Part shown: in pieces, positions 1-64,000 of the stretch
How positions within the stretch are numbered: the stretch's first letter is position 1
How the letters are laid out: each line of letters opens with the position of its first letter
Virus record (IMG/VR): IMGVR_UViG_3300035242_000035
Coordinates: 1 to 64,000 of that record
Origin: a virus
Reading direction: 5' to 3' (one strand)
DNA length: 64,000 nucleotides
The notes under the pieces: model-generated
Seen by the model: only the letters and a program-made list of their open reading frames with translations
Told to the model about the DNA's origin: nothing
Database searches by the model: none
Program-made: the position numbers and the translations under genes

Positions 1-160
1 AGTCCACCAGAGCAGCGGAGCTCTCAGGGCGGTCACGCCCGCCATACCATTGCCACCGGCGCAGCTCGGCGCTCATCGCCCAGGCCCACTGGTGCGCATC
101 GCAGAACTCCTGCCGGAGCGGCGTGGGCGCGCGGCAGACCGGGCACCGTGACCGACTCAC
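1..160 (-). CDS. Putative zinc-binding protein, truncated by window edge
   Basis: Leftward gene whose 3' end lies outside the window. I start it at the GTG at 160 because this codon overlaps the stop of the upstream 157-318 gene (GTGA), the coupling used throughout this genome. The 53 visible residues contain C6-x2-C9 and a later C20-D-A-H23, a plausible zinc site, followed by an aromatic-rich segment (WAWAM, WQWYGG). It is the third gene of a short operon starting at 590. Function unknown; the C-C-C-H pattern could also be the start of an HNH fold. Confidence 0.6.
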   Translation of the reverse strand, partial: MSRSRCPVCRAPTPLRQEFCDAHQWAWAMSAELRRWQWYGGRDRPESSAALVD

Positions 161-318
161 CGTCCGTGCCTCGCGCCCACCTCCATCGACAGCCAGAGTA
201 GGCCGGACGCGAGCATCAGCGACGAGTTCTCCAGGTCACCCGCGAGCGTGAGGTACAAGCCCAGGATGGCGCTGCCGCCGGCGGGGATCAGCGCAAGGGC
301 CGAGCAGCCGCGCCTCAT
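157..318 (-). CDS. Small membrane protein, 53 aa
   Basis: Short leftward gene coupled at both ends: its ATG overlaps the stop of the 315-590 gene (ATGA) and its TGA overlaps the GTG of the next gene (GTGA). The peptide has a hydrophobic stretch near residues 6-26 and a second around residues 34-44, so it is probably an inner-membrane protein with one or two helices. No family recognised. A lysis or superinfection role is possible, but nothing in the sequence shows it. Confidence 0.6.
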   Translation of the reverse strand: MRRGCSALALIPAGGSAILGLYLTLAGDLENSSLMLASGLLWLSMEVGARHGR

Positions 319-590
319 CGCTGCCTGTCCATCAGAGCCAGGAGGTCGAGCGGGTGCCCGTCGTCATCCCGACCGTCCGGCGGATCCGCCTCCTCGACGG
401 CCCGCTCCGCCGCGTAGTTCGGCGACATCCTCCGCCGCGTCCCGGTTGACGTGGACCAGGAGCCCTCGTACGAGCGCCCGACGGGGAGATCTTCCATGAG
501 GTCGTCACCGGCCGGATTCTCCTCGGCGTCGGTGCCTTCCTCGAACTCGGACGTGGCTGGCCGCGGCTTCCTCGGGGTGTTCTTCTTCAT
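315..590 (-). CDS. Acidic hypothetical protein, 91 aa
   Basis: First gene of the leftmost leftward operon. The start is supported by an AAAGGAGAGG ribosome-binding sequence about 10 bases upstream of the ATG at 590. The protein begins with a basic KKNTPRKPRP patch, then a strongly acidic low-complexity segment (residues about 14-33), then a region that includes TRRR and a second acidic cluster. It looks largely disordered. No homolog recognised. Confidence 0.6.
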   Translation of the reverse strand: MKKNTPRKPRPATSEFEEGTDAEENPAGDDLMEDLPVGRSYEGSWSTSTGTRRRMSPNYAAERAVEEADPPDGRDDDGHPLDLLALMDRQR

Positions 591-619
591 GCGCTTGGAA
601 CCTCTCCTTTCGGGTGTGA

Positions 620-648
620 GGTGTAGGCTTATGGCGCCCCGCGGTCAA
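620..648 (-). promoter_or_regulatory. Weak candidate promoter for the 590 operon
   Basis: Reading leftward there is TTGACC at 648-643, a 17-base spacer and TACACC at 625-620, ahead of the strong ribosome-binding site of the 315-590 gene. The -10 match is poor, so this is only a suggestion based on position. Confidence 0.25.
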
Positions 649-753
649 CCGCCGAGTCCTCATGTCGGATCCAGCACTTGCATCTCAGGCCGCTCGCGGA
701 CGAGACTGCCGCGCGTCAAGATGCGTAGTGGCTTGTGATACTCGGAGGTGGGC

Positions 754-1137
754 ATGCGCTCGCTTGTGTGGTGGTCCGCGATGGTTCTGGGCGTGGTGAC
801 GGTCGGGGTGGCCGTGGCTGGTGGAGGCGTCGACCTTGGACGGTGGGTCGAGTACGGCACGGTGAGGTGTGGGCCCAAGCGCCAGGTGTTGCCGGCGCCT
901 CAGGGCAAGACGGATTCCCTCGGATCCGTCGACATCTGGAACCGCGGGGACGAGAAGATCTATGTCGGCGGTCCTGCTGTCGAGATCGGACAGGGCATCT
1001 TCATCGAGCCCGGCGGGCATGTGACGACCTCTACGCCGGCCGGCTCGAAGTATTGCGTGGCAGAGAAGCCGCAGACGCCGGGAGGTCAGACCGTTCTCCG
1101 TTACCTCGCCAAGTCTTTGCCGGAGGGCTCGAAATGA
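754..1137 (+). CDS. Exported protein of unknown function, 127 aa
   Basis: First gene of the rightward group at the left of the window. ATG 754 is chosen over the upstream GTG at 748 because GGAGG at 744-748 is well placed for it. The N-terminus (residues about 3-24) is a signal peptide or anchor ending near VAVAGGGV. The mature part is short and rich in beta-forming residues and glycine. Its stop overlaps the next start (ATGA). With the next two genes it forms a set of exported proteins, perhaps tail or virion decoration proteins. Confidence 0.7.
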   Translation: MRSLVWWSAMVLGVVTVGVAVAGGGVDLGRWVEYGTVRCGPKRQVLPAPQGKTDSLGSVDIWNRGDEKIYVGGPAVEIGQGIFIEPGGHVTTSTPAGSKYCVAEKPQTPGGQTVLRYLAKSLPEGSK

Positions 1138-1538
1138 AGAGGCGTTCGGTGATCGTCGCGCTGTTGGTCGTCACCATTGCTGGCTCTGGTACGTGGTGGG
1201 CTTCTGAGGCGCGGGCGTATTCCGCCAACCCCCAGGCGCAGTTCGGGCAGATCGCGTGCCTGACGACGGCGACCCTGGTCCCCGCCACGAGCCTGAACGG
1301 GCGTGAAGGGATTCAGCTTTGCAACGAGGGTTCAGCGGCCATTTACTTCGGGATCACCACTGCGTCCTCCTGCTCTGCCTCTGGGCTGACGACCGCCACC
1401 GGTACGCCGGTCAAAGCCGGCGCGTGTTGGTCGGGAGCGGTCTCTTACAACAAGGCCACCGGCACAGTGAAGGTCTGCTGCATCGCGGCCGCGAACCAGG
1501 TGGCGCCGGCAGACACCCGCTGGTTGGAGTTGGGCTAA
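1134..1538 (+). CDS. Exported cysteine-containing protein, 134 aa
   Basis: Starts at ATG 1134, overlapping the previous stop and preceded by GGAGGG. Residues 1-26 form a clear signal peptide (MKRR, hydrophobic core, cleavage expected after SEARA). The mature protein carries several cysteines (LTTA after C, CNEGS, SSCSAS, GACWSG, VCCIAA), suggesting disulfides outside the cytoplasm. The Gly/Thr-rich beta pattern resembles small phage virion-associated proteins, but no family is recognised. Confidence 0.7.
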   Translation: MKRRSVIVALLVVTIAGSGTWWASEARAYSANPQAQFGQIACLTTATLVPATSLNGREGIQLCNEGSAAIYFGITTASSCSASGLTTATGTPVKAGACWSGAVSYNKATGTVKVCCIAAANQVAPADTRWLELG

Positions 1539-2284
1539 TGCGGCGGCGTCTTGCCTTCGCCGCAGCCGCTGCAGGCAGCATCGCAACGGCCGCCCTCCTG
1601 ATGGTTCTCGGCGCCACGCCGCCGCAGGTGTCCCCGTTCTCGATGACGGCGCCGCTGGGCTGCAGCGGCGATTGCACCTTCAACACGCTCGACGCAGGAA
1701 CGATCCGGGCAAACAGCATCACAGCGGGCATCATCGACGCTGGGACGCTCTATGTGGCGGGGACCGTCTGCCTGGATCCACCGACGTGCGCAGTGAGCAT
1801 CTCGAACATCGTGAATCAGATGGTGTTCCAGGCTCCGATCAATGGCGGACGTTTCGCAGGCGACCTCTACTGCGGGAACGTTTGCAAGATGGGCTCGAAC
1901 TTCGCCGACTATGTGGCGGTGACCGGAGGGAACAGCGGCGTAGGCACCACATGGACTGCGACCTCGAGCGGGTCCAATAGCGGGTTCAACTTTATCCCCA
2001 AGGGGAACGATGGTCTTAAGGTCAACTCGCTCAAGACGCTCGTCGTCCATGGTACAGGGACCGCGCAGCAGGCCATCGAGGCGGGGCTTACGACGACCGA
2101 CGGCGCGGGGTCGGCACCCGTGACATTCGGCACGGTTTTCGGTGACGCGCCATTTTGCGTCTGCTCGACCGCCAATGGATCCGGCGATGCCTGCGGACAT
2201 GGCGGCACCACCACGAGCGCAGTCACCCTTCTCTCCACGCCGGGCGCGAAGGAAATCAATTATATTTGCATCGGCGCGCGCTGA
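1538..2284 (+). CDS. Exported beta-rich protein, possible tail or structural protein
   Basis: 248 residues starting at ATG 1538, which overlaps the preceding TAA. Residues 1-27 look like a signal peptide or anchor (RRRLAF then an Ala-rich core). The body has repeated beta-strand-like units (FNTLDAGTIRANSITAG, IIDAGTLYVAG) of the kind found in phage fibre or trimeric stalk proteins, followed by a Gly/Ser/Thr-rich part and a C-terminal CVCSTANGSGDACG cysteine cluster. Structural assignment is inferred from composition only. Confidence 0.65.
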   Translation: MRRRLAFAAAAAGSIATAALLMVLGATPPQVSPFSMTAPLGCSGDCTFNTLDAGTIRANSITAGIIDAGTLYVAGTVCLDPPTCAVSISNIVNQMVFQAPINGGRFAGDLYCGNVCKMGSNFADYVAVTGGNSGVGTTWTATSSGSNSGFNFIPKGNDGLKVNSLKTLVVHGTGTAQQAIEAGLTTTDGAGSAPVTFGTVFGDAPFCVCSTANGSGDACGHGGTTTSAVTLLSTPGAKEINYICIGAR

Positions 2285-2361
2285 GCACGCCGAGTAACCC
2301 GCGTAAACCAGCAGTAACCGGAGACTCGACGCCAGTGCAGAACCCAATAAGAGGAGACGTG

Positions 2362-2583
2362 GTGCTGTTCACCCAGGGAGCACCGTATTTCGACCCTCCG
2401 CAGGAGCTACCGGCAATTGTCCGGTCGCTCTCATACGATTCGCTCAAGCCGAATCTCGTGCTGCTCGGCGGGGCTCCAGAGGACACCACCATGATGAAGG
2501 AGTTCGACACATTCAGGGCCGCTGTCGAACACAACGCTGATGGAGGTGTGGGCACATGGCGCTGGCCGCACGAGGCGGATTAG
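2362..2583 (+). CDS. Hypothetical protein, 73 aa
   Basis: Starts at GTG 2362 (GTG 2359 is also possible) with GAGGAG at 2351-2356 as the ribosome-binding site. The peptide (VLFTQGAPYFDPPQELP at its start) has no recognised domain. It lies between the exported proteins and the lytic transglycosylase, six bases before the latter, so it is probably cotranscribed with it. Confidence 0.55.
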   Translation: MLFTQGAPYFDPPQELPAIVRSLSYDSLKPNLVLLGGAPEDTTMMKEFDTFRAAVEHNADGGVGTWRWPHEAD

Positions 2584-2589
2584 CCGGCA

Positions 2590-3093
2590 ATGAACGTGGC
2601 CAACCTCCCCAGAGCGCTCGTCGAGTGGGCCACGCACTTCGCGGACGCCGGCCGGGCGCACGAGGTGGACCCGTTCCTGCTCGCGGCCATCTGCTGGCGC
2701 GAGAGCCGAGGCGGCAGCGTCCTGAAGCCACCTGGCCCGGCAGGGGTTGGCGACGGAGGGCACGGGCGCGGGCTGATGCAGATCGACAACCGCGCCTGGA
2801 AGGACTGGGTCTTCCAGACGCCACTCGATAAACCGCAATGGCAGGACCCCCGCTACAACATCCTGAAAGGCGCCGAGATCCTGTCCGGCTACGTAGGCGA
2901 GCTGGGCGCGGAGCTCCCCGGCGTGGCGGCCTACAATGCCGGGCCGGGGGCAGTGCGCGCGGTCCTCAAGAGATCGGCGAACGTCTCCGCCCACGTCCTC
3001 CTCCACCGCCTGGACCTCATCACCACCGGGAAGAACTACGTCAGCGACGTGCTGGCGACGCGCAGCAGGTTCACGCCGAAGTCGCGCGTTTAG
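2590..3093 (+). CDS. Lytic transglycosylase, SLT type
   Basis: 167-residue peptidoglycan-cleaving enzyme of the soluble-lytic-transglycosylase fold. Visible hallmarks are the catalytic ES motif in ICWRESRGG (Glu near residue 38), the GRGLMQIDNRAW segment around residues 60-71, and the AAYNAGPGAV motif around residues 115-124. No signal peptide is present, so it either rides in the virion as a wall-penetrating enzyme or relies on a holin. Its last 23 bases overlap the convergent Mom-family gene. Confidence 0.85.
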   Translation: MNVANLPRALVEWATHFADAGRAHEVDPFLLAAICWRESRGGSVLKPPGPAGVGDGGHGRGLMQIDNRAWKDWVFQTPLDKPQWQDPRYNILKGAEILSGYVGELGAELPGVAAYNAGPGAVRAVLKRSANVSAHVLLHRLDLITTGKNYVSDVLATRSRFTPKSRV

Positions 3094-3895
3094 GGTTGGC
3101 GGGGACGAGATCCTCCCATGTTGGGAACGGGAGCCCGGCTGGGAGCGCTCTTTTGACTGCGCGGTGCAGGCCCCAGACGTAGCGCAGGTTGCCGCCGTGC
3201 CTCAGCGGCCTGGCGATCCTCGCGAGCCATTCCGTCATCCAGGTCGCCACGTCCTCGCCGCGCGCTGGCGGTTTCGCCCCGAAGCGCGTCAGGGTGGAGA
3301 TGGCGTAGCGGGCCCCGGTCTCGCCAGCCCGGGCCTTCTGGATGGCCCTCGGAGAGAAGATGGTCCCGTCCGGCAGCAGCTGGTGGACCCGCGCCTTCGA
3401 GCGGCCCGTGTAGACCCCGTTGTGGGCGCGGTAGATGGTCCCGAGGTGCCCGGGCATGACCACCGAGCCGTCGACCCGCGTCCGGCGCACCGGGTCGGAG
3501 AACGAGACGACCCCCGCGAACCCCTGGCGCGCGAGCAGCTCGAAGCACCTCCCCAGGAACCACGTCTCTCCGTTCGCCGGCACGTCGTCGAGCAGCACCA
3601 GGCGCCCCAGGTCGAGGCATTCCGCGGGCGGCGCCGGGATGGCGGAGAGCGCCTCCGCCCGGGCTGGCACGGAGAAGATGGCCGCGCCGACCACCTGCCC
3701 CGCGCGGCACAGGCCGAACTGCCGACGCGCCGCCGGGACGGAACCAGAGCAGTGGTGGGCGAGCACGAAGTCCTTCACCGGCCCGCACTTGCGCGCGAAC
3801 TCCACCACCTCGTAGAGGCGGGTCTGGATTGGCTCGCCCGCCGGCCGGTAGTTGGCGCGCCCAGATCGCCAGCGCTGCGTGAAGTCCACGTTCAT
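3071..3895 (-). CDS. mom: Mom-family DNA modification acyltransferase
   Basis: 274 residues with the conserved core of the phage Mu Mom family, a GNAT-like fold that hypermodifies adenine in phage DNA. The diagnostic run is LGRLVLLDDVPANGETWFL at residues 97-114, then GVVSFSDP (128-135), a GHLGTIYRAHN block (149-159) and YTGRSK (162-167). The family is known to shield phage DNA from restriction; the exact group added here cannot be told. It lies 73 bases downstream of the vWA gene and may be the last gene of the kinase/phosphatase operon. No Com-like translational activator is visible beside it. Confidence 0.85.
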   Translation of the reverse strand: MNVDFTQRWRSGRANYRPAGEPIQTRLYEVVEFARKCGPVKDFVLAHHCSGSVPAARRQFGLCRAGQVVGAAIFSVPARAEALSAIPAPPAECLDLGRLVLLDDVPANGETWFLGRCFELLARQGFAGVVSFSDPVRRTRVDGSVVMPGHLGTIYRAHNGVYTGRSKARVHQLLPDGTIFSPRAIQKARAGETGARYAISTLTRFGAKPPARGEDVATWMTEWLARIARPLRHGGNLRYVWGLHRAVKRALPAGLPFPTWEDLVPANPKRATSA

Positions 3896-3968
3896 CGGCC
3901 AGCTCCTCGCGGGAGGGTGACGCCCCTTGTCGCGTGCGAGCGGCCAGGGGCGCCCGTTCTCGCGACGA

Positions 3969-4766
3969 TCATGGCGCTCCGAAGCCGCCGGCCGAGGCCG
4001 CCTGGAAGTTCACCGCCGCCTGGGAGGCGCGCACGGCGGACTGTGAGAAGACCTGGAACGCCTGCCGGATGGACGACGCGTCGTTGCTGGGCGTGAGGAT
4101 CCACTTGTCCTCGATGCCCATGGCGCTGAACACCTTCCGGAAGTCGGTCTGCCCGTCGGCGATCCCCATCGCCGCCACGATGTGCGTCTCGGCCCGCCGC
4201 ATGTCCGTGACGATCTTCGCCACGTCGCTGGCGCTGGCGCGCTTGGAGTGGAGGTCCGCGCCGTCGGTGATGATGAGCGTCACCGTGCGGCACACCACGC
4301 CGCTGTTGGAGAAGTCCTGGGCCTTGGCCAGCACCGTGCCCAGGAGGAGCACGGTCTGGTCGTAGAGCGGGGTGCCCCCGGCGGCCCAGTAGTTGGACCC
4401 CTGCTCCATCTTCGGCACCTTGTTGACCGGCTGGTAGGGGAACAACACCCGGCCGTTCAGCAGGCGGGTGTGCGCCAGGATGGCGTCGGCCTGCTTGCTG
4501 GCGCGGAGCGCGTCGAGGACGAGGTTGTGGCCGTCGCAGACCACCTGCTCGTTGTGGGCCTCGGAGATCGACCCCGAGTCGTCGGGGAGGATGGAGACCA
4601 GCACCACCTCGCTGGACTGCACGTCATCCACGGTGATGCCGAGCCCGGCCTGAATCTGGGCGCCGAGGTCGCCCACGGCGAGGACCTGGGCGGACTCGGG
4701 CGAGAGGATGCCATCGGACTGGGCGCCCTGGAAAAGCTGGTCGACTGCGGTATTGCTCGAAGACAT
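3969..4766 (-). CDS. vWA domain protein, TerY/YegL type
   Basis: 265 residues. The MIDAS metal site is visible as D62-D-S64-G-S66 (DDSGSIS), with the GGTPLYD threonine loop and the TLIITDGAD strand supplying the later metal ligands. No signal peptide, so it is cytoplasmic. In cellular TerY-P and E. coli yegI-yegK-yegL clusters a vWA protein of this kind sits with a PP2C phosphatase and a protein kinase, exactly as here, and is thought to be a scaffold or target. The ribosome-binding site is AAGGAG inside an ACCCAAGGAG leader shared with the 4858-5919 gene. Confidence 0.85.
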   Translation of the reverse strand: MSSSNTAVDQLFQGAQSDGILSPESAQVLAVGDLGAQIQAGLGITVDDVQSSEVVLVSILPDDSGSISEAHNEQVVCDGHNLVLDALRASKQADAILAHTRLLNGRVLFPYQPVNKVPKMEQGSNYWAAGGTPLYDQTVLLLGTVLAKAQDFSNSGVVCRTVTLIITDGADLHSKRASASDVAKIVTDMRRAETHIVAAMGIADGQTDFRKVFSAMGIEDKWILTPSNDASSIRQAFQVFSQSAVRASQAAVNFQAASAGGFGAP

Positions 4767-4857
4767 TCGCGGTTCTCCTTGGGTTCTGCGGGTTCTCAGC
4801 TGGTTGAAGGCCGCCGCCGGCGACGTGCAGGCGGCGGGCGTGGCGAAACGGCCAAAC

Positions 4858-5919
4858 CTACATCCCCGGCCACGAGTCCATTGGCTGGGTGGACTTCACC
4901 AGGGTCATGCCGGCGGCGCCGAACCGCTGGAGCGCCTGCTCGGCGTCGGCCGTGTAGTCCGCGATGAACCCGCCCTTGCCGTCCGGCACGGTCACCGCCG
5001 ACATGCAGTCGGTCAGCACGTAGACCTTCTTCGCCAGCGCGGGGTCCTGGGTGGCGATCTCCGAGAGCAGGTCGTCGATGGAGCTCTTCACGCAGTGGCT
5101 GGCGGCCTGCCCGGCGATGACCACCGCGTCGGCGCCGAGGAGTGTCTTCAGGAAGGCCGTGTTCCGCTGGGCGAGCGGCTGACCGTCGTGGCGGGTGAGC
5201 ACCTCAGGGCGGAGGACGGAGTAGTTCTCGGTGAGCGGGTTCCCACCCTTCACCTCGCACCAAGACTGGGTGCCGCGGACGAAGGCGTGGAACAGCCGGG
5301 CCTCGTGGATGGTCCCGACGAGGGCGTGGCCGTCGCTGCCGAGCAGGCAGTGGGGCGGCCAGAGGTAGAGCCTGTACTTGCCGGCCTGCTCGAGCTGTTC
5401 GCAGTAGTGGCGGACCTGCCCCATCAGCCAGGTGTAGTTGCCGTTGCACAGCCACGGCGTCATGGCCGGGTTTGGCTTCACCTCGCCGGCCAGCACCTGC
5501 GCGGTGGAAATCTCCCGGAACGGGGCGGCCGGGCTCCCGTCGGCCTGCTGCCAGAACGAGGGGAAGAAGATTTGGTAGGCAAAGTGGGTGTCGAGCGTCG
5601 TCGTGATGCTGGTGATGCGCGGGAGGTTGCCGTAGATGAACTCGGCGATCCTGGCGCTGTCCTCAATGGCGCCGCGGCCGCTGCGGCCGCCGACGTAGAG
5701 CGTGCCCTGGGGCAGGCAGAAGTCCTTCTGCACGTCGATCAGCAGCAGGTGGGCGCGGAGCTTGTCCGTCGCCGCGGCGCGGACGTTGTGCGCCCGGCGG
5801 AAGTCGTCGGCGTGGGTGAGCAGAGTCTGCTGGTTGGGGGTGTAATCCCACGCGGCGGAGCGGTCGCGCGCGTAGAACGCTGGAGCTGGGGTCTGGGACG
5901 GCGAGGTGCTGGCTTTCAT
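4858..5919 (-). CDS. Nicotinamidase/isochorismatase-type cysteine hydrolase
   Basis: 353 residues, longer than the usual 200 or so because of an N-terminal extension and insertions. The nicotinamidase active site looks complete: D62 in LLIDVQKDF, the D110-T-H112 metal site, WPPHC with H190, K224 in VKGGNP, and nucleophile C276 in GQAASHCV after the cis-peptide loop. Expected chemistry is hydrolysis of nicotinamide to nicotinate in NAD salvage, although other amide substrates are possible. It lies between the kinase and vWA genes, so its substrate or product may belong to that circuit. Confidence 0.8.
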   Translation of the reverse strand: MKASTSPSQTPAPAFYARDRSAAWDYTPNQQTLLTHADDFRRAHNVRAAATDKLRAHLLLIDVQKDFCLPQGTLYVGGRSGRGAIEDSARIAEFIYGNLPRITSITTTLDTHFAYQIFFPSFWQQADGSPAAPFREISTAQVLAGEVKPNPAMTPWLCNGNYTWLMGQVRHYCEQLEQAGKYRLYLWPPHCLLGSDGHALVGTIHEARLFHAFVRGTQSWCEVKGGNPLTENYSVLRPEVLTRHDGQPLAQRNTAFLKTLLGADAVVIAGQAASHCVKSSIDDLLSEIATQDPALAKKVYVLTDCMSAVTVPDGKGGFIADYTADAEQALQRFGAAGMTLVKSTQPMDSWPGM

Positions 5920-5956
5920 GTGCGGCTCCTTGGGTGCTGCGGGTTGCGGTTGTGAA

Positions 5957-7828
5957 TCAGTGGAACGTCAGGGCGACGATCTTCTTGGGGCTCACAACGC
6001 AGAGCCCGCGCGCGGCGGCGATGAGAGAGCAGCTCGCGTCTACGAAGGGCTCGGCGTCCGAGAAGACGCGGGTCTCGGTCGGCGCGCCGTTCTGGAGCTC
6101 GACGCGGATCACGCCGTCGTCGGTGGGGCAGAGGAGCAAGTCCCCCGCGGCGCACCTGCCGTGGACGTTGGCGAGCCACGAGTTGGAGTTTGCCGGAGCC
6201 TCCAACTGGCCGAGGACGTCCCCGTTCCGACCGAGGACGACGCAGTAGTTGATGAGGCGGCCGCGGAGTTGGGTCGCCACGAAGAGCCAAGCGCGCCGCT
6301 CGTTGATCGCGCAGGCGGCGTCGAGGATCTGCCCTGGCATCGCCGGCAGCTTCACCGTGTCCCGCAGCCCGCGCTTCTCGGCGTCGAACGTGAATCCCAC
6401 GCTGACGGCACCGGCGCGGTAGAAGCCCACGCCGAACGTAGGGCCGACCCAGAAGCGAGTCTGTCCCTGCAGCACATCGCCGATGATCTCGGGCCCGAGC
6501 TGCGCGTCGCGGTGTAGGCGCCCGCCGTGCGCCCAGTAGATGTGCGCCGGGTTGCACCCGAAGACGGGGCGGCCCTGGCTGGTGTCAACCGAGTAGACCT
6601 GCGACGCAACCGTGGACGGGACGCGCACCACCTCCCCGCCGAGCGCGAGGTAGGTGTCGGGCCCGCGGATGGCGTAGGTCACCCCCGCCCGGAGCGGGCC
6701 ACCGTAGACCGCCTTGCCGTCTTCGCGGACGAACGAGCTGCCCTCCCAGGCCAGCCAGCGCACGTCCCCGCCGTCGAGGCAGGTGTGGACGACCTCGCCC
6801 CGGGTCTCGAAGACCGTGGTGGCGGATACGCGGCCGCGCGCGGCCACGACGCGCGTCGCGGTGGCCTGGGCGTGCGGCTGGCAGGTAGGGCAGGAGCCCC
6901 GCGCATGCTCCCTGCCGCAGGACGAGCACGTCTGGAAGTGCAGCTGCTCCAGCAGCGGACGCGGGAGCGCTGCGCGGGCGTCGCGCGCGAAGGTCTGGTC
7001 GAAGTGGTGGAGCAGGTCATGTGGAAGGCTCTCCGCCGGCATGGCGGGCTTCGGGTACTGCACCTCGGGGTGGAGCACCGTCACCCGGCGCAGCGGACGC
7101 GCCGCTGGCGGGATGCGCTTCATCGCGTCCTTGGGCCTGTGGATGCCGCCGAAGGGCCCGACGCAGAGGAGGCTCTGGAAAAGGAGCGCGTGGAAGGCGT
7201 ACCAGTCGGAGAGCTCGTTGTGGGGCTTCGTGAGCACCGGGGTGGGGGCGCTGGCCTCGCAGAGCAGGGGGTCCACGAACCGCTCGGTGAAGACCGAGCT
7301 GAGGTAGGACCGCGCGGCGGAGCGGAACTGGAAGCTGTCCGCGTCGACGATGGAGATGCCAGCGGTTTTCACCAGCACGTTCAGGTCGTTGAAATCGCCG
7401 ATCACCACGCCGTTCCGGTGGAGGGCGGCCACCGCCTCGTGCAGCTCCAGGAAGACCTTCACCACGCTCCCGCCGCCGACGGTCCGCCGGAAGGCGGGTT
7501 CGCCGTACCGCATGATGGGCTCGGCCCCGCGCACCAGCGACATCGTGTACCCGAGGACTACCTTCCCGGCCCGGTCGGTCGCCAGTTCCTGCGGCGCAAC
7601 CACCTGCCGGGGCAGTCCCTTCGGGAAGTCGCGGAGCTTCGTCTGGTGCTCGAGGATCCTTGTCCTGGCCGCCTGCTGCTGGTCCGGCATCCCGGTGAAG
7701 TCCGCGTGCTCCGGGGGCTTGTAGAGCTTCAGGGCCGTGCCGATGTCGTACACCTCCGCCTCGCCCCCGCGGCCGAGCAGCTGCGCGGGCGACACGCGGA
7801 CCAACTTCCCCGCGAGGTAGACGTTCAT
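5957..7828 (-). CDS. YegI-type protein kinase with zinc ribbon and C-terminal propeller-like domain
   Basis: 623 residues. Residues 1-300 form a divergent Ser/Thr kinase: glycine loop GRGGEAEVY (19-27), Lys in LKLYK (near 34), catalytic loop GDFNDLN (D145, N150) and DAD in place of DFG (162-164). Residues 301-316 are a zinc ribbon (CSSC, then CPTC). The rest has repeated beta segments suggesting a propeller-like sensor domain. The kinase part matches E. coli YegI (COG4248). Start ATG 7828 overlaps the PP2C stop (ATGA), implying coupled synthesis of kinase and phosphatase. Confidence 0.85.
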   Translation of the reverse strand: MNVYLAGKLVRVSPAQLLGRGGEAEVYDIGTALKLYKPPEHADFTGMPDQQQAARTRILEHQTKLRDFPKGLPRQVVAPQELATDRAGKVVLGYTMSLVRGAEPIMRYGEPAFRRTVGGGSVVKVFLELHEAVAALHRNGVVIGDFNDLNVLVKTAGISIVDADSFQFRSAARSYLSSVFTERFVDPLLCEASAPTPVLTKPHNELSDWYAFHALLFQSLLCVGPFGGIHRPKDAMKRIPPAARPLRRVTVLHPEVQYPKPAMPAESLPHDLLHHFDQTFARDARAALPRPLLEQLHFQTCSSCGREHARGSCPTCQPHAQATATRVVAARGRVSATTVFETRGEVVHTCLDGGDVRWLAWEGSSFVREDGKAVYGGPLRAGVTYAIRGPDTYLALGGEVVRVPSTVASQVYSVDTSQGRPVFGCNPAHIYWAHGGRLHRDAQLGPEIIGDVLQGQTRFWVGPTFGVGFYRAGAVSVGFTFDAEKRGLRDTVKLPAMPGQILDAACAINERRAWLFVATQLRGRLINYCVVLGRNGDVLGQLEAPANSNSWLANVHGRCAAGDLLLCPTDDGVIRVELQNGAPTETRVFSDAEPFVDASCSLIAAARGLCVVSPKKIVALTFH

Positions 7829-8652
7829 GGCGCCACCTTCCGCGCGAGCACCAGCGTGGTGTCGTCCCGCAGTAGTCCGGGCTCGACCCGGTGGGCTCCG
7901 TTGGCGCTCACCACCTTGTCGCGGCCTATGCGCGCCAACCACCGCCGCAGGCCGTCCTGGTTCTCGAAGACGGCGGGCCGCTCGAGGAGCTGGTGCAGGG
8001 GCCCGATGCGCTCCGTCGTCCCTGGGATGAAGCGGTCGGCCGCGTCGGCGAGGTCCCCAGCGCCGTCCGTCCCGACGATGAGCGTGGCCACGTCATCCAC
8101 GAGACGCCGGTGGTGGGTCCTGATTGTCAGAAGGTCGTCCGGGATGGACGTGGGCCTGTTCTTCAGGACGCCGTAGGCCAGATACGGCGGCTCGTTCCCC
8201 GCCTGCGGCTTCAGCCGCAGGGTCTCCCCGTTCACTGCGAGCAGGCCGTCCCCGCATGAGAAGGTTCGGAGGACCCCGCCGCTCGCGATCGCCCCCACCA
8301 CCGTGAAGAGCAGGCTCTCCACGACGGCGAAGCCGTGCAGACCAGGCGGCGCCAGCATCTCGGCCATCGCGAGAAGACGGTGCCGGACGGCCAGGGTGAC
8401 AGCCACCGTCCAGGCGCCATCGTCGTGGACCCGCCCGCCCTCGGCCTCGCTCGCCACGGCGTACGCCACCATCCGCGCCCCGGCGATAGCCCCCACCTCG
8501 CTCCGCGGGCTGCCGCTGCATCCGTCGCAGACGACGGCTACGAACCCGCCGTCCGGCAGTCGCAGGGTGAACGCGGCGTCCTGATTATTCCTGCCGACGA
8601 GCTGGTGTGGCCGGCCCGGCATGCTGCCGACCGCGAGTTGGAAGGTCGTCAC
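7825..8652 (-). CDS. PP2C-type protein phosphatase, YegK type
   Basis: 275 residues starting at GTG 8652, which overlaps the upstream stop (GTGA). PP2C metal motifs are visible: NNQDAAF near the N-terminus, VVCDGCSGSPRSEVGA, then FSCGDG, VGTDGAGD and a C-terminal RDDTTLVLAR. The family removes phosphate from Ser/Thr using two Mn or Mg ions. It is translationally coupled to the kinase that follows, the same pairing as YegK with YegI in E. coli. Confidence 0.85.
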   Translation of the reverse strand: MTTFQLAVGSMPGRPHQLVGRNNQDAAFTLRLPDGGFVAVVCDGCSGSPRSEVGAIAGARMVAYAVASEAEGGRVHDDGAWTVAVTLAVRHRLLAMAEMLAPPGLHGFAVVESLLFTVVGAIASGGVLRTFSCGDGLLAVNGETLRLKPQAGNEPPYLAYGVLKNRPTSIPDDLLTIRTHHRRLVDDVATLIVGTDGAGDLADAADRFIPGTTERIGPLHQLLERPAVFENQDGLRRWLARIGRDKVVSANGAHRVEPGLLRDDTTLVLARKVAP

Positions 8653-9293
8653 CGTCCGGCCCTCCAGCGGTTGAGGAACAGTTCGCGGGCGCGCCCCTCG
8701 CACGCGGGGAGCACGTCCTCCACCGTGAGCCCCCGGAGGGTCGGCGGCAGCCATGCGTCCGGCGAGTCGCCGAACGGTTGCACCATCACGAGCCGCTCCA
8801 CCGCCTCGCCCGCCCGCCAGCGTTCGCGCGCGGAGGGTGGCGCGGCGGCCACGAGCCACACGTCACCGGCGCTCGTCTCCACGACGACGGCGGCCCACGT
8901 CCTTTCGACCTCACGCGCGAACCTGGCGCCGATCACCTCAAAGATGCCCGCGGCCGTCGAAGCCTGGCGGTTGCGGCACCCGGCGCACACCAGACGGCCG
9001 TCGGGCCCGGACACCGCCTGGCTGATCGCCGCGTCGTCCAACTCGGCGGAGCACCCGTCGCAGTGCACGAGGTCTTCCACGACGAGCTCGCCCGGCTCGC
9101 CGTTCGGGGTCCTGTAGCCCAGGTAACGCCAGCCGTTGTCCGGGTCGTGGGTCCAGAACGACGCGCCGTCCGTCTGCTCGGCGCACCCGAGGTCCCCCAG
9201 CCTCACCTCGAAGACGCGCGCGCCTCCGCTCTCGGTCGGGCGGAAGGTGATTCGGTGGGTGGGTACGAACTTCACTGCGGCGTCTGGGTCCAC
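8649..9293 (-). CDS. Unknown protein with C-x2-C pair, first gene of kinase/phosphatase operon
   Basis: 214 residues from GTG 9293, preceded by GGGAGG. Two C-x2-C pairs (CDGC and CAGC, residues about 78-107) separated by 26 residues make a zinc-finger-like insertion. The flanks look like a mixed alpha/beta domain. It heads the operon and overlaps the PP2C start. I do not recognise the family; position suggests a sensor, adaptor or substrate of the phosphorylation circuit. Confidence 0.7.
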   Translation of the reverse strand: MDPDAAVKFVPTHRITFRPTESGGARVFEVRLGDLGCAEQTDGASFWTHDPDNGWRYLGYRTPNGEPGELVVEDLVHCDGCSAELDDAAISQAVSGPDGRLVCAGCRNRQASTAAGIFEVIGARFAREVERTWAAVVVETSAGDVWLVAAAPPSARERWRAGEAVERLVMVQPFGDSPDAWLPPTLRGLTVEDVLPACEGRARELFLNRWRAGR

Positions 9294-9490
9294 GTCGGCC
9301 TCCCTGATTGCTCGCTCTTGGTGTTCGTGGTTGGACGGGCGAGCCTTCCTCCGCCCAACCCCGGCCGCGAGTTATCCTCGCGGCGGTGCGCAATAGGTCT
9401 TTGCTGGTGGAGCCTTCCGCCGCGTACCGCCAAGCCTGCGTCCACCACCGCGCGCTTCACGCGCTCGCGCGGGTATGCCTGGCCCGGCGG

Positions 9491-9772
9491 CTAGGCTGGT
9501 ATCTCCACTTCCCCGGCGAGGATGCGGCCGGCTTGCTCGGCCCACTCCGGCGCCTTATCCCGGTTCCATTCCTCTGCGCCGAAGACGGCGTTGTTGAAGA
9601 CGTATTGCAGTTCATGCCACCGCTGACCGATGCTCTCCGGGGCGGTGAACGCGACAGCCATCTTGAGTCGCTGGAGGTTCCGGCGCAGTTGGCTCCTATC
9701 CTGCGGCACATGTTGGAGCATCGCATCGATCACCTTCGCGATGTCGCGGGGCTTCCACTTGGGTGCTGGCAT
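9491..9772 (-). CDS. Hypothetical protein, 93 aa
   Basis: Starts at ATG 9772 after GAGGACGACCG. Basic N-terminus (MPAPKWKPRD) followed by mostly helical sequence with aromatic patches (RWHELQYVF, EEWNRDKAPEW). Its first 43 bases lie inside the 3' end of the upstream gene in another frame, a longer overlap than usual here. Last gene of the leftward block that begins at 11251. No function recognised. Confidence 0.6.
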   Translation of the reverse strand: MPAPKWKPRDIAKVIDAMLQHVPQDRSQLRRNLQRLKMAVAFTAPESIGQRWHELQYVFNNAVFGAEEWNRDKAPEWAEQAGRILAGEVEIPA

Positions 9773-10122
9773 CGGTCGTCCTCGTCGGCTTCGCGTTGAT
9801 CACCGCGACCTGCGGGTTGCAGCGCTGGAAGGTTGTTCCACCAATTCACGCCAGCGTCGGGAACCGAAGAGAACCCCCAAAACGTGTTGCCATCTTCGGT
9901 CGGCACAGCAGCCACGAGCCAACCGATGGTGTGGGCCGACCGTGAGTCGGGGCGTTCTCTCTTCTGGTCCTTCAAAGCGCACTTGGTGCAGAACAACGCG
10001 GTCGAGCGGGCGTAGGTCTGGTACTCGCGGTACAGGCGGACTCCAGAAGCCCCGCAACCACAGTGGTACTCGGCCGGAGCAGCCTTGTCTGTGTACTTGA
10101 ACGGCGAGGTCTTGACGGTCAT
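9730..10122 (-). CDS. Hypothetical protein with zinc-binding cysteines, 130 aa
   Basis: An N-terminal metal-binding element is visible: CGCG near residues 21-24 and CTKC near 45-48. The middle part (IGWLVAAVPTEDGNTFWGF) is beta-like, and the C-terminal tail is polar and probably disordered because it overlaps the next gene. Start ATG 10122 lies six bases after the stop of the membrane-protein gene. Function unknown. Confidence 0.6.
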   Translation of the reverse strand: MTVKTSPFKYTDKAAPAEYHCGCGASGVRLYREYQTYARSTALFCTKCALKDQKRERPDSRSAHTIGWLVAAVPTEDGNTFWGFSSVPDAGVNWWNNLPALQPAGRGDQREADEDDRCQHPSGSPATSRR

Positions 10123-10128
10123 TTCAGT

Positions 10129-10638
10129 TTACCCGTCCCACGTGGTGCCGACATCGGTCCTCCTGGCCGGCTGCGCGCGGATCGCAGCGACGAGGGCGTG
10201 CCGGTACTGGTCGGCGCTCAGCGTCCGGCGCAGCGCCCAGAGAATTCGGAGCAGTTCGGCGCGGCGCTTTGTGCAGCGGTAGAGGCGTCTCCAGACGGGA
10301 TACATCCCCTGGAGCCCCAGTCCGGTGATCGCGAGCACCGGTAGCTTGTCGTCCAGCAGCGGGCGGAAGGCCGCGATCATCGAGCACAGGAACAGCAGGT
10401 TCATGTACTTGGCGAGCGCGCCGTAGCACGAGACCATCTTCGCGCGCGGGTCGGGCCCGAACTCGGCCACGCGGTCCGAGATGGACCAGCCGCGCGAGCC
10501 CAGGTAGCCGGCGACCACCGCGACGGCCGACAGATAGTCCACGCGCCCGGCGAGCACCTGCTCCACGGACCACGCCAGGCAGAGCAGGGCGTAGATGACG
10601 GCCGCCTCTAGGTGCCAGGTCTTCAGCTTGCTGTTCAC
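10129..10638 (-). CDS. Membrane protein, 169 aa
   Basis: Starts at GTG 10638, overlapping the upstream stop (GTGA), with GGAGAGG ahead of it. Hydrophobic stretches near residues 14-32, 36-50 and 80-115 suggest three to four transmembrane helices, and the C-terminal third is basic and helical. It could be a holin-like or superinfection protein; nothing specific supports either. Confidence 0.65.
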   Translation of the reverse strand: MNSKLKTWHLEAAVIYALLCLAWSVEQVLAGRVDYLSAVAVVAGYLGSRGWSISDRVAEFGPDPRAKMVSCYGALAKYMNLLFLCSMIAAFRPLLDDKLPVLAITGLGLQGMYPVWRRLYRCTKRRAELLRILWALRRTLSADQYRHALVAAIRAQPARRTDVGTTWDG

Positions 10639-11180
10639 GGTGCCTCTCCACAGAAGACGAGATCCTTCAGGCGCTCCGCCGGCTGGAGGCCCTGGTGCGC
10701 GGCGCAGATGGGCGCACCGGCCTCGTGCTCCTTCCCGAGTCGGACCTGGCCATCGACTACGGCTCCGACATGGAACGGGATAACCATCGTCCAGACCGCA
10801 TGGGCTCCACGGCATTCAGCGCACGGCTGGGTGCCGGAGGGGAAGCAGCGGAAGAGGCCAGCGAGCAGTTCCGGTAGATCGCCGGCGCCGATCATCCCAA
10901 CGGCCACCTGGTCGCAGGTCACGATGGCCTGGAGGCGCTCCACGACGTGGAGCGGGTGATCGGAGCAGACGACTGCGCCGGCTGGCAACTCGGCGCCGAG
11001 TTGGACGGAGAATGCCTGAAGGGTGCCGGCCTGGAACGGCACCAGCATCGTCCAACCCGACCTGATCTTCCTGCCGCACTGTTGGCACGGAGCGGAGGGC
11101 TTCAGCTTGACGAACCTGATGACCGCCGTCGTGCCTGGGTGGAAACCGGGGTTCTCGGCCGCCGGGTAGAAGCGCTTCAT
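10635..11180 (-). CDS. Protein with two zinc-finger-like repeats, 181 aa
   Basis: Starts at ATG 11180, overlapping the stop of the 24-residue leader ORF (ATGA). The protein looks duplicated: CQQCGRKIRSGWTMLVPF in the first half and CAECRGAHAVWTMVIPF in the second, each followed by a Gly-rich strand and a later C/H pair (VCSDH, ICAAH). This suggests two tandem zinc-binding domains of about 80 residues. Function unknown. Confidence 0.7.
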   Translation of the reverse strand: MKRFYPAAENPGFHPGTTAVIRFVKLKPSAPCQQCGRKIRSGWTMLVPFQAGTLQAFSVQLGAELPAGAVVCSDHPLHVVERLQAIVTCDQVAVGMIGAGDLPELLAGLFRCFPSGTQPCAECRGAHAVWTMVIPFHVGAVVDGQVRLGKEHEAGAPICAAHQGLQPAERLKDLVFCGEAP

Positions 11181-11251
11181 GACGCAGCCCCCGGAACGTC
11201 TGGATCGACGGTGACAGAGTAGGAAGCGGCGCTGTTCGCGGGGAACTGCAT
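11177..11251 (-). CDS. 24-residue leader peptide
   Basis: Tiny ORF from ATG 11251 to a TGA that overlaps the next ATG (ATGA). It has the strongest translation signal in the neighbourhood (GGAAAGGAGAGG, six bases before the ATG) and lies directly downstream of the promoter at 11305-11332. It probably acts as a coupling leader that loads ribosomes onto the operon; the peptide itself may also be functional. Confidence 0.5.
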   Translation of the reverse strand: MQFPANSAASYSVTVDPDVPGAAS

Positions 11252-11304
11252 GGGGTGCCTCTCCTTTCCACTGCGCGCCCGGCCTTGCCCGCCAGACGAG
11301 GCGA

Positions 11305-11332
11305 ATAATACACGTTCGGAGTCCAGATGCAA
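11305..11332 (-). promoter_or_regulatory. Phage promoter with palindrome-derived spacer (copy 1)
   Basis: Leftward: -35 TTGCAT at 11332-11327, 16-base spacer containing GGACTCCGA, -10 TATTAT at 11310-11305. It matches the promoters at 19658, 42683 and 36990 in box spacing and spacer centre, but its inverted repeat is the most degenerate of the four. It serves the 11251-9491 operon. Confidence 0.75.
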
Positions 11333-11394
11333 GGCATTGCGTTCTGGATGCGGAACGGTAGTAGCCTCGCGCCGTCGCCAACCCGGAGGACCAC

Positions 11395-11868
11395 ATGTTG
11401 AAACCGCTGAAGTGGTTGTTCTTCTTGGTGCTTGCCCTGCCGGGGCTCGCGCTCGCGCAGCAGGCCCGGCCGTTCGACCCCGGGCAGGTCGCCAGTGGCG
11501 GACCGATTGACGGCTCCGCGCTCGTCCTCCTGCTCGTCCGAGCCGTGCAGGATGGGCAGTGGCTGCTCGTGCTGAGCCTGGTGGTGATCGGCTCGGTGTG
11601 GTTCTCGCGCTCGTTCCTGGGGCCCTACGTGCCGTGGCTCGCGACCTCGCGCGGCGGCGCGGTGCTCTCGCTGGTGGGCGGTCAGGCGGCGGCCTTCGCC
11701 AACGCCGCCGTGACCGGCCAGATGGGCATGGAGACCCTTGTCCGCGGGCTGGTAGCGGCGTTCATCGCCTCCGGTGGGTGGAGCCTCATCAAGGCCATCC
11801 TGCCGGAGCCGAAGCGGGAGCATCTGGGCGAGGATCAGGGGCTGGGCACTGCAGCACGTGGCCCATAG
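11395..11868 (+). CDS. Membrane protein, holin-like candidate
   Basis: 157 residues, ATG 11395 preceded by GGAGG. A signal peptide or first helix covers residues 1-21 (ends ALAQQ), then three hydrophobic segments near 56-76, 86-105 and 115-136, and a charged C-terminal tail. Length, helix count and charged tail fit a holin, but it is not adjacent to a lysin. It and the next gene form a rightward island inside a long leftward region, so it is probably expressed at a different time. Confidence 0.65.
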   Translation: MLKPLKWLFFLVLALPGLALAQQARPFDPGQVASGGPIDGSALVLLLVRAVQDGQWLLVLSLVVIGSVWFSRSFLGPYVPWLATSRGGAVLSLVGGQAAAFANAAVTGQMGMETLVRGLVAAFIASGGWSLIKAILPEPKREHLGEDQGLGTAARGP

Positions 11869-11871
11869 GGC

Positions 11872-12150
11872 ATGTCCGACATGAACACGCCCAACTGCCC
11901 GCCGGGACACAATAAGATGTACCTGGAGATTCCATCGGTCGACGGTGAGAGGCTCGTGGTTAGCCACGAGGCTGTCGTGCTGCCCGGGACGAATTCGGAA
12001 GGGTGCTTCTGGGAGGGGTCCGTCGATCTCGTCCATGGCGAGAAGACTGTGATCTGCCTCACGTTTGATGAGGCGGTGAAGGTTCGAGACGCGCTGATCG
12101 CCTTCATTCGGGATCACCAGCCGGCAGCCGACACGCCTCAGCGGCAGTAG
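11872..12150 (+). CDS. Hypothetical protein, 92 aa
   Basis: Four bases after the membrane-protein gene, with no clear ribosome-binding site, so probably coupled to it; ATG 11881 is an alternative start. The peptide has beta-strand pairs (LEIPSVDGERLVVSHEAVV) and a C-terminal helix (FDEAVKVRDALIAFIRDH), a believable small fold. Its 3' end overlaps the convergent 12138-12578 gene by 13 bases. Function unknown. Confidence 0.55.
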   Translation: MSDMNTPNCPPGHNKMYLEIPSVDGERLVVSHEAVVLPGTNSEGCFWEGSVDLVHGEKTVICLTFDEAVKVRDALIAFIRDHQPAADTPQRQ

Positions 12151-12578
12151 GTCTTCAGCAGGTGGGCCCAGAAGTCGGCGGCCACGCCGAGCGCGCGCCG
12201 CGCCCTGGCCCAGTTCGGCGCGCACCACTTGCACGGGCAGGCGATCTTCCCGGTGTGGACGTCCTGGTCGAGCAGCTTGGGGACGCCGACCTCCTCAAGG
12301 ATCTCGTAGATTTTGAAGACCGAGCAGCAACACCTGAGCGTCAACTCGCCGAAGCCGCTGCCGTTCGGCACCCGGTTCTCCACGCGCCAGTCCCACGGCA
12401 GGATCTGCCAGTGCCAGTCGCAGGTGATCCGGCCCCGAGGGATGGTGGTGGGGCAGGGCTGGATGGGGCACGGCTTACCGTTGCGGACCTTGTGCGGTTG
12501 CACCGGCTGGCCATGCTCCTCGCGCAGCCGGGCCTTCTCGGCCGAGGCGCTCACCATCCTGCGCGGGTCCACGCTCAT
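12138..12578 (-). CDS. Cysteine-rich hypothetical protein, 146 aa
   Basis: Contains many cysteines in pairs: CPIQPC, TLRCCCS, and CPCKWC near the C-terminus, the last looking like a metal site. A central WHWQILPWDWR stretch is aromatic. It overlaps the upstream gene by four bases. Possibly a zinc or iron-sulfur protein; no family recognised. Confidence 0.6.
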   Translation of the reverse strand: MSVDPRRMVSASAEKARLREEHGQPVQPHKVRNGKPCPIQPCPTTIPRGRITCDWHWQILPWDWRVENRVPNGSGFGELTLRCCCSVFKIYEILEEVGVPKLLDQDVHTGKIACPCKWCAPNWARARRALGVAADFWAHLLKTYCR

Positions 12579-12814
12579 AGTGGCCCACCGGCCAGGTGCC
12601 CGCGAGCCTTCTGGTCGCTCTTCATCGCCCGGAGCAGGCGCCTCACGTCGGGCTGGTCGAGCGCGTTGCAGAGCAGGGCGAGCTTGGCCACCGCCGCGGT
12701 CGCCTGCTCGCGGTCGGCGTTGTCGCTCCAGTCCACCGCGACGCGCGCGCCGTCCAACTCCAGCACCACGGCCGCGTCCCCGGTCTTGTACTCCTTGCCG
12801 ACGTTCATCCTCAC
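12575..12814 (-). CDS. Hypothetical protein, about 79 aa
   Basis: Open frame runs from a TTG at 12829 that overlaps the upstream stop; GTG 12814 with GAGGGG seven bases upstream, or ATG 12808, is more likely. The sequence has short strands (AAVVLELDGARVAVDW) then a helical half rich in Ala, Leu and Lys. Function unknown. Start uncertain. Confidence 0.5.
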   Translation of the reverse strand: MRMNVGKEYKTGDAAVVLELDGARVAVDWSDNADREQATAAVAKLALLCNALDQPDVRRLLRAMKSDQKARGHLAGGPL

Positions 12815-12825
12815 GCGGCGCCCCC

Positions 12826-13386
12826 TCAACTCGGGACTTCAGCGGTGACCAGCCATCGCCCGACGAAGTGCCCGGCCGGGTTGGGTGCCTCCGGGTCCTC
12901 GCTGGTGACCCTCACCTCCTCGCCGACCACGACGACGACCAGGTGCTGGCGGAGCCGCACGCCGAGCCTCAGCGCCTCGGCCAGCGCGTCCTCGACGGCC
13001 GGGTGGATGCCGGTGTCGAAGAGCAGCGACGACGACGCCACCTCCTTGAGGAAGGTCGGGGCCCGGAGGTGGCCGCAGGCGTTGTCCTCGTCGCAGTGGA
13101 AGAGCTTCTTCTTCTGGCCTTGGAAGTCGTCCGGGACCAGCGCGCCGACTGCCTCCAGATCCGCCAGCCAGGCGGGGATCACGTCCTCCGCCATGGCCTT
13201 TCGCATTGCCTCCGCGTCCGGCTTGGAGGCGAGGATCTGCTGAACGCGCGCGGCCAACTTTTGCATGGCGTCCCTGTAGACGTGCGCGTCCAGCCACACG
13301 TCCGGGGCGATGCAAACGGCGATTGACGTCCCGTCGGGCTCGTCATTGATCTCAGCGCGGATGGTCCTGCTGTTCTTGGTGTCCAC
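12826..13386 (-). CDS. Hypothetical protein, 186 aa
   Basis: GTG 13386 is chosen because GAGGAGG precedes it; upstream in-frame codons are poor. The N-terminus is beta-rich (SRTIRAEINDEPDGTSIAV), the middle carries a CDEDNACGH segment and the C-terminus alternates strands (LVVVVVGEEVRV). Lies just downstream of the nuclease gene, so it may belong to the recombination set. No family recognised. Confidence 0.6.
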   Translation of the reverse strand: MDTKNSRTIRAEINDEPDGTSIAVCIAPDVWLDAHVYRDAMQKLAARVQQILASKPDAEAMRKAMAEDVIPAWLADLEAVGALVPDDFQGQKKKLFHCDEDNACGHLRAPTFLKEVASSSLLFDTGIHPAVEDALAEALRLGVRLRQHLVVVVVGEEVRVTSEDPEAPNPAGHFVGRWLVTAEVPS

Positions 13387-13446
13387 GTCCTTGTTCCTCC
13401 TCGAGCTAGTCGGCGCGTCATCACCAGGGAAGCGACTTCTCACGGG

Positions 13447-14385
13447 TCACCCCCGCTTGCAGATCCGGCGGAACGCGCAGCGCCGGCACTCGTCCAGGTC
13501 GTCCGTCATGGGGAAGTGCTCCATCGGCAGCGGCTCGTTCTTCGCGGGGTCCTTGAGAACCGCCCGCATGGCCGCGACGCTGGCCGCCATCCGCCCTCGG
13601 AAGGACTCCATCTCGGCCGGGCCCACGACGGACTCCCCCGTCTTCCCCTGCGTCAGGTAGACCAGCGAGACGCGGAGCGGCCCTGAGCCCGGCAGGACCC
13701 CGCCGTTGCGCGCCGCCAGCCCCGTGGCGTAGCCCGCCATCTGGTCTAGGTGCAGCTGCTTGGGTTTGCCGGTCTTCCAGTCCACCACCCACGCCGCCCC
13801 GTTGTCGTCGATGAACGCGAGGTCCGGCATGGTCCAGAGTTTCACCCCGTCCACCACCACCGAGGTCTTCTCCAGGTCCCCGTCGTCCACCGCCAACCAG
13901 CGGTCCTTGGGCAGCGTCCGGGTGCGCTCGAGCCAGCCGCTCTCTTTGAACCACCACATCAGCCCAGCCCGGGTGCGCTCCCAGACCATCGCCCACCGCG
14001 CCTGCTCCACTGGCTCCGAGTACTCGTGCTCCAGCAGGCCCCAGAAGCCGCGGCCGTTCTTGGCGTCGCGGCGGCCGTTTCTCGACGCGAGCCACTCGCG
14101 CCTGAAGACCTCGTGCGCCGCGCCCACCTTCTGGTCCGCCGACACGTCGAGCCCGGCCTTCGTCTCCAGCAGGGAGCGGGTGATCGTGTCGTGAGCGATG
14201 CCGCCGGCCCACGTCCAGCGGTCGTCGAGCTTCTTGAGTCGGTACGCCTCGCGTTGGATGCCGCTCGCGTCGCGCCGCCAACCACCCCAGCTCAGATAGT
14301 AGTTGTGAAAGTAGGCCCTCTTGCATTGCTCGAAGAGTTCGCGCCGCGAATGCGAATAGCTGAACTCGTTCACGAAGTCGCCCAT
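13447..14385 (-). CDS. PD-(D/E)XK nuclease, RecB/Cas4-like
   Basis: 312 residues. The nuclease core is MPDLAFID followed by AAWVVDWKTGK (Asp, then D-x-K), the active site of the RecB/Cas4 superfamily, with QMAGYA supplying motif IV. A Cys near residue 21 (EQCKRAYF) and a C-terminal C-x2-C-x5-C (CRRCAFRRICKRG) are positioned as in enzymes with an iron-sulfur cluster, so it is probably a 5'-3' DNA exonuclease of the Cas4/AddB kind. It lies next to the ParB-like gene in the leftward early block. Confidence 0.8.
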   Translation of the reverse strand: MGDFVNEFSYSHSRRELFEQCKRAYFHNYYLSWGGWRRDASGIQREAYRLKKLDDRWTWAGGIAHDTITRSLLETKAGLDVSADQKVGAAHEVFRREWLASRNGRRDAKNGRGFWGLLEHEYSEPVEQARWAMVWERTRAGLMWWFKESGWLERTRTLPKDRWLAVDDGDLEKTSVVVDGVKLWTMPDLAFIDDNGAAWVVDWKTGKPKQLHLDQMAGYATGLAARNGGVLPGSGPLRVSLVYLTQGKTGESVVGPAEMESFRGRMAASVAAMRAVLKDPAKNEPLPMEHFPMTDDLDECRRCAFRRICKRG

Positions 14386-14408
14386 CGCGCGCCCCCTGGT
14401 GATGCCGC

Positions 14409-16136
14409 CTACTTCTTCCTCTTGGCGCTCTTGCCCCGCGCCTTCCCCTTCTTCTCCGCCGGCTTGGCCTCGGTCCCCTTCTCTGCCTCCAACTGAGCGC
14501 GCACCCTGGCCTCCAGCGCCTTCACGTCCACGTCCAACTTCTTGCCCAGGGGGCGCAAGTCCTCGGAGTCCACCCCGGCCATGATGTCGATGAGGGCCAA
14601 CTCGAGGCCCCAGCCGGCGAGCTCGCGGATCGGCATCTTGCCGACCCGCTTCATCAACTCATCCAGGCCGCCCTCGATCCCGCGCCGTTCCGCGAGCGTC
14701 CGCCAGTTACCGACGTGCAGCTGCGACTCCACGATCACCCGCCAGCCCTCGGCGCCGAGCCCGCTCTTCTCTGTGCCGGAGACGGCCTCCTCGACGAACG
14801 CCTCCCGCGCGGCGCCGCGTACCTTCTCCTCGGCCTCGCGCTGCCCCTGTTCCTCGGGGGCGTCCTTGATCGACGGGCGGTTGTTCGCCTCGGCCCGCTG
14901 GGCTGTGAACCTGTGCCCCTCCTTCTTCAGAGCGGCCAGCGCCTCGGCCCGGTCGACCAACTCGTGGGGCCTCACGTCCATGTCCGGAACCGCCGTCACC
15001 GGCGGGATCGACTCGCCGAGCAGCTCCCGCCAGGTCCGCTTCCGCTTGTCCTCGTGGCAGGGGCCGTCCAGGTCCACGAACGGGGCGTTCATCGCCAGCT
15101 GGCCGTTGGGGAAGATCTCCTTGCCCTCCCTGATGCTCATCGCCTTGTGGCCCTTCTCCTTCGCCCGCTCTTGCTCGCGGGCCCACAGCGCGGCGACCTT
15201 CTCCTTGTAGCAGGCCGGCTTCAGGCAGTACGGCCTGGACCGGCTCTCGAAAAGGTCCCCAGGCTGCCGGTCGGAGTTGTGGGGGCAGGTGGTGCACGGG
15301 CCGGCGGCCATCACCAGCACGTCGTCCTTCCGGTCGAACGGCGCCCGGCCGAGATCCAGCATGTAGTTGTCCCGGATGTGCCGCGCCGCCTCCCTGCTCG
15401 GGAGCGGACGGCGGTCCTCCTCGCGCTCGGTCTTGGGGCGCATCGACACGAGCCAGGCCACGCACTTGGCCTGCTGGGCCGGGTCCGGGATGCGCGCGAC
15501 CTGCTGAGCCACCGTGGATTCGATCTGCTTCAGCTCGAGCGCACGCCGCCCCTCGGGGCAGAGATAGAACAGGGCGCGCAGGCTATAGACGTGGGCCTCC
15601 GAGCGCCGCATCTTCTCCGCCACCTCCTCGACTCGGCGGCCGAGCCCGCCCTCCTCCACCGGCAGGGTCATCCGGTAGTACTCTAGGCCCTCCTCGAGCG
15701 GGGTCAGGTCGTCGCGGTGGAGGTTCTCCGCCATCCGGGCGTCGAAGACCTGCTCGTCGGTCATCTGCCGGACGAGGGCCTGGGTCTCCTCCATCCCGGC
15801 CAGCATTGCCGCCCGGACGCGCCGATGCCCGGCGACCACCTGCAGTCGGCCGTCGTCGAGCAGCCGGAGCAGGGGAGGCTGGATGATCCCGTGCTGTCGG
15901 ATGGAGTCCGCGAGGTCGCGGAGCTTCACCTCGTCGAACGTCTTCCGAGGCTGCTCCCCGCCGACGAGCACATCCGCCAGGCGGACGCTGCGCAGGGCCG
16001 CGCCGTGCTTCAGCTGCGCCAGCAACTCGGACTCCTCGCGCTTGGAGCCGAGCACGGCCAGCGCCATCGTCGGCCCGGCGTGGCCCACAACAGCGGGGTG
16101 TGAGCTCTCGGTCACGGCTTCGGGTGTCGTTGCCAT
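14409..16136 (-). CDS. ParB-like nuclease/partition-type protein with cysteine cluster
   Basis: 575 residues. The N-terminal ParB/Spo0J domain shows QPRKTFDEVKLRDLADSI, GHRRVRAAM and the ENLHRDDLTPLEEG box, followed by a helix-turn-helix region (RVEEVAEKMRRSEAHVYSLR). A middle part carries CTTCPHN and CLKPACYK, the cysteine cluster common in plasmid and phage ParB-like proteins. The C-terminus ends in a Lys/Arg-rich tail. On phages these proteins act in DNA binding, CTP-dependent clamping or nicking; no parA is visible, so partition is unproven. GAGGAACCG precedes ATG 16136. Confidence 0.85.
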   Translation of the reverse strand: MATTPEAVTESSHPAVVGHAGPTMALAVLGSKREESELLAQLKHGAALRSVRLADVLVGGEQPRKTFDEVKLRDLADSIRQHGIIQPPLLRLLDDGRLQVVAGHRRVRAAMLAGMEETQALVRQMTDEQVFDARMAENLHRDDLTPLEEGLEYYRMTLPVEEGGLGRRVEEVAEKMRRSEAHVYSLRALFYLCPEGRRALELKQIESTVAQQVARIPDPAQQAKCVAWLVSMRPKTEREEDRRPLPSREAARHIRDNYMLDLGRAPFDRKDDVLVMAAGPCTTCPHNSDRQPGDLFESRSRPYCLKPACYKEKVAALWAREQERAKEKGHKAMSIREGKEIFPNGQLAMNAPFVDLDGPCHEDKRKRTWRELLGESIPPVTAVPDMDVRPHELVDRAEALAALKKEGHRFTAQRAEANNRPSIKDAPEEQGQREAEEKVRGAAREAFVEEAVSGTEKSGLGAEGWRVIVESQLHVGNWRTLAERRGIEGGLDELMKRVGKMPIRELAGWGLELALIDIMAGVDSEDLRPLGKKLDVDVKALEARVRAQLEAEKGTEAKPAEKKGKARGKSAKRKK

Positions 16137-16170
16137 CGGTTCCTCGTTCTAGTGGTGGTTGTGGTGTGGT

Positions 16171-16920
16171 CTACGGGTCCGCGCTCGGGCGGATGTCGTC
16201 GAGCCTCATGGCGCCAGACGCCAGCGGCGCGAGGTGGAACCCAGTGATGGGACGGGACCCGAAGAAGAAGGTCCCGAAGCCCTCCGGCTTGAGCTCAAGT
16301 CCGCCAGACTGCTCGCGCAGCCATCTCATCCCGCGGCCCCAGGCGGTCGCCTGGTCCTCCTCGGCGGCGTCTTCATTGTGCGGCGAGAAGGAGTCGCAGA
16401 CGCTGTAGGAAAGGACTACCGGGGCGTCCTCGCGCGCCCGTAGCCACGGGAGCAACTCCGCCCACCCCTGTTTGTGCCTGAACAGCCCGACTCGACAGCC
16501 GTGGTCGATGATATCCGCCAACCACGCTCGGTTGTGGCCGTCGACCCACGAGTGAATCTCGCACTGCCCATGGATTCGCGCGGCCAGGCACAGCGGACCT
16601 GGCCCGACCGCGATCGCCGTGTTGAGCGCGAGTGTGAACGGGTCCGCTGTCTCGTCCGTGCCCGGGAACGTCAGGTGCAGATCGTCAGAGACCGACAACG
16701 CCGCTTCGGCGCTCTTCGCGAAATGCTCTGGCGCGGTCGTCCGGAGGTAGTGCGACGCCGGCACCATCCGCCGAAGCCAGTGCGGCGACTCCTGGGTGTC
16801 CCGGATGGCCCCGATCGCGGCCATCAACACGTGGTTGCACAGGTTGCCGAAGTGGCGCCGCTCGGAGCCGCGTATCGCCTTCGTGCCCTCGTCCTTGGTG
16901 TGAAAGTAGATGGCGCTCAT
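16171..16920 (-). CDS. Conserved hypothetical protein, 249 aa
   Basis: Starts at ATG 16920, overlapping the upstream stop. Opens with YFHTKDEGTKAIRGSERRHF; I recall similar openings in actinobacterial and phage proteins of unknown role. The middle contains IHGQCEIHSWVDGHNRAWL and the end GFGTFFFGSRPITGF. It is probably a single globular domain. I cannot assign a function. Confidence 0.7.
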   Translation of the reverse strand: MSAIYFHTKDEGTKAIRGSERRHFGNLCNHVLMAAIGAIRDTQESPHWLRRMVPASHYLRTTAPEHFAKSAEAALSVSDDLHLTFPGTDETADPFTLALNTAIAVGPGPLCLAARIHGQCEIHSWVDGHNRAWLADIIDHGCRVGLFRHKQGWAELLPWLRAREDAPVVLSYSVCDSFSPHNEDAAEEDQATAWGRGMRWLREQSGGLELKPEGFGTFFFGSRPITGFHLAPLASGAMRLDDIRPSADP

Positions 16921-17255
16921 GAGCCGGACCCGCGCGTGGCGGCGGGCTTCCAGCCGACCGTCTTCTTCAGGATCACCAGGCAGGCGTCGCTGACCTTCCC
17001 GTCCCCGTACAACTTGGTGAGGTAGTCTTTGAACGCCGGCTCGCAGCGCACCTGGATCTTGGCGGACCTGGAGCCGTCTCGGACCTTGCCGGCCTTCTGC
17101 AGGTTGGGGGAGCGGCGCAGGGCGCGGGTGTAGTGCATCCGGCACAGCCTCCACGGCCCGCCGCCCTCATTCACGGGGCGCGGGTCCTGGTGGAAGCCTT
17201 CGCGGCCGCAGTACTTGCAGGTCCCCAGGCCAACCTCTCTCTTGGCTCTCGACAC
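16917..17255 (-). CDS. Small zinc-ribbon protein with C-terminal DNA-binding-like domain
   Basis: 112 residues from GTG 17255, preceded by GGAGGGAGAG. N-terminal CKYCGREGF and a later CRMH give a C-C-C-H zinc site; the second half (KIQVRCEPAFKDYLTKLYG) resembles a ribbon-helix-helix style segment with a beta strand then helices. Coupled to the 16171-16920 gene by ATGA. Possibly a regulator; not proven. Confidence 0.65.
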   Translation of the reverse strand: MSRAKREVGLGTCKYCGREGFHQDPRPVNEGGGPWRLCRMHYTRALRRSPNLQKAGKVRDGSRSAKIQVRCEPAFKDYLTKLYGDGKVSDACLVILKKTVGWKPAATRGSGS

Positions 17256-17281
17256 GTTCTCTCCCTCCGATTGGCGACCGC

Positions 17282-17575
17282 TCAGATCGCCGACTTGATC
17301 GACTTCAGGTCCACGCCTTCCGACTCCAGCAGGGCCGCGAGCTGAGCGGCGGTGGCCTCTGCCGCGGCGGCGCGCTCGAGCGCCAACTCCAGGGCGTCGG
17401 CCGGCTCGTGGCCGCGCGTGGGCTGCGTCTTGCCCCAGACGCGCCAAGCCCGCCGCTGGGCCGCAGCCGCCCGCCGGTACTTGGCGACGGCCTGGATCAG
17501 CGGGTGCGTCGTCGGGAGCGTCAGGGCGTTGGCCGGGATGGTGATGTTCAGCTTCGGTTCGGTGCGGTCGGTCAT
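17282..17575 (-). CDS. Helical hypothetical protein, 97 aa
   Basis: Starts at ATG 17575, three bases after the upstream stop. After a short LNITIPANAL strand it is nearly all Ala-rich helix with heptad character, suggesting a coiled-coil dimer. Function unknown. Confidence 0.55.
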   Translation of the reverse strand: MTDRTEPKLNITIPANALTLPTTHPLIQAVAKYRRAAAAQRRAWRVWGKTQPTRGHEPADALELALERAAAAEATAAQLAALLESEGVDLKSIKSAI

Positions 17576-17578
17576 GGC

Positions 17579-19270
17579 TCAGTCCCAGCGGTCCAGCTGG
17601 TAGAACATCTCGCCAAGCTCACCGGTGACGCGGAGCGTGCAGTCCCACCCTTCCCCGTCCCGCCTGAGCAGCAGGCCGCAGGCGGTCGCCTCCTCCTTGC
17701 CAGCGATGGCCGCCTGCCGGCTGTAGGCCTCCAGCGTGGCGCGGACCTGGTGGAACTCGGACTTCAGCATCTCCGGGAAGAGCCCGCCTCCGCGCCCGGC
17801 GGCGTAGTTCAGGTCCCGCGCCCCCTCGAGCAGCAGGAAGACCCTCTGGCCGTGATGGGCGTGGCGGTCTTCGCCCGACCACATGTTGGGGCCCAGCGCG
17901 ACCGCAGCGACGGCCACCCACCCGCCGGGCCGGAGGTTCCACCGAGACGCGTGGGAGCCACTGGCATACACGTACCAGGAGAAGGGGTTGCGCTGCTCCG
18001 GGTTGTCCCACTGGAGGATCGGCGGTGCGCCGGAGTCGGCCGCGGTCAGGAGCGCGGCGTAGCTGCCAGCGAATGGCGCGAGCAGTTCGATCTTCTTCGC
18101 GTCGGGCAACACGGTTCGGCGAAACTTCTCCCAGGTGATCGGCGTGGGCGGCTGCCTGACGCTGGTGGCCACCGCTCCGCGCCCCTTCGCGGCCAGGTGG
18201 CCGAACACGCTGCCGGGATGGGGAGACTTGGGGGCATGGCCATGGCTCGGGCGCCAGAGCGCCTGGACCTCCTCGAGCTTCGCGAACCTGCGGCTGAGGG
18301 ACGGCGCGATCCCCATCTCGGCGACGAGTTTCTCCGCAGCGGCGATGTTACCGGCGCTCGGGGCAGCCTGGGGGCGTTGGTAGAGCAGCGGGTTCATCTT
18401 GGAGTAGAAGCGCTCCTTGATCACCTCGAACGGGAGCCCGGCCTTCACGTCCTCCAACAGGGCGCCGATCATCCCAGATCGGACGTGGCAGAAGCCGGTC
18501 GGGGCCTTCGCCACGGCCCGCCAGGTCAGGTTGGCCGCCCGGTCGCCGCCGTGCGCTGCACCTGGAACGCGCCCAGGGACGAACGTGAGCGTGGAACCTG
18601 GCACCAGCGCCCGCGCTTCGTGCAGGTCCAACAACCAACGGGCCATCCCCTCGCACTTCTCGCTCCTGTAGAGATTGCCGCTGACCAGGAGTTGAAGCGC
18701 GGCGCGCACGGTCTCGGCCGGGAACTCCGCAAGGCCGCGGCACAACATCCCGAACTCCTCGGACTTCTGGGCGGCCAGCTGGTCGGCGCGCTCGGCTGAG
18801 CCCACCAGGACAGATGTGACCGCGGACATGTGGCGCCAGGTTCCACGCTTACTCTCGTTCTGGGGCACACCCCAAGTGCGCTCACTGGTGAAGAAGACGC
18901 TGGAGATCGTCGCGCGCCGGACCATGCGCTGGAGCTCCTCCACCGCACGGTCTAGGCCGGCGCCGACGCCAGCCGGCGCCCAGAACAGCGGGACCAGGAG
19001 CCCGTCGTCGGCCACCGTGACCAGCCCGCCATAGCGCTCGACGAACCGGCGGCAGGCCCGGCAGTTGTAGTGCTGACGCTCCGGTTCGTCCAGGGCGCCC
19101 AGGAAAGCGTCAAACAGCCGTGGCGCCGCGTCGGTCTGGAACAGCGCGGCGCCGGCGCCCGTGGCTGCCAGCGCCCGCTCGCGAAGGGCTACCAGCAGCC
19201 GCCCGTACCCGTCCTCGTCGTGGTGGTGGGCCTTGACTCCTCCGGTCTCGCTCGAAATCGTCGTCTCCAC
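17579..19270 (-). CDS. Conserved phage protein of unknown function, 563 aa
   Basis: Start GTG 19270 has a perfect AAAAGGAGAGG seven bases or so upstream; in-frame codons above it are ignored. N-terminal part has an HYNCRACRRF zinc-like pair; the centre has a run FYSKMNPLLYQRPQAAP and AEMGIAPSLSRRFA. I have the impression of similar large proteins in other tailed phages, where they are uncharacterised. It is the largest unknown of the early block. Confidence 0.75.
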   Translation of the reverse strand: METTISSETGGVKAHHHDEDGYGRLLVALRERALAATGAGAALFQTDAAPRLFDAFLGALDEPERQHYNCRACRRFVERYGGLVTVADDGLLVPLFWAPAGVGAGLDRAVEELQRMVRRATISSVFFTSERTWGVPQNESKRGTWRHMSAVTSVLVGSAERADQLAAQKSEEFGMLCRGLAEFPAETVRAALQLLVSGNLYRSEKCEGMARWLLDLHEARALVPGSTLTFVPGRVPGAAHGGDRAANLTWRAVAKAPTGFCHVRSGMIGALLEDVKAGLPFEVIKERFYSKMNPLLYQRPQAAPSAGNIAAAEKLVAEMGIAPSLSRRFAKLEEVQALWRPSHGHAPKSPHPGSVFGHLAAKGRGAVATSVRQPPTPITWEKFRRTVLPDAKKIELLAPFAGSYAALLTAADSGAPPILQWDNPEQRNPFSWYVYASGSHASRWNLRPGGWVAVAAVALGPNMWSGEDRHAHHGQRVFLLLEGARDLNYAAGRGGGLFPEMLKSEFHQVRATLEAYSRQAAIAGKEEATACGLLLRRDGEGWDCTLRVTGELGEMFYQLDRWD

Positions 19271-19420
19271 GTCCTCTCCTTTTCGGTGGTGCCGCGCCCG
19301 GAGGAACAAGCACCGCCGCCGGCCGGGGCCCCGGCGTCAGTCTGCGCCGAGGCGCCTTTATGCGGCCTCGTCGCCCTTACTTTCCGGTCAGGATCTTCAC
19401 TCCTGCACAGCCGTCGAAAC

Positions 19421-19603
19421 TCAGCTCTCGTTCCTCTTCCGCAGCGCGGCGGCACGCTCGCGGCGCTTCGTCACGATCGGCTCTTGGCTGTGCGGCATGT
19501 TCCGCCCGCCGAGTTTCCGGGTCTCCTCCTTCCCAAACCCCTCTTGTCTCGAGACTGCTCCGCACTTCGGACACGTCACCTTGCCGTCTGCCCGTGAGGA
19601 CAT
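19421..19603 (-). CDS. Small zinc-ribbon protein, 60 aa
   Basis: First gene after the promoter at 19658-19685, with AAAAAGGAGAGG before ATG 19603. CPKCG near residues 11-15 suggests one half of a zinc ribbon, and the C-terminus is Arg/Lys-rich. The gap from here to the 19270 gene (about 150 bases) holds a perfect 14-base GC palindrome at about 19325 and no further convincing ORF. Confidence 0.6.
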   Translation of the reverse strand: MSSRADGKVTCPKCGAVSRQEGFGKEETRKLGGRNMPHSQEPIVTKRRERAAALRKRNES

Positions 19604-19657
19604 CGCCCCTCTCCTTTTTCTCGGCGGCCGGTGAGACCCGGTCGACCGATGGACCGA

Positions 19658-19685
19658 ACAATACGCACTCGGATTCCGATTGCAA
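19658..19685 (-). promoter_or_regulatory. Phage promoter with internal palindrome (copy 2)
   Basis: Leftward: -35 TTGCAA at 19685-19680, 16-base spacer, -10 TATTGT at 19663-19658. The overlapping 19-base segment 19665-19683 is an inverted repeat (GCACTCGGA/TCCGATTGC) with one mismatch. It serves the 19603-9xxx side of the early block, in particular the 17579-19603 genes. Confidence 0.8.
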
Positions 19686-19696
19686 GCAGAAATGGA

Positions 19697-20281
19697 TCAG
19701 GACCCCGATGCGCCGCCCGGCAGCCCCGCGCGCGTCTTTACAAACTCTGCTCTCGCCTTGGCCTTCTCCGCCTCTGGCGCGAACCCCTCCTCTTGAAGCC
19801 ACCACGCGATGAAGCTCCACCAGAAGGCCGCGCTCGGTCGGTTGTTGGTGAATCCGATGTGGCACGCACGACACCAGGCGGCGCATGTGCGGACGGATTC
19901 CAGGAGACGACCGCGACCTCTTCCGAAGAGGTGAGACAATTCCGCTGGCGCGTTGTCGCACCGGCTGCCACCGCCCACCCCGAACCATAGCGGGCCCGGA
20001 CCTTCACATCGGCCATTGGCGCGCTCGAACACACCTATCCGGATGGCAGCGCGACGGTCGCGGGCGCTCGCCCTCCTGGTCTTCACGGAGGACACTCGTT
20101 CCGCTCGCGTCGGCTTCGGGAGCGTCGTTGTGACCCTGACGGCGACACGGCCGCGGCGGCCAGCGAGTTGGACCAGAGCCCCGGCCACCTCGCGCTCATC
20201 GCTCGCAGAAAGGCGCCCGCTCTCCTTGGCGATGCGGGCCGCCTCGGTGAGGGCGCCCAGCGCGCGCCGCGACAGCCTCAC
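19697..20281 (-). CDS. HNH-type endonuclease
   Basis: 194 residues from GTG 20281, overlapping the erf stop (GTGA). After a helical N-terminus there is a treble-clef nuclease core: IGVFERANGRCEG, a CDNAPAELSH segment, then CAAWCRACHIGFTNNRP. Cys pairs and the His residues fit a zinc-stabilised HNH fold. It is translationally linked to the annealing protein and exonuclease, so it may help recombination or DNA processing rather than act as a homing enzyme. Confidence 0.75.
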   Translation of the reverse strand: MRLSRRALGALTEAARIAKESGRLSASDEREVAGALVQLAGRRGRVAVRVTTTLPKPTRAERVSSVKTRRASARDRRAAIRIGVFERANGRCEGPGPLWFGVGGGSRCDNAPAELSHLFGRGRGRLLESVRTCAAWCRACHIGFTNNRPSAAFWWSFIAWWLQEEGFAPEAEKAKARAEFVKTRAGLPGGASGS

Positions 20282-21168
20282 GAGCTCTTGCCCTGGCTCG
20301 CGGTGATCCGGCGCTCCACCTCGGCGCCGAGCACCTCCAGGCACCTGTTCACCGCCGGAACCCAATCCGCCTTGGGGCTGTCGGCGACGGCCTTCCGGCC
20401 CTCCTCGAGCGCCTCAGTGACCGCCTCGTCGCTGAGCTGGACGATGGGCTTGCCCTTGTGCTTCCCGAAGAGAACGGTGGTCGGTGGTTTCGGGACGGGG
20501 TTGGCGTCGGTCCCTTTCCGCGCGGCAGCCTGGGCGGCCTGCTCGCGGGCCCGCTCCAGGTTGCTCTGTCGGCGCTCACCGTCCCAGGCGTTGCCGTCGT
20601 CGTCCTCGTCGTCCCCAGCGGCGACGCCGACCATCGCCGACAGCGCGTACCTGCGTGCATAGGTGAACGCAGCACCGATCGCCTGGATCCAGGTCTGCTT
20701 GTTGCCCAACTTGCTGACCACCCTCTCCATGGGGACCGTCAGCACGTCGAGCACCCACTGCCCGCTCGAGTGGGTCAAGAGGGTCGTCACGGTGACGCGC
20801 CCCTCCACGTCCGAGAGGTAGGAGATCTCGTGGGCGCGCTGGATGACCGCCAGCCCGTTCTTCGAGAGCGGCTCCCGGCAGGCGTCGATCACGGACGCGA
20901 GCGTGGCGTAGCGGGACCGCAGCTGGTCATTCTCCCGGTCCTTGGCGGCGTGGCGCATCTCGCCCTGTGCGGCGGCGAGCGCGGCGGCGAGCTGGTCGAT
21001 CTCGACGGATTGGTGCTGAGCTCGCGCCTGCCCGTCCACGCGCTGCTGCTTGGCCCCCTCGGCGACGCGGGCGGCCGTCTCCTCCAGCAACTGCGCCACG
21101 TCGGGCAACCCGTAAAGACGCGCGCGCTTGGCGGCGTCAAGGAACTCCCTCGGTTCGATCTTGCTCAT
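20278..21168 (-). CDS. erf: Erf-family single-strand annealing recombinase
   Basis: 296 residues. The Erf core is visible from about residue 85: YATLASVIDACREPLSKNGL, TVTTLLTHSSGQW and the KQTWIQAIGAAFTYARRYAL block with the DD-rich loop GDDEDDDGNAWDG. An N-terminal coiled coil precedes it, and a C-terminal FGKHKGKPIVQL module resembles a small DUF3820-like unit. It anneals DNA strands together with the YqaJ exonuclease encoded just upstream. GGAAAGGAGAGG precedes ATG 21168. Confidence 0.9.
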   Translation of the reverse strand: MSKIEPREFLDAAKRARLYGLPDVAQLLEETAARVAEGAKQQRVDGQARAQHQSVEIDQLAAALAAAQGEMRHAAKDRENDQLRSRYATLASVIDACREPLSKNGLAVIQRAHEISYLSDVEGRVTVTTLLTHSSGQWVLDVLTVPMERVVSKLGNKQTWIQAIGAAFTYARRYALSAMVGVAAGDDEDDDGNAWDGERRQSNLERAREQAAQAAARKGTDANPVPKPPTTVLFGKHKGKPIVQLSDEAVTEALEEGRKAVADSPKADWVPAVNRCLEVLGAEVERRITASQGKSS

Positions 21169-21220
21169 GTGCCTCTCCTTTCCACTGCGTGAAATTCGTA
21201 GGACCGAAACATCTCCGGGG

Positions 21221-22336
21221 CTACGTCCCATCGGTCAGCACCTTTCGCGCCACGTCGGGCAGCGCCTCGGCGAGTTGGTCCTCCAGTTTCTCGCGGCTCC
21301 ACGGCTTGTGCAGGCGCCTGTGGCCCTTGGTGACCACCGTGTTCCCGTCCACCGCGGCACGGAAGACGCGCCCGGCCACGCCCATCTGCTCGTCCGTCGG
21401 CCCGTTCGGGCAGAGTGCGCCGAGCATCCCCTGCAGCACGTCGCGCGCCGCCTTCTCCCACTTCGTGTTCGTGCTGCCCCTGGTCCGCTTCCAGGTGACC
21501 ACCCCGCGCGCGGTCTCCAGCCCCTCGGCCTCGCCGATTGCGGAGGTGATGACGTTCTTCTCCTTGGCCACTTCCTCCTCCAAGCGCTTGCCGACCAGTT
21601 CCAGCATGCGCAGGCGCTCCACAGAGGCGGCGAGTTGGGGGTCCGCGACCTTGAGAATCGAGCCGGGCGTGTGCTCTGGGTAGTACGTCTTGAGGAAGTT
21701 GGCGTAAGAGGCGCTCGCGTCCGGCGGGGGCGGGCGGCGAGTCAGCACGTGGTCGGTCCAGAACCGCGCCCCGAGCTCCACCAGCGCGTTGAAGTACTGG
21801 TCGTCGAACGGCACCGTGTAGATCCAGAATACCGAGCGGTCGAACAGCACGGCCACGTCGCACAGCCCGACGCCGGACACGCCCATCTCCCAGGTGACCT
21901 GCGCGAGTTCGTCCTGCGGTAGGCCGGTCGGGTCTTCGTCCGGGTCTCGGTAGTGCTCCAGCAGGCGCCACGAATGGTTCTTCACCTGCAGGAGCCGCTC
22001 GATGCTGCCCCAGTCCTCCGTCTCCAGGCGCGGCTGCGGGCCGGAGTGGACGCAGCGGTCCGGAGTCGCCAGCGCGAAGGCGTGGCGTCCGCTCCGGATC
22101 GTCCCGGGGTTGGTCAGGTAGATGCGGCCGGTCCGGCGGGAGTACACCTCGGCGATGGGCGCCTCGAACAGGTCCCCCAGCTCCATCTGCAGGGTCTGCT
22201 CCTTCTCCCAGCCGAGCACCTTGCTCGCGTAAATGTGCGCGGGCGAGGTCCACCTGGACAGCCCCGCGATGGCCGCGATCTCGCTCGCGCCGATGCCGGA
22301 CCGCCTCAGCTCCAACTGCTCCCTGGTCAGCGGCAC
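21221..22336 (-). CDS. YqaJ-type alkaline exonuclease
   Basis: 371 residues from GTG 22336 (GGGGAGGAGG upstream). The N-terminal GIGASEIAAIAGLSRWTSP motif is the signature of YqaJ/lambda-exonuclease relatives; the active site is spread over ELGDLFEAPIAEVY, GLCDVAVLFD (acidic) and the LLQVKNHSW strand (Q-x-K). Predicted to resect double-stranded DNA and hand single strands to the Erf protein. The two genes form the phage recombination pair. Confidence 0.85.
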   Translation of the reverse strand: MPLTREQLELRRSGIGASEIAAIAGLSRWTSPAHIYASKVLGWEKEQTLQMELGDLFEAPIAEVYSRRTGRIYLTNPGTIRSGRHAFALATPDRCVHSGPQPRLETEDWGSIERLLQVKNHSWRLLEHYRDPDEDPTGLPQDELAQVTWEMGVSGVGLCDVAVLFDRSVFWIYTVPFDDQYFNALVELGARFWTDHVLTRRPPPPDASASYANFLKTYYPEHTPGSILKVADPQLAASVERLRMLELVGKRLEEEVAKEKNVITSAIGEAEGLETARGVVTWKRTRGSTNTKWEKAARDVLQGMLGALCPNGPTDEQMGVAGRVFRAAVDGNTVVTKGHRRLHKPWSREKLEDQLAEALPDVARKVLTDGT

Positions 22337-22665
22337 GTCGCCCTCCTCCCCGGTGCTGGCTCCACGCCGCACCCGGTGAGTCGGTCGACCTCCTCGGCGA
22401 GGATCCAGGCGTGGCAGGCGACCGCATCGGGCGGACACGCGCAGAGGAGCCGTTTGCCAGCCAGGCCGAAGAGGTGATCCGTGAACCACGGCCCCGTGCG
22501 CTCGATGCTGCGGCGTAGCCACTCTCGGTAGAGATCGAGGGCGCGCCAGCCGTACCGCTGCACGGTGTACGGGTTGCCCCAGGGGCCGGGCCGCGTGACG
22601 AGGACGTCCCGCTCTTCCGGTTCCCCTCGGCTGCGCAGACTGGCGACTTGGATTGGGGACATCAC
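22327..22665 (-). CDS. DUF4326 protein
   Basis: 112 residues. The family pattern is visible: PGPWGNPYTVQ, a helix DLYREWLRRSI, then LAGKRLLCACPPDAVACHAW with Cys residues that probably bind metal. The domain is common in phages and its role is unknown. It overlaps both neighbours. Confidence 0.75.
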   Translation of the reverse strand: MMSPIQVASLRSRGEPEERDVLVTRPGPWGNPYTVQRYGWRALDLYREWLRRSIERTGPWFTDHLFGLAGKRLLCACPPDAVACHAWILAEEVDRLTGCGVEPAPGRRATCR

Positions 22666-22880
22666 CGACCCTCGGTCTTGGCGATGGCGGCGCCTGCGAC
22701 GGTGAGGAGCTGTCTCCGCGTGAGCGCCGGCCTGCCGACGTTCGGATCGAGCCCGAGCCCGCGGTGAATGGTCCGCAGCGCCTTCAACGCCTGGGGCGCC
22801 GCATCTGCTCGGCGCACGACCTCCGGCGTGGCCTCGGCGAGGAGGGCGCGGGCCTGCTCGCAGTTAACGTAATGCCCCAC
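22662..22880 (-). CDS. Hypothetical protein, 72 aa
   Basis: Starts at GTG 22880 and ends in an ATGA overlap with the DUF4326 gene. Short helical peptide with a C-terminal TRRQLLTVAGAAI segment. It overlaps the end of the 22864-23007 ORF by 17 bases. No function recognised. Confidence 0.5.
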   Translation of the reverse strand: MGHYVNCEQARALLAEATPEVVRRADAAPQALKALRTIHRGLGLDPNVGRPALTRRQLLTVAGAAIAKTEGR

Positions 22881-23007
22881 CGCGCTCGCCTCTTCGGAAT
22901 ACCTCCGCCAGTAACACGGAGCCGCGGCGCCGTGTGTGGCACAGTTCCTCGTGTACAGCGCTTGCCGCGAACTCGCGCAACCGCTCGACGATGCCCTTGG
23001 TGCTCAT
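22864..23007 (-). CDS. Hypothetical protein, 47 aa
   Basis: ATG 23007 overlaps the preceding stop (ATGA). MSTKGIVERLREFAAS at the start is an amphipathic helix; one cysteine and a basic tail follow. Coupling on both sides is the main evidence that it is real. Confidence 0.5.
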   Translation of the reverse strand: MSTKGIVERLREFAASAVHEELCHTRRRGSVLLAEVFRRGERGGALR

Positions 23008-23231
23008 GACCGCCTCCACCTGGAAATCTCCTCTGGCCACATGGTCAGAGCGTCTCTCCGCTCGAACCCCTCCACCCACACGACGTACATGCCGCTGTCG
23101 CGTAGGTACGAGACGATCACCCCCAACTTGCCGACGAGCGCTTGGGGGGTTCTCGACGCCGTCTCTGGCACCAACCGCAGCAAGTCGCCGTCGAAGCCGT
23201 CGCACCAGAACCGCTCGGGCGTGGCGTTCAT
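23004..23231 (-). CDS. Hypothetical protein, 75 aa
   Basis: Overlaps both neighbours by ATGA. Sequence has beta-like VGKLGVIVSYLRDSGMYVVWVEGFERR and many aromatic residues, suggesting a compact small domain. Function unknown. Confidence 0.6.
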   Translation of the reverse strand: MNATPERFWCDGFDGDLLRLVPETASRTPQALVGKLGVIVSYLRDSGMYVVWVEGFERRDALTMWPEEISRWRRS

Positions 23232-24088
23232 CCCCCAACTCCGGCGCCGGTCCCTGTCGCGCCCTCGGCGATCATTCGGTCTAGTAGGTCGAGCGCCGAC
23301 CGCTGGAGGCGCTCGACGGTGCCCGCGAGGGCTTGCTCGGCCGCGCTCCAGGCCGCGCTCTCGGCCGCGCTCTCGGCCGCGCTCCTGGCCGCGCTCTCGG
23401 CCGCGCTCCAGGCCGCGCTCTCGGCCGCGCTCTCGGCCGCGCTCCTGGCCGCGCTCTCGGCCGCGCTCCAGGCCGCGCTCTCGGCCGCGCTCCTGGCCGC
23501 GCTCTCGGCCGCGCTCCAGGCCGCGCTCTCGGCCGCGCTCTCGGCCGCGCTCCAGGCCGCGCTCTCGGCCGCGCTCCTGGCCGCGCTCTCGGCCGCGCTC
23601 CAGGCCGCGCTCCAGGCCGCGCTCTCGGCCGCGCTCTCGGCCGCGCTCAACGGGCCCTGAGCGTCCCCCGTGGTGGCGATGTCCACGATCTGCGCCAGCG
23701 AGCGGAGCGCGGCGGCCTCATTGTACAGATTCGCCAGCTCGAGCCAGGTGGGCGCGAAGGTGCGGACGTACCAGTCGATCGCGAGGTACGCCCGCCGCTT
23801 CTCGACCTCCGCCGGCGCTGCCGTGCCGACGAGCCGGAGCACGTACGGCTTGAGCCACTGGCGTCGCTCGTCGTCCAGGCTGTCGTTCCAGTCGCGCAGG
23901 AAGGCGCCAATGGACTCGCTCGCGCACCGCGGATGGTCGCTGTGCGGCTCGCGAGCGACGAAGGCCACCGCTTCCATCACGCAGCACCCGTCCTCTGGCG
24001 AACGGTGGGATCCGTGCGCGAGAGTGAGCCGCGCAAGGAACGTCTCTATCTCGGCCCGCCGCTCGGGGCCGACGTCTGGCGCGCTCAT
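23228..24088 (-). CDS. Protein with conserved N-terminal domain and long Ala-rich tetrapeptide array
   Basis: 286 residues from ATG 24088. Residues about 1-145 form a conserved domain I recognise from many phages and actinobacteria (GCCVMEAVAFVAREPHSDHP, then IGAFLRDWNDSL); its role is unknown. Residues about 150-253 are 26 units of S-A-A-x where x is Glu, Trp or Arg, encoded by near-identical 12-base repeats, likely one continuous helix or coiled coil. A short helical cap follows. Confidence 0.75.
   Translation of the reverse strand: MSAPDVGPERRAEIETFLARLTLAHGSHRSPEDGCCVMEAVAFVAREPHSDHPRCASESIGAFLRDWNDSLDDERRQWLKPYVLRLVGTAAPAEVEKRRAYLAIDWYVRTFAPTWLELANLYNEAAALRSLAQIVDIATTGDAQGPLSAAESAAESAAWSAAWSAAESAARSAAESAAWSAAESAAESAAWSAAESAARSAAESAAWSAAESAARSAAESAAESAAWSAAESAARSAAESAAESAAWSAAEQALAGTVERLQRSALDLLDRMIAEGATGTGAGVGG
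23336..23648. repeat. Tandem 12-base repeats (26 units)
   Basis: Plus-strand unit GCGCTCTCGGCC with single variants (CTCCAG, CTCCTG in place of CTCTCG). On the minus strand each unit encodes S-A-A-E, S-A-A-W or S-A-A-R. The third and second codon positions of the unit are almost invariant, so the array was spread by recent slippage or unequal exchange. Confidence 0.95.
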
Positions 24089-24243
24089 CGCCCGCCTCGC
24101 GGCAGCCAGCCCGCGCCGGAGCCGATCATCTCGGTGAGCGCGCCGTCTGGGAGTTGGACGCTGGGGTTCCTGCGCCAGCGCGTACTGGGGACCACGGCGG
24201 AGAACGCCTCGAAGCCCACAGCCCTGGGCACGAGAATCAACAT
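24085..24243 (-). CDS. Hypothetical protein, 52 aa
   Basis: ATG 24243 has GAAAGGAGAGG ten bases upstream and the stop overlaps the next ATG. The peptide (LILVPRAVGFEAFSAVVP at its start) has no known domain. Probably a small coupling protein that loads ribosomes onto the repeat-protein gene. Confidence 0.55.
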   Translation of the reverse strand: MLILVPRAVGFEAFSAVVPSTRWRRNPSVQLPDGALTEMIGSGAGWLPRGGR

Positions 24244-24272
24244 GTTGGTTCCTCTCCTTTCGACAGCAGGAC

Positions 24273-24476
24273 TCAAGCGCTTGGAGACGTGCCCCGATCC
24301 CGCGCCTCCAACGCCTCTCCAAGGAGTACGCGCACAACGTCGGAGACCGTCGTCTTCATTCGCGGTCGGCTCTCCTTTTCCTTCCTCAACTCCGCGTCGA
24401 GCCGTATACGGATGTCGTCTGGCAACTTGACGGAGATGAGGTATCCGAATTCGCCGGTGAATTTCTTTTTCGCCAT
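24273..24476 (-). CDS. Ribbon-helix-helix DNA-binding protein
   Basis: 67 residues starting at ATG 24476. Basic start MAKKKFTGEFGYLISVKLPD gives the DNA-contacting strand, followed by DDIRIRLDAELRKEKE and a second helix TVSDVVRVLLGEALEA, the CopG/Arc layout. It is the first leftward gene at the divergent promoter region 24484-24557 and so the best candidate for the repressor that sets the balance between the leftward and rightward early operons. Confidence 0.75.
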   Translation of the reverse strand: MAKKKFTGEFGYLISVKLPDDIRIRLDAELRKEKESRPRMKTTVSDVVRVLLGEALEARDRGTSPSA

Positions 24477-24483
24477 GCGCTGG

Positions 24484-24512
24484 GTATCGCACGGGTCTGT
24501 CTCTGCTGTCAA
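24484..24512 (-). promoter_or_regulatory. Leftward early promoter
   Basis: Consensus -35 TTGACA at 24512-24507, 17-base spacer, -10 CGATAC at 24489-24484, reading toward the ribbon-helix-helix gene eight bases away. Its -35 box is 16 bases from that of the opposite promoter. Confidence 0.6.
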
Positions 24513-24528
24513 CGCCCGTATACCCGTC

Positions 24529-24557
24529 TTGACAGACGCCTGCCTGCCGTGTGAGAC
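24529..24557 (+). promoter_or_regulatory. Rightward early promoter
   Basis: Consensus -35 TTGACA at 24529-24534, 17-base spacer and a weak -10 TGAGAC at 24552-24557. The replication gene starts at 24570, so a transcript begun here would be almost leaderless. A weak -10 beside a strong -35 is typical of an activator- or repressor-controlled promoter. Confidence 0.5.
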
Positions 24558-24569
24558 AGTGGGCAATCC

Positions 24570-25487
24570 ATGCCGACCCGCATGCTCCACGAGTCGCTGC
24601 TCACCTCGCCGTCCCTCAAGGTCTGCAGCGCGCGTGCTCAGGACGCCTTCCACCGCTTCATCCTGCTGGCGGACGATTTCGGCTGCTTCGAGGTTTCGCC
24701 GCGCCTGCTGATCGGGCGCGGCTGGCCCTACCGCAACGACGTCTCCGAGGAAGATGTTCTGGGGTGGTTGGAAGAGTATGGGCACGCGCGCTCGCCGGAA
24801 GATCCCGGCGCGGTGCCGATGGCCATCTTTTGGGTGGACGGAGGTAGGCGCTGGGGCCACCTAACCGGATGGTTCGGCCCGCACGGTCAGCGTAGGCGCG
24901 AGGAGTACAGCACCTCCAACCCGAAGGGGTCCAGACGCAAGACCCCGAGGCCTCCAGCTAACCTATTGGAACGACTTCCCGCGGATTTCCCGCGAGACGG
25001 CCCGCGGGAAACTACCGGGAAATTCGGTTTCCCGCCGCTGCAGTCGCAGTCGCAGTCGCAGTCGCAGTCGCAGTCGCAGTCGCAGTCGCAGTTAGAAGAT
25101 CTACGTCATGGTGTCCTCTTCCCCGAACTGCAACCCCCAAAGCGGGAGCGCAAGGAAAGCGAGGCCGAAGAGTGGTTTGAGGTGTGCGTTGAGGGCGAAA
25201 GGCGAGTGAAACTGCTCGAGGAAAACGGGGGGGACTTCGAAGTTGCGCCCCTACGTGCAGCCGAACGAGGTCTTACTGCGCCTTACATCAACGCCCAGGT
25301 GAAACGCCTCCGCGAGTGGGCGAAGCTGCCACTTTTTGGCGAAACCAAGGGACAGGTCGCCATGACTGCCGTCTGGTGTGCGTATCTTGACGACCCGGCG
25401 AACGCTGGGCGCGATCCGGCCTACAGCTTTCGTTACTTCTGCAGCGAGAACGTCTTCCAGAAGTACCTCGGGAGGGTGGCCGCATGA
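24570..25487 (+). CDS. Phage replication initiation protein
   Basis: 305 residues. The opening (RMLHESLLTSPSLKVCSARA then FHRFILLADDFGCFEVSP) is the winged-helix start common to phage initiator proteins that work with a DnaB or DnaC partner. It is directly followed by dnaB with an ATGA overlap. Residues about 158-174 are a Gln-Ser repeat from a hexanucleotide array. No good ribosome-binding site precedes ATG 24570, so it may be leaderless. Confidence 0.75.
   Translation: MPTRMLHESLLTSPSLKVCSARAQDAFHRFILLADDFGCFEVSPRLLIGRGWPYRNDVSEEDVLGWLEEYGHARSPEDPGAVPMAIFWVDGGRRWGHLTGWFGPHGQRRREEYSTSNPKGSRRKTPRPPANLLERLPADFPRDGPRETTGKFGFPPLQSQSQSQSQSQSQSQSQLEDLRHGVLFPELQPPKRERKESEAEEWFEVCVEGERRVKLLEENGGDFEVAPLRAAERGLTAPYINAQVKRLREWAKLPLFGETKGQVAMTAVWCAYLDDPANAGRDPAYSFRYFCSENVFQKYLGRVAA
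25041..25091 (+). repeat. CAGTCG hexanucleotide repeat in the initiator gene
   Basis: Eight and a half perfect copies of CAGTCG, read as alternating Gln-Ser. It forms a flexible linker between the N-terminal winged helix and the C-terminal part. In-frame gain or loss of units would change linker length without breaking the gene. Confidence 0.95.
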
Positions 25488-26992
25488 CGCCAGCTGCTGC
25501 CGAGTGGTTGATCATCGGCGCGGTGCTCGACGCCGAAGCGATGAAGATCTCACCGCGCGAGTTGGTTGAGGCGTCCGGGCTCTGTGGTGCGGACTTTTCG
25601 GACCCGCGCACTCGGTCCACCTGGCTGTCGATCACCAGCCTCGCGGAGCACAAGCGGCCGGTGTCGGCGTCCACCGTCTTCATGGCGGCGCGCGCCGCCG
25701 GTCAGTTGGCCGAGCACGACCTGGCCACGCTGCAGACGCTGCAGGCGCGGAACGCCGTGACGCGAGAGCAGTTCAAACAGCTCGCAGAGACCTTCCGCCA
25801 CGCCGCGCGTGGACAGCAGGTCGCCCAGCGACTGCGCCAGATGGCCGATGACCTCGAGCAAAGGCGAGTCAGTCCGTCGACCATCTCAGGGAGCCTTGAG
25901 GGGCTCGCCGCCAACCTCACCTCGCAGTGGGCGCCCGATCACCGCGGTGACGAAGATCTCCACGAGGTGCTCGGTGAGTGGGACCACGCCGGACAACCAG
26001 GCGGCAGGCCGTTGGTCGTCCCGACCGGCATCGAAGCGCTAGACGCTGGAGATCTGAAGTTCAGGGGGTGGGCGCCGAACCTCAATTTGGTCATCGGCCA
26101 GCCGTCGGTTGGTAAGTCGGCCGTGGAGGCGGCCTGCATCATCGCGGCGCTCCGGGCGGGCCGGAGGCCGGGCATCTTTGGGATCGAGGACGGCACCAAG
26201 TGGCTCACTCGCCGGTTCATCGCGGCGGAGTTGGGGATCGCGGTGGCCGATGTCGGGACCGTGCCGTACACGGAGGAGCAGGCGGGCCGGATTCAAGGGA
26301 AGGGCCAAGAGTGGTCGGAGTTGCTACGAAACCTGATCACCTTCAAGTCGAGCCACGTCAACGCGGACGAGCTCATCCGCAGGTCCGTCCACTGGATTCG
26401 AAACGAGGGCGTGACGGAAATTTGGGTTGACCACCTCGGGCAGATTTCACACCGCCGCCAATACGGTGAGGACACCAGGCACGCGATCGGACGCACCCTG
26501 CTCAACATCCGCGCTGCTGGCGAGCGTTACCAGACGCCCATGATCGTCTTGGCCCACACGTCGCGACCAGACCCAAAGGACAGAGAGGAGCGGCCACCGC
26601 TCATGACGGAGATCGCCGAGTCCGCGATCGCTGAGCGGTCGGCATACAAGATCATCGGGCTGTGGCGAAAGAACGGCGAGATGCGAGCCACCATTTTGAA
26701 GAACAAGGACGGCAGGCGAGACGTCACGGTGGGCCTAAACGTGTTCCATGACGCGGCATTGGTGGACGCCGCGGGTGGCGAGGTCGTGGATCTTGGCAAG
26801 GAACGAGGCGCCGAGAGAGCCGCGCGGGAGGCGGAGCGCGAGGAGAGGCTCAAAAAGGTCCGGGCCCAGCGATTCGAGGAGACGCAGGAGCGAAAGCGCA
26901 AGGCGGCCCGTGAGCGCGCTCGCGAGGGTCGCCTCTTCGACGAAACGGAAGAGAAGAGCTCTGCGCCAGCCAAGACGGAGGCGAAGGCGTGA
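25484..26992 (+). CDS. dnaB: DnaB-like replicative DNA helicase
   Basis: 502 residues. N-terminal helical domain (residues about 1-120), then a RecA-like motor: Walker A GQPSVGKS, GIFGIEDGT (motif H1a-like), and the Walker B-type strand TEIWVDHLGQIS, followed by IVLAHTSRPD and EIAESAIAERSAYKIIGLWR. A Lys/Arg/Glu-rich tail of about 75 residues follows and is predicted to be a charged helix. It unwinds the fork and is loaded by the initiator encoded just before. Confidence 0.9.
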   Translation: MTPAAAEWLIIGAVLDAEAMKISPRELVEASGLCGADFSDPRTRSTWLSITSLAEHKRPVSASTVFMAARAAGQLAEHDLATLQTLQARNAVTREQFKQLAETFRHAARGQQVAQRLRQMADDLEQRRVSPSTISGSLEGLAANLTSQWAPDHRGDEDLHEVLGEWDHAGQPGGRPLVVPTGIEALDAGDLKFRGWAPNLNLVIGQPSVGKSAVEAACIIAALRAGRRPGIFGIEDGTKWLTRRFIAAELGIAVADVGTVPYTEEQAGRIQGKGQEWSELLRNLITFKSSHVNADELIRRSVHWIRNEGVTEIWVDHLGQISHRRQYGEDTRHAIGRTLLNIRAAGERYQTPMIVLAHTSRPDPKDREERPPLMTEIAESAIAERSAYKIIGLWRKNGEMRATILKNKDGRRDVTVGLNVFHDAALVDAAGGEVVDLGKERGAERAAREAEREERLKKVRAQRFEETQERKRKAARERAREGRLFDETEEKSSAPAKTEAKA

Positions 26993-27369
26993 CCACATCG
27001 ACGGTGCTCAGGAAAGCGCGGCGCCTGTTCGAGGCTGGGTGGAATGAATCGTCATGGGGGTCCTCTGGTATACGCACGTGGTCCGTCAAGGTGTCGATCG
27101 ATGCTTGCGCCACCGACCCAGGGCATCTCGCCGCAGCGTCCCGCCTGCTAGAGCACGTCGCCCTGCCAGACAAAGCCCCCTCCGATGCGGTAATCGCGGC
27201 CCACATCGAGGGGCGCGTGACGGACGAGAACGTTGCGAGCCCGACCGAAGTCCCAGGGGCCGGCTCGCGCTTGCGTGATTGGCTGGAGTCGCCGGACCGA
27301 AGGCTGACGGAAGTGATCGCGGTGTTCGACGCGGCGACCCTTCGAGCAAAAATGCTGGAGGGCGATTGA
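26989..27369 (+). CDS. Hypothetical protein, DUF6197-like start
   Basis: 126 residues starting at GTG 26989, overlapping the dnaB stop (GTGA). The start LRKARRLFEAGWNESSWG recalls actinobacterial proteins of the DUF6197 group, a weak assignment. A LEHVALPDKAPSDAVIAAHI helix pair follows. Function unknown. Confidence 0.55.
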   Translation: MTTSTVLRKARRLFEAGWNESSWGSSGIRTWSVKVSIDACATDPGHLAAASRLLEHVALPDKAPSDAVIAAHIEGRVTDENVASPTEVPGAGSRLRDWLESPDRRLTEVIAVFDAATLRAKMLEGD

Positions 27370-27473
27370 CGCCGCTCACCCTCGCGCGCCTACCGCACGC
27401 TGGGCTGATCCGCCGTCGCGGCGGCGCGCGCCGGCCGGAGGACATCGGCTGCTCGGTGCCGGAGGGCGAATAG
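27366..27473 (+). CDS. Possible 35-residue coupled ORF
   Basis: TTG start overlaps the preceding stop (TTGA). The peptide is Arg/Gly/Pro-rich and has no ribosome-binding site of its own. Listed because the overlap pattern matches real genes here; it could be chance. Confidence 0.25.
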   Translation: MTPLTLARLPHAGLIRRRGGARRPEDIGCSVPEGE

Positions 27474-27513
27474 GCAGCGGAGTGATTTTGCGGGATCGGA
27501 AAGGAGAAGTGGC

Positions 27514-28509
27514 ATGGGTAAGGATTCGAGCATCGAGTGGCTGGGCGAAGGCGGCATCACGTCGAGCCCGTGGGAGGGTTGCACGCACGCGCACGTCGGG
27601 TGCAAGGCGCCCGGCGTCGTGGCGAGTTGCTACGCTGAGGTGCTGAACCGGCGTTGGCGCGGCGGCGAGAACTGGGGCAAGGGCGCCCCGCGTCGCGTCG
27701 CGAAGGGCTTCTGGACCGAGGTGCCAAGGCACGCCCGCGCGCTCGCGAGGCAAGGCAAGCGCGGCTCGCTGTTCATGAGCATCTGCGACCCGCTCGATGC
27801 CGAGGTGTGGAATCTCGACCCGAAGGACAACCGCGACGGGCGCGCGGACCGCAACACCGCGCGCGACATGATCCAGATTATTAGAGAGTCAATCGAGAGG
27901 TGTGGTGACTGCGGACGCTCGCTACGAGCCGGCAACGAATCCTGCCAAGGCACCGCTTGTACGCCTCGCCTGCGCGGCGGGCTGACCCCGCTCCTGCTCA
28001 CCAAGCGCCCTGAGAACGCGCATCTTGTCCCCGAGGACGTGCGGCGTCATACCTGGCTCATCTACAGCGCCAGCGACCGGGCGAGCCTAAGGATGGGCAT
28101 CGACGCCCTGCTGCGCGCGGAGGGGTTCGCCGGCCTCGGATTGAGCCTGGAGCCGTTGCTCGGCCCGGTCGACATCCAATTGTTCCTGCATGCCGACTGG
28201 TGCAAACTGCAGGACGCTGGCTACTGCGACTGCGGGGGCCCCGAGCGGAGGCGGATAGATCGGGTCGGCTGGGTGATCATCGGCGGCGAGAGTGGTGCCG
28301 GCGCGCGCCCGTACGACCTCGCCTGGCCGCGCTCGATCATCGCGCAGTGCCGCACCGCTGGCGTGCCGGTGTTTCACAAGCAGGCCGGCGCGAACCCCCT
28401 CTTCGAATACGGCGAGCGGTACTTCGTCCAAGACGCGAAGGGCGGTGACCCGTCCGAGTGGCCACTGGACCTCAAGGTTCGTGAATTCCCGGAGGGGCTG
28501 CGCCGATGA
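27514..28509 (+). CDS. DUF5131 (phage Gp37/Gp68) protein with altered cysteine motif
   Basis: 331 residues, AAAGGAGAAG before ATG 27514. Family hallmarks: SIEWLGEGGITSSPWEGC, KGFWTEVPR, GSLFMSICDPLDAEVW, LLTKRPENA, WVIIGGESGAGARP and VPVFHKQAG. These proteins resemble iron-sulfur/radical-SAM lyases. The normal C-x6-C-x2-C triad is stretched: C23, C30 and then SCYAE at about C40, an insertion between the last two cysteines. A second cysteine set (CGDC, C-x3-C near residue 140) may bind zinc. Confidence 0.85.
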   Translation: MGKDSSIEWLGEGGITSSPWEGCTHAHVGCKAPGVVASCYAEVLNRRWRGGENWGKGAPRRVAKGFWTEVPRHARALARQGKRGSLFMSICDPLDAEVWNLDPKDNRDGRADRNTARDMIQIIRESIERCGDCGRSLRAGNESCQGTACTPRLRGGLTPLLLTKRPENAHLVPEDVRRHTWLIYSASDRASLRMGIDALLRAEGFAGLGLSLEPLLGPVDIQLFLHADWCKLQDAGYCDCGGPERRRIDRVGWVIIGGESGAGARPYDLAWPRSIIAQCRTAGVPVFHKQAGANPLFEYGERYFVQDAKGGDPSEWPLDLKVREFPEGLRR

Positions 28510-28613
28510 GCGCGCTCGTGATGGTCGGCCGCATGGCCGCGAACGCGAGGCGCGCCAAGCGCGACTGTCCGCGCCGGAAGGCGGTCGGGAGCAAGCGCTT
28601 CGGAGGCTCCTAG
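28506..28613 (+). CDS. Small basic peptide, 35 aa
   Basis: ATG 28506 overlaps the previous stop; the TAG at 28613 touches the next GTG. Peptide is Arg/Lys-rich (ANARRAKRDCPRRKA). Unrecognised; coupling is the main support. Confidence 0.45.
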   Translation: MSALVMVGRMAANARRAKRDCPRRKAVGSKRFGGS

Positions 28614-28829
28614 GTGCGCGGGACGTGTTTATGCGGGCGCGATGCAGAACAGCGCTGCACGCGCTGCGGTCGGCGGCTCTGCGTCCGGCACTACGCGCTC
28701 TCACTGGTTTCTCGTGACAGAGGCGCCGGAGCAGTCCCGGCCTGCATGCCCGTCTGTGACGCGGGCTTTTGGAGCGACCCCAGCTCCGTGATGGAGTGGA
28801 TGTCAGACAGCGAAAGGAGAGGCACGTGA
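28614..28829 (+). CDS. Small cysteine-rich zinc-finger protein, 71 aa
   Basis: GTG 28614 preceded by GGAGG. CLCG, CTRCGRRLCVRHYA and later Cys residues form a treble-clef or B-box-like zinc site. The stop overlaps the start of the resolvase gene. Probably a nucleic-acid-binding or adaptor protein. Confidence 0.6.
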   Translation: MRGTCLCGRDAEQRCTRCGRRLCVRHYALSLVSRDRGAGAVPACMPVCDAGFWSDPSSVMEWMSDSERRGT

Positions 28830-29452
28830 GCAACAGGACCAAGGCGGAGCAGGAGGAGCGCCGGCGCTGGTGGGAGCGGAAGCCGCTGCCGGTGGCGGTG
28901 CTGGGGGTGGATCCCGGGGAGCGCGCCGGAGCGGCACTGCACCTGCCAAAGGCGGGGGTGCTGTGGTCGCGGCAGGTGGAGACCAACACCCGACAGCTCG
29001 AGCAGGCGCTGGAGCAGGCGCTGCGCGACGCCTGGACGGCCGGATGCTCGCGACTCCTGATGGTGATCGAGGAGTGGGGCCGAGGCGGGAAGATGGGGAT
29101 CGACCAGTGGCTCGGCCTCGGGGCCGCGCTCGGGGCCTGGCGCCGCACCGCCGCTCTGCTGGTGGCGGAGTGCGGCGACCCGTGGGCGCAGCTGCTCACC
29201 AAGACGCGCTCCACCGTCAGGGTTCCGATGGTGACCTGGCGGTCCCATATGTTCGAGGTGTTCGGAGCATACGCTGGCGGCAAGTACCGGCCCTTCAAGT
29301 CGGCGGACTGGAAGGAGCAGGCGGTCCGGCGATGCGCCGAACTCTTCCCCGCCATGACGTTCGACGGCCCCGACGCCGCGGAGGCGGCGCTCATTGCCTA
29401 CTACGGCGCGCGATCAGACGAGGCCGGGAAGGTGGTCGGGGCGTCGTGGTGA
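28826..29452 (+). CDS. RuvC-like Holliday-junction resolvase
   Basis: 208 residues from GTG 28826 with GAAAGGAGAGG upstream. RNase-H-like acidic residues are visible: GVDPGERAGAAL (first Asp), LMVIEEWGRGG (Glu) and FDGPDAAEAALIAYYG (Asp/Glu pair). It probably resolves branched DNA before packaging. Coupled by GTGA to the ASCH-like gene. Confidence 0.8.
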   Translation: MSNRTKAEQEERRRWWERKPLPVAVLGVDPGERAGAALHLPKAGVLWSRQVETNTRQLEQALEQALRDAWTAGCSRLLMVIEEWGRGGKMGIDQWLGLGAALGAWRRTAALLVAECGDPWAQLLTKTRSTVRVPMVTWRSHMFEVFGAYAGGKYRPFKSADWKEQAVRRCAELFPAMTFDGPDAAEAALIAYYGARSDEAGKVVGASW

Positions 29453-30126
29453 CCAGACCGCGGGAGTGGGCGCGGATCTGCACCGACAAGGTGGCGCTCA
29501 ACATTCGTACCGGCGCCCAGCTGCAGGACCGCAGGCCACTGGCGATCCGCGTCGGCCGCGGCAAGGCGCCAGTGCCGCCTGATTGGGAGGTGTGGATCGA
29601 GGAGGGCGAGGTCCGCGCGCAGCCGCCCGGCGGCAAGGCGGTCCGCGTCGGGCCCGCTCCCAAAGTCGGCGAGCTGATCTGGGTGCGCGAGTGCTGGCGG
29701 ACCGAAGAGACCCCGGACGGGACCGATGGGATCCGCTTCCGCGCGGACGACGCCTTCCATCCAATCACAGCAACGAGAGAGTCGGCAGACCGCTGGATGG
29801 GCCTCCACCGGTGCGACGGCGAGACGACGGTCCGCCCATGGCGCCCGAGCATCCACATGCCGCGCTGGGCCTGCCGGACCGAACGGCGGATCGCCCGCGT
29901 GTGGGTCGAGCACGCGCAGGACATCTCGGAGGACGACGCGGCGGCCGAGGGCCTGGAGCCATGCCGGATCCAGCATGCCCGCGGTCTAGGGCTGTTCCGC
30001 GACGCCTTCGCCCACCTTCTGGACGAGCTCTACCCCGGATCATGGCCGAGAAACGACTGGCTCTTGGCCGTCGCTCTCGAGGTGGCACCCGAGCACGCGA
30101 AGGCCGAGGAAGGAAGACGGCGATGA
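29449..30126 (+). CDS. ASCH-like RNA/nucleotide-binding protein
   Basis: 225 residues from GTG 29449. Family-like features: RPLAIRVGRG, KVGELIWVRECWRT, WRPSIHMPRWACR, RRIARVWVEHAQDISEDDA, as in phage ASCH-domain proteins. Substrate unknown. Followed by an ATGA overlap to the DUF1643 gene. Confidence 0.75.
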   Translation: MTRPREWARICTDKVALNIRTGAQLQDRRPLAIRVGRGKAPVPPDWEVWIEEGEVRAQPPGGKAVRVGPAPKVGELIWVRECWRTEETPDGTDGIRFRADDAFHPITATRESADRWMGLHRCDGETTVRPWRPSIHMPRWACRTERRIARVWVEHAQDISEDDAAAEGLEPCRIQHARGLGLFRDAFAHLLDELYPGSWPRNDWLLAVALEVAPEHAKAEEGRRR

Positions 30127-30704
30127 CCCAACTGGATCTCATTGGCGCAGGGATGTCACGGCGTCCGCGACGCGTGACGGGCTTCCCGGAGTTCATCGGC
30201 TTTGGCCAGGACGAAGAGGGCCCGTATCGCTATCGCCTTTGGCGCATCTGGGACGCGACCCGTCTCCCGGTGTGCTTCGCAATGCTGAACCCGAGCACTG
30301 CCGACGACGTAGAGCCTGATCCAACCGTTCGCCGATGCCTGGATTTTGCCATCCGTTGGGGCGCTGGTGGACTCCTGGTGGTGAACGCTTTCGCCTGGCG
30401 CTCGACGGATCGAGAGGTTCTCTTCACGCTCAATGATCCCATCGGGCCGAGGAACATCGCCGCGCTAACGTGGGGCGCGCTGAACGCCTCCATGGTGGTC
30501 GCCGGATGGGGGACTGGCGGGGCGCTTCTCTCTGGTGGCGACCGCGCACTCCACCAGCTGACCTATCACGCCGACGTGTATGCGCTGCGCGAGACGAAGG
30601 GCGGCTTCCCTGAACACCCACTCTACGTTCCCAAGGTCACTGTCCCCATCCGATTCGCGCGCCGGCGACCCCGAGCGCCGCGCCGCGCCTGGGAGGCCAC
30701 GTGA
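30123..30704 (+). CDS. DUF1643 protein
   Basis: 193 residues. The signature is present: YRYRLWRIWD, VCFAMLNPSTADDVEPDP, TVRRCLDFAIRWGAGGLLVVN, AFAWRSTDREVLF, then VVAGWGTGG. The domain is widespread in phages and plasmids; it may belong to the uracil-DNA-glycosylase-like fold group. The last 25 residues are Arg/Pro-rich and unusual. Confidence 0.8.
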   Translation: MTQLDLIGAGMSRRPRRVTGFPEFIGFGQDEEGPYRYRLWRIWDATRLPVCFAMLNPSTADDVEPDPTVRRCLDFAIRWGAGGLLVVNAFAWRSTDREVLFTLNDPIGPRNIAALTWGALNASMVVAGWGTGGALLSGGDRALHQLTYHADVYALRETKGGFPEHPLYVPKVTVPIRFARRRPRAPRRAWEAT

Positions 30705-30751
30705 CCCACTCGCGCCCCAGCGGCCGATTGCGCATCCTGCCCAGTCCGTGA
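30701..30751 (+). CDS. Possible 16-residue coupled ORF
   Basis: GTG overlaps the previous stop (GTGA) and the ORF ends before the ribosome-binding site of the Dam-like gene. No other support. Confidence 0.2.
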   Translation: MTHSRPSGRLRILPSP

Positions 30752-30782
30752 GAAAGATGCTGCCCAGGAAAGGAGACCCCAG

Positions 30783-31486
30783 GTGAACGAGCATTCCAGG
30801 CGTATCGTCCACTCCAGCGAGGTGCAGAACTACGGGACGCCGCGTGACTTCTTCGCGTGGCTTCAGGCCGCCTTCGCGATGCAGGTGGACGCGTTCGCCG
30901 AGGACTGGAACGCCAAACTCCCGCGCTACTGGACCGTGAAGGACGACGGCTTCCGGATGCCGTGGGACGGGCTGAGGGTCTTCTACAACCCCGAGTACAA
31001 CTCCACGTTGGACGCCGTGAACAAGGCCCGCGACCAGGCGGAACGCTTCGGCACATTGTCCGTGGGGCTCGTCGCCGCGCGCACGTCGAGCCACTCCGGG
31101 CGCGGGAAGGGCGGCTTCTGGGACCGCGTGAAAGCCAACTCCGGCCCGATGCGGCGGAGCTATTACCACGCGACGCCAGGAGGGGCGGCGGACGTGCTGT
31201 GGATCTGCTGGCGCGGGCTGACCACGGGCATCTACTTCCACGATGACCGGCTTATCTTCGACCATCAGGCAAAGGACACCATCCAGGCGCCATGGTCATC
31301 TTCGCGCCGCCGGTCGGCGCGCCCATGCCGAAGCCACCGCCCACACGCGTGCCGCGGAAGCTCATCGTCCAGATGGACGCCGAGGGCAGGGGCTATAGCC
31401 AGCGGCCGCTCCTCTCTGACGGGCAGCCGTGGGGGCGTGGGCCGCAAATGCCGGCGAGGATTATCGGAGGTGCTGTCGCCGCCTAA
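30783..31486 (+). CDS. Dam-like (phage N-6-adenine-methyltransferase family) gene with probable frameshift
   Basis: ATG 30783 follows GGAAAGGAGACC. Residues 11-90 match phage Dam-family proteins: SSEVQNYGTPRDFFAWL, VDAFAEDWNAKLPRYW, then NPEYNSTLDAVNKARDQA where active relatives usually read NPPY. The family's terminal strand (PF-SxVVIF) appears in a different frame: frame 1 runs through TIQAP at 31290, while MVIFAPP continues from ATG 31292 in the -1 frame to the stop at 31486. The first frame has no stop until 31907, inside the next gene. I therefore read it as one gene broken by a one-base shift, or as a shift-dependent product. Confidence 0.55.
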
Positions 31487-31527
31487 ATCTCAGGCGCGAT
31501 GGCCCGGAGGCGGCCCCGTGTTTTGGT

Positions 31528-31551
31528 CCTCGTCCGCGCACACGGACGAGG
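31528..31551. terminator. Perfect GC-rich hairpin without U-tract
   Basis: Nine-base arms CCTCGTCCG and CGGACGAGG with a six-base loop. It follows the Dam-like gene and precedes the next operon. There is no T-tract on either strand, so it may be a processing or stabilising hairpin rather than an intrinsic terminator. A minus-strand ribosome-binding-like GGAAAGGAGAGG directly flanks it at 31552-31563. Confidence 0.5.
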
Positions 31552-31647
31552 CACCTCTCCTTTCCCACGGGGCAGCCTCCTCTTTCAGAGCAGCACCGCG
31601 CCGGCATGACGCCGGTGCGGAACGAGCAGAACGGGAGGGTGAAGCAG

Positions 31648-31926
31648 ATGGCCAAGAGCCGAGGCAAGAGGCAGATGGAGATTCCCGGCACCGAGCAGAA
31701 GCAGATCAAAGAGGTGACCGACGCGGCCGAGGTCTACGAGGCGGTCCGGGACAAGCGAATGGCGCTCACCGAGAAGGAGACCGCGGCCATGGCGACGCTG
31801 GTCGAGGTGATGACCAAGCACAAGATCACCGCCTACAAGGACTCCAATGCCGTCCCGCCGCTGGTGGTGGTCGTGCAACCCGGCAAGGTGAAGGCCAAGG
31901 TCTCTAGGATCAAGGAAGACGAGTAG
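31648..31926 (+). CDS. Hypothetical protein, 92 aa
   Basis: ATG 31648 with GGGAGGGTGA upstream. Lysine-rich start (MAKSRGKRQ), a helical middle (AAEVYEAVRDKRMALTEKE) and a beta-strand VPPLVVVVQPG near the end. It lies inside the long spurious extension of the Dam-like frame. Unknown function; small conserved phage proteins of this type occur beside methyltransferases. Confidence 0.65.
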   Translation: MAKSRGKRQMEIPGTEQKQIKEVTDAAEVYEAVRDKRMALTEKETAAMATLVEVMTKHKITAYKDSNAVPPLVVVVQPGKVKAKVSRIKEDE

Positions 31927-31995
31927 GGCGGGGCTTGCCGGCCAGGCCTCCGGTCTGGCATCTTGGCGGCGTCGGAAAGGAGAGGTACCCAAACC

Positions 31996-32040
31996 ATGAT
32001 GGTGTCCAGCCTCTGCGCACCCGCGAGGTGCGCTCGATGA
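31996..32040 (+). CDS. 14-residue leader peptide of methyltransferase operon
   Basis: The operon's ribosome-binding site (GGAAAGGAGAGG at 31975-31986) fits this ATG, not the methyltransferase. The ORF ends in an ATGA overlap with ATG 32037. It is likely a coupling leader, like the one at 11177-11251. Confidence 0.5.
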   Translation: MMVSSLCAPARCAR

Positions 32041-34223
32041 GTGATCACGTCTTCACCGCACTGTTCCCGTTCTGCGGCCTCGGAGCTGGCGCTCGCGGCT
32101 TCATCGAAGCGATGGCCCATCTCGGCACGGACTCGGCTCGGTTCCTCAACCTCGGCGGGATCGACGTCGACGCGGAGAGTTGCTCCGACTTCGAGAGGTT
32201 GGCCGGCGGCCCAGCGCTCCGGGCCGACCTGCACTCGCTCACGCCGGCCGAGCTCATCGCCTGGCTGGTGGCGCAGCACGGGAGGAAGATCGCGGAGAGA
32301 AGGCCCGACGCCGTATTTCTGTCTCCGCCATGCAAAGGCATGAGCAGATTGCTCGGGACGAAGGCGGCAAGGGCCGAGAAGTATCAGCGCCTCAACGGCC
32401 TCGTGTGCGAGGGGCTGTTCCTCGTCCTGGAGACGTGGCCGGACGCCAGGCCGCCGCTGATCGTGCTGGAGAACGTGCCGGGCATCGTCCAGCGCGGGGC
32501 CGAACTACTCGACCGCGCGCGGCGGATGCTGTCCGGGTACGGGTACGTCTTCAACGCGGCCACCCACGACTGCGGCGAGATCGGCGGGCTCGCCCAGCAC
32601 CGCAAGCGCTTCCTGTTGGTGGCGCGCGACCCGCGCCAGGTGCCGGCGTTCGTCTACCAACCGCCGAAGAAGCGGGTGCGCGGGTGTGGCGAGGTGCTCG
32701 GCGAGCTCGCGCTCCCCGGCGACCCGGAGGCCGGACCGCTCCACCGGCTCCCGCTGATCGATTGGGTGAATTGGGTGCGGCTGGCGCTGATCCCCCCGGG
32801 CGGAGACTGGCGGGACCTCCCCCGCACCGTCCAACTCGCTGCCGACAACCCTAACCGTCACGAGGCGAAGCTGCGGGTCGAGGACTTCTCCCAGCCCGCG
32901 CATGCGGTGACGGGCGCCACGCGGCCGAACTCCGGCGCGCCCTCTGTTGCGGACCCGAGGGTGCTGGGCTTGAACTTGAGCCCCAACGCCCACAACAACC
33001 TCTATGTCGTGGGCGCGTGGGAGGAACCAGCGAAGACGGTGATAGGCGCTACCCGCCCGGGCAGCGGCGCTGCCGCTGTCGCGGATCCCCACCTAGAGAA
33101 ACTCCAGCCGGGGCTCACGGCCACCAATGCGGGGACCTGGAAGGGTCGGCCGGGCTTCATGGGCGTGCTCGACTGGCGGGAGCCGTCTCGGACGGTGGTC
33201 GGTCGCTCCTCTGTCAGCGGGGGTCATGCCAGCGCGGCCGTCGCCGAGCCGTTCGGCCACGTGAACCTGGTGCTCGGATGGGACCAACCGTCTGGCACGG
33301 TCACCCACGCCCCAGCGCCCAGCTCGGGTGGCGGCGCCGTCGCTGACCCGCGTGTGCCCGGGCTGGAGATCTCCGACTCATCCCGTGGCGGCGCGCTGGG
33401 GGTGATTGGTTGGGCCGAACCGGCACCCACCATCACCGGGAGCATGGAGCCCGCGCGCAGCAACACGCCGGGCTCAGTGGCGGACCCACGCTTCCGCGGC
33501 AGCCTGGGCGTGACGGCCTGGCAGGCGCCTGCTCGAACCGTCACCGGCGAGAGCTACCCGAGCAATGGGGCCGCCTCGGTCGCTGACCCGCGTCTGGTCT
33601 CGCCTGTTCAGCCAGGCCAAGCCCGTCGCGAGGTGATCGGCCGGCACCGGGTGCTCGACTGGCGGCACCCGTCCCCGGTGGTCGCCGGCCCCGGCAGCAA
33701 CGGCGCGCAGAACATCGCCGACGTGAGGGCCGAGGCGCTCGTGCTCGGCTGCTCCCCGCGAGCCGGCGTGTACGGCGTGCTGTCCTGGGAGCAGGCCGCG
33801 GCCACGGTGATCGGCGAGGCCCGGGTGGACAACGGCCGGTACGCGGTCGCCGACCCTCGGCCCGGCGATCCCGGTTGGCGCCCGCCGGAGGGGGTAATCC
33901 CGGTCATCATCTCACCGTGGGGCTGCTGGCACCGGCCGCTGACGACGCTGGAGCTGGCGGCGCTGCAGGGGCTCCCGGCGACGCTCAACGGCAAGCCGCT
34001 GGAACTAGCTGGCCGGGCAGTGTCCAGGTGGCGCGAGCGCATCGGCAACGCCGTGCCGGTCCAGGCCGGGACCGCGATCGCCGTGAGCCTGCTGAAGGCG
34101 CTGCTCGCCTCCGCGGTCGGCCACTGGTCCATCCTCTTCGGGCCGGGCGGCGCCGCGGTGTGGGTCCGGGATGACGGGCGGGACGAGCACGAGGTGGGCC
34201 CTTCGGAGGGGGTGTCTCCATGA
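32037..34223 (+). CDS. C5-cytosine DNA methyltransferase with internal repeat array
   Basis: 728 residues. Methyltransferase motifs: I FCGLGAGARGF (12-22), IV with catalytic C99 in SPPCKGMS, VI ENVPG (145-149), VIII AQHRKRFLLVA and X RIGNAVPVQAG near the C-terminus. Between VIII and X, where target recognition sits, are eight units of about 35-45 residues patterned as W-x2-P-x-TV-x-G ... SVADPR. The enzyme probably methylates phage or host cytosines to avoid restriction. Translationally coupled to the helicase-methyltransferase gene. Confidence 0.9.
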   Translation: MSDHVFTALFPFCGLGAGARGFIEAMAHLGTDSARFLNLGGIDVDAESCSDFERLAGGPALRADLHSLTPAELIAWLVAQHGRKIAERRPDAVFLSPPCKGMSRLLGTKAARAEKYQRLNGLVCEGLFLVLETWPDARPPLIVLENVPGIVQRGAELLDRARRMLSGYGYVFNAATHDCGEIGGLAQHRKRFLLVARDPRQVPAFVYQPPKKRVRGCGEVLGELALPGDPEAGPLHRLPLIDWVNWVRLALIPPGGDWRDLPRTVQLAADNPNRHEAKLRVEDFSQPAHAVTGATRPNSGAPSVADPRVLGLNLSPNAHNNLYVVGAWEEPAKTVIGATRPGSGAAAVADPHLEKLQPGLTATNAGTWKGRPGFMGVLDWREPSRTVVGRSSVSGGHASAAVAEPFGHVNLVLGWDQPSGTVTHAPAPSSGGGAVADPRVPGLEISDSSRGGALGVIGWAEPAPTITGSMEPARSNTPGSVADPRFRGSLGVTAWQAPARTVTGESYPSNGAASVADPRLVSPVQPGQARREVIGRHRVLDWRHPSPVVAGPGSNGAQNIADVRAEALVLGCSPRAGVYGVLSWEQAAATVIGEARVDNGRYAVADPRPGDPGWRPPEGVIPVIISPWGCWHRPLTTLELAALQGLPATLNGKPLELAGRAVSRWRERIGNAVPVQAGTAIAVSLLKALLASAVGHWSILFGPGGAAVWVRDDGRDEHEVGPSEGVSP
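32880..33870 (+). repeat. Eight protein-level repeats in the C5 methyltransferase
   Basis: Units share a tryptophan-proline-T-V-x-G half and a VADPR half, e.g. QPAHAVTGATRP...SVADPR and EPAKTVIGATRP...AVADPH. DNA copies have diverged, so the array is old. It occupies the target-recognition region. Confidence 0.85.
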
Positions 34224-36484
34224 CCGCGGGATACGAGGCGTTCCTGTCCGGAAAGGCCCCGGCCTTCAGGCCCTCCGGTTTTGAGCCCAAGGCGGTGAGT
34301 CGCATGCTCAAGGCCTGGCAGGCGTCCATCGTCCGCCGCGGGTGCCGCCTCGGGCGGATGGCCGCCTTCGCGGACTGTGGCCTCGGCAAGGGGCCGATCG
34401 CGCTGGAGTGGGCGCGCCAGGTGGAGGCGAGCGCCGGGGCGCCGGTGCTGATCCTCGCCCCGCTCGCGGTGGCCCAGCAGTTCGTCACCGAGGCCCAGAA
34501 ATTCGGGCTCCCCTGCAGTTACGCCAGGAACCAGGCGGAGGCGTCCGGCCCGGTGGTGGCGACCAACTACGAGCGTCTGGGCGAGTTCGACCCCGGCCGC
34601 TTCTCAGGGGTGGTGCTGGACGAGTCGAGCATCCTCAAGAACTACTCCGGCAAGACGAAGCGCGTCCTGGTCGAGGCCTTCCGCACGACGCCGCACCGCC
34701 TGGCGTGCACCGCGACCCCGGCCCCCAACGACGTGATCGAACTCGGGAACCACGCCGAGTTCCTCGGCGTGATGCCGAGCGCCGAGATGCTAGCCCGGTG
34801 GTTCATCAACGATACGATGGAGGCCGGCAAGTACCGCCTCAAGCGCCACGCCGAGCGGGACTTCTGGCTGTGGGTCGCCGGGTGGGCCGTCACCATGGGC
34901 ACGCCGGGGGACCTGCTGGACGAGGCCGGCCAGCCGTACCCGGACGACGGCTACCAGCTGCCGCCCCTCGAGGTGGTCCACCACGTCGCGGCGGCGCCCG
35001 ACCGGAAGGCCCCGCCCGGCTCCCTGTTCGAGCACGTCACGCTCCACGCCACCACGCTCCACGCCGCCCTGAGGGAAAGTACGCCGCAGCGGGCAGAGCT
35101 CGCCGCGGAACTCGTGAAGGCCGAGCCGGACGAGGCCTGGGTAGTGTGGGTCGCCACCAACTACGAGGAGGAGGCGATCACCGAGCGACTGCCGGACGCA
35201 GTGGCGGTGCGTGGCGACATGGACCAGGAGGAGAAGCGGCGGCGGCTCGTGGACTTCGGAGAGGGGCGGGTCCGCGTCCTGGTCACCAAGGCGGGGATCG
35301 CCGGGTACGGCCTGAATTGGCAGCACTGCGCGAGGCACGTTCACCTGGCCAGCTCGTTCAGCTTCGAGGACTGGTATCAGGAGGCCCGGCGCAGCTACAG
35401 GTACGGCCAGACGCGCGCCGTCCGCGCGCACGTCGTGTGCGCCAGCGGCGAGGAGCGCATCCCGGAGGTCATCGCCGCGAAGCAGGCGGCCCACGCGGAC
35501 CAGCGCCGCCGGGCGGTGGAGGCCCAGCGCAGCCTTCAGCTCGCGGAACTCGACGGCCCGCGCGCCGAGGTCGGACCCGCCTACGTCAAGTCGGAGTCCA
35601 GCGAGGGTTGGAAGCTCCACCTCGGGGACTGCGTGGAGGCGGCGCGGCGGGTTCAGGACTCGTCCGTCGGGCTGCACCTGTTCTCCCCGCCGTTCTCCAA
35701 CCTGTACGTGTACTCGGCGAGCCTGCGCGACATGGGGAACTGCCGAGACGACGCCGAGTTCTTCCGGCACTTCGGATACCTCCTGCCCGAACTGTTGCGC
35801 ACCCTGAAGCCCGGGCGGCTGTGCGTGATCCACTGCAAGGACCTGCCGCAGTACCGCGGCGAGGCCGGCGCCCTCGGGCTGCGCGACTTCCCGGGCGAGC
35901 TCACCCGCCGGATGCTAGAGGTCCGCGGCGCTGACGGGGAACGGTTCGCCTACCACTCCAAGGTCACCATCTGGAAGTCACCTGTCTTGGAGATGCAGAA
36001 AACCAAGAGCTACGGCCTGCTCTACAAGACCCTCCGCGAGAACGGGTCCTTCTCGCGCCAGGGGCTGCCGGACTACCTGGTGGTGTTTCGCAAGTCCGCG
36101 CCCGGCGACGGGTGCGACGACCCGGTGAAGCACACGCCGGAGGACTACCCGCTCGAGCTGTGGCAGCGCGTGGCCTCGCCGGTGTGGTCGGACATCCGGC
36201 AGACACGCGTCCTCAACGTCGAGGCGGCCAGGGCCGACGACGACGAGAAGCACCTGGCGCCGCTGCAGCTCGACGTGGTGGAGCGCTGCGTTCGCCTCTG
36301 GACGAACCCCGGGGACCTCGTGTTCTCGCCCTTCGCCGGCGTCGGCAGCGAGGGCGTCGGGGCGCTCAAGTTGGGCAGGCTGTTCGAGGGGGCGGAGATC
36401 AAGCCCGAGTACTTCGAGCGGGCCTGCCGGAACCTGCGGTCCGCCGGCGCGCAGCTAGACCTGCTGACCGAGGAGGCGTCGTGA
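34220..36484 (+). CDS. SNF2-like helicase fused to N4/N6 DNA methyltransferase
   Basis: 754 residues. N-terminal superfamily-2 motor: DCGLGKGPIALEWA (Walker A with Gly in place of the usual Thr/Ser), ATNYERL, VVLDESSILKN (motif II), CTATPAPND (III), a VRVLVTKAGIAGYGLNWQ (V) and QEARRSYRYGQTR (VI). The C-terminal ~250 residues are a beta-class methyltransferase: SPPFSNLYVYS (motif IV) and a late FSPFAGVGSEGVGAL (motif I). Start ATG 34220 overlaps the C5-enzyme stop. Combined translocase-methyltransferases are known in phages; the modified base cannot be told. Confidence 0.85.
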   Translation: MTAGYEAFLSGKAPAFRPSGFEPKAVSRMLKAWQASIVRRGCRLGRMAAFADCGLGKGPIALEWARQVEASAGAPVLILAPLAVAQQFVTEAQKFGLPCSYARNQAEASGPVVATNYERLGEFDPGRFSGVVLDESSILKNYSGKTKRVLVEAFRTTPHRLACTATPAPNDVIELGNHAEFLGVMPSAEMLARWFINDTMEAGKYRLKRHAERDFWLWVAGWAVTMGTPGDLLDEAGQPYPDDGYQLPPLEVVHHVAAAPDRKAPPGSLFEHVTLHATTLHAALRESTPQRAELAAELVKAEPDEAWVVWVATNYEEEAITERLPDAVAVRGDMDQEEKRRRLVDFGEGRVRVLVTKAGIAGYGLNWQHCARHVHLASSFSFEDWYQEARRSYRYGQTRAVRAHVVCASGEERIPEVIAAKQAAHADQRRRAVEAQRSLQLAELDGPRAEVGPAYVKSESSEGWKLHLGDCVEAARRVQDSSVGLHLFSPPFSNLYVYSASLRDMGNCRDDAEFFRHFGYLLPELLRTLKPGRLCVIHCKDLPQYRGEAGALGLRDFPGELTRRMLEVRGADGERFAYHSKVTIWKSPVLEMQKTKSYGLLYKTLRENGSFSRQGLPDYLVVFRKSAPGDGCDDPVKHTPEDYPLELWQRVASPVWSDIRQTRVLNVEAARADDDEKHLAPLQLDVVERCVRLWTNPGDLVFSPFAGVGSEGVGALKLGRLFEGAEIKPEYFERACRNLRSAGAQLDLLTEEAS

Positions 36485-36986
36485 AACGTCGGGGGGCGGC
36501 GCGGTCGCGGACAAGTCCGTCGAGTGGGCGGAGCGTCAGATCGGCTGGCCAGAGGCCGATCGCCAGCCCGGCAACACCGAGGCCACGCACCTGGTGCCGG
36601 ACTGGTTCTGGACCGGGTGGACGGGGGCGGAAGTCGGCCTGGACAACCTGATCGCCACATTCCTCCAGGCGCCGTCCGGGATGCCGGTCCCGGTCGTGAC
36701 GGACTGCCCGCGGTGCAAGCTGCGGCACGTTGACCGCGGCGCTTGGATGACCCGTCGCCACTCCACTCACATCTGCGACGGGTGCTACCTCCAGTGGAAG
36801 GTGGAGGGGCGCGGCAAGTTCACGGTCGGGGTCGCCGACTACTGCGCGGGCTCCGGCGTCCCGACCCGCAGGGCGGACGACGGCGTTGGGGGGTGCGTGA
36901 CGTGCGCCGCGATCTTCGCCCCGCTGGCTAACGGCGGCCCGGCGCCGGAGCACGTCGCCGGGCAGGGACTGACGCAGCCTCCGTAG
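36481..36986 (+). CDS. Zinc-ribbon protein with frameshift at a G6 run
   Basis: GTG 36481 overlaps the previous stop and follows GAGGAGG, an ideal start, but its frame ends in low-quality Arg/Pro sequence. One base back, after GGGGGG at 36491-36496, the frame reads ADKSVEWAERQIGWPEADRQ and on to a convincing protein ending at 36986 with CPRC, CDGC and a CVTC zinc pattern. A -1 slip on the G run, or one base too many, joins them. The later GTG 36594 is an alternative start with weak signals. Confidence 0.55.
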
Positions 36987-36989
36987 TTC

Positions 36990-37017
36990 TTGCAAACGGA
37001 GTCCGACTGCGTATACT
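36990..37017 (+). promoter_or_regulatory. Phage promoter with internal palindrome (copy 4, rightward)
   Basis: -35 TTGCAA at 36990-36995, 16-base spacer, -10 TATACT at 37012-37017. Segment 36992-37010 (GCAAACGGA/TCCGACTGC) is an imperfect inverted repeat. The only rightward member of the promoter set; it serves the 37040 operon, whose ribosome-binding site (GAAAGGAGAGG) starts eight bases downstream. Confidence 0.85.
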
Positions 37018-37039
37018 TGACAGCGAAAGGAGAGGACCG

Positions 37040-37300
37040 ATGCCGCTCGACGCCACGAAGCAGGTCACCACCTCGTCTGTGGAGGTGCCGCCGAATTCGA
37101 TCTGGGTGAAGCTGGTGACCGTCAACGCCAAGGATCTTCACCGGGTGGAGGAGGCGATCAAGAACGCCGTGGGCGCCAGCGCCGAGGTGGACCGGGCCTG
37201 CCGCCGCAACATGAGCCCCAAGGCCGTGGGTGCGCGGCTGGCCATCGCCGACGCCGCCGCGCGCGGCTTGGTGAAGGTGCTGGCCGAGGTCCTGGCGTAG
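37040..37300 (+). CDS. Hypothetical protein, 86 aa
   Basis: First gene after the promoter at 36990. A beta segment (PPNSIWVKLVTVNAKD) is followed by a Lys/Ala helix, compatible with a small dimeric or DNA-binding protein. Unrecognised. Confidence 0.65.
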   Translation: MPLDATKQVTTSSVEVPPNSIWVKLVTVNAKDLHRVEEAIKNAVGASAEVDRACRRNMSPKAVGARLAIADAAARGLVKVLAEVLA

Positions 37301-37303
37301 AAA

Positions 37304-37582
37304 ATGGGTCGCTCGAAACAGAAGGAGGCGTGGGCGATCCGCTACTGGCGCTGGCGTCCCGACGTGAATCGCGAGGACGGCACCGCGGATCTCGTCGATC
37401 AACAACAGGAGGTCTGGCGACGGTTTCCATCCGAGGCGATGGCGCGCGCCATGGGTCCGCGGATCGTCTCCCGAGACCCGGACGTGACGAGTCCGGGGCT
37501 GTTCGACTTGATGCGCGGAACGCCAGACCGGCATTCCATGGATGGCTGGGATTGGCAGATCACTGAGGAGGTGCGGCCGTGA
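37304..37582 (+). CDS. Hypothetical protein, 92 aa
   Basis: Three bases after the previous stop; no separate ribosome-binding site. Aromatic start WAIRYWRWRPD and MDGWDWQITEEV near the end. Unknown function. Confidence 0.6.
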   Translation: MGRSKQKEAWAIRYWRWRPDVNREDGTADLVDQQQEVWRRFPSEAMARAMGPRIVSRDPDVTSPGLFDLMRGTPDRHSMDGWDWQITEEVRP

Positions 37583-38124
37583 TGATGGGCGCTGACGACA
37601 GGAAGCAGGGCGAGGCCGCAGTTTTCGTGGACCACGCGGGCGTGGCAGAGCGCCTAGCTGAACTGCTGGAAACGGAGGCCGGCCCGCGCGCATCCGTGAT
37701 CCTCGGGGCCCTGCGCGCCAAACACACCCACCCCGCGCCCGTGGGGCTGGCGGCGAGGATGCGCTCGGCCCTGGCGGGCGTCCCTCTTATGAGGGGGCCC
37801 GCGTCTCAACTGGTTTGCCTGGGCTGTGGCGCGGTGGGTGACGCGGAGTGCGCTGTCAGATGTTGGGCTGACCGAGTTGATGCCGTCCTGACCGAGGACG
37901 CCACCCCCGCCGCCGTCGCCGTGCTGGACCGGGCGGCGGAGGAGAACAGGCGGCTACGGGAGGCGCTCAGCAAGGCCGTCGACGCACTGATGACGGTCGG
38001 CAACCAGCTCGATCTTGTTCCTTCGGCGACCGACGCCGTCGTAGCGGTTCGAGAGGCCGCGACGCGCTACTTTGAGTTGTGGTCCGAAGACGCTAAGGCC
38101 CTACTTTTCAGAGAGACGCCATGA
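37579..38124 (+). CDS. Hypothetical protein, 181 aa
   Basis: GTG 37579 overlaps the stop (GTGA), ATG 37582 follows at once; GAGGAGG lies upstream. Helical N-terminus, a CLGCG...CAVRC cysteine group near residues 80-93, then a coiled-coil-like second half. Unrecognised. Confidence 0.65.
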   Translation: MMMGADDRKQGEAAVFVDHAGVAERLAELLETEAGPRASVILGALRAKHTHPAPVGLAARMRSALAGVPLMRGPASQLVCLGCGAVGDAECAVRCWADRVDAVLTEDATPAAVAVLDRAAEENRRLREALSKAVDALMTVGNQLDLVPSATDAVVAVREAATRYFELWSEDAKALLFRETP

Positions 38125-38186
38125 CCGAGGCCGAGGTGCTCGCCAAGGTGGACGCGCTGCTTCGGACGCGGGCGTCCCGTCCCTGA
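38121..38186 (+). CDS. 21-residue coupled ORF
   Basis: ATG overlaps the preceding stop (ATGA). The peptide MTEAEVLAKVDALLRTRAS is an amphipathic helix, so it may be a real micro-protein. No independent signal. Confidence 0.4.
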   Translation: MTEAEVLAKVDALLRTRASRP

Positions 38187-38230
38187 GCGTTACCTCGTAG
38201 TAGCATCGCAGTCCGAAAGGAGAGGTGCCC

Positions 38231-38653
38231 ATGGACGACGTGAACGCAGGCCCCGCCGCAGGTGCAGACCCGGACGAGAAGGCCGACACCGCCATATACG
38301 TGGAGGTCCGAAACGAGCGGGTGAAGTTGACCCGCCAGCAGGAGGAAGTGCTGCGCCTGGTGGTCGCAGGCAAGGAGAACGCGGTGATCGCGCAGTTGTT
38401 GGGCGCGACCGCGAAGCGGAAGTCCATCGCAGGGGTGGTGAACAAGCTCTCCCACCTGCTCGGCGTGGAGACCCGCGTCGACCTGGCCAGCCGTGGGCGG
38501 GAGGTGCTGGGGCTGAGCGCGGCCGGCGAGCTCCGGCAGGCCGGAGAGGTGGCGAAGGCGGCGATCCGTCGCGGGACCGCTGAGGCCATGCAGACGGCGC
38601 TCAAGACGGTCGCCCATCTCGCCGACGACGCAGCCGCCAGGGGCGCGGAGTAG
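38231..38653 (+). CDS. LuxR-type helix-turn-helix regulator
   Basis: 140 residues from ATG 38231 with GAAAGGAGAGG upstream. The HTH is plain: LTRQQEEVLRLVVAGKENAV, IAQLLGATAKRKSIAGVVNK, LSHLLGVETRVDLASR. The N-terminal 25 residues are disordered and the C-terminus is a helix pair; no receiver or sensor domain is present. Likely a transcriptional regulator of late or host genes. Confidence 0.75.
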   Translation: MDDVNAGPAAGADPDEKADTAIYVEVRNERVKLTRQQEEVLRLVVAGKENAVIAQLLGATAKRKSIAGVVNKLSHLLGVETRVDLASRGREVLGLSAAGELRQAGEVAKAAIRRGTAEAMQTALKTVAHLADDAAARGAE

Positions 38654-38660
38654 ACGAGCC

Positions 38661-38870
38661 GTGACCGCCGGGACCTCGGCAGCAGCATGGCCACGGCGCT
38701 CACAACTGGAGTACAGATGTCGCACCACCAACCTAAAATCGGACGGCGAAGATCAGGCGTTTACGCGGATGCGCCGCCTGCCAGTCAGTGCACACCGCCG
38801 ACGCCGAGCAGACGCGCCCGTAGTGGTGGCCACTCGCGGGGGAGCCGCCGATCTCCCGCTACCAGCGTAA
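38661..38870 (+). CDS. Possible small protein spanning the 69-base repeat (copy A)
   Basis: GTG-started 69-residue frame reading SQLEYRCRTTNLKSDGEDQA across the repeat, then Arg-rich sequence. The second repeat copy has a TAG in this frame and its differences are not concentrated at third positions, so coding is doubtful. Confidence 0.25.
   Translation: MTAGTSAAAWPRRSQLEYRCRTTNLKSDGEDQAFTRMRRLPVSAHRRRRADAPVVVATRGGAADLPLPA
38700..38768 (+). repeat. 69-base dispersed repeat, copy A
   Basis: 57 of 69 positions match copy B at 44881-44949 with no gaps. It opens with TCACAA(C/G)TGGAGTACA and contains CCTAAAAT(C/A)GGACGGCGAA. Both copies sit just after a helix-turn-helix gene and before an unrelated gene. 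Confidence 0.85.
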
Positions 38871-38908
38871 CGCCGGGTCCGCTCCGGCAGAAGAAGAGGC
38901 ACCACCCA

Positions 38909-39721
38909 ATGACCGAAGGAACCAGTGCAGCGCCTTTCCCCTCGACGATGATTGGCCGCGCCTACGCCCTTGCTCGCGCCCACGGGCACGAGTGGGCGAC
39001 CATCCTCACGGCTGAGGAGGTGGCCGCGTGCGGCACCGACGTCGGCAGGATCCTGACGTTGGTCCACCAGCGCCAGCGTGAGTTGGAGCACAGCTCCGAT
39101 GGCCCCGGCGGGATCGAGTGCCCCTTGGTCGGTCCGCAGGGCGTCGATCACGTCACCTGCACGGGGCGCACCTCGTGGGTCGTCCGGTGGGACGGGTCTG
39201 TTGAGGTGAAGCGGTTCGAGGAGGGGGAGGGAGCCTCCACTGAGCCGCTCGCGACGATGGGGGTGGAATCCTGGGGGCGTTACGCGCACGAGGGGCCGGG
39301 CGGCAAGCCCATGGCGAGGATCTCGATCCACTCCGCAGAGTGCAGTCAGGTCGACTTGGCCCGCCTGGTGGAGTGCGCCTCGGCGGTCGGCGCGGTTCCC
39401 CATCTGGACGGGTACTGGCACGACTGGCTCGGGCTGGTTCCCCCTCCCGGGATGCTCCCCGCCCTCGACTCGCTCGACGTCGCACAGCGAGAGCACGGGC
39501 CCGCTGGCAGTAAGCCTTTGCAGCCAGGAGAGAGGGTCCTGTCGACGGGCCGCGGCAGTATCCACGGGTGGTATCACCGCACGAGCGAGCCGTTCCTGGT
39601 GGACGGGAGCGCCACCGTCGTTAGGCTGGATGGCTGGGCGGACGCCCTCCTGGACACCGGCTTCACCGTGTCGCTGGACTCGGTCCGTCGCCCAGAGGCC
39701 ACCGCGGCCGAGGTGGCGTGA
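38909..39721 (+). CDS. Hypothetical protein, 270 aa
   Basis: ATG 38909 (MTEGTSAAPFPST) with AAGAAGAGG upstream is preferred over the longer frame that runs in from the repeat. Contains TGRTSWVVRWDGSVEVKRF and DGYWHDWLGLVPPPGMLP, which look like beta-rich domain segments. No family recognised. Confidence 0.6.
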   Translation: MTEGTSAAPFPSTMIGRAYALARAHGHEWATILTAEEVAACGTDVGRILTLVHQRQRELEHSSDGPGGIECPLVGPQGVDHVTCTGRTSWVVRWDGSVEVKRFEEGEGASTEPLATMGVESWGRYAHEGPGGKPMARISIHSAECSQVDLARLVECASAVGAVPHLDGYWHDWLGLVPPPGMLPALDSLDVAQREHGPAGSKPLQPGERVLSTGRGSIHGWYHRTSEPFLVDGSATVVRLDGWADALLDTGFTVSLDSVRRPEATAAEVA

Positions 39722-40059
39722 TGGCCGCCCACGAGTCCGGCGACCCAGCGGAGGAGGAGCGCTTCCTCCGCTTCTACGCCCTGCCCCCGAACCCGACCGA
39801 GGTTGACCTGGAGTCCTCACTCGTCGATTGGCGCAGGTTGGGGATGTCCGAGACCTTCGTGGAGTCGCTGGTCGCGAGGTTGGAGGTGGTTCGACTCCAG
39901 CGCCCCGTGGCCAGCCACATCGTCAGTACCGAGGCCCGGTACGTCGAGGCCGACGACGCGTGGGAGTACCGGCGCCGGTGCTCGTGCGGGAACCGCGGCG
40001 CTTGGCTCCGCGACCAGAAGAAGATCGCACCGTGCCCTCGCGCAGGAGGCGCGAGATGA
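39721..40059 (+). CDS. Hypothetical protein with C-terminal CSCG, 112 aa
   Basis: ATG 39721 (or GTG 39718) overlaps the preceding stop. An ERFLRFYALPPNPTEVDLES start is followed by helices and a C-terminal CSCGNRGAW with a final cysteine, a possible metal site. A similar FRSFYGLPGERP phrase occurs in the 46704-47126 protein, so these two may be distant paralogs. Confidence 0.6.
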   Translation: MAAHESGDPAEEERFLRFYALPPNPTEVDLESSLVDWRRLGMSETFVESLVARLEVVRLQRPVASHIVSTEARYVEADDAWEYRRRCSCGNRGAWLRDQKKIAPCPRAGGAR

Positions 40060-40334
40060 GCGCCATGGGGATTGAGAAGGGTTGGCGAGCGGTCTACACG
40101 GCGCAGCGCGGGTGGGCCTGGATTGAGGACGCGACCGGGCGCCGGGTCGCTGACTACGTGCCGGAGGACGTTGCCCCGGCGATAGAGTCCTTGCCGGACC
40201 TGCTGGAGGCGTTGCGCGATGCGGACACCGTGCTGATGATGGCCGACCGCTCGAATGCCTGGCGCTGCGAGAGGGACCGTTGCCGCGAGCGCATCGCCAC
40301 CGCCCTCGGCAAGGCGGAGAGGGTCCGTCCGTGA
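40056..40334 (+). CDS. Hypothetical protein, 92 aa
   Basis: ATG 40056 overlaps the previous stop; GGAGG upstream. Beta start GWRAVYTAQRGWAWIEDATGR, helical rest with two cysteines (CERDRC). Unrecognised. Confidence 0.6.
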   Translation: MSAMGIEKGWRAVYTAQRGWAWIEDATGRRVADYVPEDVAPAIESLPDLLEALRDADTVLMMADRSNAWRCERDRCRERIATALGKAERVRP

Positions 40335-40549
40335 CGATCATCTCCGCCCTTCAGGACACAGGCGAGATCCAACCAGCGCCGCTCCTCCCGCCCCACCGGA
40401 CTGCGGCCGTGTACGCCGCGATCTGGCGACTCCTCCACGAGGAGGCTGCGCAGTGGTCTCCGCTCGACGTCGCCGTCCGCCGCTTTCTCGGCTTGTCCCG
40501 CGACCCGGCTCAGACCCACGAGCCGAAGCGCCAGCGAGGAACCAGGTGA
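40331..40549 (+). CDS. Hypothetical protein, 72 aa
   Basis: GTG 40331 overlaps the stop before it (GTGA) and its stop overlaps the next GTG. Helical peptide (TAAVYAAIWRLLHEEAAQW). Coupling is the main evidence. Confidence 0.5.
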   Translation: MTIISALQDTGEIQPAPLLPPHRTAAVYAAIWRLLHEEAAQWSPLDVAVRRFLGLSRDPAQTHEPKRQRGTR

Positions 40550-40752
40550 CCGCGGACGTCTCAAGAGCGGCGCGCCTGGAGGCGGAGCGCCAAGCAGAGG
40601 TCGAGGTGCTGAGGGACGCCCTGGCCCGCCACCTCGCCGCGATCACGCGGGACCTGGCGCGCGGCGTCACCGTCATCCTCACGCCGACCTCGGGGCTCGG
40701 CCGCCTGCTGGTGGAGGCCTCCGACCGGCTGGCGGACCTGGGCGAGGAGTGA
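40546..40752 (+). CDS. Hypothetical helical protein, 68 aa
   Basis: GTG 40546 coupled to the gene before. Predicted long amphipathic helices (RLEAERQAEVEVLRDALARH). Possibly a small coiled-coil protein. Confidence 0.5.
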   Translation: MTADVSRAARLEAERQAEVEVLRDALARHLAAITRDLARGVTVILTPTSGLGRLLVEASDRLADLGEE

Positions 40753-40785
40753 CCTTCCACAACCAACGAAAAGGAGTGAGTACCC

Positions 40786-41526
40786 GTGAATCGCGTTCTC
40801 GCAATCGCCCTCGTCGTTCTGTCCGCTCTTCCGCCGGTGTCGCTGCCGCGCTTCGTCGACCCTCTGGGGTACGACCGGACGGGGCTGTTGGCCAAGCAGA
40901 TACAGAAGACGGAGGAGGAGATGTCGCGCCAGGCCCCAGAGCTCTACAGGCGCCTCGTCTCGTCGGAGAAGGACCGCCGGTGCTTTTGGTTGGCCTACGC
41001 CGTGCTCACCTCCGGCCGCATGGTGGATGTCGCCTACCGCGGCGTCGCTCGCGGGACGGCGCCGGAGGGAAGCATCAAGCTGGCCGAGGAGAACCGCACC
41101 AGGGTGGCGCTCGAGGCCGAACGGCTGGGCTGCACGGGCCCCAAGCTCCCAGACGGTGGTTACCCGGACTCCACGGGTTCGAAGACGCTGGACGATGCCC
41201 TCCGATATCTGGAGGACAGGATCGGGTCGAAGACCAGCGAGGGCTACCACCGCGCGCTGGATCCAGAGGAGCGCGCAATGGTGTCGGCCCACTTTCACGC
41301 ATGGCAGTCGTCGATCCCCGGGAGAGTCCAGGCCGGTATGTACGCAGCGAATGGGATAGGGCCTGCCGTGCCGCCCGGCACCGATATCCCGACCGAGCAC
41401 GCGGTGTTGGTCGCCGCGGCTACCGCAGCTGCGCTACTCGGGCCCGAGGCGGTCCCGCTCCTGCTGCGCCTCGTGGCCCCGGCCGCCGCGACTGCCCCGG
41501 CGATTCTCCAGGGCGCATCTCGCTGA
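40786..41526 (+). CDS. Exported or membrane-anchored protein, 246 aa
   Basis: GTG 40786 follows AAAAGGAGTGAG. Signal peptide or anchor in residues 1-18 (MNRVLAIALVVLSALPPV), a long helical ectodomain with one disulfide-capable pair of cysteines, and a hydrophobic C-terminal segment near residues 204-240 (AVLVAAATAAALLG onward). Membrane anchoring at both ends would resemble a spanin-like or tail-related protein; not established. Confidence 0.6.
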   Translation: MNRVLAIALVVLSALPPVSLPRFVDPLGYDRTGLLAKQIQKTEEEMSRQAPELYRRLVSSEKDRRCFWLAYAVLTSGRMVDVAYRGVARGTAPEGSIKLAEENRTRVALEAERLGCTGPKLPDGGYPDSTGSKTLDDALRYLEDRIGSKTSEGYHRALDPEERAMVSAHFHAWQSSIPGRVQAGMYAANGIGPAVPPGTDIPTEHAVLVAAATAAALLGPEAVPLLLRLVAPAAATAPAILQGASR

Positions 41527-41590
41527 CCACGGAGCCCTATTCGGTCGTGAACTCGCGCGCGGCGACAGAGCCCGCTGCGCGCCGAGACGT

Positions 41591-41836
41591 TCATGACCCA
41601 GCGACAGTCTTCACGGCGCGCGGGTGGTCCGGCTGCACGAAGGCGAGGTCCATCGGATCCGGCGGATAGAGCGGCAAAACCTCCACGCCGGAGCCGATGT
41701 TCACCCCCCTCGGGTACTCAGCAGCGGCGCGCTCGGCGCCCTCGCGGCCGTAGGGGCCCAGGCAGTACGACACGGCCTCGCCGTACTCGACGGCGTGCAC
41801 GCGCACGACGTAGAGCGTCTCCTCGTTGGGGTCCAT
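41591..41836 (-). CDS. Hypothetical protein, 81 aa
   Basis: ATG 41836 preceded by GAGAGG. Beta start EETLYVVRVHAVEYGEAVS then YCLGPYGREGAERAAAEYP. It is the last gene of the short leftward operon from the promoter at 42683. Function unknown. Confidence 0.6.
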   Translation of the reverse strand: MDPNEETLYVVRVHAVEYGEAVSYCLGPYGREGAERAAAEYPRGVNIGSGVEVLPLYPPDPMDLAFVQPDHPRAVKTVAGS

Positions 41837-42284
41837 CCAGGCACCTCTCATTTCCGATCTCGATTGAACGCCCCCGTATCGCCGGGAGCCACGCGGGGGA
41901 TGATGGAGCTCGGCCCCATTCAGACAGCACCCACATGGAGTCCCGCGCGTGGTTGAGGTGTTCGCGAACCACGTCAAGCGCTCGTGCGCGGACGTCATGG
42001 CTCACGTCACCGACGCCGCCGATCAGTTGGCCGAGGTCCCAGTTCGCCCACGCGTCCGGGTGGTCGAAGAGGTAGTTTCGGGCTGATCGGACGACATCCG
42101 CCGGGCTCATGTTGCGGACGAGCCGGACGCTGAAGCGCCCGTCGCCAAGGTCGGTCTGGGCGGCGAAGGCGGTGTCCTGCGCCAGCCACCCCGCGGGCAG
42201 CGCCTGCCGCACGTCCTCCACCGTCGCCGAGGAGTCGAACAGCGCACGTGGACCGACGTCGGAGTTGAGGTCGATGTGAACCAT
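41718..42284 (-). CDS. Hypothetical protein with long 3' overlap
   Basis: ATG 42284 opens MVHIDLNSDVGPRALFD; a convincing fold extends to about residue 120 (DVREHLNHARDSMWVLSEWG). Beyond that the frame runs into Arg-rich sequence and overlaps the next gene by 119 bases, unlike other overlaps here. A one-base shift near the C5 run at about 41893 would end it at a TGA near 41845. The true 3' end is uncertain. Confidence 0.5.
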   Translation of the reverse strand: MVHIDLNSDVGPRALFDSSATVEDVRQALPAGWLAQDTAFAAQTDLGDGRFSVRLVRNMSPADVVRSARNYLFDHPDAWANWDLGQLIGGVGDVSHDVRARALDVVREHLNHARDSMWVLSEWGRAPSSPAWLPAIRGRSIEIGNERCLDGPQRGDALRRARARRRVRRGRVVLPGPLRPRGRRARRC

Positions 42285-42286
42285 GA

Positions 42287-42622
42287 TCAGCGACCCTCAG
42301 CCTTAGCGCGAGCGTTCCGGGCCATCTCCACCAGCCGGTTCCAGGCCGGACTACCGATCTCGTCGTCGAAATCCACCAGCGCGACCGTCACATCGTAGGT
42401 GTCCGGTGCGGCGGCGATGAGGCGGGCGTTGGCCTCGCTATCGCGCTCGGCTCTGAGCCCGCACGCACCTGGCGCCTCCCTCCACGTCTGCGGACGACTC
42501 GCCGTGTTGGCGGGCCAGAGAATGGATTCGATCAGCGCGCCCGGCGCGACCGGATGCAAGGCCCTCAGCCTCTTCATGTCTGGATTCCAGCCCCACGGGC
42601 CTGGCGTGTGCTTCGCGTCCAC
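42287..42622 (-). CDS. HTPGPW-type phage protein
   Basis: GTG 42622 with GAAAAGGAGAGG upstream; first gene after the promoter at 42683. Starts MDAKHTPGPWGWNPD and has SEANARLIAAAPDTYDV, the hallmark of a small phage protein family that is very common and uncharacterised. 111 residues. Confidence 0.8.
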   Translation of the reverse strand: MDAKHTPGPWGWNPDMKRLRALHPVAPGALIESILWPANTASRPQTWREAPGACGLRAERDSEANARLIAAAPDTYDVTVALVDFDDEIGSPAWNRLVEMARNARAKAEGR

Positions 42623-42682
42623 GTGCGAACCTCTCCTTTTCCTGCGGTCGACGCCAGAGCGACACCGGCCGAAGCGGGAGCA

Positions 42683-42710
42683 ATAATACGCAATCGGAGT
42701 CCGATTGCAA
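42683..42710 (-). promoter_or_regulatory. Phage promoter with perfect internal palindrome (copy 3)
   Basis: Leftward: -35 TTGCAA at 42710-42705, 16-base spacer, -10 TATTAT at 42688-42683. Segment 42690-42708 is a perfect 9-1-9 inverted repeat (GCAATCGGA-N-TCCGATTGC), so the site is probably bound by a dimeric regulator. It is the best member of the promoter set and serves the 41591-42622 genes. Confidence 0.85.
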
Positions 42711-42823
42711 GTCCAAACGCCTAGAGACGCGCACCGGGCGCGCCTCCGGGTATGCTGGGCCGACCATGCACAGCCAGCTCACCAACCGGCACGGCCACTT
42801 CGGGCCGAGCGCGGGAGATCGCC

Positions 42824-43294
42824 GTGGGTAATGGGACCAAGATGGCTTCATTCTGGCGTGGATTCCTCAGCGCCTTCGACCTGCTCGGCAGCCTCTTCCG
42901 ACCGACGTGGTCCCTCAGGGCCCGCGCGATCCGGGCGATGCCCGACGCCCAGGCGCTTGCCTCCGATTGGCGCGCCATCGGCCGCGACTTCTCGGCGGTG
43001 ATGCCCAGGCCCGGCGACCTAGCGGTGGAGATCGACGATGGCCTCACGGCCAGGGTCTCACCGGAAATCGCCGGACCGGACCGGGTGAGATTCGCGCTGC
43101 CTTCCGTCGACCTGCTGCGCCCCGGCTTCTCGCACTTCCGCAGCGACGGCTGGCCCTACTGCCCGCGGTGCGACAAGGACGAGGTCTACACCCTCGCCGG
43201 TGCGGCGAAAGGTCGCGCGCCGATCCTCGACGACCTGGCGCAGGACGCCACCTGTAATGGATGCGGCTGGTGCCTCGCGGTGCACGATGGGTAG
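42824..43294 (+). CDS. Zinc-ribbon-containing protein, 156 aa
   Basis: GTG 42824 with GGGAG upstream (ATG 42842 is an alternative). N-terminal helical segment WRGFLSAFDLLGSLFRPTW, beta middle, and CPRC...CNGCGWC near the C-terminus forming a C4 zinc site. Overlaps the small-terminase-like gene. Unrecognised. Confidence 0.6.
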   Translation: MGNGTKMASFWRGFLSAFDLLGSLFRPTWSLRARAIRAMPDAQALASDWRAIGRDFSAVMPRPGDLAVEIDDGLTARVSPEIAGPDRVRFALPSVDLLRPGFSHFRSDGWPYCPRCDKDEVYTLAGAAKGRAPILDDLAQDATCNGCGWCLAVHDG

Positions 43295-43907
43295 AGGGCC
43301 GAGCGTCGAGTCCCTCGCCGCGAAGTTCACCGACGCGGCGTCGCGCCTGCGCGCGGCCGTGACCGCCTCCGAGTTTCGCCGGCACGTCAACGCCGTGTTG
43401 GGCACCGTACCCAAAAGCCCTAGAGGGGCCGAGCTTCGGCTGACGGCGGAGGTCCAGGAGGAGGTGTGCGACCTCATTCGCATGGGGTGCACCTGGGAGG
43501 AGGCGGCCGCGGGCGTCGGCCTGGACGATAAGACGCTCCTGCGCTGGCAGTCCCTCGGGAGGCGGGCAAGTGGCGGAATTTACCGCGATTTCTTCGATGC
43601 CGTGGCCCAGGCCAGGAAGGGGAAGAAGCCCTGGTGGCTCCAGCAACTCCTCAGGGCCGGGAAGACGGACCCGGCCACCCTGCGCTGGCTCGGGGAGCGC
43701 GTCCTCAGGGAGGAGTTGCGCCCACCTCGAGTGGACGTGGAGGTAAACCAGGAACTGGAGCGGTTCGTGGGGCGGCTCAAGCGGAAGCTGCCGCCGGAGG
43801 TCTTCGAACTCGTCCTGGTCGCAGCCACGGAGGACGACGAGCCGGAGTCCCGGGACGCCGACGGGCTGCCGTCGGTTGCGGTCGAACCCGAGAAGGTGGA
43901 AACGTAG
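43287..43907 (+). CDS. Small-terminase-like helix-turn-helix protein (first of two)
   Basis: 206 residues, ATG 43287 overlapping the previous stop. A DNA-binding pattern LTAEVQEEVCDLIRMGCTW, EEAAAGVGLDDKTLLRWQS, then YRDFFDAVAQARKGKKPWWL fits phage small terminase or transposase-type HTH proteins. A later coiled-coil and acidic tail follow. Its layout parallels the 44274-44825 protein. Confidence 0.6.
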   Translation: MGRGPSVESLAAKFTDAASRLRAAVTASEFRRHVNAVLGTVPKSPRGAELRLTAEVQEEVCDLIRMGCTWEEAAAGVGLDDKTLLRWQSLGRRASGGIYRDFFDAVAQARKGKKPWWLQQLLRAGKTDPATLRWLGERVLREELRPPRVDVEVNQELERFVGRLKRKLPPEVFELVLVAATEDDEPESRDADGLPSVAVEPEKVET

Positions 43908-43956
43908 GTCAAGACCCAGTAGCGGGCCCACGCGCTACCGCGAGGAGGTTTAGAGG

Positions 43957-44241
43957 ATGGCTCGGTTCATCGCATGGCTTCGATACGTAATTACTCCGCG
44001 CAGTTACCCAGACCGCTGGCAGGATCGGCTTTTCCGGGGCCACGTTCATTGGGGGCCCATCACCATCTACGGCGCCAACGCGATGCACTGGGCCGTGAAT
44101 GTGTGGTTCCGCGGCGCGTACTGGTGCTTCCATCCCACCACGCGGACGTTCGGTGGGAAGTGGCGGTGGTACTTCTACGTGAGCCCCGATGGAACGCCCG
44201 CCAGAGCGACCTTCGCCCTGGGAGACGCGAGGGGTTCTTGA
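43957..44241 (+). CDS. Conserved phage protein with aromatic core, 94 aa
   Basis: ATG 43957 after GAGGAGG. The WGPITIYGANAMHWAVNVWF motif and WRWYFYVSPDGTPARAT are those of a widespread small phage protein whose role is unknown. Probably a beta-barrel domain. Confidence 0.7.
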   Translation: MARFIAWLRYVITPRSYPDRWQDRLFRGHVHWGPITIYGANAMHWAVNVWFRGAYWCFHPTTRTFGGKWRWYFYVSPDGTPARATFALGDARGS

Positions 44242-44273
44242 GGCCCCATCGCGTTCACCGGGCGGCATGAGGG

Positions 44274-44825
44274 ATGGCCAGCCGGCTGTCAAAGCTGCTA
44301 GGCGACGAGCTCGCACGACTCCGCGCCGCGCGGGCTCAGGCGCCTGGAGTCGCCCTCGAGCCGGTAGCGGAGCTGACGGACGAGGTGGTGGCGAGGCTGG
44401 CAGCCATCGTCCGCACGGGGGCCCCGAGGGCCACGGCAGCCGCCGCGATTGGCCTGAGGCCAGATCTGCTGACGACGTGGCGCGCGACTGGGCGAGAGGA
44501 CGCGGCGGCTGGGCGGCACGACACCCCCCACGCCAGGCTCGTTCATGCGCTGACCGTCGCGGCGGCCGAGGCGAAGGTGCTGTACTGGCAGCAGCTGCAG
44601 CGGGGGGCGGCCACCGGGCGGGACGAGGACGTGAGGGCGGCCCGGCTGGCGTTGGCGGCGCTGAACCAGCGGCGAGCGCGGGATTACGCGGACCCGAGAG
44701 GGGTCGGGCAGGACGCGGGCAGCGCTGGCCAGGATGGGGACGACGAGTTGGTGGTCAAGGTGGTGTTGGAGGCCCGAGCGCAGCACTCGGACGGCGGTGA
44801 CAACACCCAGGGTGACAGCGAATGA
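44274..44825 (+). CDS. Small-terminase-like helix-turn-helix protein (second of two)
   Basis: 183 residues. LTDEVVARLAAIVRTGAPRA, TAAAAIGLRPDLLTTWRATG and AEAKVLYWQQLQRGA match the same scheme as 43287-43907: HTH, helical linker, acidic C-terminus. It is closer to the large terminase gene than the other, but either or neither may pair with it. Confidence 0.6.
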   Translation: MASRLSKLLGDELARLRAARAQAPGVALEPVAELTDEVVARLAAIVRTGAPRATAAAAIGLRPDLLTTWRATGREDAAAGRHDTPHARLVHALTVAAAEAKVLYWQQLQRGAATGRDEDVRAARLALAALNQRRARDYADPRGVGQDAGSAGQDGDDELVVKVVLEARAQHSDGGDNTQGDSE

Positions 44826-44917
44826 GGATCGCTGTGGACTCGGAGTGCGTGTTTAGGCGGCAGGACGGCCTCCCAGGCAATCACAAGTGGAGTACATATG
44901 TCGCACCCACCACCTAA
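44822..44917 (+). CDS. Possible 31-residue ORF entering repeat copy B
   Basis: ATG overlaps the previous stop; the ORF ends inside the 69-base repeat at a TAA. Translation signal is only coupling. May be a chance ORF. Confidence 0.25.
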   Translation: MRIAVDSECVFRRQDGLPGNHKWSTYVAPTT

Positions 44918-44949
44918 AATAGGACGGCGAAAATCAAGTACTTGCGCGG
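44881..44949 (+). repeat. 69-base dispersed repeat, copy B
   Basis: Partner of the repeat at 38700-38768 (57/69 identical). Here it ends in AAGTACTTGCGCGG, with an 8-base palindrome AAGTACTT. From 44950 to 45074 I see no further gene. Confidence 0.85.
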
Positions 44950-45074
44950 TGGCGTCCGAAGTCAGGACGAATCGTCTCGTGCAAGGCTGCGCAAGCTATC
45001 GATTTTGCTGGTGACGAAAGTGGCACGAGTGGTGCTTTGTCTTTGGCTCGCAGAAGCCAATCATGGAGGCCCCG

Positions 45075-45488
45075 ATGACCCGCCAGGACGCAGCCCAGAG
45101 GATCACCGAGAAGCTGAACGCGGAGGGGTACGAGGCGAAGGCGTGGAACGGTGGCGCGAAGGTCCGCGTCTACGTCTCCTACGAGGGCAAAGAGCGCGGG
45201 TTCGTCGAGGTCGGCAGCGACCGGAAGTCCACCGAGAAGGGCTGCTCGACGATCCAGGGGGTCCAGGGCTCCGTGTCGCGGCACGTCTGCGGTCTGTTCG
45301 GCAAGTACGAGGAGTTCACCGACGCGCCCGCAGTTGAGCAGACCTTCCACGGCGTGCCGGCGTGGAAGCTGAAGAAACTTGCGCGCGAGGGTCTGATCTC
45401 GATCTCCGGCCTGACCGAGGACCAGATCGTCGAGGCCGTGCGCCTCGGGGTGATCTCCGAGTCCGACGCGATGAACCGCGACTGCTAG
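45075..45488 (+). CDS. Hypothetical protein, 137 aa
   Basis: ATG 45075 is preferred to 45063 because GGAGG sits seven bases before it. N-terminal KVRVYVSYEGKERGFVEV is beta-like; the second half (LISISGLTEDQIVEAVRLG) is helical. Function unknown. Confidence 0.65.
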   Translation: MTRQDAAQRITEKLNAEGYEAKAWNGGAKVRVYVSYEGKERGFVEVGSDRKSTEKGCSTIQGVQGSVSRHVCGLFGKYEEFTDAPAVEQTFHGVPAWKLKKLAREGLISISGLTEDQIVEAVRLGVISESDAMNRDC

Positions 45489-45532
45489 CCGTGATGCCGA
45501 AAGGCGATCCTGCCGGAAAAGGAGCTTTAAAA

Positions 45533-46255
45533 ATGCTGCGACAGATCAAGAACGCCGATATGCAACCGGACGTGCCGCACCGCGGCTATCTGGAGACGTA
45601 CGCCTACTACCCGGGGATGATGCCGGGGCTCGACGAGGGCGAACTCCTCGCCTGCGTGTCGCCGGGATCGCCTTACGACGCGTCCGCCTGGCTTCGCGGT
45701 CCAGAGGAAGAGGTGCTCGCCGAGCTGGAGCGCCGCGTTTTCGACCAGTGGCCCCGGGATCAGGTTGGCGCCTCGTTCGCCAAGCGGCTCGTCAGAGACC
45801 TTCGCGAGTACCGGGTCGTCGCGATGGTGCTCCGCCGCCTCGGTTGGGTCGCGCTCGTCAGGTTGTACGAACCGGCGCAGCGCGAGACGGATCGTCTTGC
45901 CCGAGCGATGCTCCTTTCCTGGATCCGTGCGGAGTTGTTCGCCTTCGCGCCTGGGTGCGGCACACCCGACGTCAAGGAGAAACTGCTCAAGGGCGTGACG
46001 GTCGGGTACGCACCGGGACGCGCGCCCGCGAACGGCGCGGCCCTGGCTCATCTCGTGTACCGCGACGAGGGCGGGGCGTGGCGACTGAGCGCCAGCGAAG
46101 GGGGCGCGAGCTACCACGGCCCGGTCTTCCTCGAGGATGGGGAGGCGCGTCGGGAGGCGGCCCACCTCTACGGCGCCGGGATGGCACCGAACAGGTATCC
46201 GCGCGGCGCAACGGCGCCTCCGGAACGGGCCGCCCCGATCCTGATCGCCGGATGA
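45533..46255 (+). CDS. Hypothetical protein, 240 aa
   Basis: ATG 45533 with AAAAGGAG upstream; an in-frame start at 45494 is less likely. Mostly helical with an Arg-rich middle (EYRVVAMVLRRLGWVALV) and a beta C-terminal part (ALAHLVYRDEGGAWRLSASE). No domain recognised. Confidence 0.65.
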   Translation: MLRQIKNADMQPDVPHRGYLETYAYYPGMMPGLDEGELLACVSPGSPYDASAWLRGPEEEVLAELERRVFDQWPRDQVGASFAKRLVRDLREYRVVAMVLRRLGWVALVRLYEPAQRETDRLARAMLLSWIRAELFAFAPGCGTPDVKEKLLKGVTVGYAPGRAPANGAALAHLVYRDEGGAWRLSASEGGASYHGPVFLEDGEARREAAHLYGAGMAPNRYPRGATAPPERAAPILIAG

Positions 46256-46320
46256 CGCCGCCCTGTCCGTGAGCGGGAGGACTCAGTAACCACAAACCAA
46301 AAGAGAGGAGATTTCCGGAA

Positions 46321-46707
46321 ATGGGAACGAATCTGGTACCCGGGCGCTCGAGGGACCGCGAGGCCGTCCAGGCCGACCTCGAGAGGAAGAAGGGCGAGGT
46401 TGAGGCCGCTTACGCGGCGGTGAAGAGCGCGGAGGCGCTGCACGAGATGGTCCGACGCGAGGCCGCCACGCTGGGCGACGAGCTGCGCGCACTGGAGTTC
46501 GCTCCGAACGCGACCGTGACGCACGACGTGTTCGAGCCGTTCTCGATGAATGACGAGGAGGTCCACTACCGGCTCAGAAAAGGAGAACGGGTGCAGGCGT
46601 CGCGGTCTCCCCAGCGAGTCGCAGTGACGCGCGCCGACGGTCGGACCTTCGAGGTCTACTCTGGCTTCGTCGAATTCGACGCGGGAGACCAGGAGCCTGA
46701 CCGATGA
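46321..46707 (+). CDS. Hypothetical protein, 128 aa
   Basis: ATG 46321 follows GAGAGGAG. Residues 12-60 form a coiled coil (DLERKKGEVEAAYAAVKSAE), then a beta part (ATVTHDVFEPF, RVAVTRADGRTFEVYSG). Coupled to the next gene by ATGA. Confidence 0.65.
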   Translation: MGTNLVPGRSRDREAVQADLERKKGEVEAAYAAVKSAEALHEMVRREAATLGDELRALEFAPNATVTHDVFEPFSMNDEEVHYRLRKGERVQASRSPQRVAVTRADGRTFEVYSGFVEFDAGDQEPDR

Positions 46708-47126
46708 GCGCACACCTTGAGGACATCGGGACGGTCGTTCTCACCCCAGAAGAGCGGCGTCTGGACGACTTCGACTCGCCGGCCGCGCGCGAGGCCCGCT
46801 TCCGCTCGTTCTACGGCCTCCCTGGCGAACGACCGCTCACGGAGCACGACCTCGAGATCGCTCTCGGCGTGGCGCGTGGTGAGGAAGACGGCGCGGCCCG
46901 CGAACGGCTCGTCGCCGAGGTGGTGCAGCGCCTGGAGTTGATGCGGTCGTCCGGCCGCCTGGAGCGGTTGGCCTCGGACGCATCAGACCTCTGCGTCCTC
47001 ACCGCGGTCGCTGAGTTCGACCGGGACTGGAGCGAGGAGCAGCACCGCCGGGCCGTCGCGCTGGTGGGCCGGATCCAGACAACCCTCATGTTATTGGCGG
47101 GCCAGTTCGTGCGGGTGCCGCTATGA
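46704..47126 (+). CDS. Hypothetical helical protein, 140 aa
   Basis: ATG overlaps the previous stop. All-helix prediction; FRSFYGLPGERPLTEHDLEI resembles the start of the 39721-40059 protein. Coupled on both sides. Confidence 0.65.
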   Translation: MSAHLEDIGTVVLTPEERRLDDFDSPAAREARFRSFYGLPGERPLTEHDLEIALGVARGEEDGAARERLVAEVVQRLELMRSSGRLERLASDASDLCVLTAVAEFDRDWSEEQHRRAVALVGRIQTTLMLLAGQFVRVPL

Positions 47127-47347
47127 GGGCTCCTAGTCCTTGGCGCACCACGCGCGCCCCCACGCCGAAGAAGTGGGCGGTCCGCGTCGACGGCAAGGTC
47201 GTGCAGGAGATCGAGGTGCTCGGCGCCAGCAACGCGGCGTCGGAGTACTTCCGGGCGGAAGCGAAGGCTGGTCGCTACCCGCCACGATGTAAGGTCGGCC
47301 AGATGGTGTTCCGCAACAGCCTCCACGCCGCCGCCGAGGGACGATGA
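47123..47347 (+). CDS. Hypothetical protein, 74 aa
   Basis: ATG coupled to the previous stop. Beta pair WAVRVDGKVVQEIEVLG and a helix; single cysteine. Function unknown. Confidence 0.6.
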   Translation: MRAPSPWRTTRAPTPKKWAVRVDGKVVQEIEVLGASNAASEYFRAEAKAGRYPPRCKVGQMVFRNSLHAAAEGR

Positions 47348-47682
47348 TGCTGCGTGAGGCCCTCCGCCGGTTGTGGTGGCGCCTGACTGGTGCGGAGCGA
47401 GCGCCGGACGGGGATTCCTGCGAGGCCCTCGAGCTGTTCGCCGACGGAGAGTTGCCTCCGGAAGCCGCCGAGGACTTCCGAGGACACCTGGTGGCATGCG
47501 CGCGCTGTCAGCAGGGACTCCTGGACCACCTCCAACTCGAAGCCTTGGCGGAGCGCGCCACCCGCCTGTTGCGCGAGGTGGCGATGCCGGTGCACTGTGC
47601 TCAGTGCGGCGAGGCCGTGAAATGCGGGGGCTGCGGCACGCCGGTCTTCGTACAGGACGTGGCAGGGAAGAGGGCGTCTTGA
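47344..47682 (+). CDS. zf-HC2 (anti-sigma-type) zinc-finger protein
   Basis: 112 residues, ATG 47344 or 47347. CEALELFADGELPPEAAEDF then HLVACARCQ is the zf-HC2 pattern (C-x~24-H-x3-C-x2-C) of anti-sigma factors. A second metal site CAQC...CGGC lies near the C-terminus. No transmembrane segment, so it would be a soluble binder, perhaps of host sigma factor. Confidence 0.6.
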   Translation: MMLREALRRLWWRLTGAERAPDGDSCEALELFADGELPPEAAEDFRGHLVACARCQQGLLDHLQLEALAERATRLLREVAMPVHCAQCGEAVKCGGCGTPVFVQDVAGKRAS

Positions 47683-47933
47683 CCGCAGAGCACGAACAGC
47701 GCGAGGCCGAATGCTCGACGGCCATCGCCATCGTCCGCGCCCCGAACGGCGAGGCTGGCTCCTCGGACGATGCGGTCCAGACGTTGACCTCGGGGGAGAT
47801 GCCGCTGCGAGCAGCTCGAGCCTGGGCGCAGCGGGCCTGCGAGGCGCTCGGGGCGCGAGGTGCGACGTGGACTATCACCGAAATTCACGAGGTCGAGGCG
47901 CTGCGGGAGAGCGAGGGCCCGGCTCATGGGTGA
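47679..47933 (+). CDS. Hypothetical protein, 84 aa
   Basis: TTG 47679 overlaps the previous stop (TTGA). Contains EAECSTAIAIVRAPNG and AARAWAQRACEALGARG, a small alpha/beta peptide. Low translation signal beyond coupling. Confidence 0.5.
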   Translation: MTAEHEQREAECSTAIAIVRAPNGEAGSSDDAVQTLTSGEMPLRAARAWAQRACEALGARGATWTITEIHEVEALRESEGPAHG

Positions 47934-48489
47934 CCAGGACAAGGAGGCGCGAAGACCCAAGGAGCGGCGGATCCGGGCAGTGGCCCGCGGAGCCGAATCG
48001 TCGGATCAGTCCTGTAAATCTCTGATTTCGCAGCACTCAGCCGCGGCGCCGAAACGTCAGGAGTCGGGGCGCGCGCGGACGGACGCGGGCAAACACAGCC
48101 CGGCCGACCCGGTGCCTCTCGACGTCCCGGAGCACGCTCAGAAGGCGTTGCTCCAGAATCCCGCCGCTGTCCGCCTCTTGGCGATGGCGCGCGCCGGCCG
48201 CCGGTTGGTCGTCCACACCCCGCGCAAGGACGGGGAGGCCGCGATGCTGCGCAGGCTGACCGCCGTCCTGACCCTGGAGAAGCTCGCCGCGGACCCCAAC
48301 GGAAGAGCGACCAGGAAACCGGACGTGGCCTGGCTGGTGGGCGTAACGGACCTCGGCGGGGTGGTGGTCTGCGGGCCCTCCCGAGCGCACGGCTGGTCCA
48401 GCGCGAAGCCGTGGGCGCTCAGGGCCGGGGCGGAGTTCTGGCTGGGCGTGATGGACGAGCTCTGCGGCGACGCGAAAGGAGAGGTGTGA
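47926..48489 (+). CDS. Hypothetical protein, 187 aa
   Basis: ATG 47926 overlaps the previous frame by eight bases. Basic disordered first 60 residues, then a folded half with beta strands (WLVGVTDLGGVVVCGPSRA) and a helix. Unrecognised. Confidence 0.6.
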   Translation: MGDQDKEARRPKERRIRAVARGAESSDQSCKSLISQHSAAAPKRQESGRARTDAGKHSPADPVPLDVPEHAQKALLQNPAAVRLLAMARAGRRLVVHTPRKDGEAAMLRRLTAVLTLEKLAADPNGRATRKPDVAWLVGVTDLGGVVVCGPSRAHGWSSAKPWALRAGAEFWLGVMDELCGDAKGEV

Positions 48490-48875
48490 TGCAGGACGAG
48501 AAGAACTCGACGGGGGTGGCGGGCCTGATCCTTCGATGCGTCCATGGCAGTGCGATCCGCGACGGCGCGGGCGAGGCCCTAGAACCTCCGTGCGGCTGTC
48601 GTGCTGATGGGTGGTTGACCGTCGCCAGACCACCAAAGAAGTCCGAGCGCCTATGTGGCGCTGATGTGCGCTGCCCTGTGGACCGGGGCCGGCTCGCAGA
48701 CGTAGCGCCCGATTACCAGTTCCTCCCGGACGACGCGACGCAGTACGACGATACCGGCGTCCACCTCCAGGCCCACTGCGAGAGGGGTTGCCTGCTCCAT
48801 ATCCACGTGACGCCGACAAGCTTTCGCGTCGAAGCGTGGGGCAAAGGTCTCGAGTTCGCCGGGCGGGGCGCATGA
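48489..48875 (+). CDS. Cysteine-rich hypothetical protein, 128 aa
   Basis: ATG 48489 follows GAAAGGAGAGG. Five cysteines (CVHG, CGCRADG, CGADVRC, CERGCL) suggest zinc binding. Coupled by ATGA to the next gene. Confidence 0.6.
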   Translation: MQDEKNSTGVAGLILRCVHGSAIRDGAGEALEPPCGCRADGWLTVARPPKKSERLCGADVRCPVDRGRLADVAPDYQFLPDDATQYDDTGVHLQAHCERGCLLHIHVTPTSFRVEAWGKGLEFAGRGA

Positions 48876-49324
48876 GGCGACTCAAGACGGCGTCCGGACG
48901 GATCCGCGAGCGCGTGTGGCTGGAACATTTCGACGTAGAGGAGCCAGCGACGTCCCGATACCTCCTCCCATACGGCACCTACGTCTACGCCTGCGCGCAG
49001 TGGGAGGCGGAGTCGGTTCGCGTAGAGCAGCAGCGCTTCGATGCTTGGGCCCTGGAGAGGCTCGAGATGCTCTTGCTAGGGCCGCAGTGGGTGCTCGACC
49101 CGCCGCCGCGCGTGGAGACGTGGGACTACGCCCTGGTCGTCCTGGGCGGCGTATACCGACCCGTCCACCGGACGTTACTGAACGAGGCGCGGAACGCTGG
49201 TGCCAGGGTGGTGCTGCCGCCTGAACCGAGACCGACCATCCGGCAACTTCTGACGGAGAAGATCGCGACGCTCGAAGACGAATGGGGACTCCCGGCGGAG
49301 GTTGCTGGAAGTCGCCAGACGTAG
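48872..49324 (+). CDS. Hypothetical protein, 150 aa
   Basis: ATG 48872 coupled. Aromatic-rich first half (WLEHFDVEEPATSRYLLPYG), helical second half. Last gene before the triple-repeat protein. Function unknown. Confidence 0.6.
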   Translation: MRRLKTASGRIRERVWLEHFDVEEPATSRYLLPYGTYVYACAQWEAESVRVEQQRFDAWALERLEMLLLGPQWVLDPPPRVETWDYALVVLGGVYRPVHRTLLNEARNAGARVVLPPEPRPTIRQLLTEKIATLEDEWGLPAEVAGSRQT

Positions 49325-49338
49325 GTAGGGTATCGGGC

Positions 49339-50115
49339 ATGAACCCCACCACGCCCGTTTCGATGCTCGCGCAGATGGTCCGCACCGGCGCCAAGCCCAC
49401 GCTCCCGGAGGCCGGAAGCTTCCTGGGCCGGACTGCGCGCGCCCCCGGCGTGTACCCGCTCGGGGACGGGAGATCGGAGATCGTCGGCGCGGACGGGAAG
49501 ACGGTAGGCGTGGTGAGCGACGAACAGATGTACGGCGACGAGGATACGGCCGCCGAGGCGCGGGACTTCATCGGCAACCGGCGAGCGCCGGGCGTCTACC
49601 AGGAGCGGTCGGGTGGGGTGGAGGTGGTGGGACAGGACGATGGTCCCTCGCTGTTCATGCCCGAGGAGGCGCTCTACGGAAAGGGCGATGAGGATGGTGA
49701 TGAGGGTGTCGATGCGGCGACCATGGCGCGGATGATGATTCGCGGCGGCGGAGGGTCGCCTGCTCGCGAGCAGCCGCAGGCCAGCATGGCCTCGCTCATC
49801 AGGGGAAAAGACGGTCCCGTGAATCTCGCCAGCGCTGGTGAACCGGGCCCCGCGGCGGCGAACCAGCGCCGCGCTCCAGGCGTTTACCCGCTCGGCGGCG
49901 GCATGTCTGAGGTGGTCGGCGCGGACGGGGTGGCGCGGATCATCTCCGACGAGCAGCTCTACGGCGGGCAGGAGCGGACAGGCGACACCTCCGACCAGGC
50001 GCGCCGGGCCATCGCCCTCGGCTGGGAGCAGCAGATGGTTCCCAAACCGGCCAACGTGTCGAACCCCGAGACGCTGGCCACGCTTATCCGCGGCATCCCC
50101 GGGCGCGGACGCTGA
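49339..50115 (+). CDS. Protein with three ~33-residue RAPGVYP repeats
   Basis: 258 residues from ATG 49339. Three units of RAPGVY(P/Q) ... EVVG(A/Q)DG ... DEQLYG lie near residues 33-66, 79-112 and 178-211, joined by acidic and Gly/Met-rich linkers. The region before the large terminase often carries head-assembly or scaffold-like factors; this repeat is not one I recognise. Confidence 0.65.
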   Translation: MNPTTPVSMLAQMVRTGAKPTLPEAGSFLGRTARAPGVYPLGDGRSEIVGADGKTVGVVSDEQMYGDEDTAAEARDFIGNRRAPGVYQERSGGVEVVGQDDGPSLFMPEEALYGKGDEDGDEGVDAATMARMMIRGGGGSPAREQPQASMASLIRGKDGPVNLASAGEPGPAAANQRRAPGVYPLGGGMSEVVGADGVARIISDEQLYGGQERTGDTSDQARRAIALGWEQQMVPKPANVSNPETLATLIRGIPGRGR

Positions 50116-50133
50116 AGCAGCGCGGAGTGTCCA

Positions 50134-50337
50134 ATGACGCAGCCGACGAACGCCGCACCCAGGACGATCACGGTCCACGTCCACCCGAGCATGTGGACCG
50201 AGATCCTGAGCTGGCTAGGCCGCAAGCACGGCCTCGCCCGTGCCCCAGCGGACAATGAGGTGCTGGTCTGGCGGTGGCCCATCATCACCGTCCAGGCGGT
50301 ACCGATGATCAGGCCCCCGATCTGGGGAGTTACGTGA
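50134..50337 (+). CDS. Hypothetical protein, 67 aa
   Basis: ATG 50134 after an upstream GGAG. Short beta-rich peptide (RTITVHVHPSMWTEILSW, EVLVWRWPIITVQAV). Coupled by GTGA to a 14-residue ORF. Confidence 0.6.
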   Translation: MTQPTNAAPRTITVHVHPSMWTEILSWLGRKHGLARAPADNEVLVWRWPIITVQAVPMIRPPIWGVT

Positions 50338-50378
50338 GCTCAAACAACGCCTTGTTGGCGCGGCTGAAGCGCGACTGA
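50334..50378 (+). CDS. 14-residue coupled ORF
   Basis: GTG overlaps the previous stop and the ORF ends 22 bases before the terminase start. May only bridge translation to terL. Confidence 0.3.
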   Translation: MSSNNALLARLKRD

Positions 50379-50400
50379 CGCGAGCAGGACGAACGTCCTC

Positions 50401-51804
50401 GTGGAAGTCGTCCTCCCCAACCTCTTCGTCCCCCGCTGGTACCAGAGCCAGTTCATGGCCTGGTTCGATCATGGCGGTCGGCGGAGCATCGAGGTGTGGC
50501 ACCGACGCTCGGGCAAGGACTTCACCGCCATGCACCAGACCTGCAAGATGGCGCACCGCAGGCGCGGGCTGTACTGGCACATCTTCCCCACCGAGGCGCA
50601 GGGCCGGAAGGCCATCTGGCAGGGCTTCACCAAGGACGGGCAGCGGCTGATGGAGCTCGTCTTCCCGAAGGCGATCCGCCGCTCACCCCGGGAGTGGACG
50701 CCCAACGCCCAGATGGTGGTGGAGCTCAAGTGCGGCTCTATCTGGAGGCTCACGGGCTCGGACCGCATCGAGAACGTGGGAGCTGGCCCGGCCGGGGTGG
50801 TGTTCTCGGAGTTCGCGCTCGCGAAGCCGGGGGGCTGGGACTACATCCGCCCGATGCTCCGCGAGAGCGACGGCTGGGCCACCTTCCTCACGACGCCCCG
50901 CGGGAAGAACCACGCCTGGAGCCTGTGGGAGAAGGCCGGCGGGCTGGCGGACTGGCGGCGCCAGCTACTGGGGTTGCGCGACACCGGGGCCTACCCCTAC
51001 GAGGAGACCCTGGCAAAGGAGCGGGCCGAGGGTATGGCCGATGAACTCATCGACCAGGAGTACAACTGCTCCTGGACGGCGGCGCTGGTGGGCTCGTACT
51101 ACAGCTCGCTGCTCCGCGAGCTTGAGGAGCGCGGCGGACTGCGCGAGTTCCAGCACCCGAAGGACGAGATATTCACCACCTGGGACCTCGGGCACGGGGA
51201 CTCCACGGCGATCTGGTGGTGGCGGCTGGCCGAGCCGCGTGGGAGCGGGGTGGAGTTCATCGACCACTACGAGTCCCACTCGAAACCGATGTCCCACTAC
51301 TTCCAGAAGGTGCGCGAGCGACCGTGGATGGTGAAGAAGCACTGGCTGCCCCACGACGCGCGGGCGAAGACGCTTCAGACCGGGCGGAGCATCCTCGACA
51401 TGGCGCTGGCCGAGTGGGGTCCGCACGCGGTGGAGATTGTCCCAGAGATTGGCGTGCAGGACGGCATCCAAGCCCTGCGCAAGCTGCTCCAACAGAAGGG
51501 GACGAGGTTCCACCCGCGGTGCTCGAGGACGGAGGACCCGTCGGACTCCGACGGGGTGGAGTGCCTGCGCGCTTATCGCAAGAAGTGGGACGAGGTGCGG
51601 AAGTGCTTCTCGGCGGAGCCGATCCACGACTGGAGTTCTGATTCCGCCGACGGGGCCCGCTATACGGCGGTGGTCGAGCAGATCACCGATTCGATGACGA
51701 AGCCCGTGCCTCCCCGGCCGCCGCCGCGGCCCGCGTCCTCCGCCACGCTGGAGGAGTTGCACGGGGAACGCGAGCGGTGGGCGAAGGACCGCGGAAGGTT
51801 GTAG
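50401..51804 (+). CDS. terL: Terminase large subunit
   Basis: 467 residues. Walker A-type HRRSGKD, motor strand HIFPTEAQGRKAIW, Walker B GVVFSEFA, coupling motif FLTTPRGKN, and the RNase-H-like nuclease domain with TTWDLGHGDSTAIWWW and a later VPEIGVQDGIQAL. It is the packaging motor that cuts and translocates phage DNA into the prohead. GTG 50401 has a weak ribosome-binding site and may depend on coupling. Confidence 0.9.
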   Translation: MEVVLPNLFVPRWYQSQFMAWFDHGGRRSIEVWHRRSGKDFTAMHQTCKMAHRRRGLYWHIFPTEAQGRKAIWQGFTKDGQRLMELVFPKAIRRSPREWTPNAQMVVELKCGSIWRLTGSDRIENVGAGPAGVVFSEFALAKPGGWDYIRPMLRESDGWATFLTTPRGKNHAWSLWEKAGGLADWRRQLLGLRDTGAYPYEETLAKERAEGMADELIDQEYNCSWTAALVGSYYSSLLRELEERGGLREFQHPKDEIFTTWDLGHGDSTAIWWWRLAEPRGSGVEFIDHYESHSKPMSHYFQKVRERPWMVKKHWLPHDARAKTLQTGRSILDMALAEWGPHAVEIVPEIGVQDGIQALRKLLQQKGTRFHPRCSRTEDPSDSDGVECLRAYRKKWDEVRKCFSAEPIHDWSSDSADGARYTAVVEQITDSMTKPVPPRPPPRPASSATLEELHGERERWAKDRGRL

Positions 51805-51867
51805 GAGTTGCGAAGTGGGCCGAGCGCTGGCAGTGTTGGTGATGCCGTACCGAAAAGGAGAGGGCTC

Positions 51868-52173
51868 GTGAACGTGTTGATGATGCAGGACGCGATGCGC
51901 AAGGCCGGCGACGTGGTGTCAGTCAGAGAAGCGCGCCGATTTATGCTGTCGGCCTCGGCCGCCGCTCCGACGAGCGCCCGTTCCGTTCGCGGCAAAGGTG
52001 GCGCCCAGTGGGTGGCGCACCGCGCTCTGAACGCGGGGGTTGTCGGTTCGATCCCGACCCTCGGAGCTGAAGGTGGCCTGGCGATGGAAGACGCTGACCC
52101 CTTGAAGGTCGAGCGGTCGGGTTCGAGTCCCGGACGGGCCGAGAGGAGAAGTCATGGTGGAAGTCACTCGTAG
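51868..52173 (+). CDS. Possible small protein overlapping tRNA-like sequences
   Basis: GTG 51868 has GAAAAGGAGAGG upstream, so ribosomes very likely start here (MNVLMMQDAMRKAGDVV). The 3' two-thirds coincide with the tRNA-like folds at 51991-52140 and give low-complexity sequence. The true product may be just the first 30-40 residues, or an RNA leader. Confidence 0.35.
   Translation: MNVLMMQDAMRKAGDVVSVREARRFMLSASAAAPTSARSVRGKGGAQWVAHRALNAGVVGSIPTLGAEGGLAMEDADPLKVERSGSSPGRAERRSHGGSHS
51991..52065 (+). tRNA. tRNA-Gln(CTG)-like sequence
   Basis: D stem GCGC/GCGC (52000-52003, 52014-52017), perfect anticodon stem CCGCG/CGCGG (52019-52023, 52031-52035) with loop CTCTGAA and anticodon CTG, five-base variable loop, and T arm GTCGG-TTCGATC-CCGAC (52041-52057). 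The acceptor (51991-51997 with 52058-52064) pairs at only four of seven positions and there is no encoded CCA. It may be an active but unusual tRNA or a decayed one. Confidence 0.5.
52074..52140 (+). tRNA. Short tRNA-Gln(TTG)-like sequence lacking a normal D arm
   Basis: Acceptor GGCCTGG/ACGGGCC (52074-52080, 52133-52139) pairs at six of seven positions, anticodon stem TGACC/GGTCG with loop CCTTGAA (anticodon TTG at 52101-52103, C rather than T at position 33), variable AGCGG, T arm TCGGG-TTCGAGT-CCCGG. Only 13 bases replace the usual D arm, total 67. Adjacent to the other Gln-like sequence. Confidence 0.45.
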
Positions 52174-52534
52174 CGCAACGTGGACGTGTGGGAAGTGTGG
52201 CGCGAAGACGACGACCGGCCTCTCGGCCGCGAGCCAGGACGTCGCCATGCCGGTGACGCACAGCGGGCCAGTCAGTGGCGGTTCAGGCGACGCCCACCTG
52301 TGTCCGGAGTGCGCACCGGCGCTGGCCGAGTCGCTGCGCGTAGAGGAGATGAGCGCCGCCGCGGTGGACGTGCGAGGACTTCGAGATCGCGTCGACTGCG
52401 CGGAGGCAATCTGCGAGCAGCTGCGCGACCTGCTCGAAGCGGTCGAGGCGGGCGCGCGGGACGTCACCGAGAACCAGATGGGGCGACTCCGCACCCTCCT
52501 CAAGAATTTCCGGCCTCGGCCTCCGGGCCCATGA
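52154..52534 (+). CDS. Zinc-ribbon protein, 126 aa
   Basis: ATG 52154 preceded by GAGGAGAAG. N-terminal CGKCGAKTT and CPECAPAL make a C4 zinc ribbon; the C-terminus is a helix pair (CAEAICEQLRDLLEAVEAG). Possibly nucleic-acid binding. Confidence 0.65.
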   Translation: MVEVTRSATWTCGKCGAKTTTGLSAASQDVAMPVTHSGPVSGGSGDAHLCPECAPALAESLRVEEMSAAAVDVRGLRDRVDCAEAICEQLRDLLEAVEAGARDVTENQMGRLRTLLKNFRPRPPGP

Positions 52535-52555
52535 TTACAGGCCAGGAGGCTTGAA

Positions 52556-52579
52556 CGCGTGGCCCCGGCCAGACGGGGC
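52556..52579 (+). promoter_or_regulatory. Leader hairpin, copy 1
   Basis: 24-base element (CGCGTGGCCCCGGC at its start) with a GCCCCG/CGGGGC stem of six bases and a six-base loop, lying 29 bases before ATG 52608. 22 of 24 bases are identical to the element at 53035-53058 ahead of groES. Confidence 0.7.
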
Positions 52580-52607
52580 AACAACCCAAGCCAGAGAGGT
52601 AATCGCA

Positions 52608-53027
52608 ATGAACAAGACGGAACACGACGGATCCATCGGCGGTATCGGAGCACCGCGGACGTTCAGGCTGGAGCGGACCGAGGACAAGACCGGCGTCAGC
52701 GGCAACGGCCTGGTGGCGGAGGGCTGCGTTTTCTCGGACGGGACCACCGTCATCCGCTGGCGGACGCAGTACCGCTCCACCACTGTGTACGCGTCGGCGA
52801 GGGAGGCGCAGGCCATCCACGGTCACGGCGGGGCGACGCTGATCAAGTACGACGGGTACGAGGGCGCGCTGGCGCTGGCCTGCTCGAACTGCGCGCACGC
52901 GATGGGTGACCACGTGGCGGACAACGCGGCAATCTGCATCGCCGGGGGCTGCTCGTGCTGCCTGATGGAGCACCCGGAATTCCACGCGGTGGCCGGGCCC
53001 GAGACGCAGCGGTCCCAGGCCGCCTGA
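52608..53027 (+). CDS. Hypothetical protein with C-terminal cysteine cluster, 139 aa
   Basis: ATG 52608 with AGAGAGG upstream. Beta-rich first half ([31 protein letters not shown]), then [20 protein letters not shown] and [13 protein letters not shown], a likely metal-binding site. Unrecognised. Confidence 0.65.
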
Positions 53028-53034
53028 TGATGTC

Positions 53035-53058
53035 CGCGTGGCCCCGGCGACACGGGGC
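53035..53058 (+). promoter_or_regulatory. Leader hairpin, copy 2
   Basis: Same element as 52556-52579, with GCCCCG/CGGGGC stem and loop GCGACA, 24 bases ahead of groES. The loop changes while the stem is kept, which is evidence for selection on structure. Confidence 0.7.
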
Positions 53059-53082
53059 GTTCAACCCCAACAGGAGGAGAGC

Positions 53083-53382
53083 ATGAACATCAGACCACTG
53101 CAGGACCGGATCCTTGTTCGGAGGACCCCGGAGAAGACCTCATCGCCCGGGGGGATCATTATCCCCGATGTCGTGAAGGAGAAGCCGCTCGAGGGCAAGG
53201 TGGTCGCGGTGGGCAATGGCAAGGTCCTCGAGGACGGCAAGGTGCGGCCGCTGGACATCAAGGCGGGCGACACCGTGCTCTTCAGCAAGTACGCCGGCAC
53301 CGAGATCAAGATCGAGGGCGAGGACCACCTCATCCTCCGCGAGGAAGACGTCCTCGGCGTGATCGAGGGAGGTGCGGCATGA
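53083..53382 (+). CDS. groES: GroES-type co-chaperonin
   Basis: 99 residues from ATG 53083 (AGGAGGAGAG upstream). Conserved start [13 protein letters not shown], mobile loop ending [12 protein letters not shown] with the hydrophobic GroEL-binding III, then [30 protein letters not shown] and [13 protein letters not shown]. No GroEL is seen, so it would cap the host GroEL, as T4 gp31 does for capsid folding. Placed among head genes and coupled to the RyR gene. Confidence 0.95.
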
Positions 53383-53909
53383 CGAACGAGCAGATCGCAA
53401 GGGTGTGCCACGAAGCCAATCGGGCCTACTGCGAGAGCATCGGCGACGCGAGCCAGAAGCCGTGGGACCAAGCCGAGGAGTGGCAGCGGAAGAGCGCGGT
53501 CGATGGCGTGGCCTTCGCCCGCGAGAACCCGAACGCGCCGGCCCGCGCCCAGCACGACTCCTGGATGGCGGACAAACTCAGGGACGGCTGGAAGTACGGG
53601 CCGGTGAAGGACCCCGCGAAGAAGGAGCACCCGTGCCTGGTGTCCTACGGTGATCTGCCCGAGGAGCAGCGGCGCAAGGACAGGCTCTTCCAATCCTTGG
53701 TGAGGGCGCTGGCCACCGAGTCCGCCGCGAGCCCGGTTGACAAGAAGCCCATCCCCATCACCGGCGCGTGGCTGCGCCGCCAGGGCGACAAGGCCGAGAT
53801 GCTCGTGGAGGTCGATGGGGAGTGGCGCCTCGTCGCCGTCGAGCCGCTCGACAGCCCGTTCAGCCACATCGCCGAGCCCTCGAACATCCTCAAGGCCCAG
53901 CGGGCGTGA
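53379..53909 (+). CDS. RyR-domain protein
   Basis: 176 residues, ATG overlapping the groES stop (ATGA). RyR-domain markers: [76 protein letters not shown]. The C-terminus adds a beta-strand unit. RyR domains occur in phages and in bacterial signalling proteins; a bound ligand is suspected but unknown. Confidence 0.85.
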
Positions 53910-53950
53910 CGGTGGCGCTATAGCGGGCGACTCAGCTACCGTCGCCCGCT

Positions 53951-55984
53951 ATGGCGGACCCCACGAGCGACACCGAGCAGCCGGACGACTTCGAGGACAC
54001 CCCGAGCGGGTGGGCGTCCCGTTGGAAGGCGGAGCTGGAGACCTCCGACAAGGAGCTCCAGTCCTGGCACAAGGCCGGCGAGGAAGTGGAGAAGCGATAC
54101 CGCTGCGAGGACGTGCTCCCGAAGGAGGACGAGCCAGCGCGATGGGAGCTCTTCACCGCCAACGTGGAGAACCAGCGCCGGCAACTCTACGCCCAGGTGC
54201 CGAAGGTGACCGTCTCGCGACGCTTCATGGACGCGGACGACGACGACGCGCGGGTGGCGGCGGTCATGATGGAGCGCCTGCTCAACACCGACATCGAGCG
54301 GGCCTCCGACACCTTCGCCCAGGCGCTTGGACACGCGGTGGACGACCGGCTGCTGCCTGGGCTGGGGGCCAAGCGCGTCCGGTACGAGACCGGGCCGATC
54401 CAGGTGCTGCCGGGGAAACCGGCGATGACGAGGGTGGACCCGGCGACGGGCGCGGTGGTGGAGATCGCCCCGGCCGTGCCGGACGTTGAGACCAAGCCGC
54501 TCGAGGACGCATGCGTCGACTACGTGCACTGGCGGGATTTCCGCTGGAGCCCGTGCCGCACCTGGGAGGAGGTGCGCTGGGTCGCCTTCGGGTGCGACAT
54601 GTCCAGGCGCCAGCTGGTGAAGCGGTTTGGCGAGGAGATCGGCCGCGCCGTGCCGCTGAAGAACCGCCGGCCGGGCTCGGAGGACGGGCCGACCGCCCAG
54701 CCGTGGGGCCGCGCGCGGGTGTGGGAGGTGTGGAGCAAGGAGGACGACCGGCAGGTGTTCTGGTGGGCGGAGGGCTACCCCACCATCCTGGACCGGAAGC
54801 AGGACCCGCTAGGGCTGGAGAACTTCTTCCCGTGCTGCCAGCCGCTGCTCTCGCTGGCCACCTCGAGCACGCTGGTGCCGCGGCCGCCGTACGTGCTGGC
54901 GCAGGACCTGTACCGGGAGATCAACAACCTGACCGGCCGCATCCGCGAGCTCCAGGAGAGCGTCGTCGTCCGCGGCGTCTACGACAAGGCGTTCCAGGAG
55001 CTCGGGACGTTGCTCAGCGGCGGGAAGTCGGGGGAGCTCATCCCCGTGGAGATGTGGGCGAAGTTCATGGAGCGCGGCGGCTTCGCGGGGGCGTTCCAGA
55101 TGCTCCCGCTGGCCGACATGGTGGCGGCGATGGACAAGCTCCGCGACCTCCGCTCCGAGGACGTGGCGATGCTGATGCAGGTGACCGGGGACTCGGACCT
55201 GGTGCGCGGGCAGCAGTTGGAGAACGGGACGCCAGGCGAGGCGGCGGTCAAGGCGCGCTTCGCGTCCCTGCGCGGACAGAGCCTGCAGGACAAGGTGGCG
55301 GAGTTCGCCGCCGGGACGCTGCGGCTCAGGGCGGAGATCATCTCGAAGCACTTCGACGTGGCCACCATCGTGGCGCGGTCCAACATCCTGATGACCACCG
55401 ACGCCCCGCGGGCAGAGCGCGCCGCCAGGCTCATCAAGGAGCGGCTGTTCTGGCTGCGCATCGAAGTGAAGCCCGAGGCCGTGGGGATGGCGGACTTCGC
55501 GGCCATCAAGAGCGAGCGCCTGGAGGTGGTGCAGGCCATCGGGGAGTTCGTCCAGGCCACGCTGCCCGTCGCCCAGACGATGCCTGGCTCGATGCCCTTC
55601 CTGCTGAAGGTTCTCCGGTGGGCGGTGGCCTCGCTCAAGGGTTCGCAGGAGATTGAGGGCGTCATCGACTCCGCGGTGGACGCCGCGACCGAGCAGGCGA
55701 AGCAGCCCCAGCAGGCGCAGGGCGGTCCTCCTCCCGACATGTCGAAACTCATGGCCGAGCAGGCCAAGCAGCGGACGGTGCAGGCGAAGTCCCAGGCCGA
55801 CCTGGCGAAGGTCGACGCGGAACTCCGGGCGGACTTGGCGCGGTCGCAGGCAGACGTCCAGGCCGAGGAAGCGAAGCAACGGGCCCAGACGGTGTGGAAC
55901 GCGGTGGAGGAGCGGAACAGGAAGTTGGCGGCGACGGAGGTGCCGGTGCGCCCGCCGCCCGCTGCGCCGTTCGGCGGGCTCTGA
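53951..55984 (+). CDS. Portal protein
   Basis: 677 residues. Acidic N-terminus, long helices (WKAELETSDKELQSWHKAG), the portal-type core with PYVLAQDLYREINNLTGRI and LRDLRSEDVAMLMQVTGDS, and a C-terminal coiled-coil (AEQAKQRTVQAKSQADLAK) that may reach into the head. Size and order after terL fit a podovirus- or siphovirus-type portal. It forms the 12-subunit DNA channel. Confidence 0.85.
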   Translation: MADPTSDTEQPDDFEDTPSGWASRWKAELETSDKELQSWHKAGEEVEKRYRCEDVLPKEDEPARWELFTANVENQRRQLYAQVPKVTVSRRFMDADDDDARVAAVMMERLLNTDIERASDTFAQALGHAVDDRLLPGLGAKRVRYETGPIQVLPGKPAMTRVDPATGAVVEIAPAVPDVETKPLEDACVDYVHWRDFRWSPCRTWEEVRWVAFGCDMSRRQLVKRFGEEIGRAVPLKNRRPGSEDGPTAQPWGRARVWEVWSKEDDRQVFWWAEGYPTILDRKQDPLGLENFFPCCQPLLSLATSSTLVPRPPYVLAQDLYREINNLTGRIRELQESVVVRGVYDKAFQELGTLLSGGKSGELIPVEMWAKFMERGGFAGAFQMLPLADMVAAMDKLRDLRSEDVAMLMQVTGDSDLVRGQQLENGTPGEAAVKARFASLRGQSLQDKVAEFAAGTLRLRAEIISKHFDVATIVARSNILMTTDAPRAERAARLIKERLFWLRIEVKPEAVGMADFAAIKSERLEVVQAIGEFVQATLPVAQTMPGSMPFLLKVLRWAVASLKGSQEIEGVIDSAVDAATEQAKQPQQAQGGPPPDMSKLMAEQAKQRTVQAKSQADLAKVDAELRADLARSQADVQAEEAKQRAQTVWNAVEERNRKLAATEVPVRPPPAAPFGGL

Positions 55985-56087
55985 TCCACGCCGCAGCGGC
56001 TTGACGGCGCGGCGCACCCGTGGGCATCGTCGCCGGTGAAGCGCTGGCCGGCGACCTCACTCACGGCCTGGAAAGGAGAGGACGCCG

Positions 56088-56987
56088 ATGGCGACGCACG
56101 AGATTTCGGACTCGGACCTGCAGTCGTTGGTGGAGGTCCGGGACCTGGTGGAGCGGATCATCGGGAGCCGGGCTATGACTTCGGGAATGGGGTTGCCGGG
56201 CGGCGGTGACGTTGAGCGCCTGGGCGCCGCGGTCCAGAAGTTGGTCGAGTTGAAGCTGGCGATCTTGCCGAATCCATCACCGCCCTGCGCGTCCGCTTCA
56301 CCCCAGCCGATCCCGGACATCATGATCGAACGGCGCAGCAACCATCCCGTTCTGGCCCACATGACTACAGATCGGCCCGACGAGGACTTCATCGCCTCCG
56401 TGACCGCCACTCCGGTGGCGACCTACGGGGCGATCTACGAAACCGGCCGCAACGAGTACGAGGCGTTCGGCCGCCTCCTGATGCGCAGGATTCTGCAGGT
56501 CCGCGTATGCGCTCCAGGTGCCCCGACGTGCATCCTCGACGTGACGGCCGCGCACTCGCCGACCCCGCCCCGCGCTCCTGCGAGCCGTGAATCGATGTCT
56601 CGCGTGAGCGTGCCACTCACCTGCTCGCGGTGCAGTATCTTGATCACAGACTCTCTGACAGCCGCCTTTGTCAACGATGGCCAGATCACCGGCGTGGTCT
56701 GCAACAAGTGCCAGCCGTCCTCGATGCAGGCCGCTATCGATCGACTCAACCGTGCGGCCAACGCTCCACCGCCAGACAAGCGCCCGCTCAGCGAACGGTT
56801 TCGGGTCGGGTGGAACGTCCGCTTCACCAAGGAGACCGAGTTGTTCGAGGTGGGCGACGTTGTGGAGGTCCGCGGCCACGACGACGGTCTGGTGGTTGTG
56901 CCGCGGCCGGGCTACCTGGGTTCGACGACGACGGTCGAACCGGACTGCATCGAGATGATCCCGCTGCCGGCGAAGTCGGACGAGTAG
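56088..56987 (+). CDS. Hypothetical protein with CxxC motif, 299 aa
   Basis: ATG 56088 after GGAAAGGAGAGG. N-terminal helices, middle CSRC...CNKCQ zinc site (about residues 179-206), and a C-terminal beta module KETELFEVGDVVEVRGHDDG that resembles an SH3-like small barrel. Sits between portal and scaffold genes. Confidence 0.65.
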   Translation: MATHEISDSDLQSLVEVRDLVERIIGSRAMTSGMGLPGGGDVERLGAAVQKLVELKLAILPNPSPPCASASPQPIPDIMIERRSNHPVLAHMTTDRPDEDFIASVTATPVATYGAIYETGRNEYEAFGRLLMRRILQVRVCAPGAPTCILDVTAAHSPTPPRAPASRESMSRVSVPLTCSRCSILITDSLTAAFVNDGQITGVVCNKCQPSSMQAAIDRLNRAANAPPPDKRPLSERFRVGWNVRFTKETELFEVGDVVEVRGHDDGLVVVPRPGYLGSTTTVEPDCIEMIPLPAKSDE

Positions 56988-56994
56988 CTGCTCC

Positions 56995-57207
56995 GTGGAG
57001 CTCACCCTCGCCCAACTCCGAGCCATCATGCCGCGCCTGCCCGAGGCGGCGGCTGCGGAGTACCTGCCGCACCTCGACGGGGCGATGCGGGAGTTCCAGA
57101 TCTCGCACGAGCCCACCAAGATCGCCCCGCCGAGGGTCTCGCTTGCGGTTGTGCGTCCCGCCTCTTCCCCGGGGCCAGCGACTCGCAAGCCTCCGTCCGC
57201 TTCTTGA
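56995..57207 (+). pseudogene. Truncated GH19/chitinase-like endolysin fragment
   Basis: GTG 56995 opens MELTLAQLRAIMPRLPEAAA followed by AEYLPHLDGAMREFQI, the N-terminus of phage GH19-type endolysins, then stops after 70 residues in Pro/Ser-rich sequence instead of the catalytic domain. It could be a remnant of a lysin lost by recombination; the active lysin must be elsewhere (2590-3093 is one candidate). Confidence 0.5.
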
Positions 57208-57287
57208 CGCGCGGTTTCCATGGCCGGTACGGTTCCGCCAGCCCAACAGCGGGCCAGGCCAACCTCCACCAGAAAGGGCCGCCACCC

Positions 57288-58430
57288 ATGAAGCGCATCC
57301 TCGCCTACTCCACCCTCCTCTTCGGCCTGGCCCTCGCTCCGCCCCTTCTCGCGGCGAGCGCCAACGGCAAGAGCGGATCCATCACCGTCCTCAACGCCAA
57401 CGTCTCCTCCGGTACCGCCACCACCGGCAGTTCGGTGGCCGTCGAGACCTACCTGTCCGCCGGGCAGAACATGTACACGGGCTCGGAGGCCCGGACCAAC
57501 GTGGTGGCGATCCAGGTGACCGGCACCTTCACCGCGACGCTGACCTTCCAGGCGTCCTATGACCTCGGCTCCACCTGGGTGAGCTTCCCGGTGGTGGTGG
57601 CGCCCATCCCCACCACCAACATCACCGGGACCGGGGTGACGACCACCACCGGTACCGGCAAGTGGTACGCGAACACGGCCGGGGCTACCAACTTCCGCGT
57701 CACCTGCACGGCCTACACGTCGGGCACCGCCACGGTGGTCCTAGAGAAGAGCACCGGCTCCCAACTCGTCACCATCCAGGGCATGCCGACGATCACCACT
57801 GCCGGCGGGGCCGCGGACGGTGCGGCGGTGTCCGGCAACCCGACGCTCATCGCGGGCCAGGATGGCACCCTCGCCCAGTCTCTGAAGACGGACAGCACCG
57901 GGCGACTGGAGGTGATCGGCGGCGCGGCGGACGACGCGGCCATCGCCGGCAATCCTGTGCCCGTGGGCGTGAAGGCCATCGCCGACGCAGCCCAGCCCTC
58001 GGCCGTCACCGCTGGCGACGTGGCCTACGCGGTCTCCACGCTCGAGCGCATCCCCATCGTCACCACGCGGCACCCCAACGCCTTCAACTGCCGGGTGGCT
58101 ACGAGCACCGCCACGACGCTCACGGCGGTGGGCGGTTCCTGTGCGGCCCCTGGTGCGGGGCTCAGCCTCTACATCTCCGACATCTCGTTCGCCTCGTCGG
58201 TCGACGGGGACGTGACGACGGCCGACGCCTACATGACGATCAAGTCCGGGACCGGCGGAACCTGCGGGAGCGGCACCGCCGTCCTCTGGGGGCTGGGTAG
58301 CCTCGCCAAGACCTCGGTGGCGCAGCAGTTCCGCCAGCCCATCAAAGTCGCCGCGAACAGCGAGATCTGCTGGATTCACAGCGTCGCTGGGAGCAAGACC
58401 CTGAACGTCCAAGGGTACATCGCCCCGTGA
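57288..58430 (+). CDS. Exported beta-rich virion protein, 380 aa
   Basis: ATG 57288 starts a signal peptide (MKRILAYSTLLFGLALAPPLLAA) ending near residue 24. The mature protein is Gly/Thr/Ser-rich with repeats DGTLAQSLKTDSTGRLEVIG and AGNPVPVGV seen in phage decoration or baseplate-related proteins. The leader is unusual for a structural protein inside the head operon and parallels those at 754-2284. Confidence 0.7.
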   Translation: MKRILAYSTLLFGLALAPPLLAASANGKSGSITVLNANVSSGTATTGSSVAVETYLSAGQNMYTGSEARTNVVAIQVTGTFTATLTFQASYDLGSTWVSFPVVVAPIPTTNITGTGVTTTTGTGKWYANTAGATNFRVTCTAYTSGTATVVLEKSTGSQLVTIQGMPTITTAGGAADGAAVSGNPTLIAGQDGTLAQSLKTDSTGRLEVIGGAADDAAIAGNPVPVGVKAIADAAQPSAVTAGDVAYAVSTLERIPIVTTRHPNAFNCRVATSTATTLTAVGGSCAAPGAGLSLYISDISFASSVDGDVTTADAYMTIKSGTGGTCGSGTAVLWGLGSLAKTSVAQQFRQPIKVAANSEICWIHSVAGSKTLNVQGYIAP

Positions 58431-58666
58431 TCTGCATCCTGCTGATCGCCCTGCTTGCGGCCCCACCCACCGCGAGCGAGCCCTCCTGCCCGTCGCCGCA
58501 GATATATCGGTGTGACGCCGCAGGAGTCTGCCGGTGCTTCTACCCGGCGCCAGATGGTGGGCCGGCCTGTCGGCCGTCGGACGAGACGCGGTGCCAGCCG
58601 CCGCCGCCCGAGAAGCCGAGGTGCGCCACGTGCAAGCCGGGCGTCTCCGGGGCCGCCGGTGGTTGA
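58427..58666 (+). CDS. Small exported cysteine-rich protein, 79 aa
   Basis: GTG 58427 overlaps the previous stop. Signal peptide MICILLIALLAAPPTAS then eight cysteines (CPSPQIYRC, CRCFYP, CQPPP, CATC). Likely disulfide-bonded and outside the cytoplasm; could be a host-surface interaction protein. Confidence 0.6.
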   Translation: MICILLIALLAAPPTASEPSCPSPQIYRCDAAGVCRCFYPAPDGGPACRPSDETRCQPPPPEKPRCATCKPGVSGAAGG

Positions 58667-58946
58667 GGAACTGCGACAGCTGGTCGCGAGCCTGGCGGGA
58701 TCTCTCCGCCGGGCCGCGCAGTACGATGAGCTGACGCTGATCGGCGGCGGTGACGCGCCGTGCCGGGACCAGGACCCCACCCATTGCGCCGGACACCGTG
58801 GACGGTCGCCTACGTGCGCGCAGAACATTGCCCTGCTCGAACTCGCCGACGAGGTGCTCCGCGACAGCGCCGGACCGGCGGCAGCGTCGCTGGATGAGGC
58901 ACTCGTTGCGCTGGCTGAGGCTCAAGGTGATGGCGGTGGCGCATGA
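58659..58946 (+). CDS. Hypothetical protein, 95 aa
   Basis: GTG 58659 overlaps the previous gene by eight bases. Helical (VEELRQLVASLAGSLRRAA, NIALLELADEVLRDSAG) with two cysteines. Coupled to the next gene by ATGA. Unknown. Confidence 0.55.
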   Translation: MVEELRQLVASLAGSLRRAAQYDELTLIGGGDAPCRDQDPTHCAGHRGRSPTCAQNIALLELADEVLRDSAGPAAASLDEALVALAEAQGDGGGA

Positions 58947-59215
58947 TCGACGACGAGAACCAAGCAGCCCATCGTCGCATCTGGTTCGATGCCCTCCCTG
59001 ACGGAGCCCGGGCGCTGTACTGCGGCACGGTGTTGTTCCGCCGCACCCACGAGCCAGCGATAGAGGTGGCGAGGTCGCCGGCGGCCGAGTGGCGCGATCT
59101 GTCCCGAGCCGAGGCGCTGGACTTGTTCGAGATGGCGCTGCACGACCACGAGCGAGGCGGCCGGCATGTCGCGCCTTCTAAGATGGACTCATCGCAGCCC
59201 GCTGGATCACGATGA
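58943..59215 (+). CDS. Hypothetical protein, 90 aa
   Basis: ATG overlaps the previous stop. Beta centre (ALYCGTVLFRRTHEPAIEVA) and helix (LDLFEMALHDHE). No family recognised. Coupled to the next gene. Confidence 0.6.
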   Translation: MIDDENQAAHRRIWFDALPDGARALYCGTVLFRRTHEPAIEVARSPAAEWRDLSRAEALDLFEMALHDHERGGRHVAPSKMDSSQPAGSR

Positions 59216-59868
59216 CGCTCGAAGCCGCTGCTCGCATCCTGAGGTCGATCACGTTCGGCTGGCCCCTGAAGGCATGGGGGCTCTGGCTGCAGGTCGAGCC
59301 GCGCCCCACAGACGGGATGTTGATGGCGACGATTCACGCCCAGGTTCCGCACCGAGACACGGGCGTGCCAAACCTAAGCTTCACCCGAATCGTCCTCCAG
59401 GAGTTGGAACTGGTCTGCGCTCGCGATGACGCCGCGCTGGCAGCGTCGCTGGTCGAGCGGGTCCGCATGGCCGTCCGCAACTGGCTGACACACGAACTGG
59501 ATGAGTCGTTGCTCGTGTCCGGGCGCCGGGTATTCGACCCTCACCCGGCGCCCCGCCTGCCGCCGGCGAGCGCTCAATGGCGAGGCGCGGAGGTCCGTCC
59601 GATCGATGACCACGCTCTTCGTGGGCGAGCCGAGGCTGTCGGCCGAGCGTTCGCGGCAGTGCGCCGCGCGCGCGATTGCGGTGGAGGGGGTGTCGAGTTG
59701 GTAGTCGACCGACCCGGTCCCGGCGTGTCCTGGCATTTAGAGGTCGAGCCTTGGGCCGCCGAGGCGGCAGTGGAAACGATCCTGATTCGCCGTGGAGAGG
59801 ACCCGTGCGCTGCGGCCGCCCGCCTGCTCGCAGCCGAAGGACGAATTGGCCAGCCGTTCACGCGATAG
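59212..59868 (+). CDS. Hypothetical protein, 218 aa
   Basis: ATG overlaps the previous stop. LPHRDTGVPNLSF-like strand region, helix CARDDAALAASLVERVRMAV, and RAEAVGRAFAAVRRARDCGG. No function recognised; position suggests a head- or tail-related protein. Confidence 0.6.
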   Translation: MTLEAAARILRSITFGWPLKAWGLWLQVEPRPTDGMLMATIHAQVPHRDTGVPNLSFTRIVLQELELVCARDDAALAASLVERVRMAVRNWLTHELDESLLVSGRRVFDPHPAPRLPPASAQWRGAEVRPIDDHALRGRAEAVGRAFAAVRRARDCGGGGVELVVDRPGPGVSWHLEVEPWAAEAAVETILIRRGEDPCAAAARLLAAEGRIGQPFTR

Positions 59869-59887
59869 ACCTTCGGGAGGACCGAGC

Positions 59888-60451
59888 ATGCCGGATGATT
59901 TCGACCTGGACCGAGACGCGGAGGCCGCAGCTCGCGAGGCGCTCACCGAGGCCTTGGGCTCGGCGCCCTCCGCTGCGGCACAGGCGGTAGGCATCGGGTC
60001 AGGCATCGGCGCCGCGCCGGCGGTGAGCGCGACCGATGTGAGTCTTCCCAAACGCTTGGGGCAGGGGACGGCCGATCCAGAGCAGCCGCAGTCGGGGCCA
60101 CGGCAGCGGGGCATCCGAAGGTGGGTCTACACCTCCGGCGGCCAGCCGCTTCCCGGGCCGGTGGAAGTCGCCGAGGACTGGGACGCCGTCGGGCGCGACG
60201 CCCCGCGCACCTCCGAGGAGGAGATCTACGGCCACCTCACGGCCACCGACGGCACCCCCTTGGACACGCGCCGTAAGCACCGGCAGTACATGGAGCGGCA
60301 CGGGCTCACCATGGAGTCCGACTTTAAGGAGACCTGGGCCAAGAAGGCGAATGAACGCGAGCGCGCGTTCACCGACAACAGGTACGACCGGGAGCGCCGG
60401 ATCGAGCACCTGAAGCGCGCGGTCGACCAGGCCGGGAAGCGGCGCCGATGA
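59888..60451 (+). CDS. Virion-associated or scaffold-type protein, 187 aa
   Basis: ATG 59888 with GGGAGG upstream. Acidic helical start (DDFDLDRDAEAAAREALTEA), Gly-rich linker, and a basic C-terminal helix (ERERRIEHLKRAV-like). Located between portal and scaffold genes. Function inferred from position only. Confidence 0.6.
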   Translation: MPDDFDLDRDAEAAAREALTEALGSAPSAAAQAVGIGSGIGAAPAVSATDVSLPKRLGQGTADPEQPQSGPRQRGIRRWVYTSGGQPLPGPVEVAEDWDAVGRDAPRTSEEEIYGHLTATDGTPLDTRRKHRQYMERHGLTMESDFKETWAKKANERERAFTDNRYDRERRIEHLKRAVDQAGKRRR

Positions 60452-60555
60452 CCTTGGGCGATCCCACGGTCGATCCACCGCGGGCGTGGTGGCTGGCCAC
60501 GACCCGCCGCCAGGCGGCCATCAGATTCGCCGCGCAGTACCCATCGCCGATGTAA
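60448..60555 (+). CDS. 35-residue coupled ORF
   Basis: ATG overlaps the previous stop (ATGA). Peptide rich in Trp and Arg (PRAWWLATTRRQAAIRF). Plausible micro-protein; no other signal. Confidence 0.4.
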   Translation: MTLGDPTVDPPRAWWLATTRRQAAIRFAAQYPSPM

Positions 60556-60572
60556 CAGCGAAAGGTGGTTCC

Positions 60573-60800
60573 ATGGCCGTGGTTCTGAGTGAAGAGCAGT
60601 GGCGGCGGTTCGACGATCTGGATCGGCGGTTGGTCCGTGCGGAGCGCTCGATTCAGCGAGGGCTGGACGAGCATATGTACGGGATGTCGGCAGAGCGTCG
60701 CGTGGCCAATCTCAGAGCCTCGGTTCTCGGAATCCAAAACCAGGAACCGAGCATCACCGGGTTGTCTGCATGGCTGCCGCCGGCAGGCAAGACCGTGTAG
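60573..60800 (+). CDS. Hypothetical protein, 75 aa
   Basis: ATG 60573 after GAAAGG. Helical (LSEEQWRRFDDLDRRLVRAE). Possibly a small scaffold-associated protein. Unknown. Confidence 0.6.
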   Translation: MAVVLSEEQWRRFDDLDRRLVRAERSIQRGLDEHMYGMSAERRVANLRASVLGIQNQEPSITGLSAWLPPAGKTV

Positions 60801-60858
60801 GATTCTAGACTCAGCACACCCCAGCGCCGCACACCAGGCACTGATGAAGGAGACCACG

Positions 60859-62133
60859 ATGCCGACCGAACAGCCCGCCTCGAAGGGCCCGTCGATCAGG
60901 GAGAGCCTGTCGAAGGTGGTGGATGCCGCCGGGCCCGCGCCCGAGCCGACGCCGACCCCAGCCAGTGCGACCCCCGGCGAGCCCGCCCGCCCCGAGGGCA
61001 AGGCCGGGCCCATCGTCGAGAAGAAGCCCGTCCTGAAGCCGGTGGACCGCGGCCCAGACGGGAAGTTCCTCCGGAAGGACGACGCCGCGCCGACAGGAGA
61101 GGTGCCGCAGCCCGACGCTGCCGCCGCCGCGCCAGGCGCTCCGGCGCAGCCCGCCCAGGCCCAGGGAGCACCTGCCGACGGGAAGCCCGCCACCGAGGGA
61201 GAGGTCAAGCCGAAGTCGCGGGCCCCGGCGAGTTGGCGCGCAGGCGCCAAGGAGGCGTGGGAGAAGGTGCCCCCAGAGGCCCAGGCGGAGATCCTCCGCC
61301 GGGAGGGGGAGGTCCGCGAGGCGCTCTCCAAGGCCGCGGCGACCGAGCGTCGGGCCCAGGAGACCGATGCCGCGCTGGACGAGCTCCGCCAGGCCGCGAA
61401 GCCGTACCAGGCGCTGCTCCAGGCCGAGGGCGGAAGCCTGGCCAAGGCGTTCGGTGGCTACCTCGGGACGGTCCACGCGCTCACCAATGGTACCCCGGCG
61501 ACCCGCGCGGCCATCGGGGCGGATATGATCCACCGATTCGGCATCAACGTGGAGCTGCTCGCCGATGCCCTGGAGGGGAAGGCGGCCCAACCCTCCCAGA
61601 CGCAACCGCAGCCCGCGCCCGCCGGCCAGCAGGCGCCCAACCCAGCGGACTTCCGCGACCCTCGGGTGGACGAGATACTGGCCCACGCCCAGCAGAACCG
61701 ACGCTCCCAGGTCGAGCAGTTGGCGGCGACTCAGGCCGCCGAGTGGAGTGCGTTCGAGAGCGACCCACAGAACGAGTTCCTCGAGCAGATCGAGCCGGGG
61801 CAGGGCGCGGCACCGGGCTCCGTGCGCTGGTACATGGCGGAGCTCATCGAGATGCACGATCGGGAGAATGCGGCCCGGGTGCGCCGCCGGCAGCCCCCCC
61901 TTGCGCTGTCCATGAAGGACATCTACTCTCGCGCCTGCCTGCTCAACCCGGAGGTCCGGGAGGCGCTCAGGCAGCGGGAGGAAGCCCAGCGAGCCGTGAC
62001 CGCGAACGCGGCCACACGACAAGCCCAGGCAGCTTCCTCGTCCGTGCGGACAGAGCCGACCAGCAGCCCCGCGCCGAAGCCGCAGGGCCTGAGGGCGCAG
62101 CTCCTGGCCGCCGCGAGCGCCCACGGCCTCTGA
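60859..62133 (+). CDS. Scaffolding-type protein
   Basis: 424 residues from ATG 60859 (AAGGAG upstream). Pro/Ala-rich disordered N-terminus, coiled-coil centre (ILRREGEVREALSKAAATER), Gln/Pro-rich linker and a helical C-terminus, the composition of phage scaffold proteins. It lies directly before the major capsid gene and probably guides prohead assembly. Confidence 0.8.
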   Translation: MPTEQPASKGPSIRESLSKVVDAAGPAPEPTPTPASATPGEPARPEGKAGPIVEKKPVLKPVDRGPDGKFLRKDDAAPTGEVPQPDAAAAAPGAPAQPAQAQGAPADGKPATEGEVKPKSRAPASWRAGAKEAWEKVPPEAQAEILRREGEVREALSKAAATERRAQETDAALDELRQAAKPYQALLQAEGGSLAKAFGGYLGTVHALTNGTPATRAAIGADMIHRFGINVELLADALEGKAAQPSQTQPQPAPAGQQAPNPADFRDPRVDEILAHAQQNRRSQVEQLAATQAAEWSAFESDPQNEFLEQIEPGQGAAPGSVRWYMAELIEMHDRENAARVRRRQPPLALSMKDIYSRACLLNPEVREALRQREEAQRAVTANAATRQAQAASSSVRTEPTSSPAPKPQGLRAQLLAAASAHGL

Positions 62134-62244
62134 GCGTCGAGCGGACCCGGTGTAGGGCCGGGAGCGGCGAACGGCCATCCTCGGTCGTCCACGCGCTGAA
62201 AGCCCCAGCGCAGTGGACCCACGACCGAGAAGGAGCCGACGCCG

Positions 62245-63219
62245 ATGCCGGCCAACGCCAACTACAGCGAGATCCTCGCGACCACCATCGAGTCGCGCAG
62301 CGGAGAGCTCGCCGACAACACCACGAAGAACAACGTCCTCTTCTCCCGCCTCAACTCGAAGGGAAACATCAAGTCGTTCTCCGGCGGGCACAAAGTCACC
62401 GAGGAGCTCGACTGGCAGGAGAACCCGAACTTCCAGTGGTACAGCGGCGCCGAGACGCTCGCGATGGCCCAGGGGGACGTGCTCACCGCCGCCGAGTTCG
62501 CGATCAAGCAGTGCGCCATCGCGGTGGTGATGACTGGGCTCGAGGGGCTGCAGAACTCCGGGCGGGAGCAGATCATCGACCTGCTCGAGGGCCGGCTCGC
62601 CAACGCCGAGCGGACCATGATGAACCGCATGGCGCAGTCGGTGTATGGCGACGGCACCAGCTACGGCGGGCGCGAAATCACCGGCCTGGGCGCGGCGGTG
62701 GTGAGCGACCCCACCACGGGCACCTACGGCGGTATCGACCGCTCCGTCTCCGCCAACAGCTTCTGGCGCAACAAGACCACCGGGGCCATCGGCGTCCAGA
62801 CGGCGGCGACCATCCAGGGGGCCATGACCTCCCTGTATGTCGCCTGCAGCCGTGGCGCGGACAAGCCGGACCTCATCATCTTCGACAACACCCTCTACAC
62901 CGCCTTCGCCAACTCGCTGCAGGTGCTCCAGCGCTTCACGGAGACCCGACAGGCGGAGCTGGGGTTCGAGTCCATCAAGTTCATGGGCGCCGACGTGGTG
63001 CTGGATGGCGGGGTCGGCGGCTACCAGGCCTCCGGCGTGGGGCACTTCCTGACCACCAAGTACATCCGGCTGCGGCCGCACTCGCGGCGCAACATGGTGC
63101 CGCTCTCGCCCAACAAGCGGTGGGCGCTGAACCAGGACGTCGAGGCGCAGTTCATCGCCTGGGCCGGCAACCTGACCACCTCCATCAGCTTCGTGCAGGG
63201 CTACTTCAACGGCAACTAG
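62245..63219 (+). CDS. Major capsid protein
   Basis: 324 residues. Opening ANYSEILATTIESRSGELAD, EELDWQENPNFQWYSGAE, EFAIKQCAIAVVMTGLEGLQ, IIDLLEGRLANAERTMMNRM and LRPHSRRNMVPL are features of a common phage capsid family. No N-terminal delta domain is seen, so scaffolding is by the separate 60859-62133 protein. GAAGGAG precedes ATG 62245. Confidence 0.9.
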   Translation: MPANANYSEILATTIESRSGELADNTTKNNVLFSRLNSKGNIKSFSGGHKVTEELDWQENPNFQWYSGAETLAMAQGDVLTAAEFAIKQCAIAVVMTGLEGLQNSGREQIIDLLEGRLANAERTMMNRMAQSVYGDGTSYGGREITGLGAAVVSDPTTGTYGGIDRSVSANSFWRNKTTGAIGVQTAATIQGAMTSLYVACSRGADKPDLIIFDNTLYTAFANSLQVLQRFTETRQAELGFESIKFMGADVVLDGGVGGYQASGVGHFLTTKYIRLRPHSRRNMVPLSPNKRWALNQDVEAQFIAWAGNLTTSISFVQGYFNGN

Positions 63220-63261
63220 GCCGGGCCTCGGGCACCGGAGAAAGAGAACGAGGGCACGACA

Positions 63262-63771
63262 ATGGCCTACACGACCAACTGGAAGATCACCTCGCCGCTG
63301 GCGGGAACCCAGCCCATCGACCAGACCTCCACCACCAAGAACCAGGTGCTCGGCACCCGCGTCCAGGGCGTGGAGCTCGGGAACGACAACGGCATCGGGG
63401 AGTTCATCTACCTCAAGGGGGTGGCCAACACCGCGGCCGGCTCCTGGGTCACCTACAACCAGGACGACCACACCACCGCGCTCCTGGCAGCGAACGCCAT
63501 CGGGCCGGTGGCCATCGCGATGTCGGCGAACGTGGCCAGCCAGTACGGCTGGTACCAGGTCTTCGGCAAGGCGGTGGGCAAGTGCCTCGCCGCCTTCGCT
63601 GACGACGGCAACGTCTACGCCACCGCCACCGACGGGAGCGTGGACGACGCCGTGGTGGCCGGGGACCGGGTGAAGAACGCGAAGGGGGCGAGCGCCATCG
63701 ATACGCCGGCCACCGGCCAGGCGGAGTTCGAGATCTCGTATCCCCTGATGGACGATGGGCTTTCGCAGTGA
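63262..63771 (+). CDS. Capsid-associated (decoration or fibre-like) protein, 169 aa
   Basis: ATG 63262 starts a beta-rich, Gly/Thr-rich protein (YTTNWKITSPLAGTQPI, GEFIYLKGVANTAAGSWV, ATDGSVDDAVVAGDRV). It directly follows the major capsid gene, the usual slot for capsid decoration proteins. No signal peptide. Confidence 0.75.
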   Translation: MAYTTNWKITSPLAGTQPIDQTSTTKNQVLGTRVQGVELGNDNGIGEFIYLKGVANTAAGSWVTYNQDDHTTALLAANAIGPVAIAMSANVASQYGWYQVFGKAVGKCLAAFADDGNVYATATDGSVDDAVVAGDRVKNAKGASAIDTPATGQAEFEISYPLMDDGLSQ

Positions 63772-63780
63772 TTCATGATT

Positions 63781-63830
63781 CTCCTTGGGTGGGGCGATGC
63801 GGTCTGGCACTCTCCGCTCCACCCAAGGAG
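63781..63830 (+). promoter_or_regulatory. Hairpin that sequesters the HNH ribosome-binding site
   Basis: A perfect 12-base inverted repeat (63781-63792 with 63819-63830) can be extended inward by a G-T and three further pairs. Its 3' arm is CCACCCAAGGAG, covering most of the Shine-Dalgarno AAGGAGG of the next gene. It could also act as a processing hairpin between the capsid operon and the endonuclease; no U-tract follows. Confidence 0.75.
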
Positions 63831-63837
63831 GTTGTGC

Positions 63838-64000
63838 ATGCGTCAACGCGGGTGTCTTGCTCGCGAACTTGCCGCGCAGCGATGTGTGGCACGAGCCGTC
63901 CCGTTTGAGCAGCGCCTGGTCAAGAACGAGGTCACCGGCTGTCTGGAATGGTCCGGGGCTCGTGACCGGGACGGATACGGCACCCTTCGCGCAGGGAGAC
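63838..64000 (+). CDS. HNH homing-type endonuclease, cut by window edge
   Basis: ATG 63838 with AAGGAGG seven bases upstream. 54 codons are visible; NEVTGCLEWSGARDRDGYG is the start of the HNH fold found in phage homing nucleases (GCLEW-G-A-x4-GYG). The rest lies beyond the window. Placement directly after the capsid genes, behind an RBS-blocking hairpin, is typical for homing nucleases that must be kept quiet. Confidence 0.75.
   Translation, partial: MRQRGCLARELAAQRCVARAVPFEQRLVKNEVTGCLEWSGARDRDGYGTLRAGR

What the first reader, a model, noticed from the sequence alone, without database searches (positions are those of the whole stretch)
3071..9293. Complete kinase/phosphatase/vWA signalling module on a phage, with nicotinamidase and Mom
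The leftward cluster encodes a zinc-finger protein, PP2C, YegI-type kinase with zinc ribbon, nicotinamidase-like hydrolase, TerY/YegL-type vWA protein, then a Mom-family enzyme. Cellular yegI-yegK-yegL and TerY-P triads have the first three kinds of partner, but I know of no described version joined to a nicotinamidase and a DNA hypermodification enzyme on a phage. Overlapping start/stop codons (GTGA, ATGA) tie the zinc-finger, phosphatase and kinase genes together. An NAD-linked, phosphorylation-controlled defence or anti-defence role is my inference.
Basis: partly seen in the sequence, partly recalled or inferred. Interest (0 to 1): 0.85.

Follow-up and report, generated by a model that had tools for sequence, protein, structure and literature searches.

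The report
Phage-borne, phosphorylation-linked NAD+ salvage cassette
A virus of (probably) myxobacteria carries a four-gene set, a protein kinase, its opposing phosphatase, a nicotinamide-recycling enzyme and a binding-platform protein, which many soil bacteria and giant phages also carry next to NAD+-making genes, pointing to an undescribed way of controlling NAD+ recycling that viruses have taken over.

Summary
The grouping needs correcting. Only four genes are one thing: PP2C - kinase - nicotinamidase-like hydrolase - vWA. That order recurs in 53 of 54 bacterial loci with all four genes (mostly Myxococcota and Elusimicrobiota) and in 7 of 9 non-redundant large viral contigs. Mom and the zinc-finger gene match in none of the first 100 loci. 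The window is a complete 81-kb phage (127-bp terminal repeat) whose portal is closest to Myxococcus phages Mx8/Mx9.

Relatives of the hydrolase sit beside nicotinate phosphoribosyltransferase genes. Myxobacterial cassettes lie by an NrtR-type NAD regulator. A palindromic promoter element precedes 45 of 62 bacterial cassettes (0 expected) and is missing from this phage. Of 12 other phages with the module, 9 encode PncB-like and 6 NAD synthase.

Best reading: a nicotinamidase-based NAD+ salvage module controlled by a YegI/PphC/YegL-like (TerY-P-like) phospho-switch, carried by the phage without the host operator. Enzyme activity, phosphorylation target and any anti-defence role are inferred.

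The parts
7825..8652 (-). PP2C-type protein phosphatase (core gene 1)
   Evidence: PF13672 2.6e-11; metal ligands D25, D43, D196, D263/D264 kept; E. coli PphC hhalign 97.1%; GTG start overlaps ZnF stop (GTGA)
5957..7828 (-). YegI-type Ser/Thr kinase + zinc ribbon (C301-C316) + C-terminal all-beta, propeller-like domain ~330-622 (core gene 2)
   Evidence: K34, D145, N150, D162/D164 and zinc ribbon at least 90% conserved in relatives; AF2 pLDDT 91.4; Foldseek best hit LRRK2; YegI hhalign 99.1%
4858..5919 (-). Nicotinamidase-like (PncA-type) cysteine hydrolase (core gene 3)
   Evidence: D62/K224/C276 plus D110/H112/H190 invariant in 49 relatives; AF2 pLDDT 94.7; top Foldseek hits are nicotinamidases; NF008623 5e-6
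3969..4766 (-). vWA-domain protein with complete MIDAS (core gene 4)
   Evidence: phrog_7371 2e-6; MIDAS D62/S66/T132/D168 invariant and S64 at least 90%; up to 67% identity to cassette vWAs; E. coli YegL hhalign 84.1%
5926..5944 (-). 19-nt leader ACCCGCAGCACCCAAGGAG just upstream of the hydrolase gene
   Evidence: only two matches in 64 kb, expected 0.07; not found in bacterial cassettes
4775..4793 (-). Second copy of the same leader (ACCCGCAGAACCCAAGGAG) just upstream of the vWA gene
8649..9293 (-). Zinc-finger-like protein (CxxC...CxxC), translationally coupled to PP2C; local neighbour, not part of the conserved module
   Evidence: GTGA overlap; no homologue in 100 related loci or in viral contigs
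3071..3895 (-). Mom-family DNA modification enzyme; local neighbour, not part of the conserved module
   Evidence: PF25680 1.1e-18, phrog_1384 7.7e-22; absent from the 100 related loci tested

Best explanation
The four genes form one conserved cassette for NAD+ salvage under reversible protein phosphorylation. The hydrolase deamidates nicotinamide, the product of NAD+ cleavage, to nicotinate, which PncB, NadD and NadE turn back into NAD+ (Preiss-Handler route). The kinase, with its zinc ribbon and propeller-like domain as likely sensor or scaffold, and the PP2C set the phosphorylation state of the vWA protein and/or the hydrolase, switching salvage on or off. In myxobacteria the operon is transcriptionally tied to NAD status through NrtR and a promoter-overlapping palindrome. 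This Mx8-like phage carries the cassette without that operator and with its own repeated leader, so it can run nicotinamide recycling independently of the host repressor and lean on the host's PncB/NadD/NadE. Larger phages often carry those enzymes themselves. Shown by sequence: gene set, order, catalytic motifs, predicted fold, NAD-gene linkage, element present in bacteria and absent in this phage. Inferred: substrate, what is phosphorylated, that NrtR binds the element, benefit to the phage.
For: Synteny: 53 of 54 bacterial loci with all four genes keep PP2C-KIN-PNCA-VWA, as do 7 of 9 viral contigs. Diverged huge-phage versions also hold the genes, in other orders. Hydrolase = nicotinamidase: PDB sequence hits and Foldseek hits are nicotinamidases and the D-K-C triad is invariant. 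Triad-less relatives lie 3' of NAPRTase-like genes in Acidobacteriota (L095, L096, L097). A Myxococcaceae paralogue lies directly 3' of a NAPRTase (L118, TIGR01513 2e-34). Nine of ten cassette-bearing myxobacteria have no canonical nicotinamidase above the NF008623 cut-off. Regulation: NrtR (NrtR_WHD ~1e-30) sits upstream of PP2C in many myxobacteria. TTGAC-N3-5-GTGT-N6-7-ACAC[TCG]A lies within 300 bp of the cassette start in 45 of 62 loci, 0.0 expected, and before nrtR itself. Genomes with the element but no local NrtR have NrtR elsewhere in 14 of 15 cases versus 4 of 9 without it, Fisher p 0.015. Phages: PncB-like in 9 of 12 and NadE in 6 of 12 other module-bearing phages, one with NadD-PncB-NadE together. 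Variovorax plasmid: NrtR / hydrolase / vWA / NAD kinase.
Against: No activity shown. The hydrolase falls below curated nicotinamidase cut-offs, has extra sequence (353 aa), and has Gln where canonical enzymes have a further active-site His (Q116). Some Polyangiaceae have a separate PncB-PncA pair, so the cassette enzyme is not always the only nicotinamidase. The complete window phage has no PncB, NadD or NadE. No phosphorylation substrate is known. That NrtR binds the element is correlation only. The rate of PncB/NadE in module-free large phages was not measured.
Confidence: 0.7

Rival explanations
1. Anti-defence module: the phage uses the cassette specifically to rebuild NAD+ (or remove nicotinamide) when host NADase immunity (Thoeris, DSR2 and the like) strikes, a functional analogue of NARP1/NARP2 using PncA plus host or phage PncB-NadD-NadE. 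(This is compatible with the best explanation and would be its use in the phage.)
For: Phages of several kinds carry the module, often with PncB/NadE; phage NAD+ rebuilding is a known counter-defence (PMC12774641, PMC9503650); this phage also has a DUF4326 protein, a family proposed in PMC9503650 to process ADP-ribose products; the host-type operator is missing in the phage.
Against: The module is far commoner on myxobacterial chromosomes (72 of 146 Myxococcota genomes have a hydrolase-family member), so its primary role is cellular. No infection data. The window phage lacks the downstream enzymes.
Confidence: 0.35
2. Different substrate: the hydrolase is an isochorismatase-family amidase for another metabolite and the triad is a Ter-like stress switch; the NAD gene neighbours are coincidental.
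For: Below curated nicotinamidase cut-offs; Gln at a His position; the isochorismatase superfamily has many substrates; a distant Vibrio homologue lies near RNA-ligase and TerD-family genes.
Against: Independent adjacency to PncB in Acidobacteriota and Myxococcaceae, NrtR in Myxococcota and Variovorax, and NadE/NadD in phages; best fold and sequence hits are nicotinamidases.
Confidence: 0.12
3. Defence-type use: the phospho-switch triggers the hydrolase to shift nicotinamide/NAD+ pools (for example relieving nicotinamide inhibition of sirtuins or ADP-ribosyltransferases) and so arrests competing phages or the host.
For: TerY-P-like triads are associated with restriction systems and can be stand-alone antiphage systems (PMC11090510); the hydrolase resembles yeast Pnc1.
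Against: No PADLOC hit beyond weak kinase matches; no NADase, nuclease or other toxic effector in the cassette; recurrence across Myxococcaceae looks metabolic.
Confidence: 0.13
4. Neutral cargo picked up from a myxobacterial host, with no role in the phage cycle.
For: Mx8 and Mx9 gave no hit to the hydrolase; in the kinase tree the window lies among Myxococcota, apart from the phage group.
Against: All four genes intact with conserved motifs at only 52-71% identity to the nearest relatives, so not very recent; a distinct leader before two genes.
Confidence: 0.1

Closest known systems
TerY-P triad (TerY-like vWA + PP2C + Ser/Thr kinase-zinc ribbon; PMC11090510, citing Anantharaman et al. 2012)
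   Same: Same three partners; kinase with C-terminal zinc ribbon; vWA with intact MIDAS
   Different: Fourth constant partner is a nicotinamidase-like enzyme; kinase has an extra propeller-like C-terminal domain; linked to NrtR/PncB/NadE instead of ter or restriction genes
E. coli yegI - pphC(yegK) - yegL
   Same: All three proteins are detectable homologues and neighbours in E. coli K-12
   Different: No nicotinamidase in the E. coli neighbourhood; YegI homology covers only the kinase/zinc-ribbon part
Nicotinamidase PncA / yeast Pnc1
   Same: Fold, D-K-C triad, three metal ligands, genomic pairing of relatives with PncB
   Different: 353 aa, about 17% identity to solved enzymes, Gln116 at a His position, below curated model cut-offs
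Phage NAD+ synthesis by NadV/NadM/NadR (PMC9503650) and NARP1 (PMC12774641)
   Same: Phage-encoded rebuilding of NAD+
   Different: Uses PncA-PncB-NadD-NadE (via nicotinate) with a kinase/phosphatase/vWA control unit; that survey does not mention nicotinamidase, PncA, PP2C or TerY
NrtR regulon (ADP-ribose-sensing NAD regulator; PMC6800001)
   Same: Nudix + wHTH regulator next to NAD genes; palindrome before the regulator and its target operon
   Different: Target operon here is the kinase cassette; palindrome differs from that described for Mycobacterium; operator absent in the window phage

Membership tests
TerY-P / YegI-PphC-YegL triad | vWA domain protein with MIDAS (DxSxS...T...D) | tested here: met
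   D62, S66, T132, D168 invariant, S64 at least 90%; YegL hhalign 84.1%, E 7e-6
TerY-P / YegI-PphC-YegL triad | PP2C phosphatase with metal-binding aspartates | tested here: met
TerY-P / YegI-PphC-YegL triad | Ser/Thr kinase followed by a zinc ribbon | tested here: met
TerY-P / YegI-PphC-YegL triad | Link to ter, restriction or DNA-processing genes | tested here: not met
   Linked genes are NAD genes; Mom is only a local neighbour. Hence filed as related and working like one, not as a TerY-P system
Nicotinamidase (PncA) | Catalytic Asp-Lys-Cys triad | tested here: met
   D62/K224/C276 invariant in 49 sequences
Nicotinamidase (PncA) | Metal ligands Asp, His, His | tested here: met
   D110, H112, H190 invariant; the further His of some PncAs is Gln116
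Nicotinamidase (PncA) | Score above the curated nicotinamidase model (NF008623) | tested here: not met
   26 bits versus cut-off 174
Nicotinamidase (PncA) | Deamidates nicotinamide | not testable with these tools
   needs enzyme assay
NARP1 / NARP2 or NadV-type phage NAD+ reconstitution | Phage encodes the phosphoribosyltransferase and adenylyltransferase/ligase steps | tested here: not met
   No NAPRTase-family (PF04095), NAD synthase (PF02540) or nucleotidyltransferase (PF01467) match in the complete window genome; Adps/Namat not searched with dedicated models
NrtR regulon | Regulator and target share a palindromic operator | tested here: met
   Met in bacterial cassettes, not in the window phage. 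Binding itself not testable here
Known anti-phage defence system (PADLOC) | Match to a system's core proteins | tested here: not met
   only weak generic kinase matches, E about 1e-3
Mom family | PF25680 above curated cut-off | tested here: met
   68 bits versus 27

The most novel reading that the evidence does not exclude
A previously undescribed, phosphorylation-gated NAD+ recycling system: bacteria keep it under an ADP-ribose-sensing repressor, and phages carry it freed of that operator (often with PncB, NadD and NadE) as a nicotinate-based NAD+ reconstitution route that blunts NAD+-depleting immunity.
Probability: 0.38. Interest if true: 0.9.

Novelty: new variant of a known kind. Interest (0 to 1): 0.77.

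Why it matters
NAD+ depletion is a central weapon of bacterial immunity, and phage answers known so far rebuild NAD+ through NadV/NadM/NadR or NARP pathways. This module suggests another route (nicotinamidase to nicotinate) with built-in phosphorylation control, and gives the widespread but functionally obscure kinase/PP2C/vWA triads (YegI-PphC-YegL, TerY-P) a concrete, testable metabolic output. It is present in tractable hosts (Myxococcus xanthus, Corallococcus, Sorangium), so substrate, switch and regulator can all be tested directly.

Tried and rejected
Six-gene module including Mom and ZnF: rejected, neither matches in the first 100 loci and ZnF has no relative in viral contigs. Single-sequence vWA search in viral contigs found nothing; alignment queries did. 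Known defence system by PADLOC: nothing specific. Phages as the one source of the cassette: in the kinase tree the window lies apart from the phage group (support 98), but in the PncA tree one clade of all phages plus window is not rejected (p-AU 0.64), so the number of transfers stays open. A host-type operator in the window: none (best PWM score -3.3 versus training minimum 27). Sigma-70 promoters in the phage cassette: none found. Searches for close relatives of the phage by ParB and portal gave one distant ParB locus and no portal relative. Papers describing the combination: none found; Rodionov 2008 on NrtR is not held.
Full report
What the window is. The window is 64,000 bases of an 81,072-base virus record. 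The two ends of the record share a 127-base direct repeat, so the genome is complete at assembly level. It has a terminase large subunit, portal, major head protein, DnaB-type helicase and RecE-type exonuclease, plus an ERF recombinase. The portal is 46% identical over 96-99% of its length to Myxococcus phages Mx8 and Mx9, so a myxobacterial host is likely (inference).

Observation. The six leftward genes are present as described, with GTGA and ATGA overlaps between ZnF/PP2C and PP2C/kinase. Profile scores are strong for Mom and PP2C and weak for the kinase, hydrolase and vWA. Alignments with relatives make the weak ones secure. The hydrolase has D62, K224, C276, D110, H112 and H190 invariant among 49 sequences. 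The vWA has its MIDAS. The kinase has K34, D145, N150, D162 and the zinc ribbon cysteines in at least 90% of rows. PP2C has its metal aspartates. The assignment of these positions to catalysis rests on established knowledge of the families and on the alignment to yeast Pnc1 printed.

Which genes belong together. tblastn of the window proteins against 100 loci shows the four genes PP2C, kinase, hydrolase, vWA together on one strand. In 54 bacterial loci where all four are within the fetched DNA, 53 keep that order; 67 keep kinase-hydrolase-vWA. Gaps between the genes are mostly -8 to about 130 bases. The loci are mostly Myxococcota, with Elusimicrobiota and single Acidobacteriota and Planctomycetota. 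Nine non-redundant viral contigs of 97-545 kb carry all four, seven in the same order and two with the vWA first. Three huge phages in the annotated collection carry diverged hydrolase, vWA and PP2C, and two of them the kinase within the fetched stretch, in other orders. Mom and ZnF have no match in any of the 100 loci.

What the hydrolase is. The AlphaFold2 model (pLDDT 94.7) matches nicotinamidases first (2wta, 9u8m, 3v8e), and the alignment profile matches nicotinamidases in the PDB. Context agrees. Triad-less relatives in Acidobacteriota (L095, L096, L097) lie 3' of NAPRTase-like genes, identified there from the sequence by eye. The Myxococcaceae paralogue lies directly 3' of a NAPRTase. 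Nine of ten cassette-bearing myxobacterial genomes have no nicotinamidase above the NCBIfam cut-off, and nine of the ten have a NAPRTase above the Pfam cut-off. Sorangium has a second, ordinary PncB-PncA pair, so the cassette enzyme need not be the only one everywhere.

The signalling part. Profile comparison with E. coli K-12 neighbours gives YegI 99.1%, PphC 97.1%, YegL 84.1%. The published TerY-P triad is the same trio with a kinase-zinc ribbon (PMC11090510). The window kinase has an extra C-terminal all-beta domain (residues about 330-622) predicted with good local confidence but a low overall pTM of 0.58; Foldseek's best hit is LRRK2, a kinase with a WD40 propeller. I call it propeller-like.

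Regulation in cells. Many Myxococcaceae, Archangiaceae and Polyangiaceae loci have an NrtR-type regulator (NrtR_WHD about 1e-30 plus NUDIX) upstream of PP2C. The gap between nrtR and PP2C, and the start of nrtR, share a promoter-like palindrome, TTGAC-N3-5-GTGT-N6-7-ACAC[TCG]A. It lies within 300 bases of the cassette start (or of a lone hydrolase gene) in 45 of 62 testable bacterial loci, against 0.0 expected from base-shuffled sequence. In genomes without NrtR in the fetched flanks, NrtR is found in 14 of 15 whose locus has the element and 4 of 9 without it (Fisher p 0.015). NrtR is released from DNA by ADP-ribose and binds palindromes that differ between genera (PMC6800001). That NrtR binds this element is therefore likely but unproven. 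The window phage has no such element anywhere in the 64 kb. Instead an identical 19-base leader (one variable position) precedes the hydrolase and vWA genes and occurs nowhere else in the window.

NAD genes in phages with the module. Among 12 other phages, NAPRTase-family genes are found in 9, NAD synthase in 6 and nucleotidyltransferases of the family that includes NadD in 6. NCBIfam names the tested phosphoribosyltransferases as nicotinate, not nicotinamide, enzymes; one 545-kb phage has NadD, PncB and NadE within 6 kb, and another has PncB and NadE overlapping. A 462-kb phage has NadE about 3 kb from the hydrolase. A Variovorax plasmid has NrtR, hydrolase, vWA and NAD kinase close together. 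The published survey of viral NAD systems lists NadV, NadM and NadR as the phage enzymes and does not contain the words nicotinamidase, PncA, PP2C or TerY (PMC9503650). I did not measure how often module-free large phages carry PncB or NadE.

History. In the kinase tree the window falls among Myxococcota, outside a group of all other phages (support 98 with one acidobacterial row). In the hydrolase tree a single phage-plus-window clade cannot be rejected. Nearest relatives are 71% (hydrolase), 65% (vWA) and 52% (kinase) identical, all myxobacterial. The simplest reading is acquisition from a myxobacterial host line, not very recently.

Mechanism and status. Best reading: the cassette recycles nicotinamide toward NAD+ and its activity is set by reversible phosphorylation; cells couple it to NAD status through NrtR; the phage carries it free of that coupling and uses host PncB, NadD and NadE. 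Steps shown by sequence: gene set, order, motifs, predicted folds, NAD linkage, element presence and absence. Steps inferred: substrate, phosphorylation target, NrtR binding, benefit in infection. The anti-defence reading is attractive but has no direct evidence here.

Verdict. Not ordinary and not an artefact. It is a new variant of known kinds (a YegI-PphC-YegL/TerY-P-like triad plus a PncA-type enzyme), with a functional assignment that is strong by context, and with clear experiments in tractable hosts.

Noticed in passing
window 22327-22665 (-): DUF4326 protein (PF14216 8.5e-15); PMC9503650 proposes that this domain processes phosphates on ADP-ribose or its breakdown products, which would fit the NAD theme.
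   Followed up: no
window 53083-53382 (+): A GroES/Cpn10 co-chaperonin (PF00166 1.6e-33) a little upstream of the portal gene.
   Followed up: no
window 34220-36484 and 32037-34223 (+): A SNF2-type helicase fused to an N6/N4 DNA methylase, next to a C5-cytosine methylase; with Mom this phage has three DNA-modification genes.
   Followed up: no
L011:5477-8083: A 436-kb viral contig encodes a major-vault-protein-like protein (MVP shoulder PF11978 4e-29) about 1.1 kb upstream of its PP2C gene.
   Followed up: no
L006:9931-9955: A 236-kb phage has the palindrome TAGTGTTATAAGTACACTA 59-67 bases upstream of its hydrolase gene; it matches the bacterial operator but lacks the -35 box: possibly a retained host operator.
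   Followed up: partly
L003:2021-2695 and N-terminal part of L011:11885-13663: An unknown protein of similar sequence lies between the module genes in two different large phages; no Pfam match for the L003 copy.
   Followed up: no
window 4775-4793 and 5926-5944 (-): Nearly identical 19-base leaders before two cassette genes, expected 0.07 in the window, not seen in bacterial copies.
   Followed up: partly
L120 (genome G053):3430-7927: A second, diverged cassette type in a Myxococcota genome, using the shorter paralogue of the hydrolase with the same PP2C-kinase-hydrolase-vWA order.
   Followed up: partly
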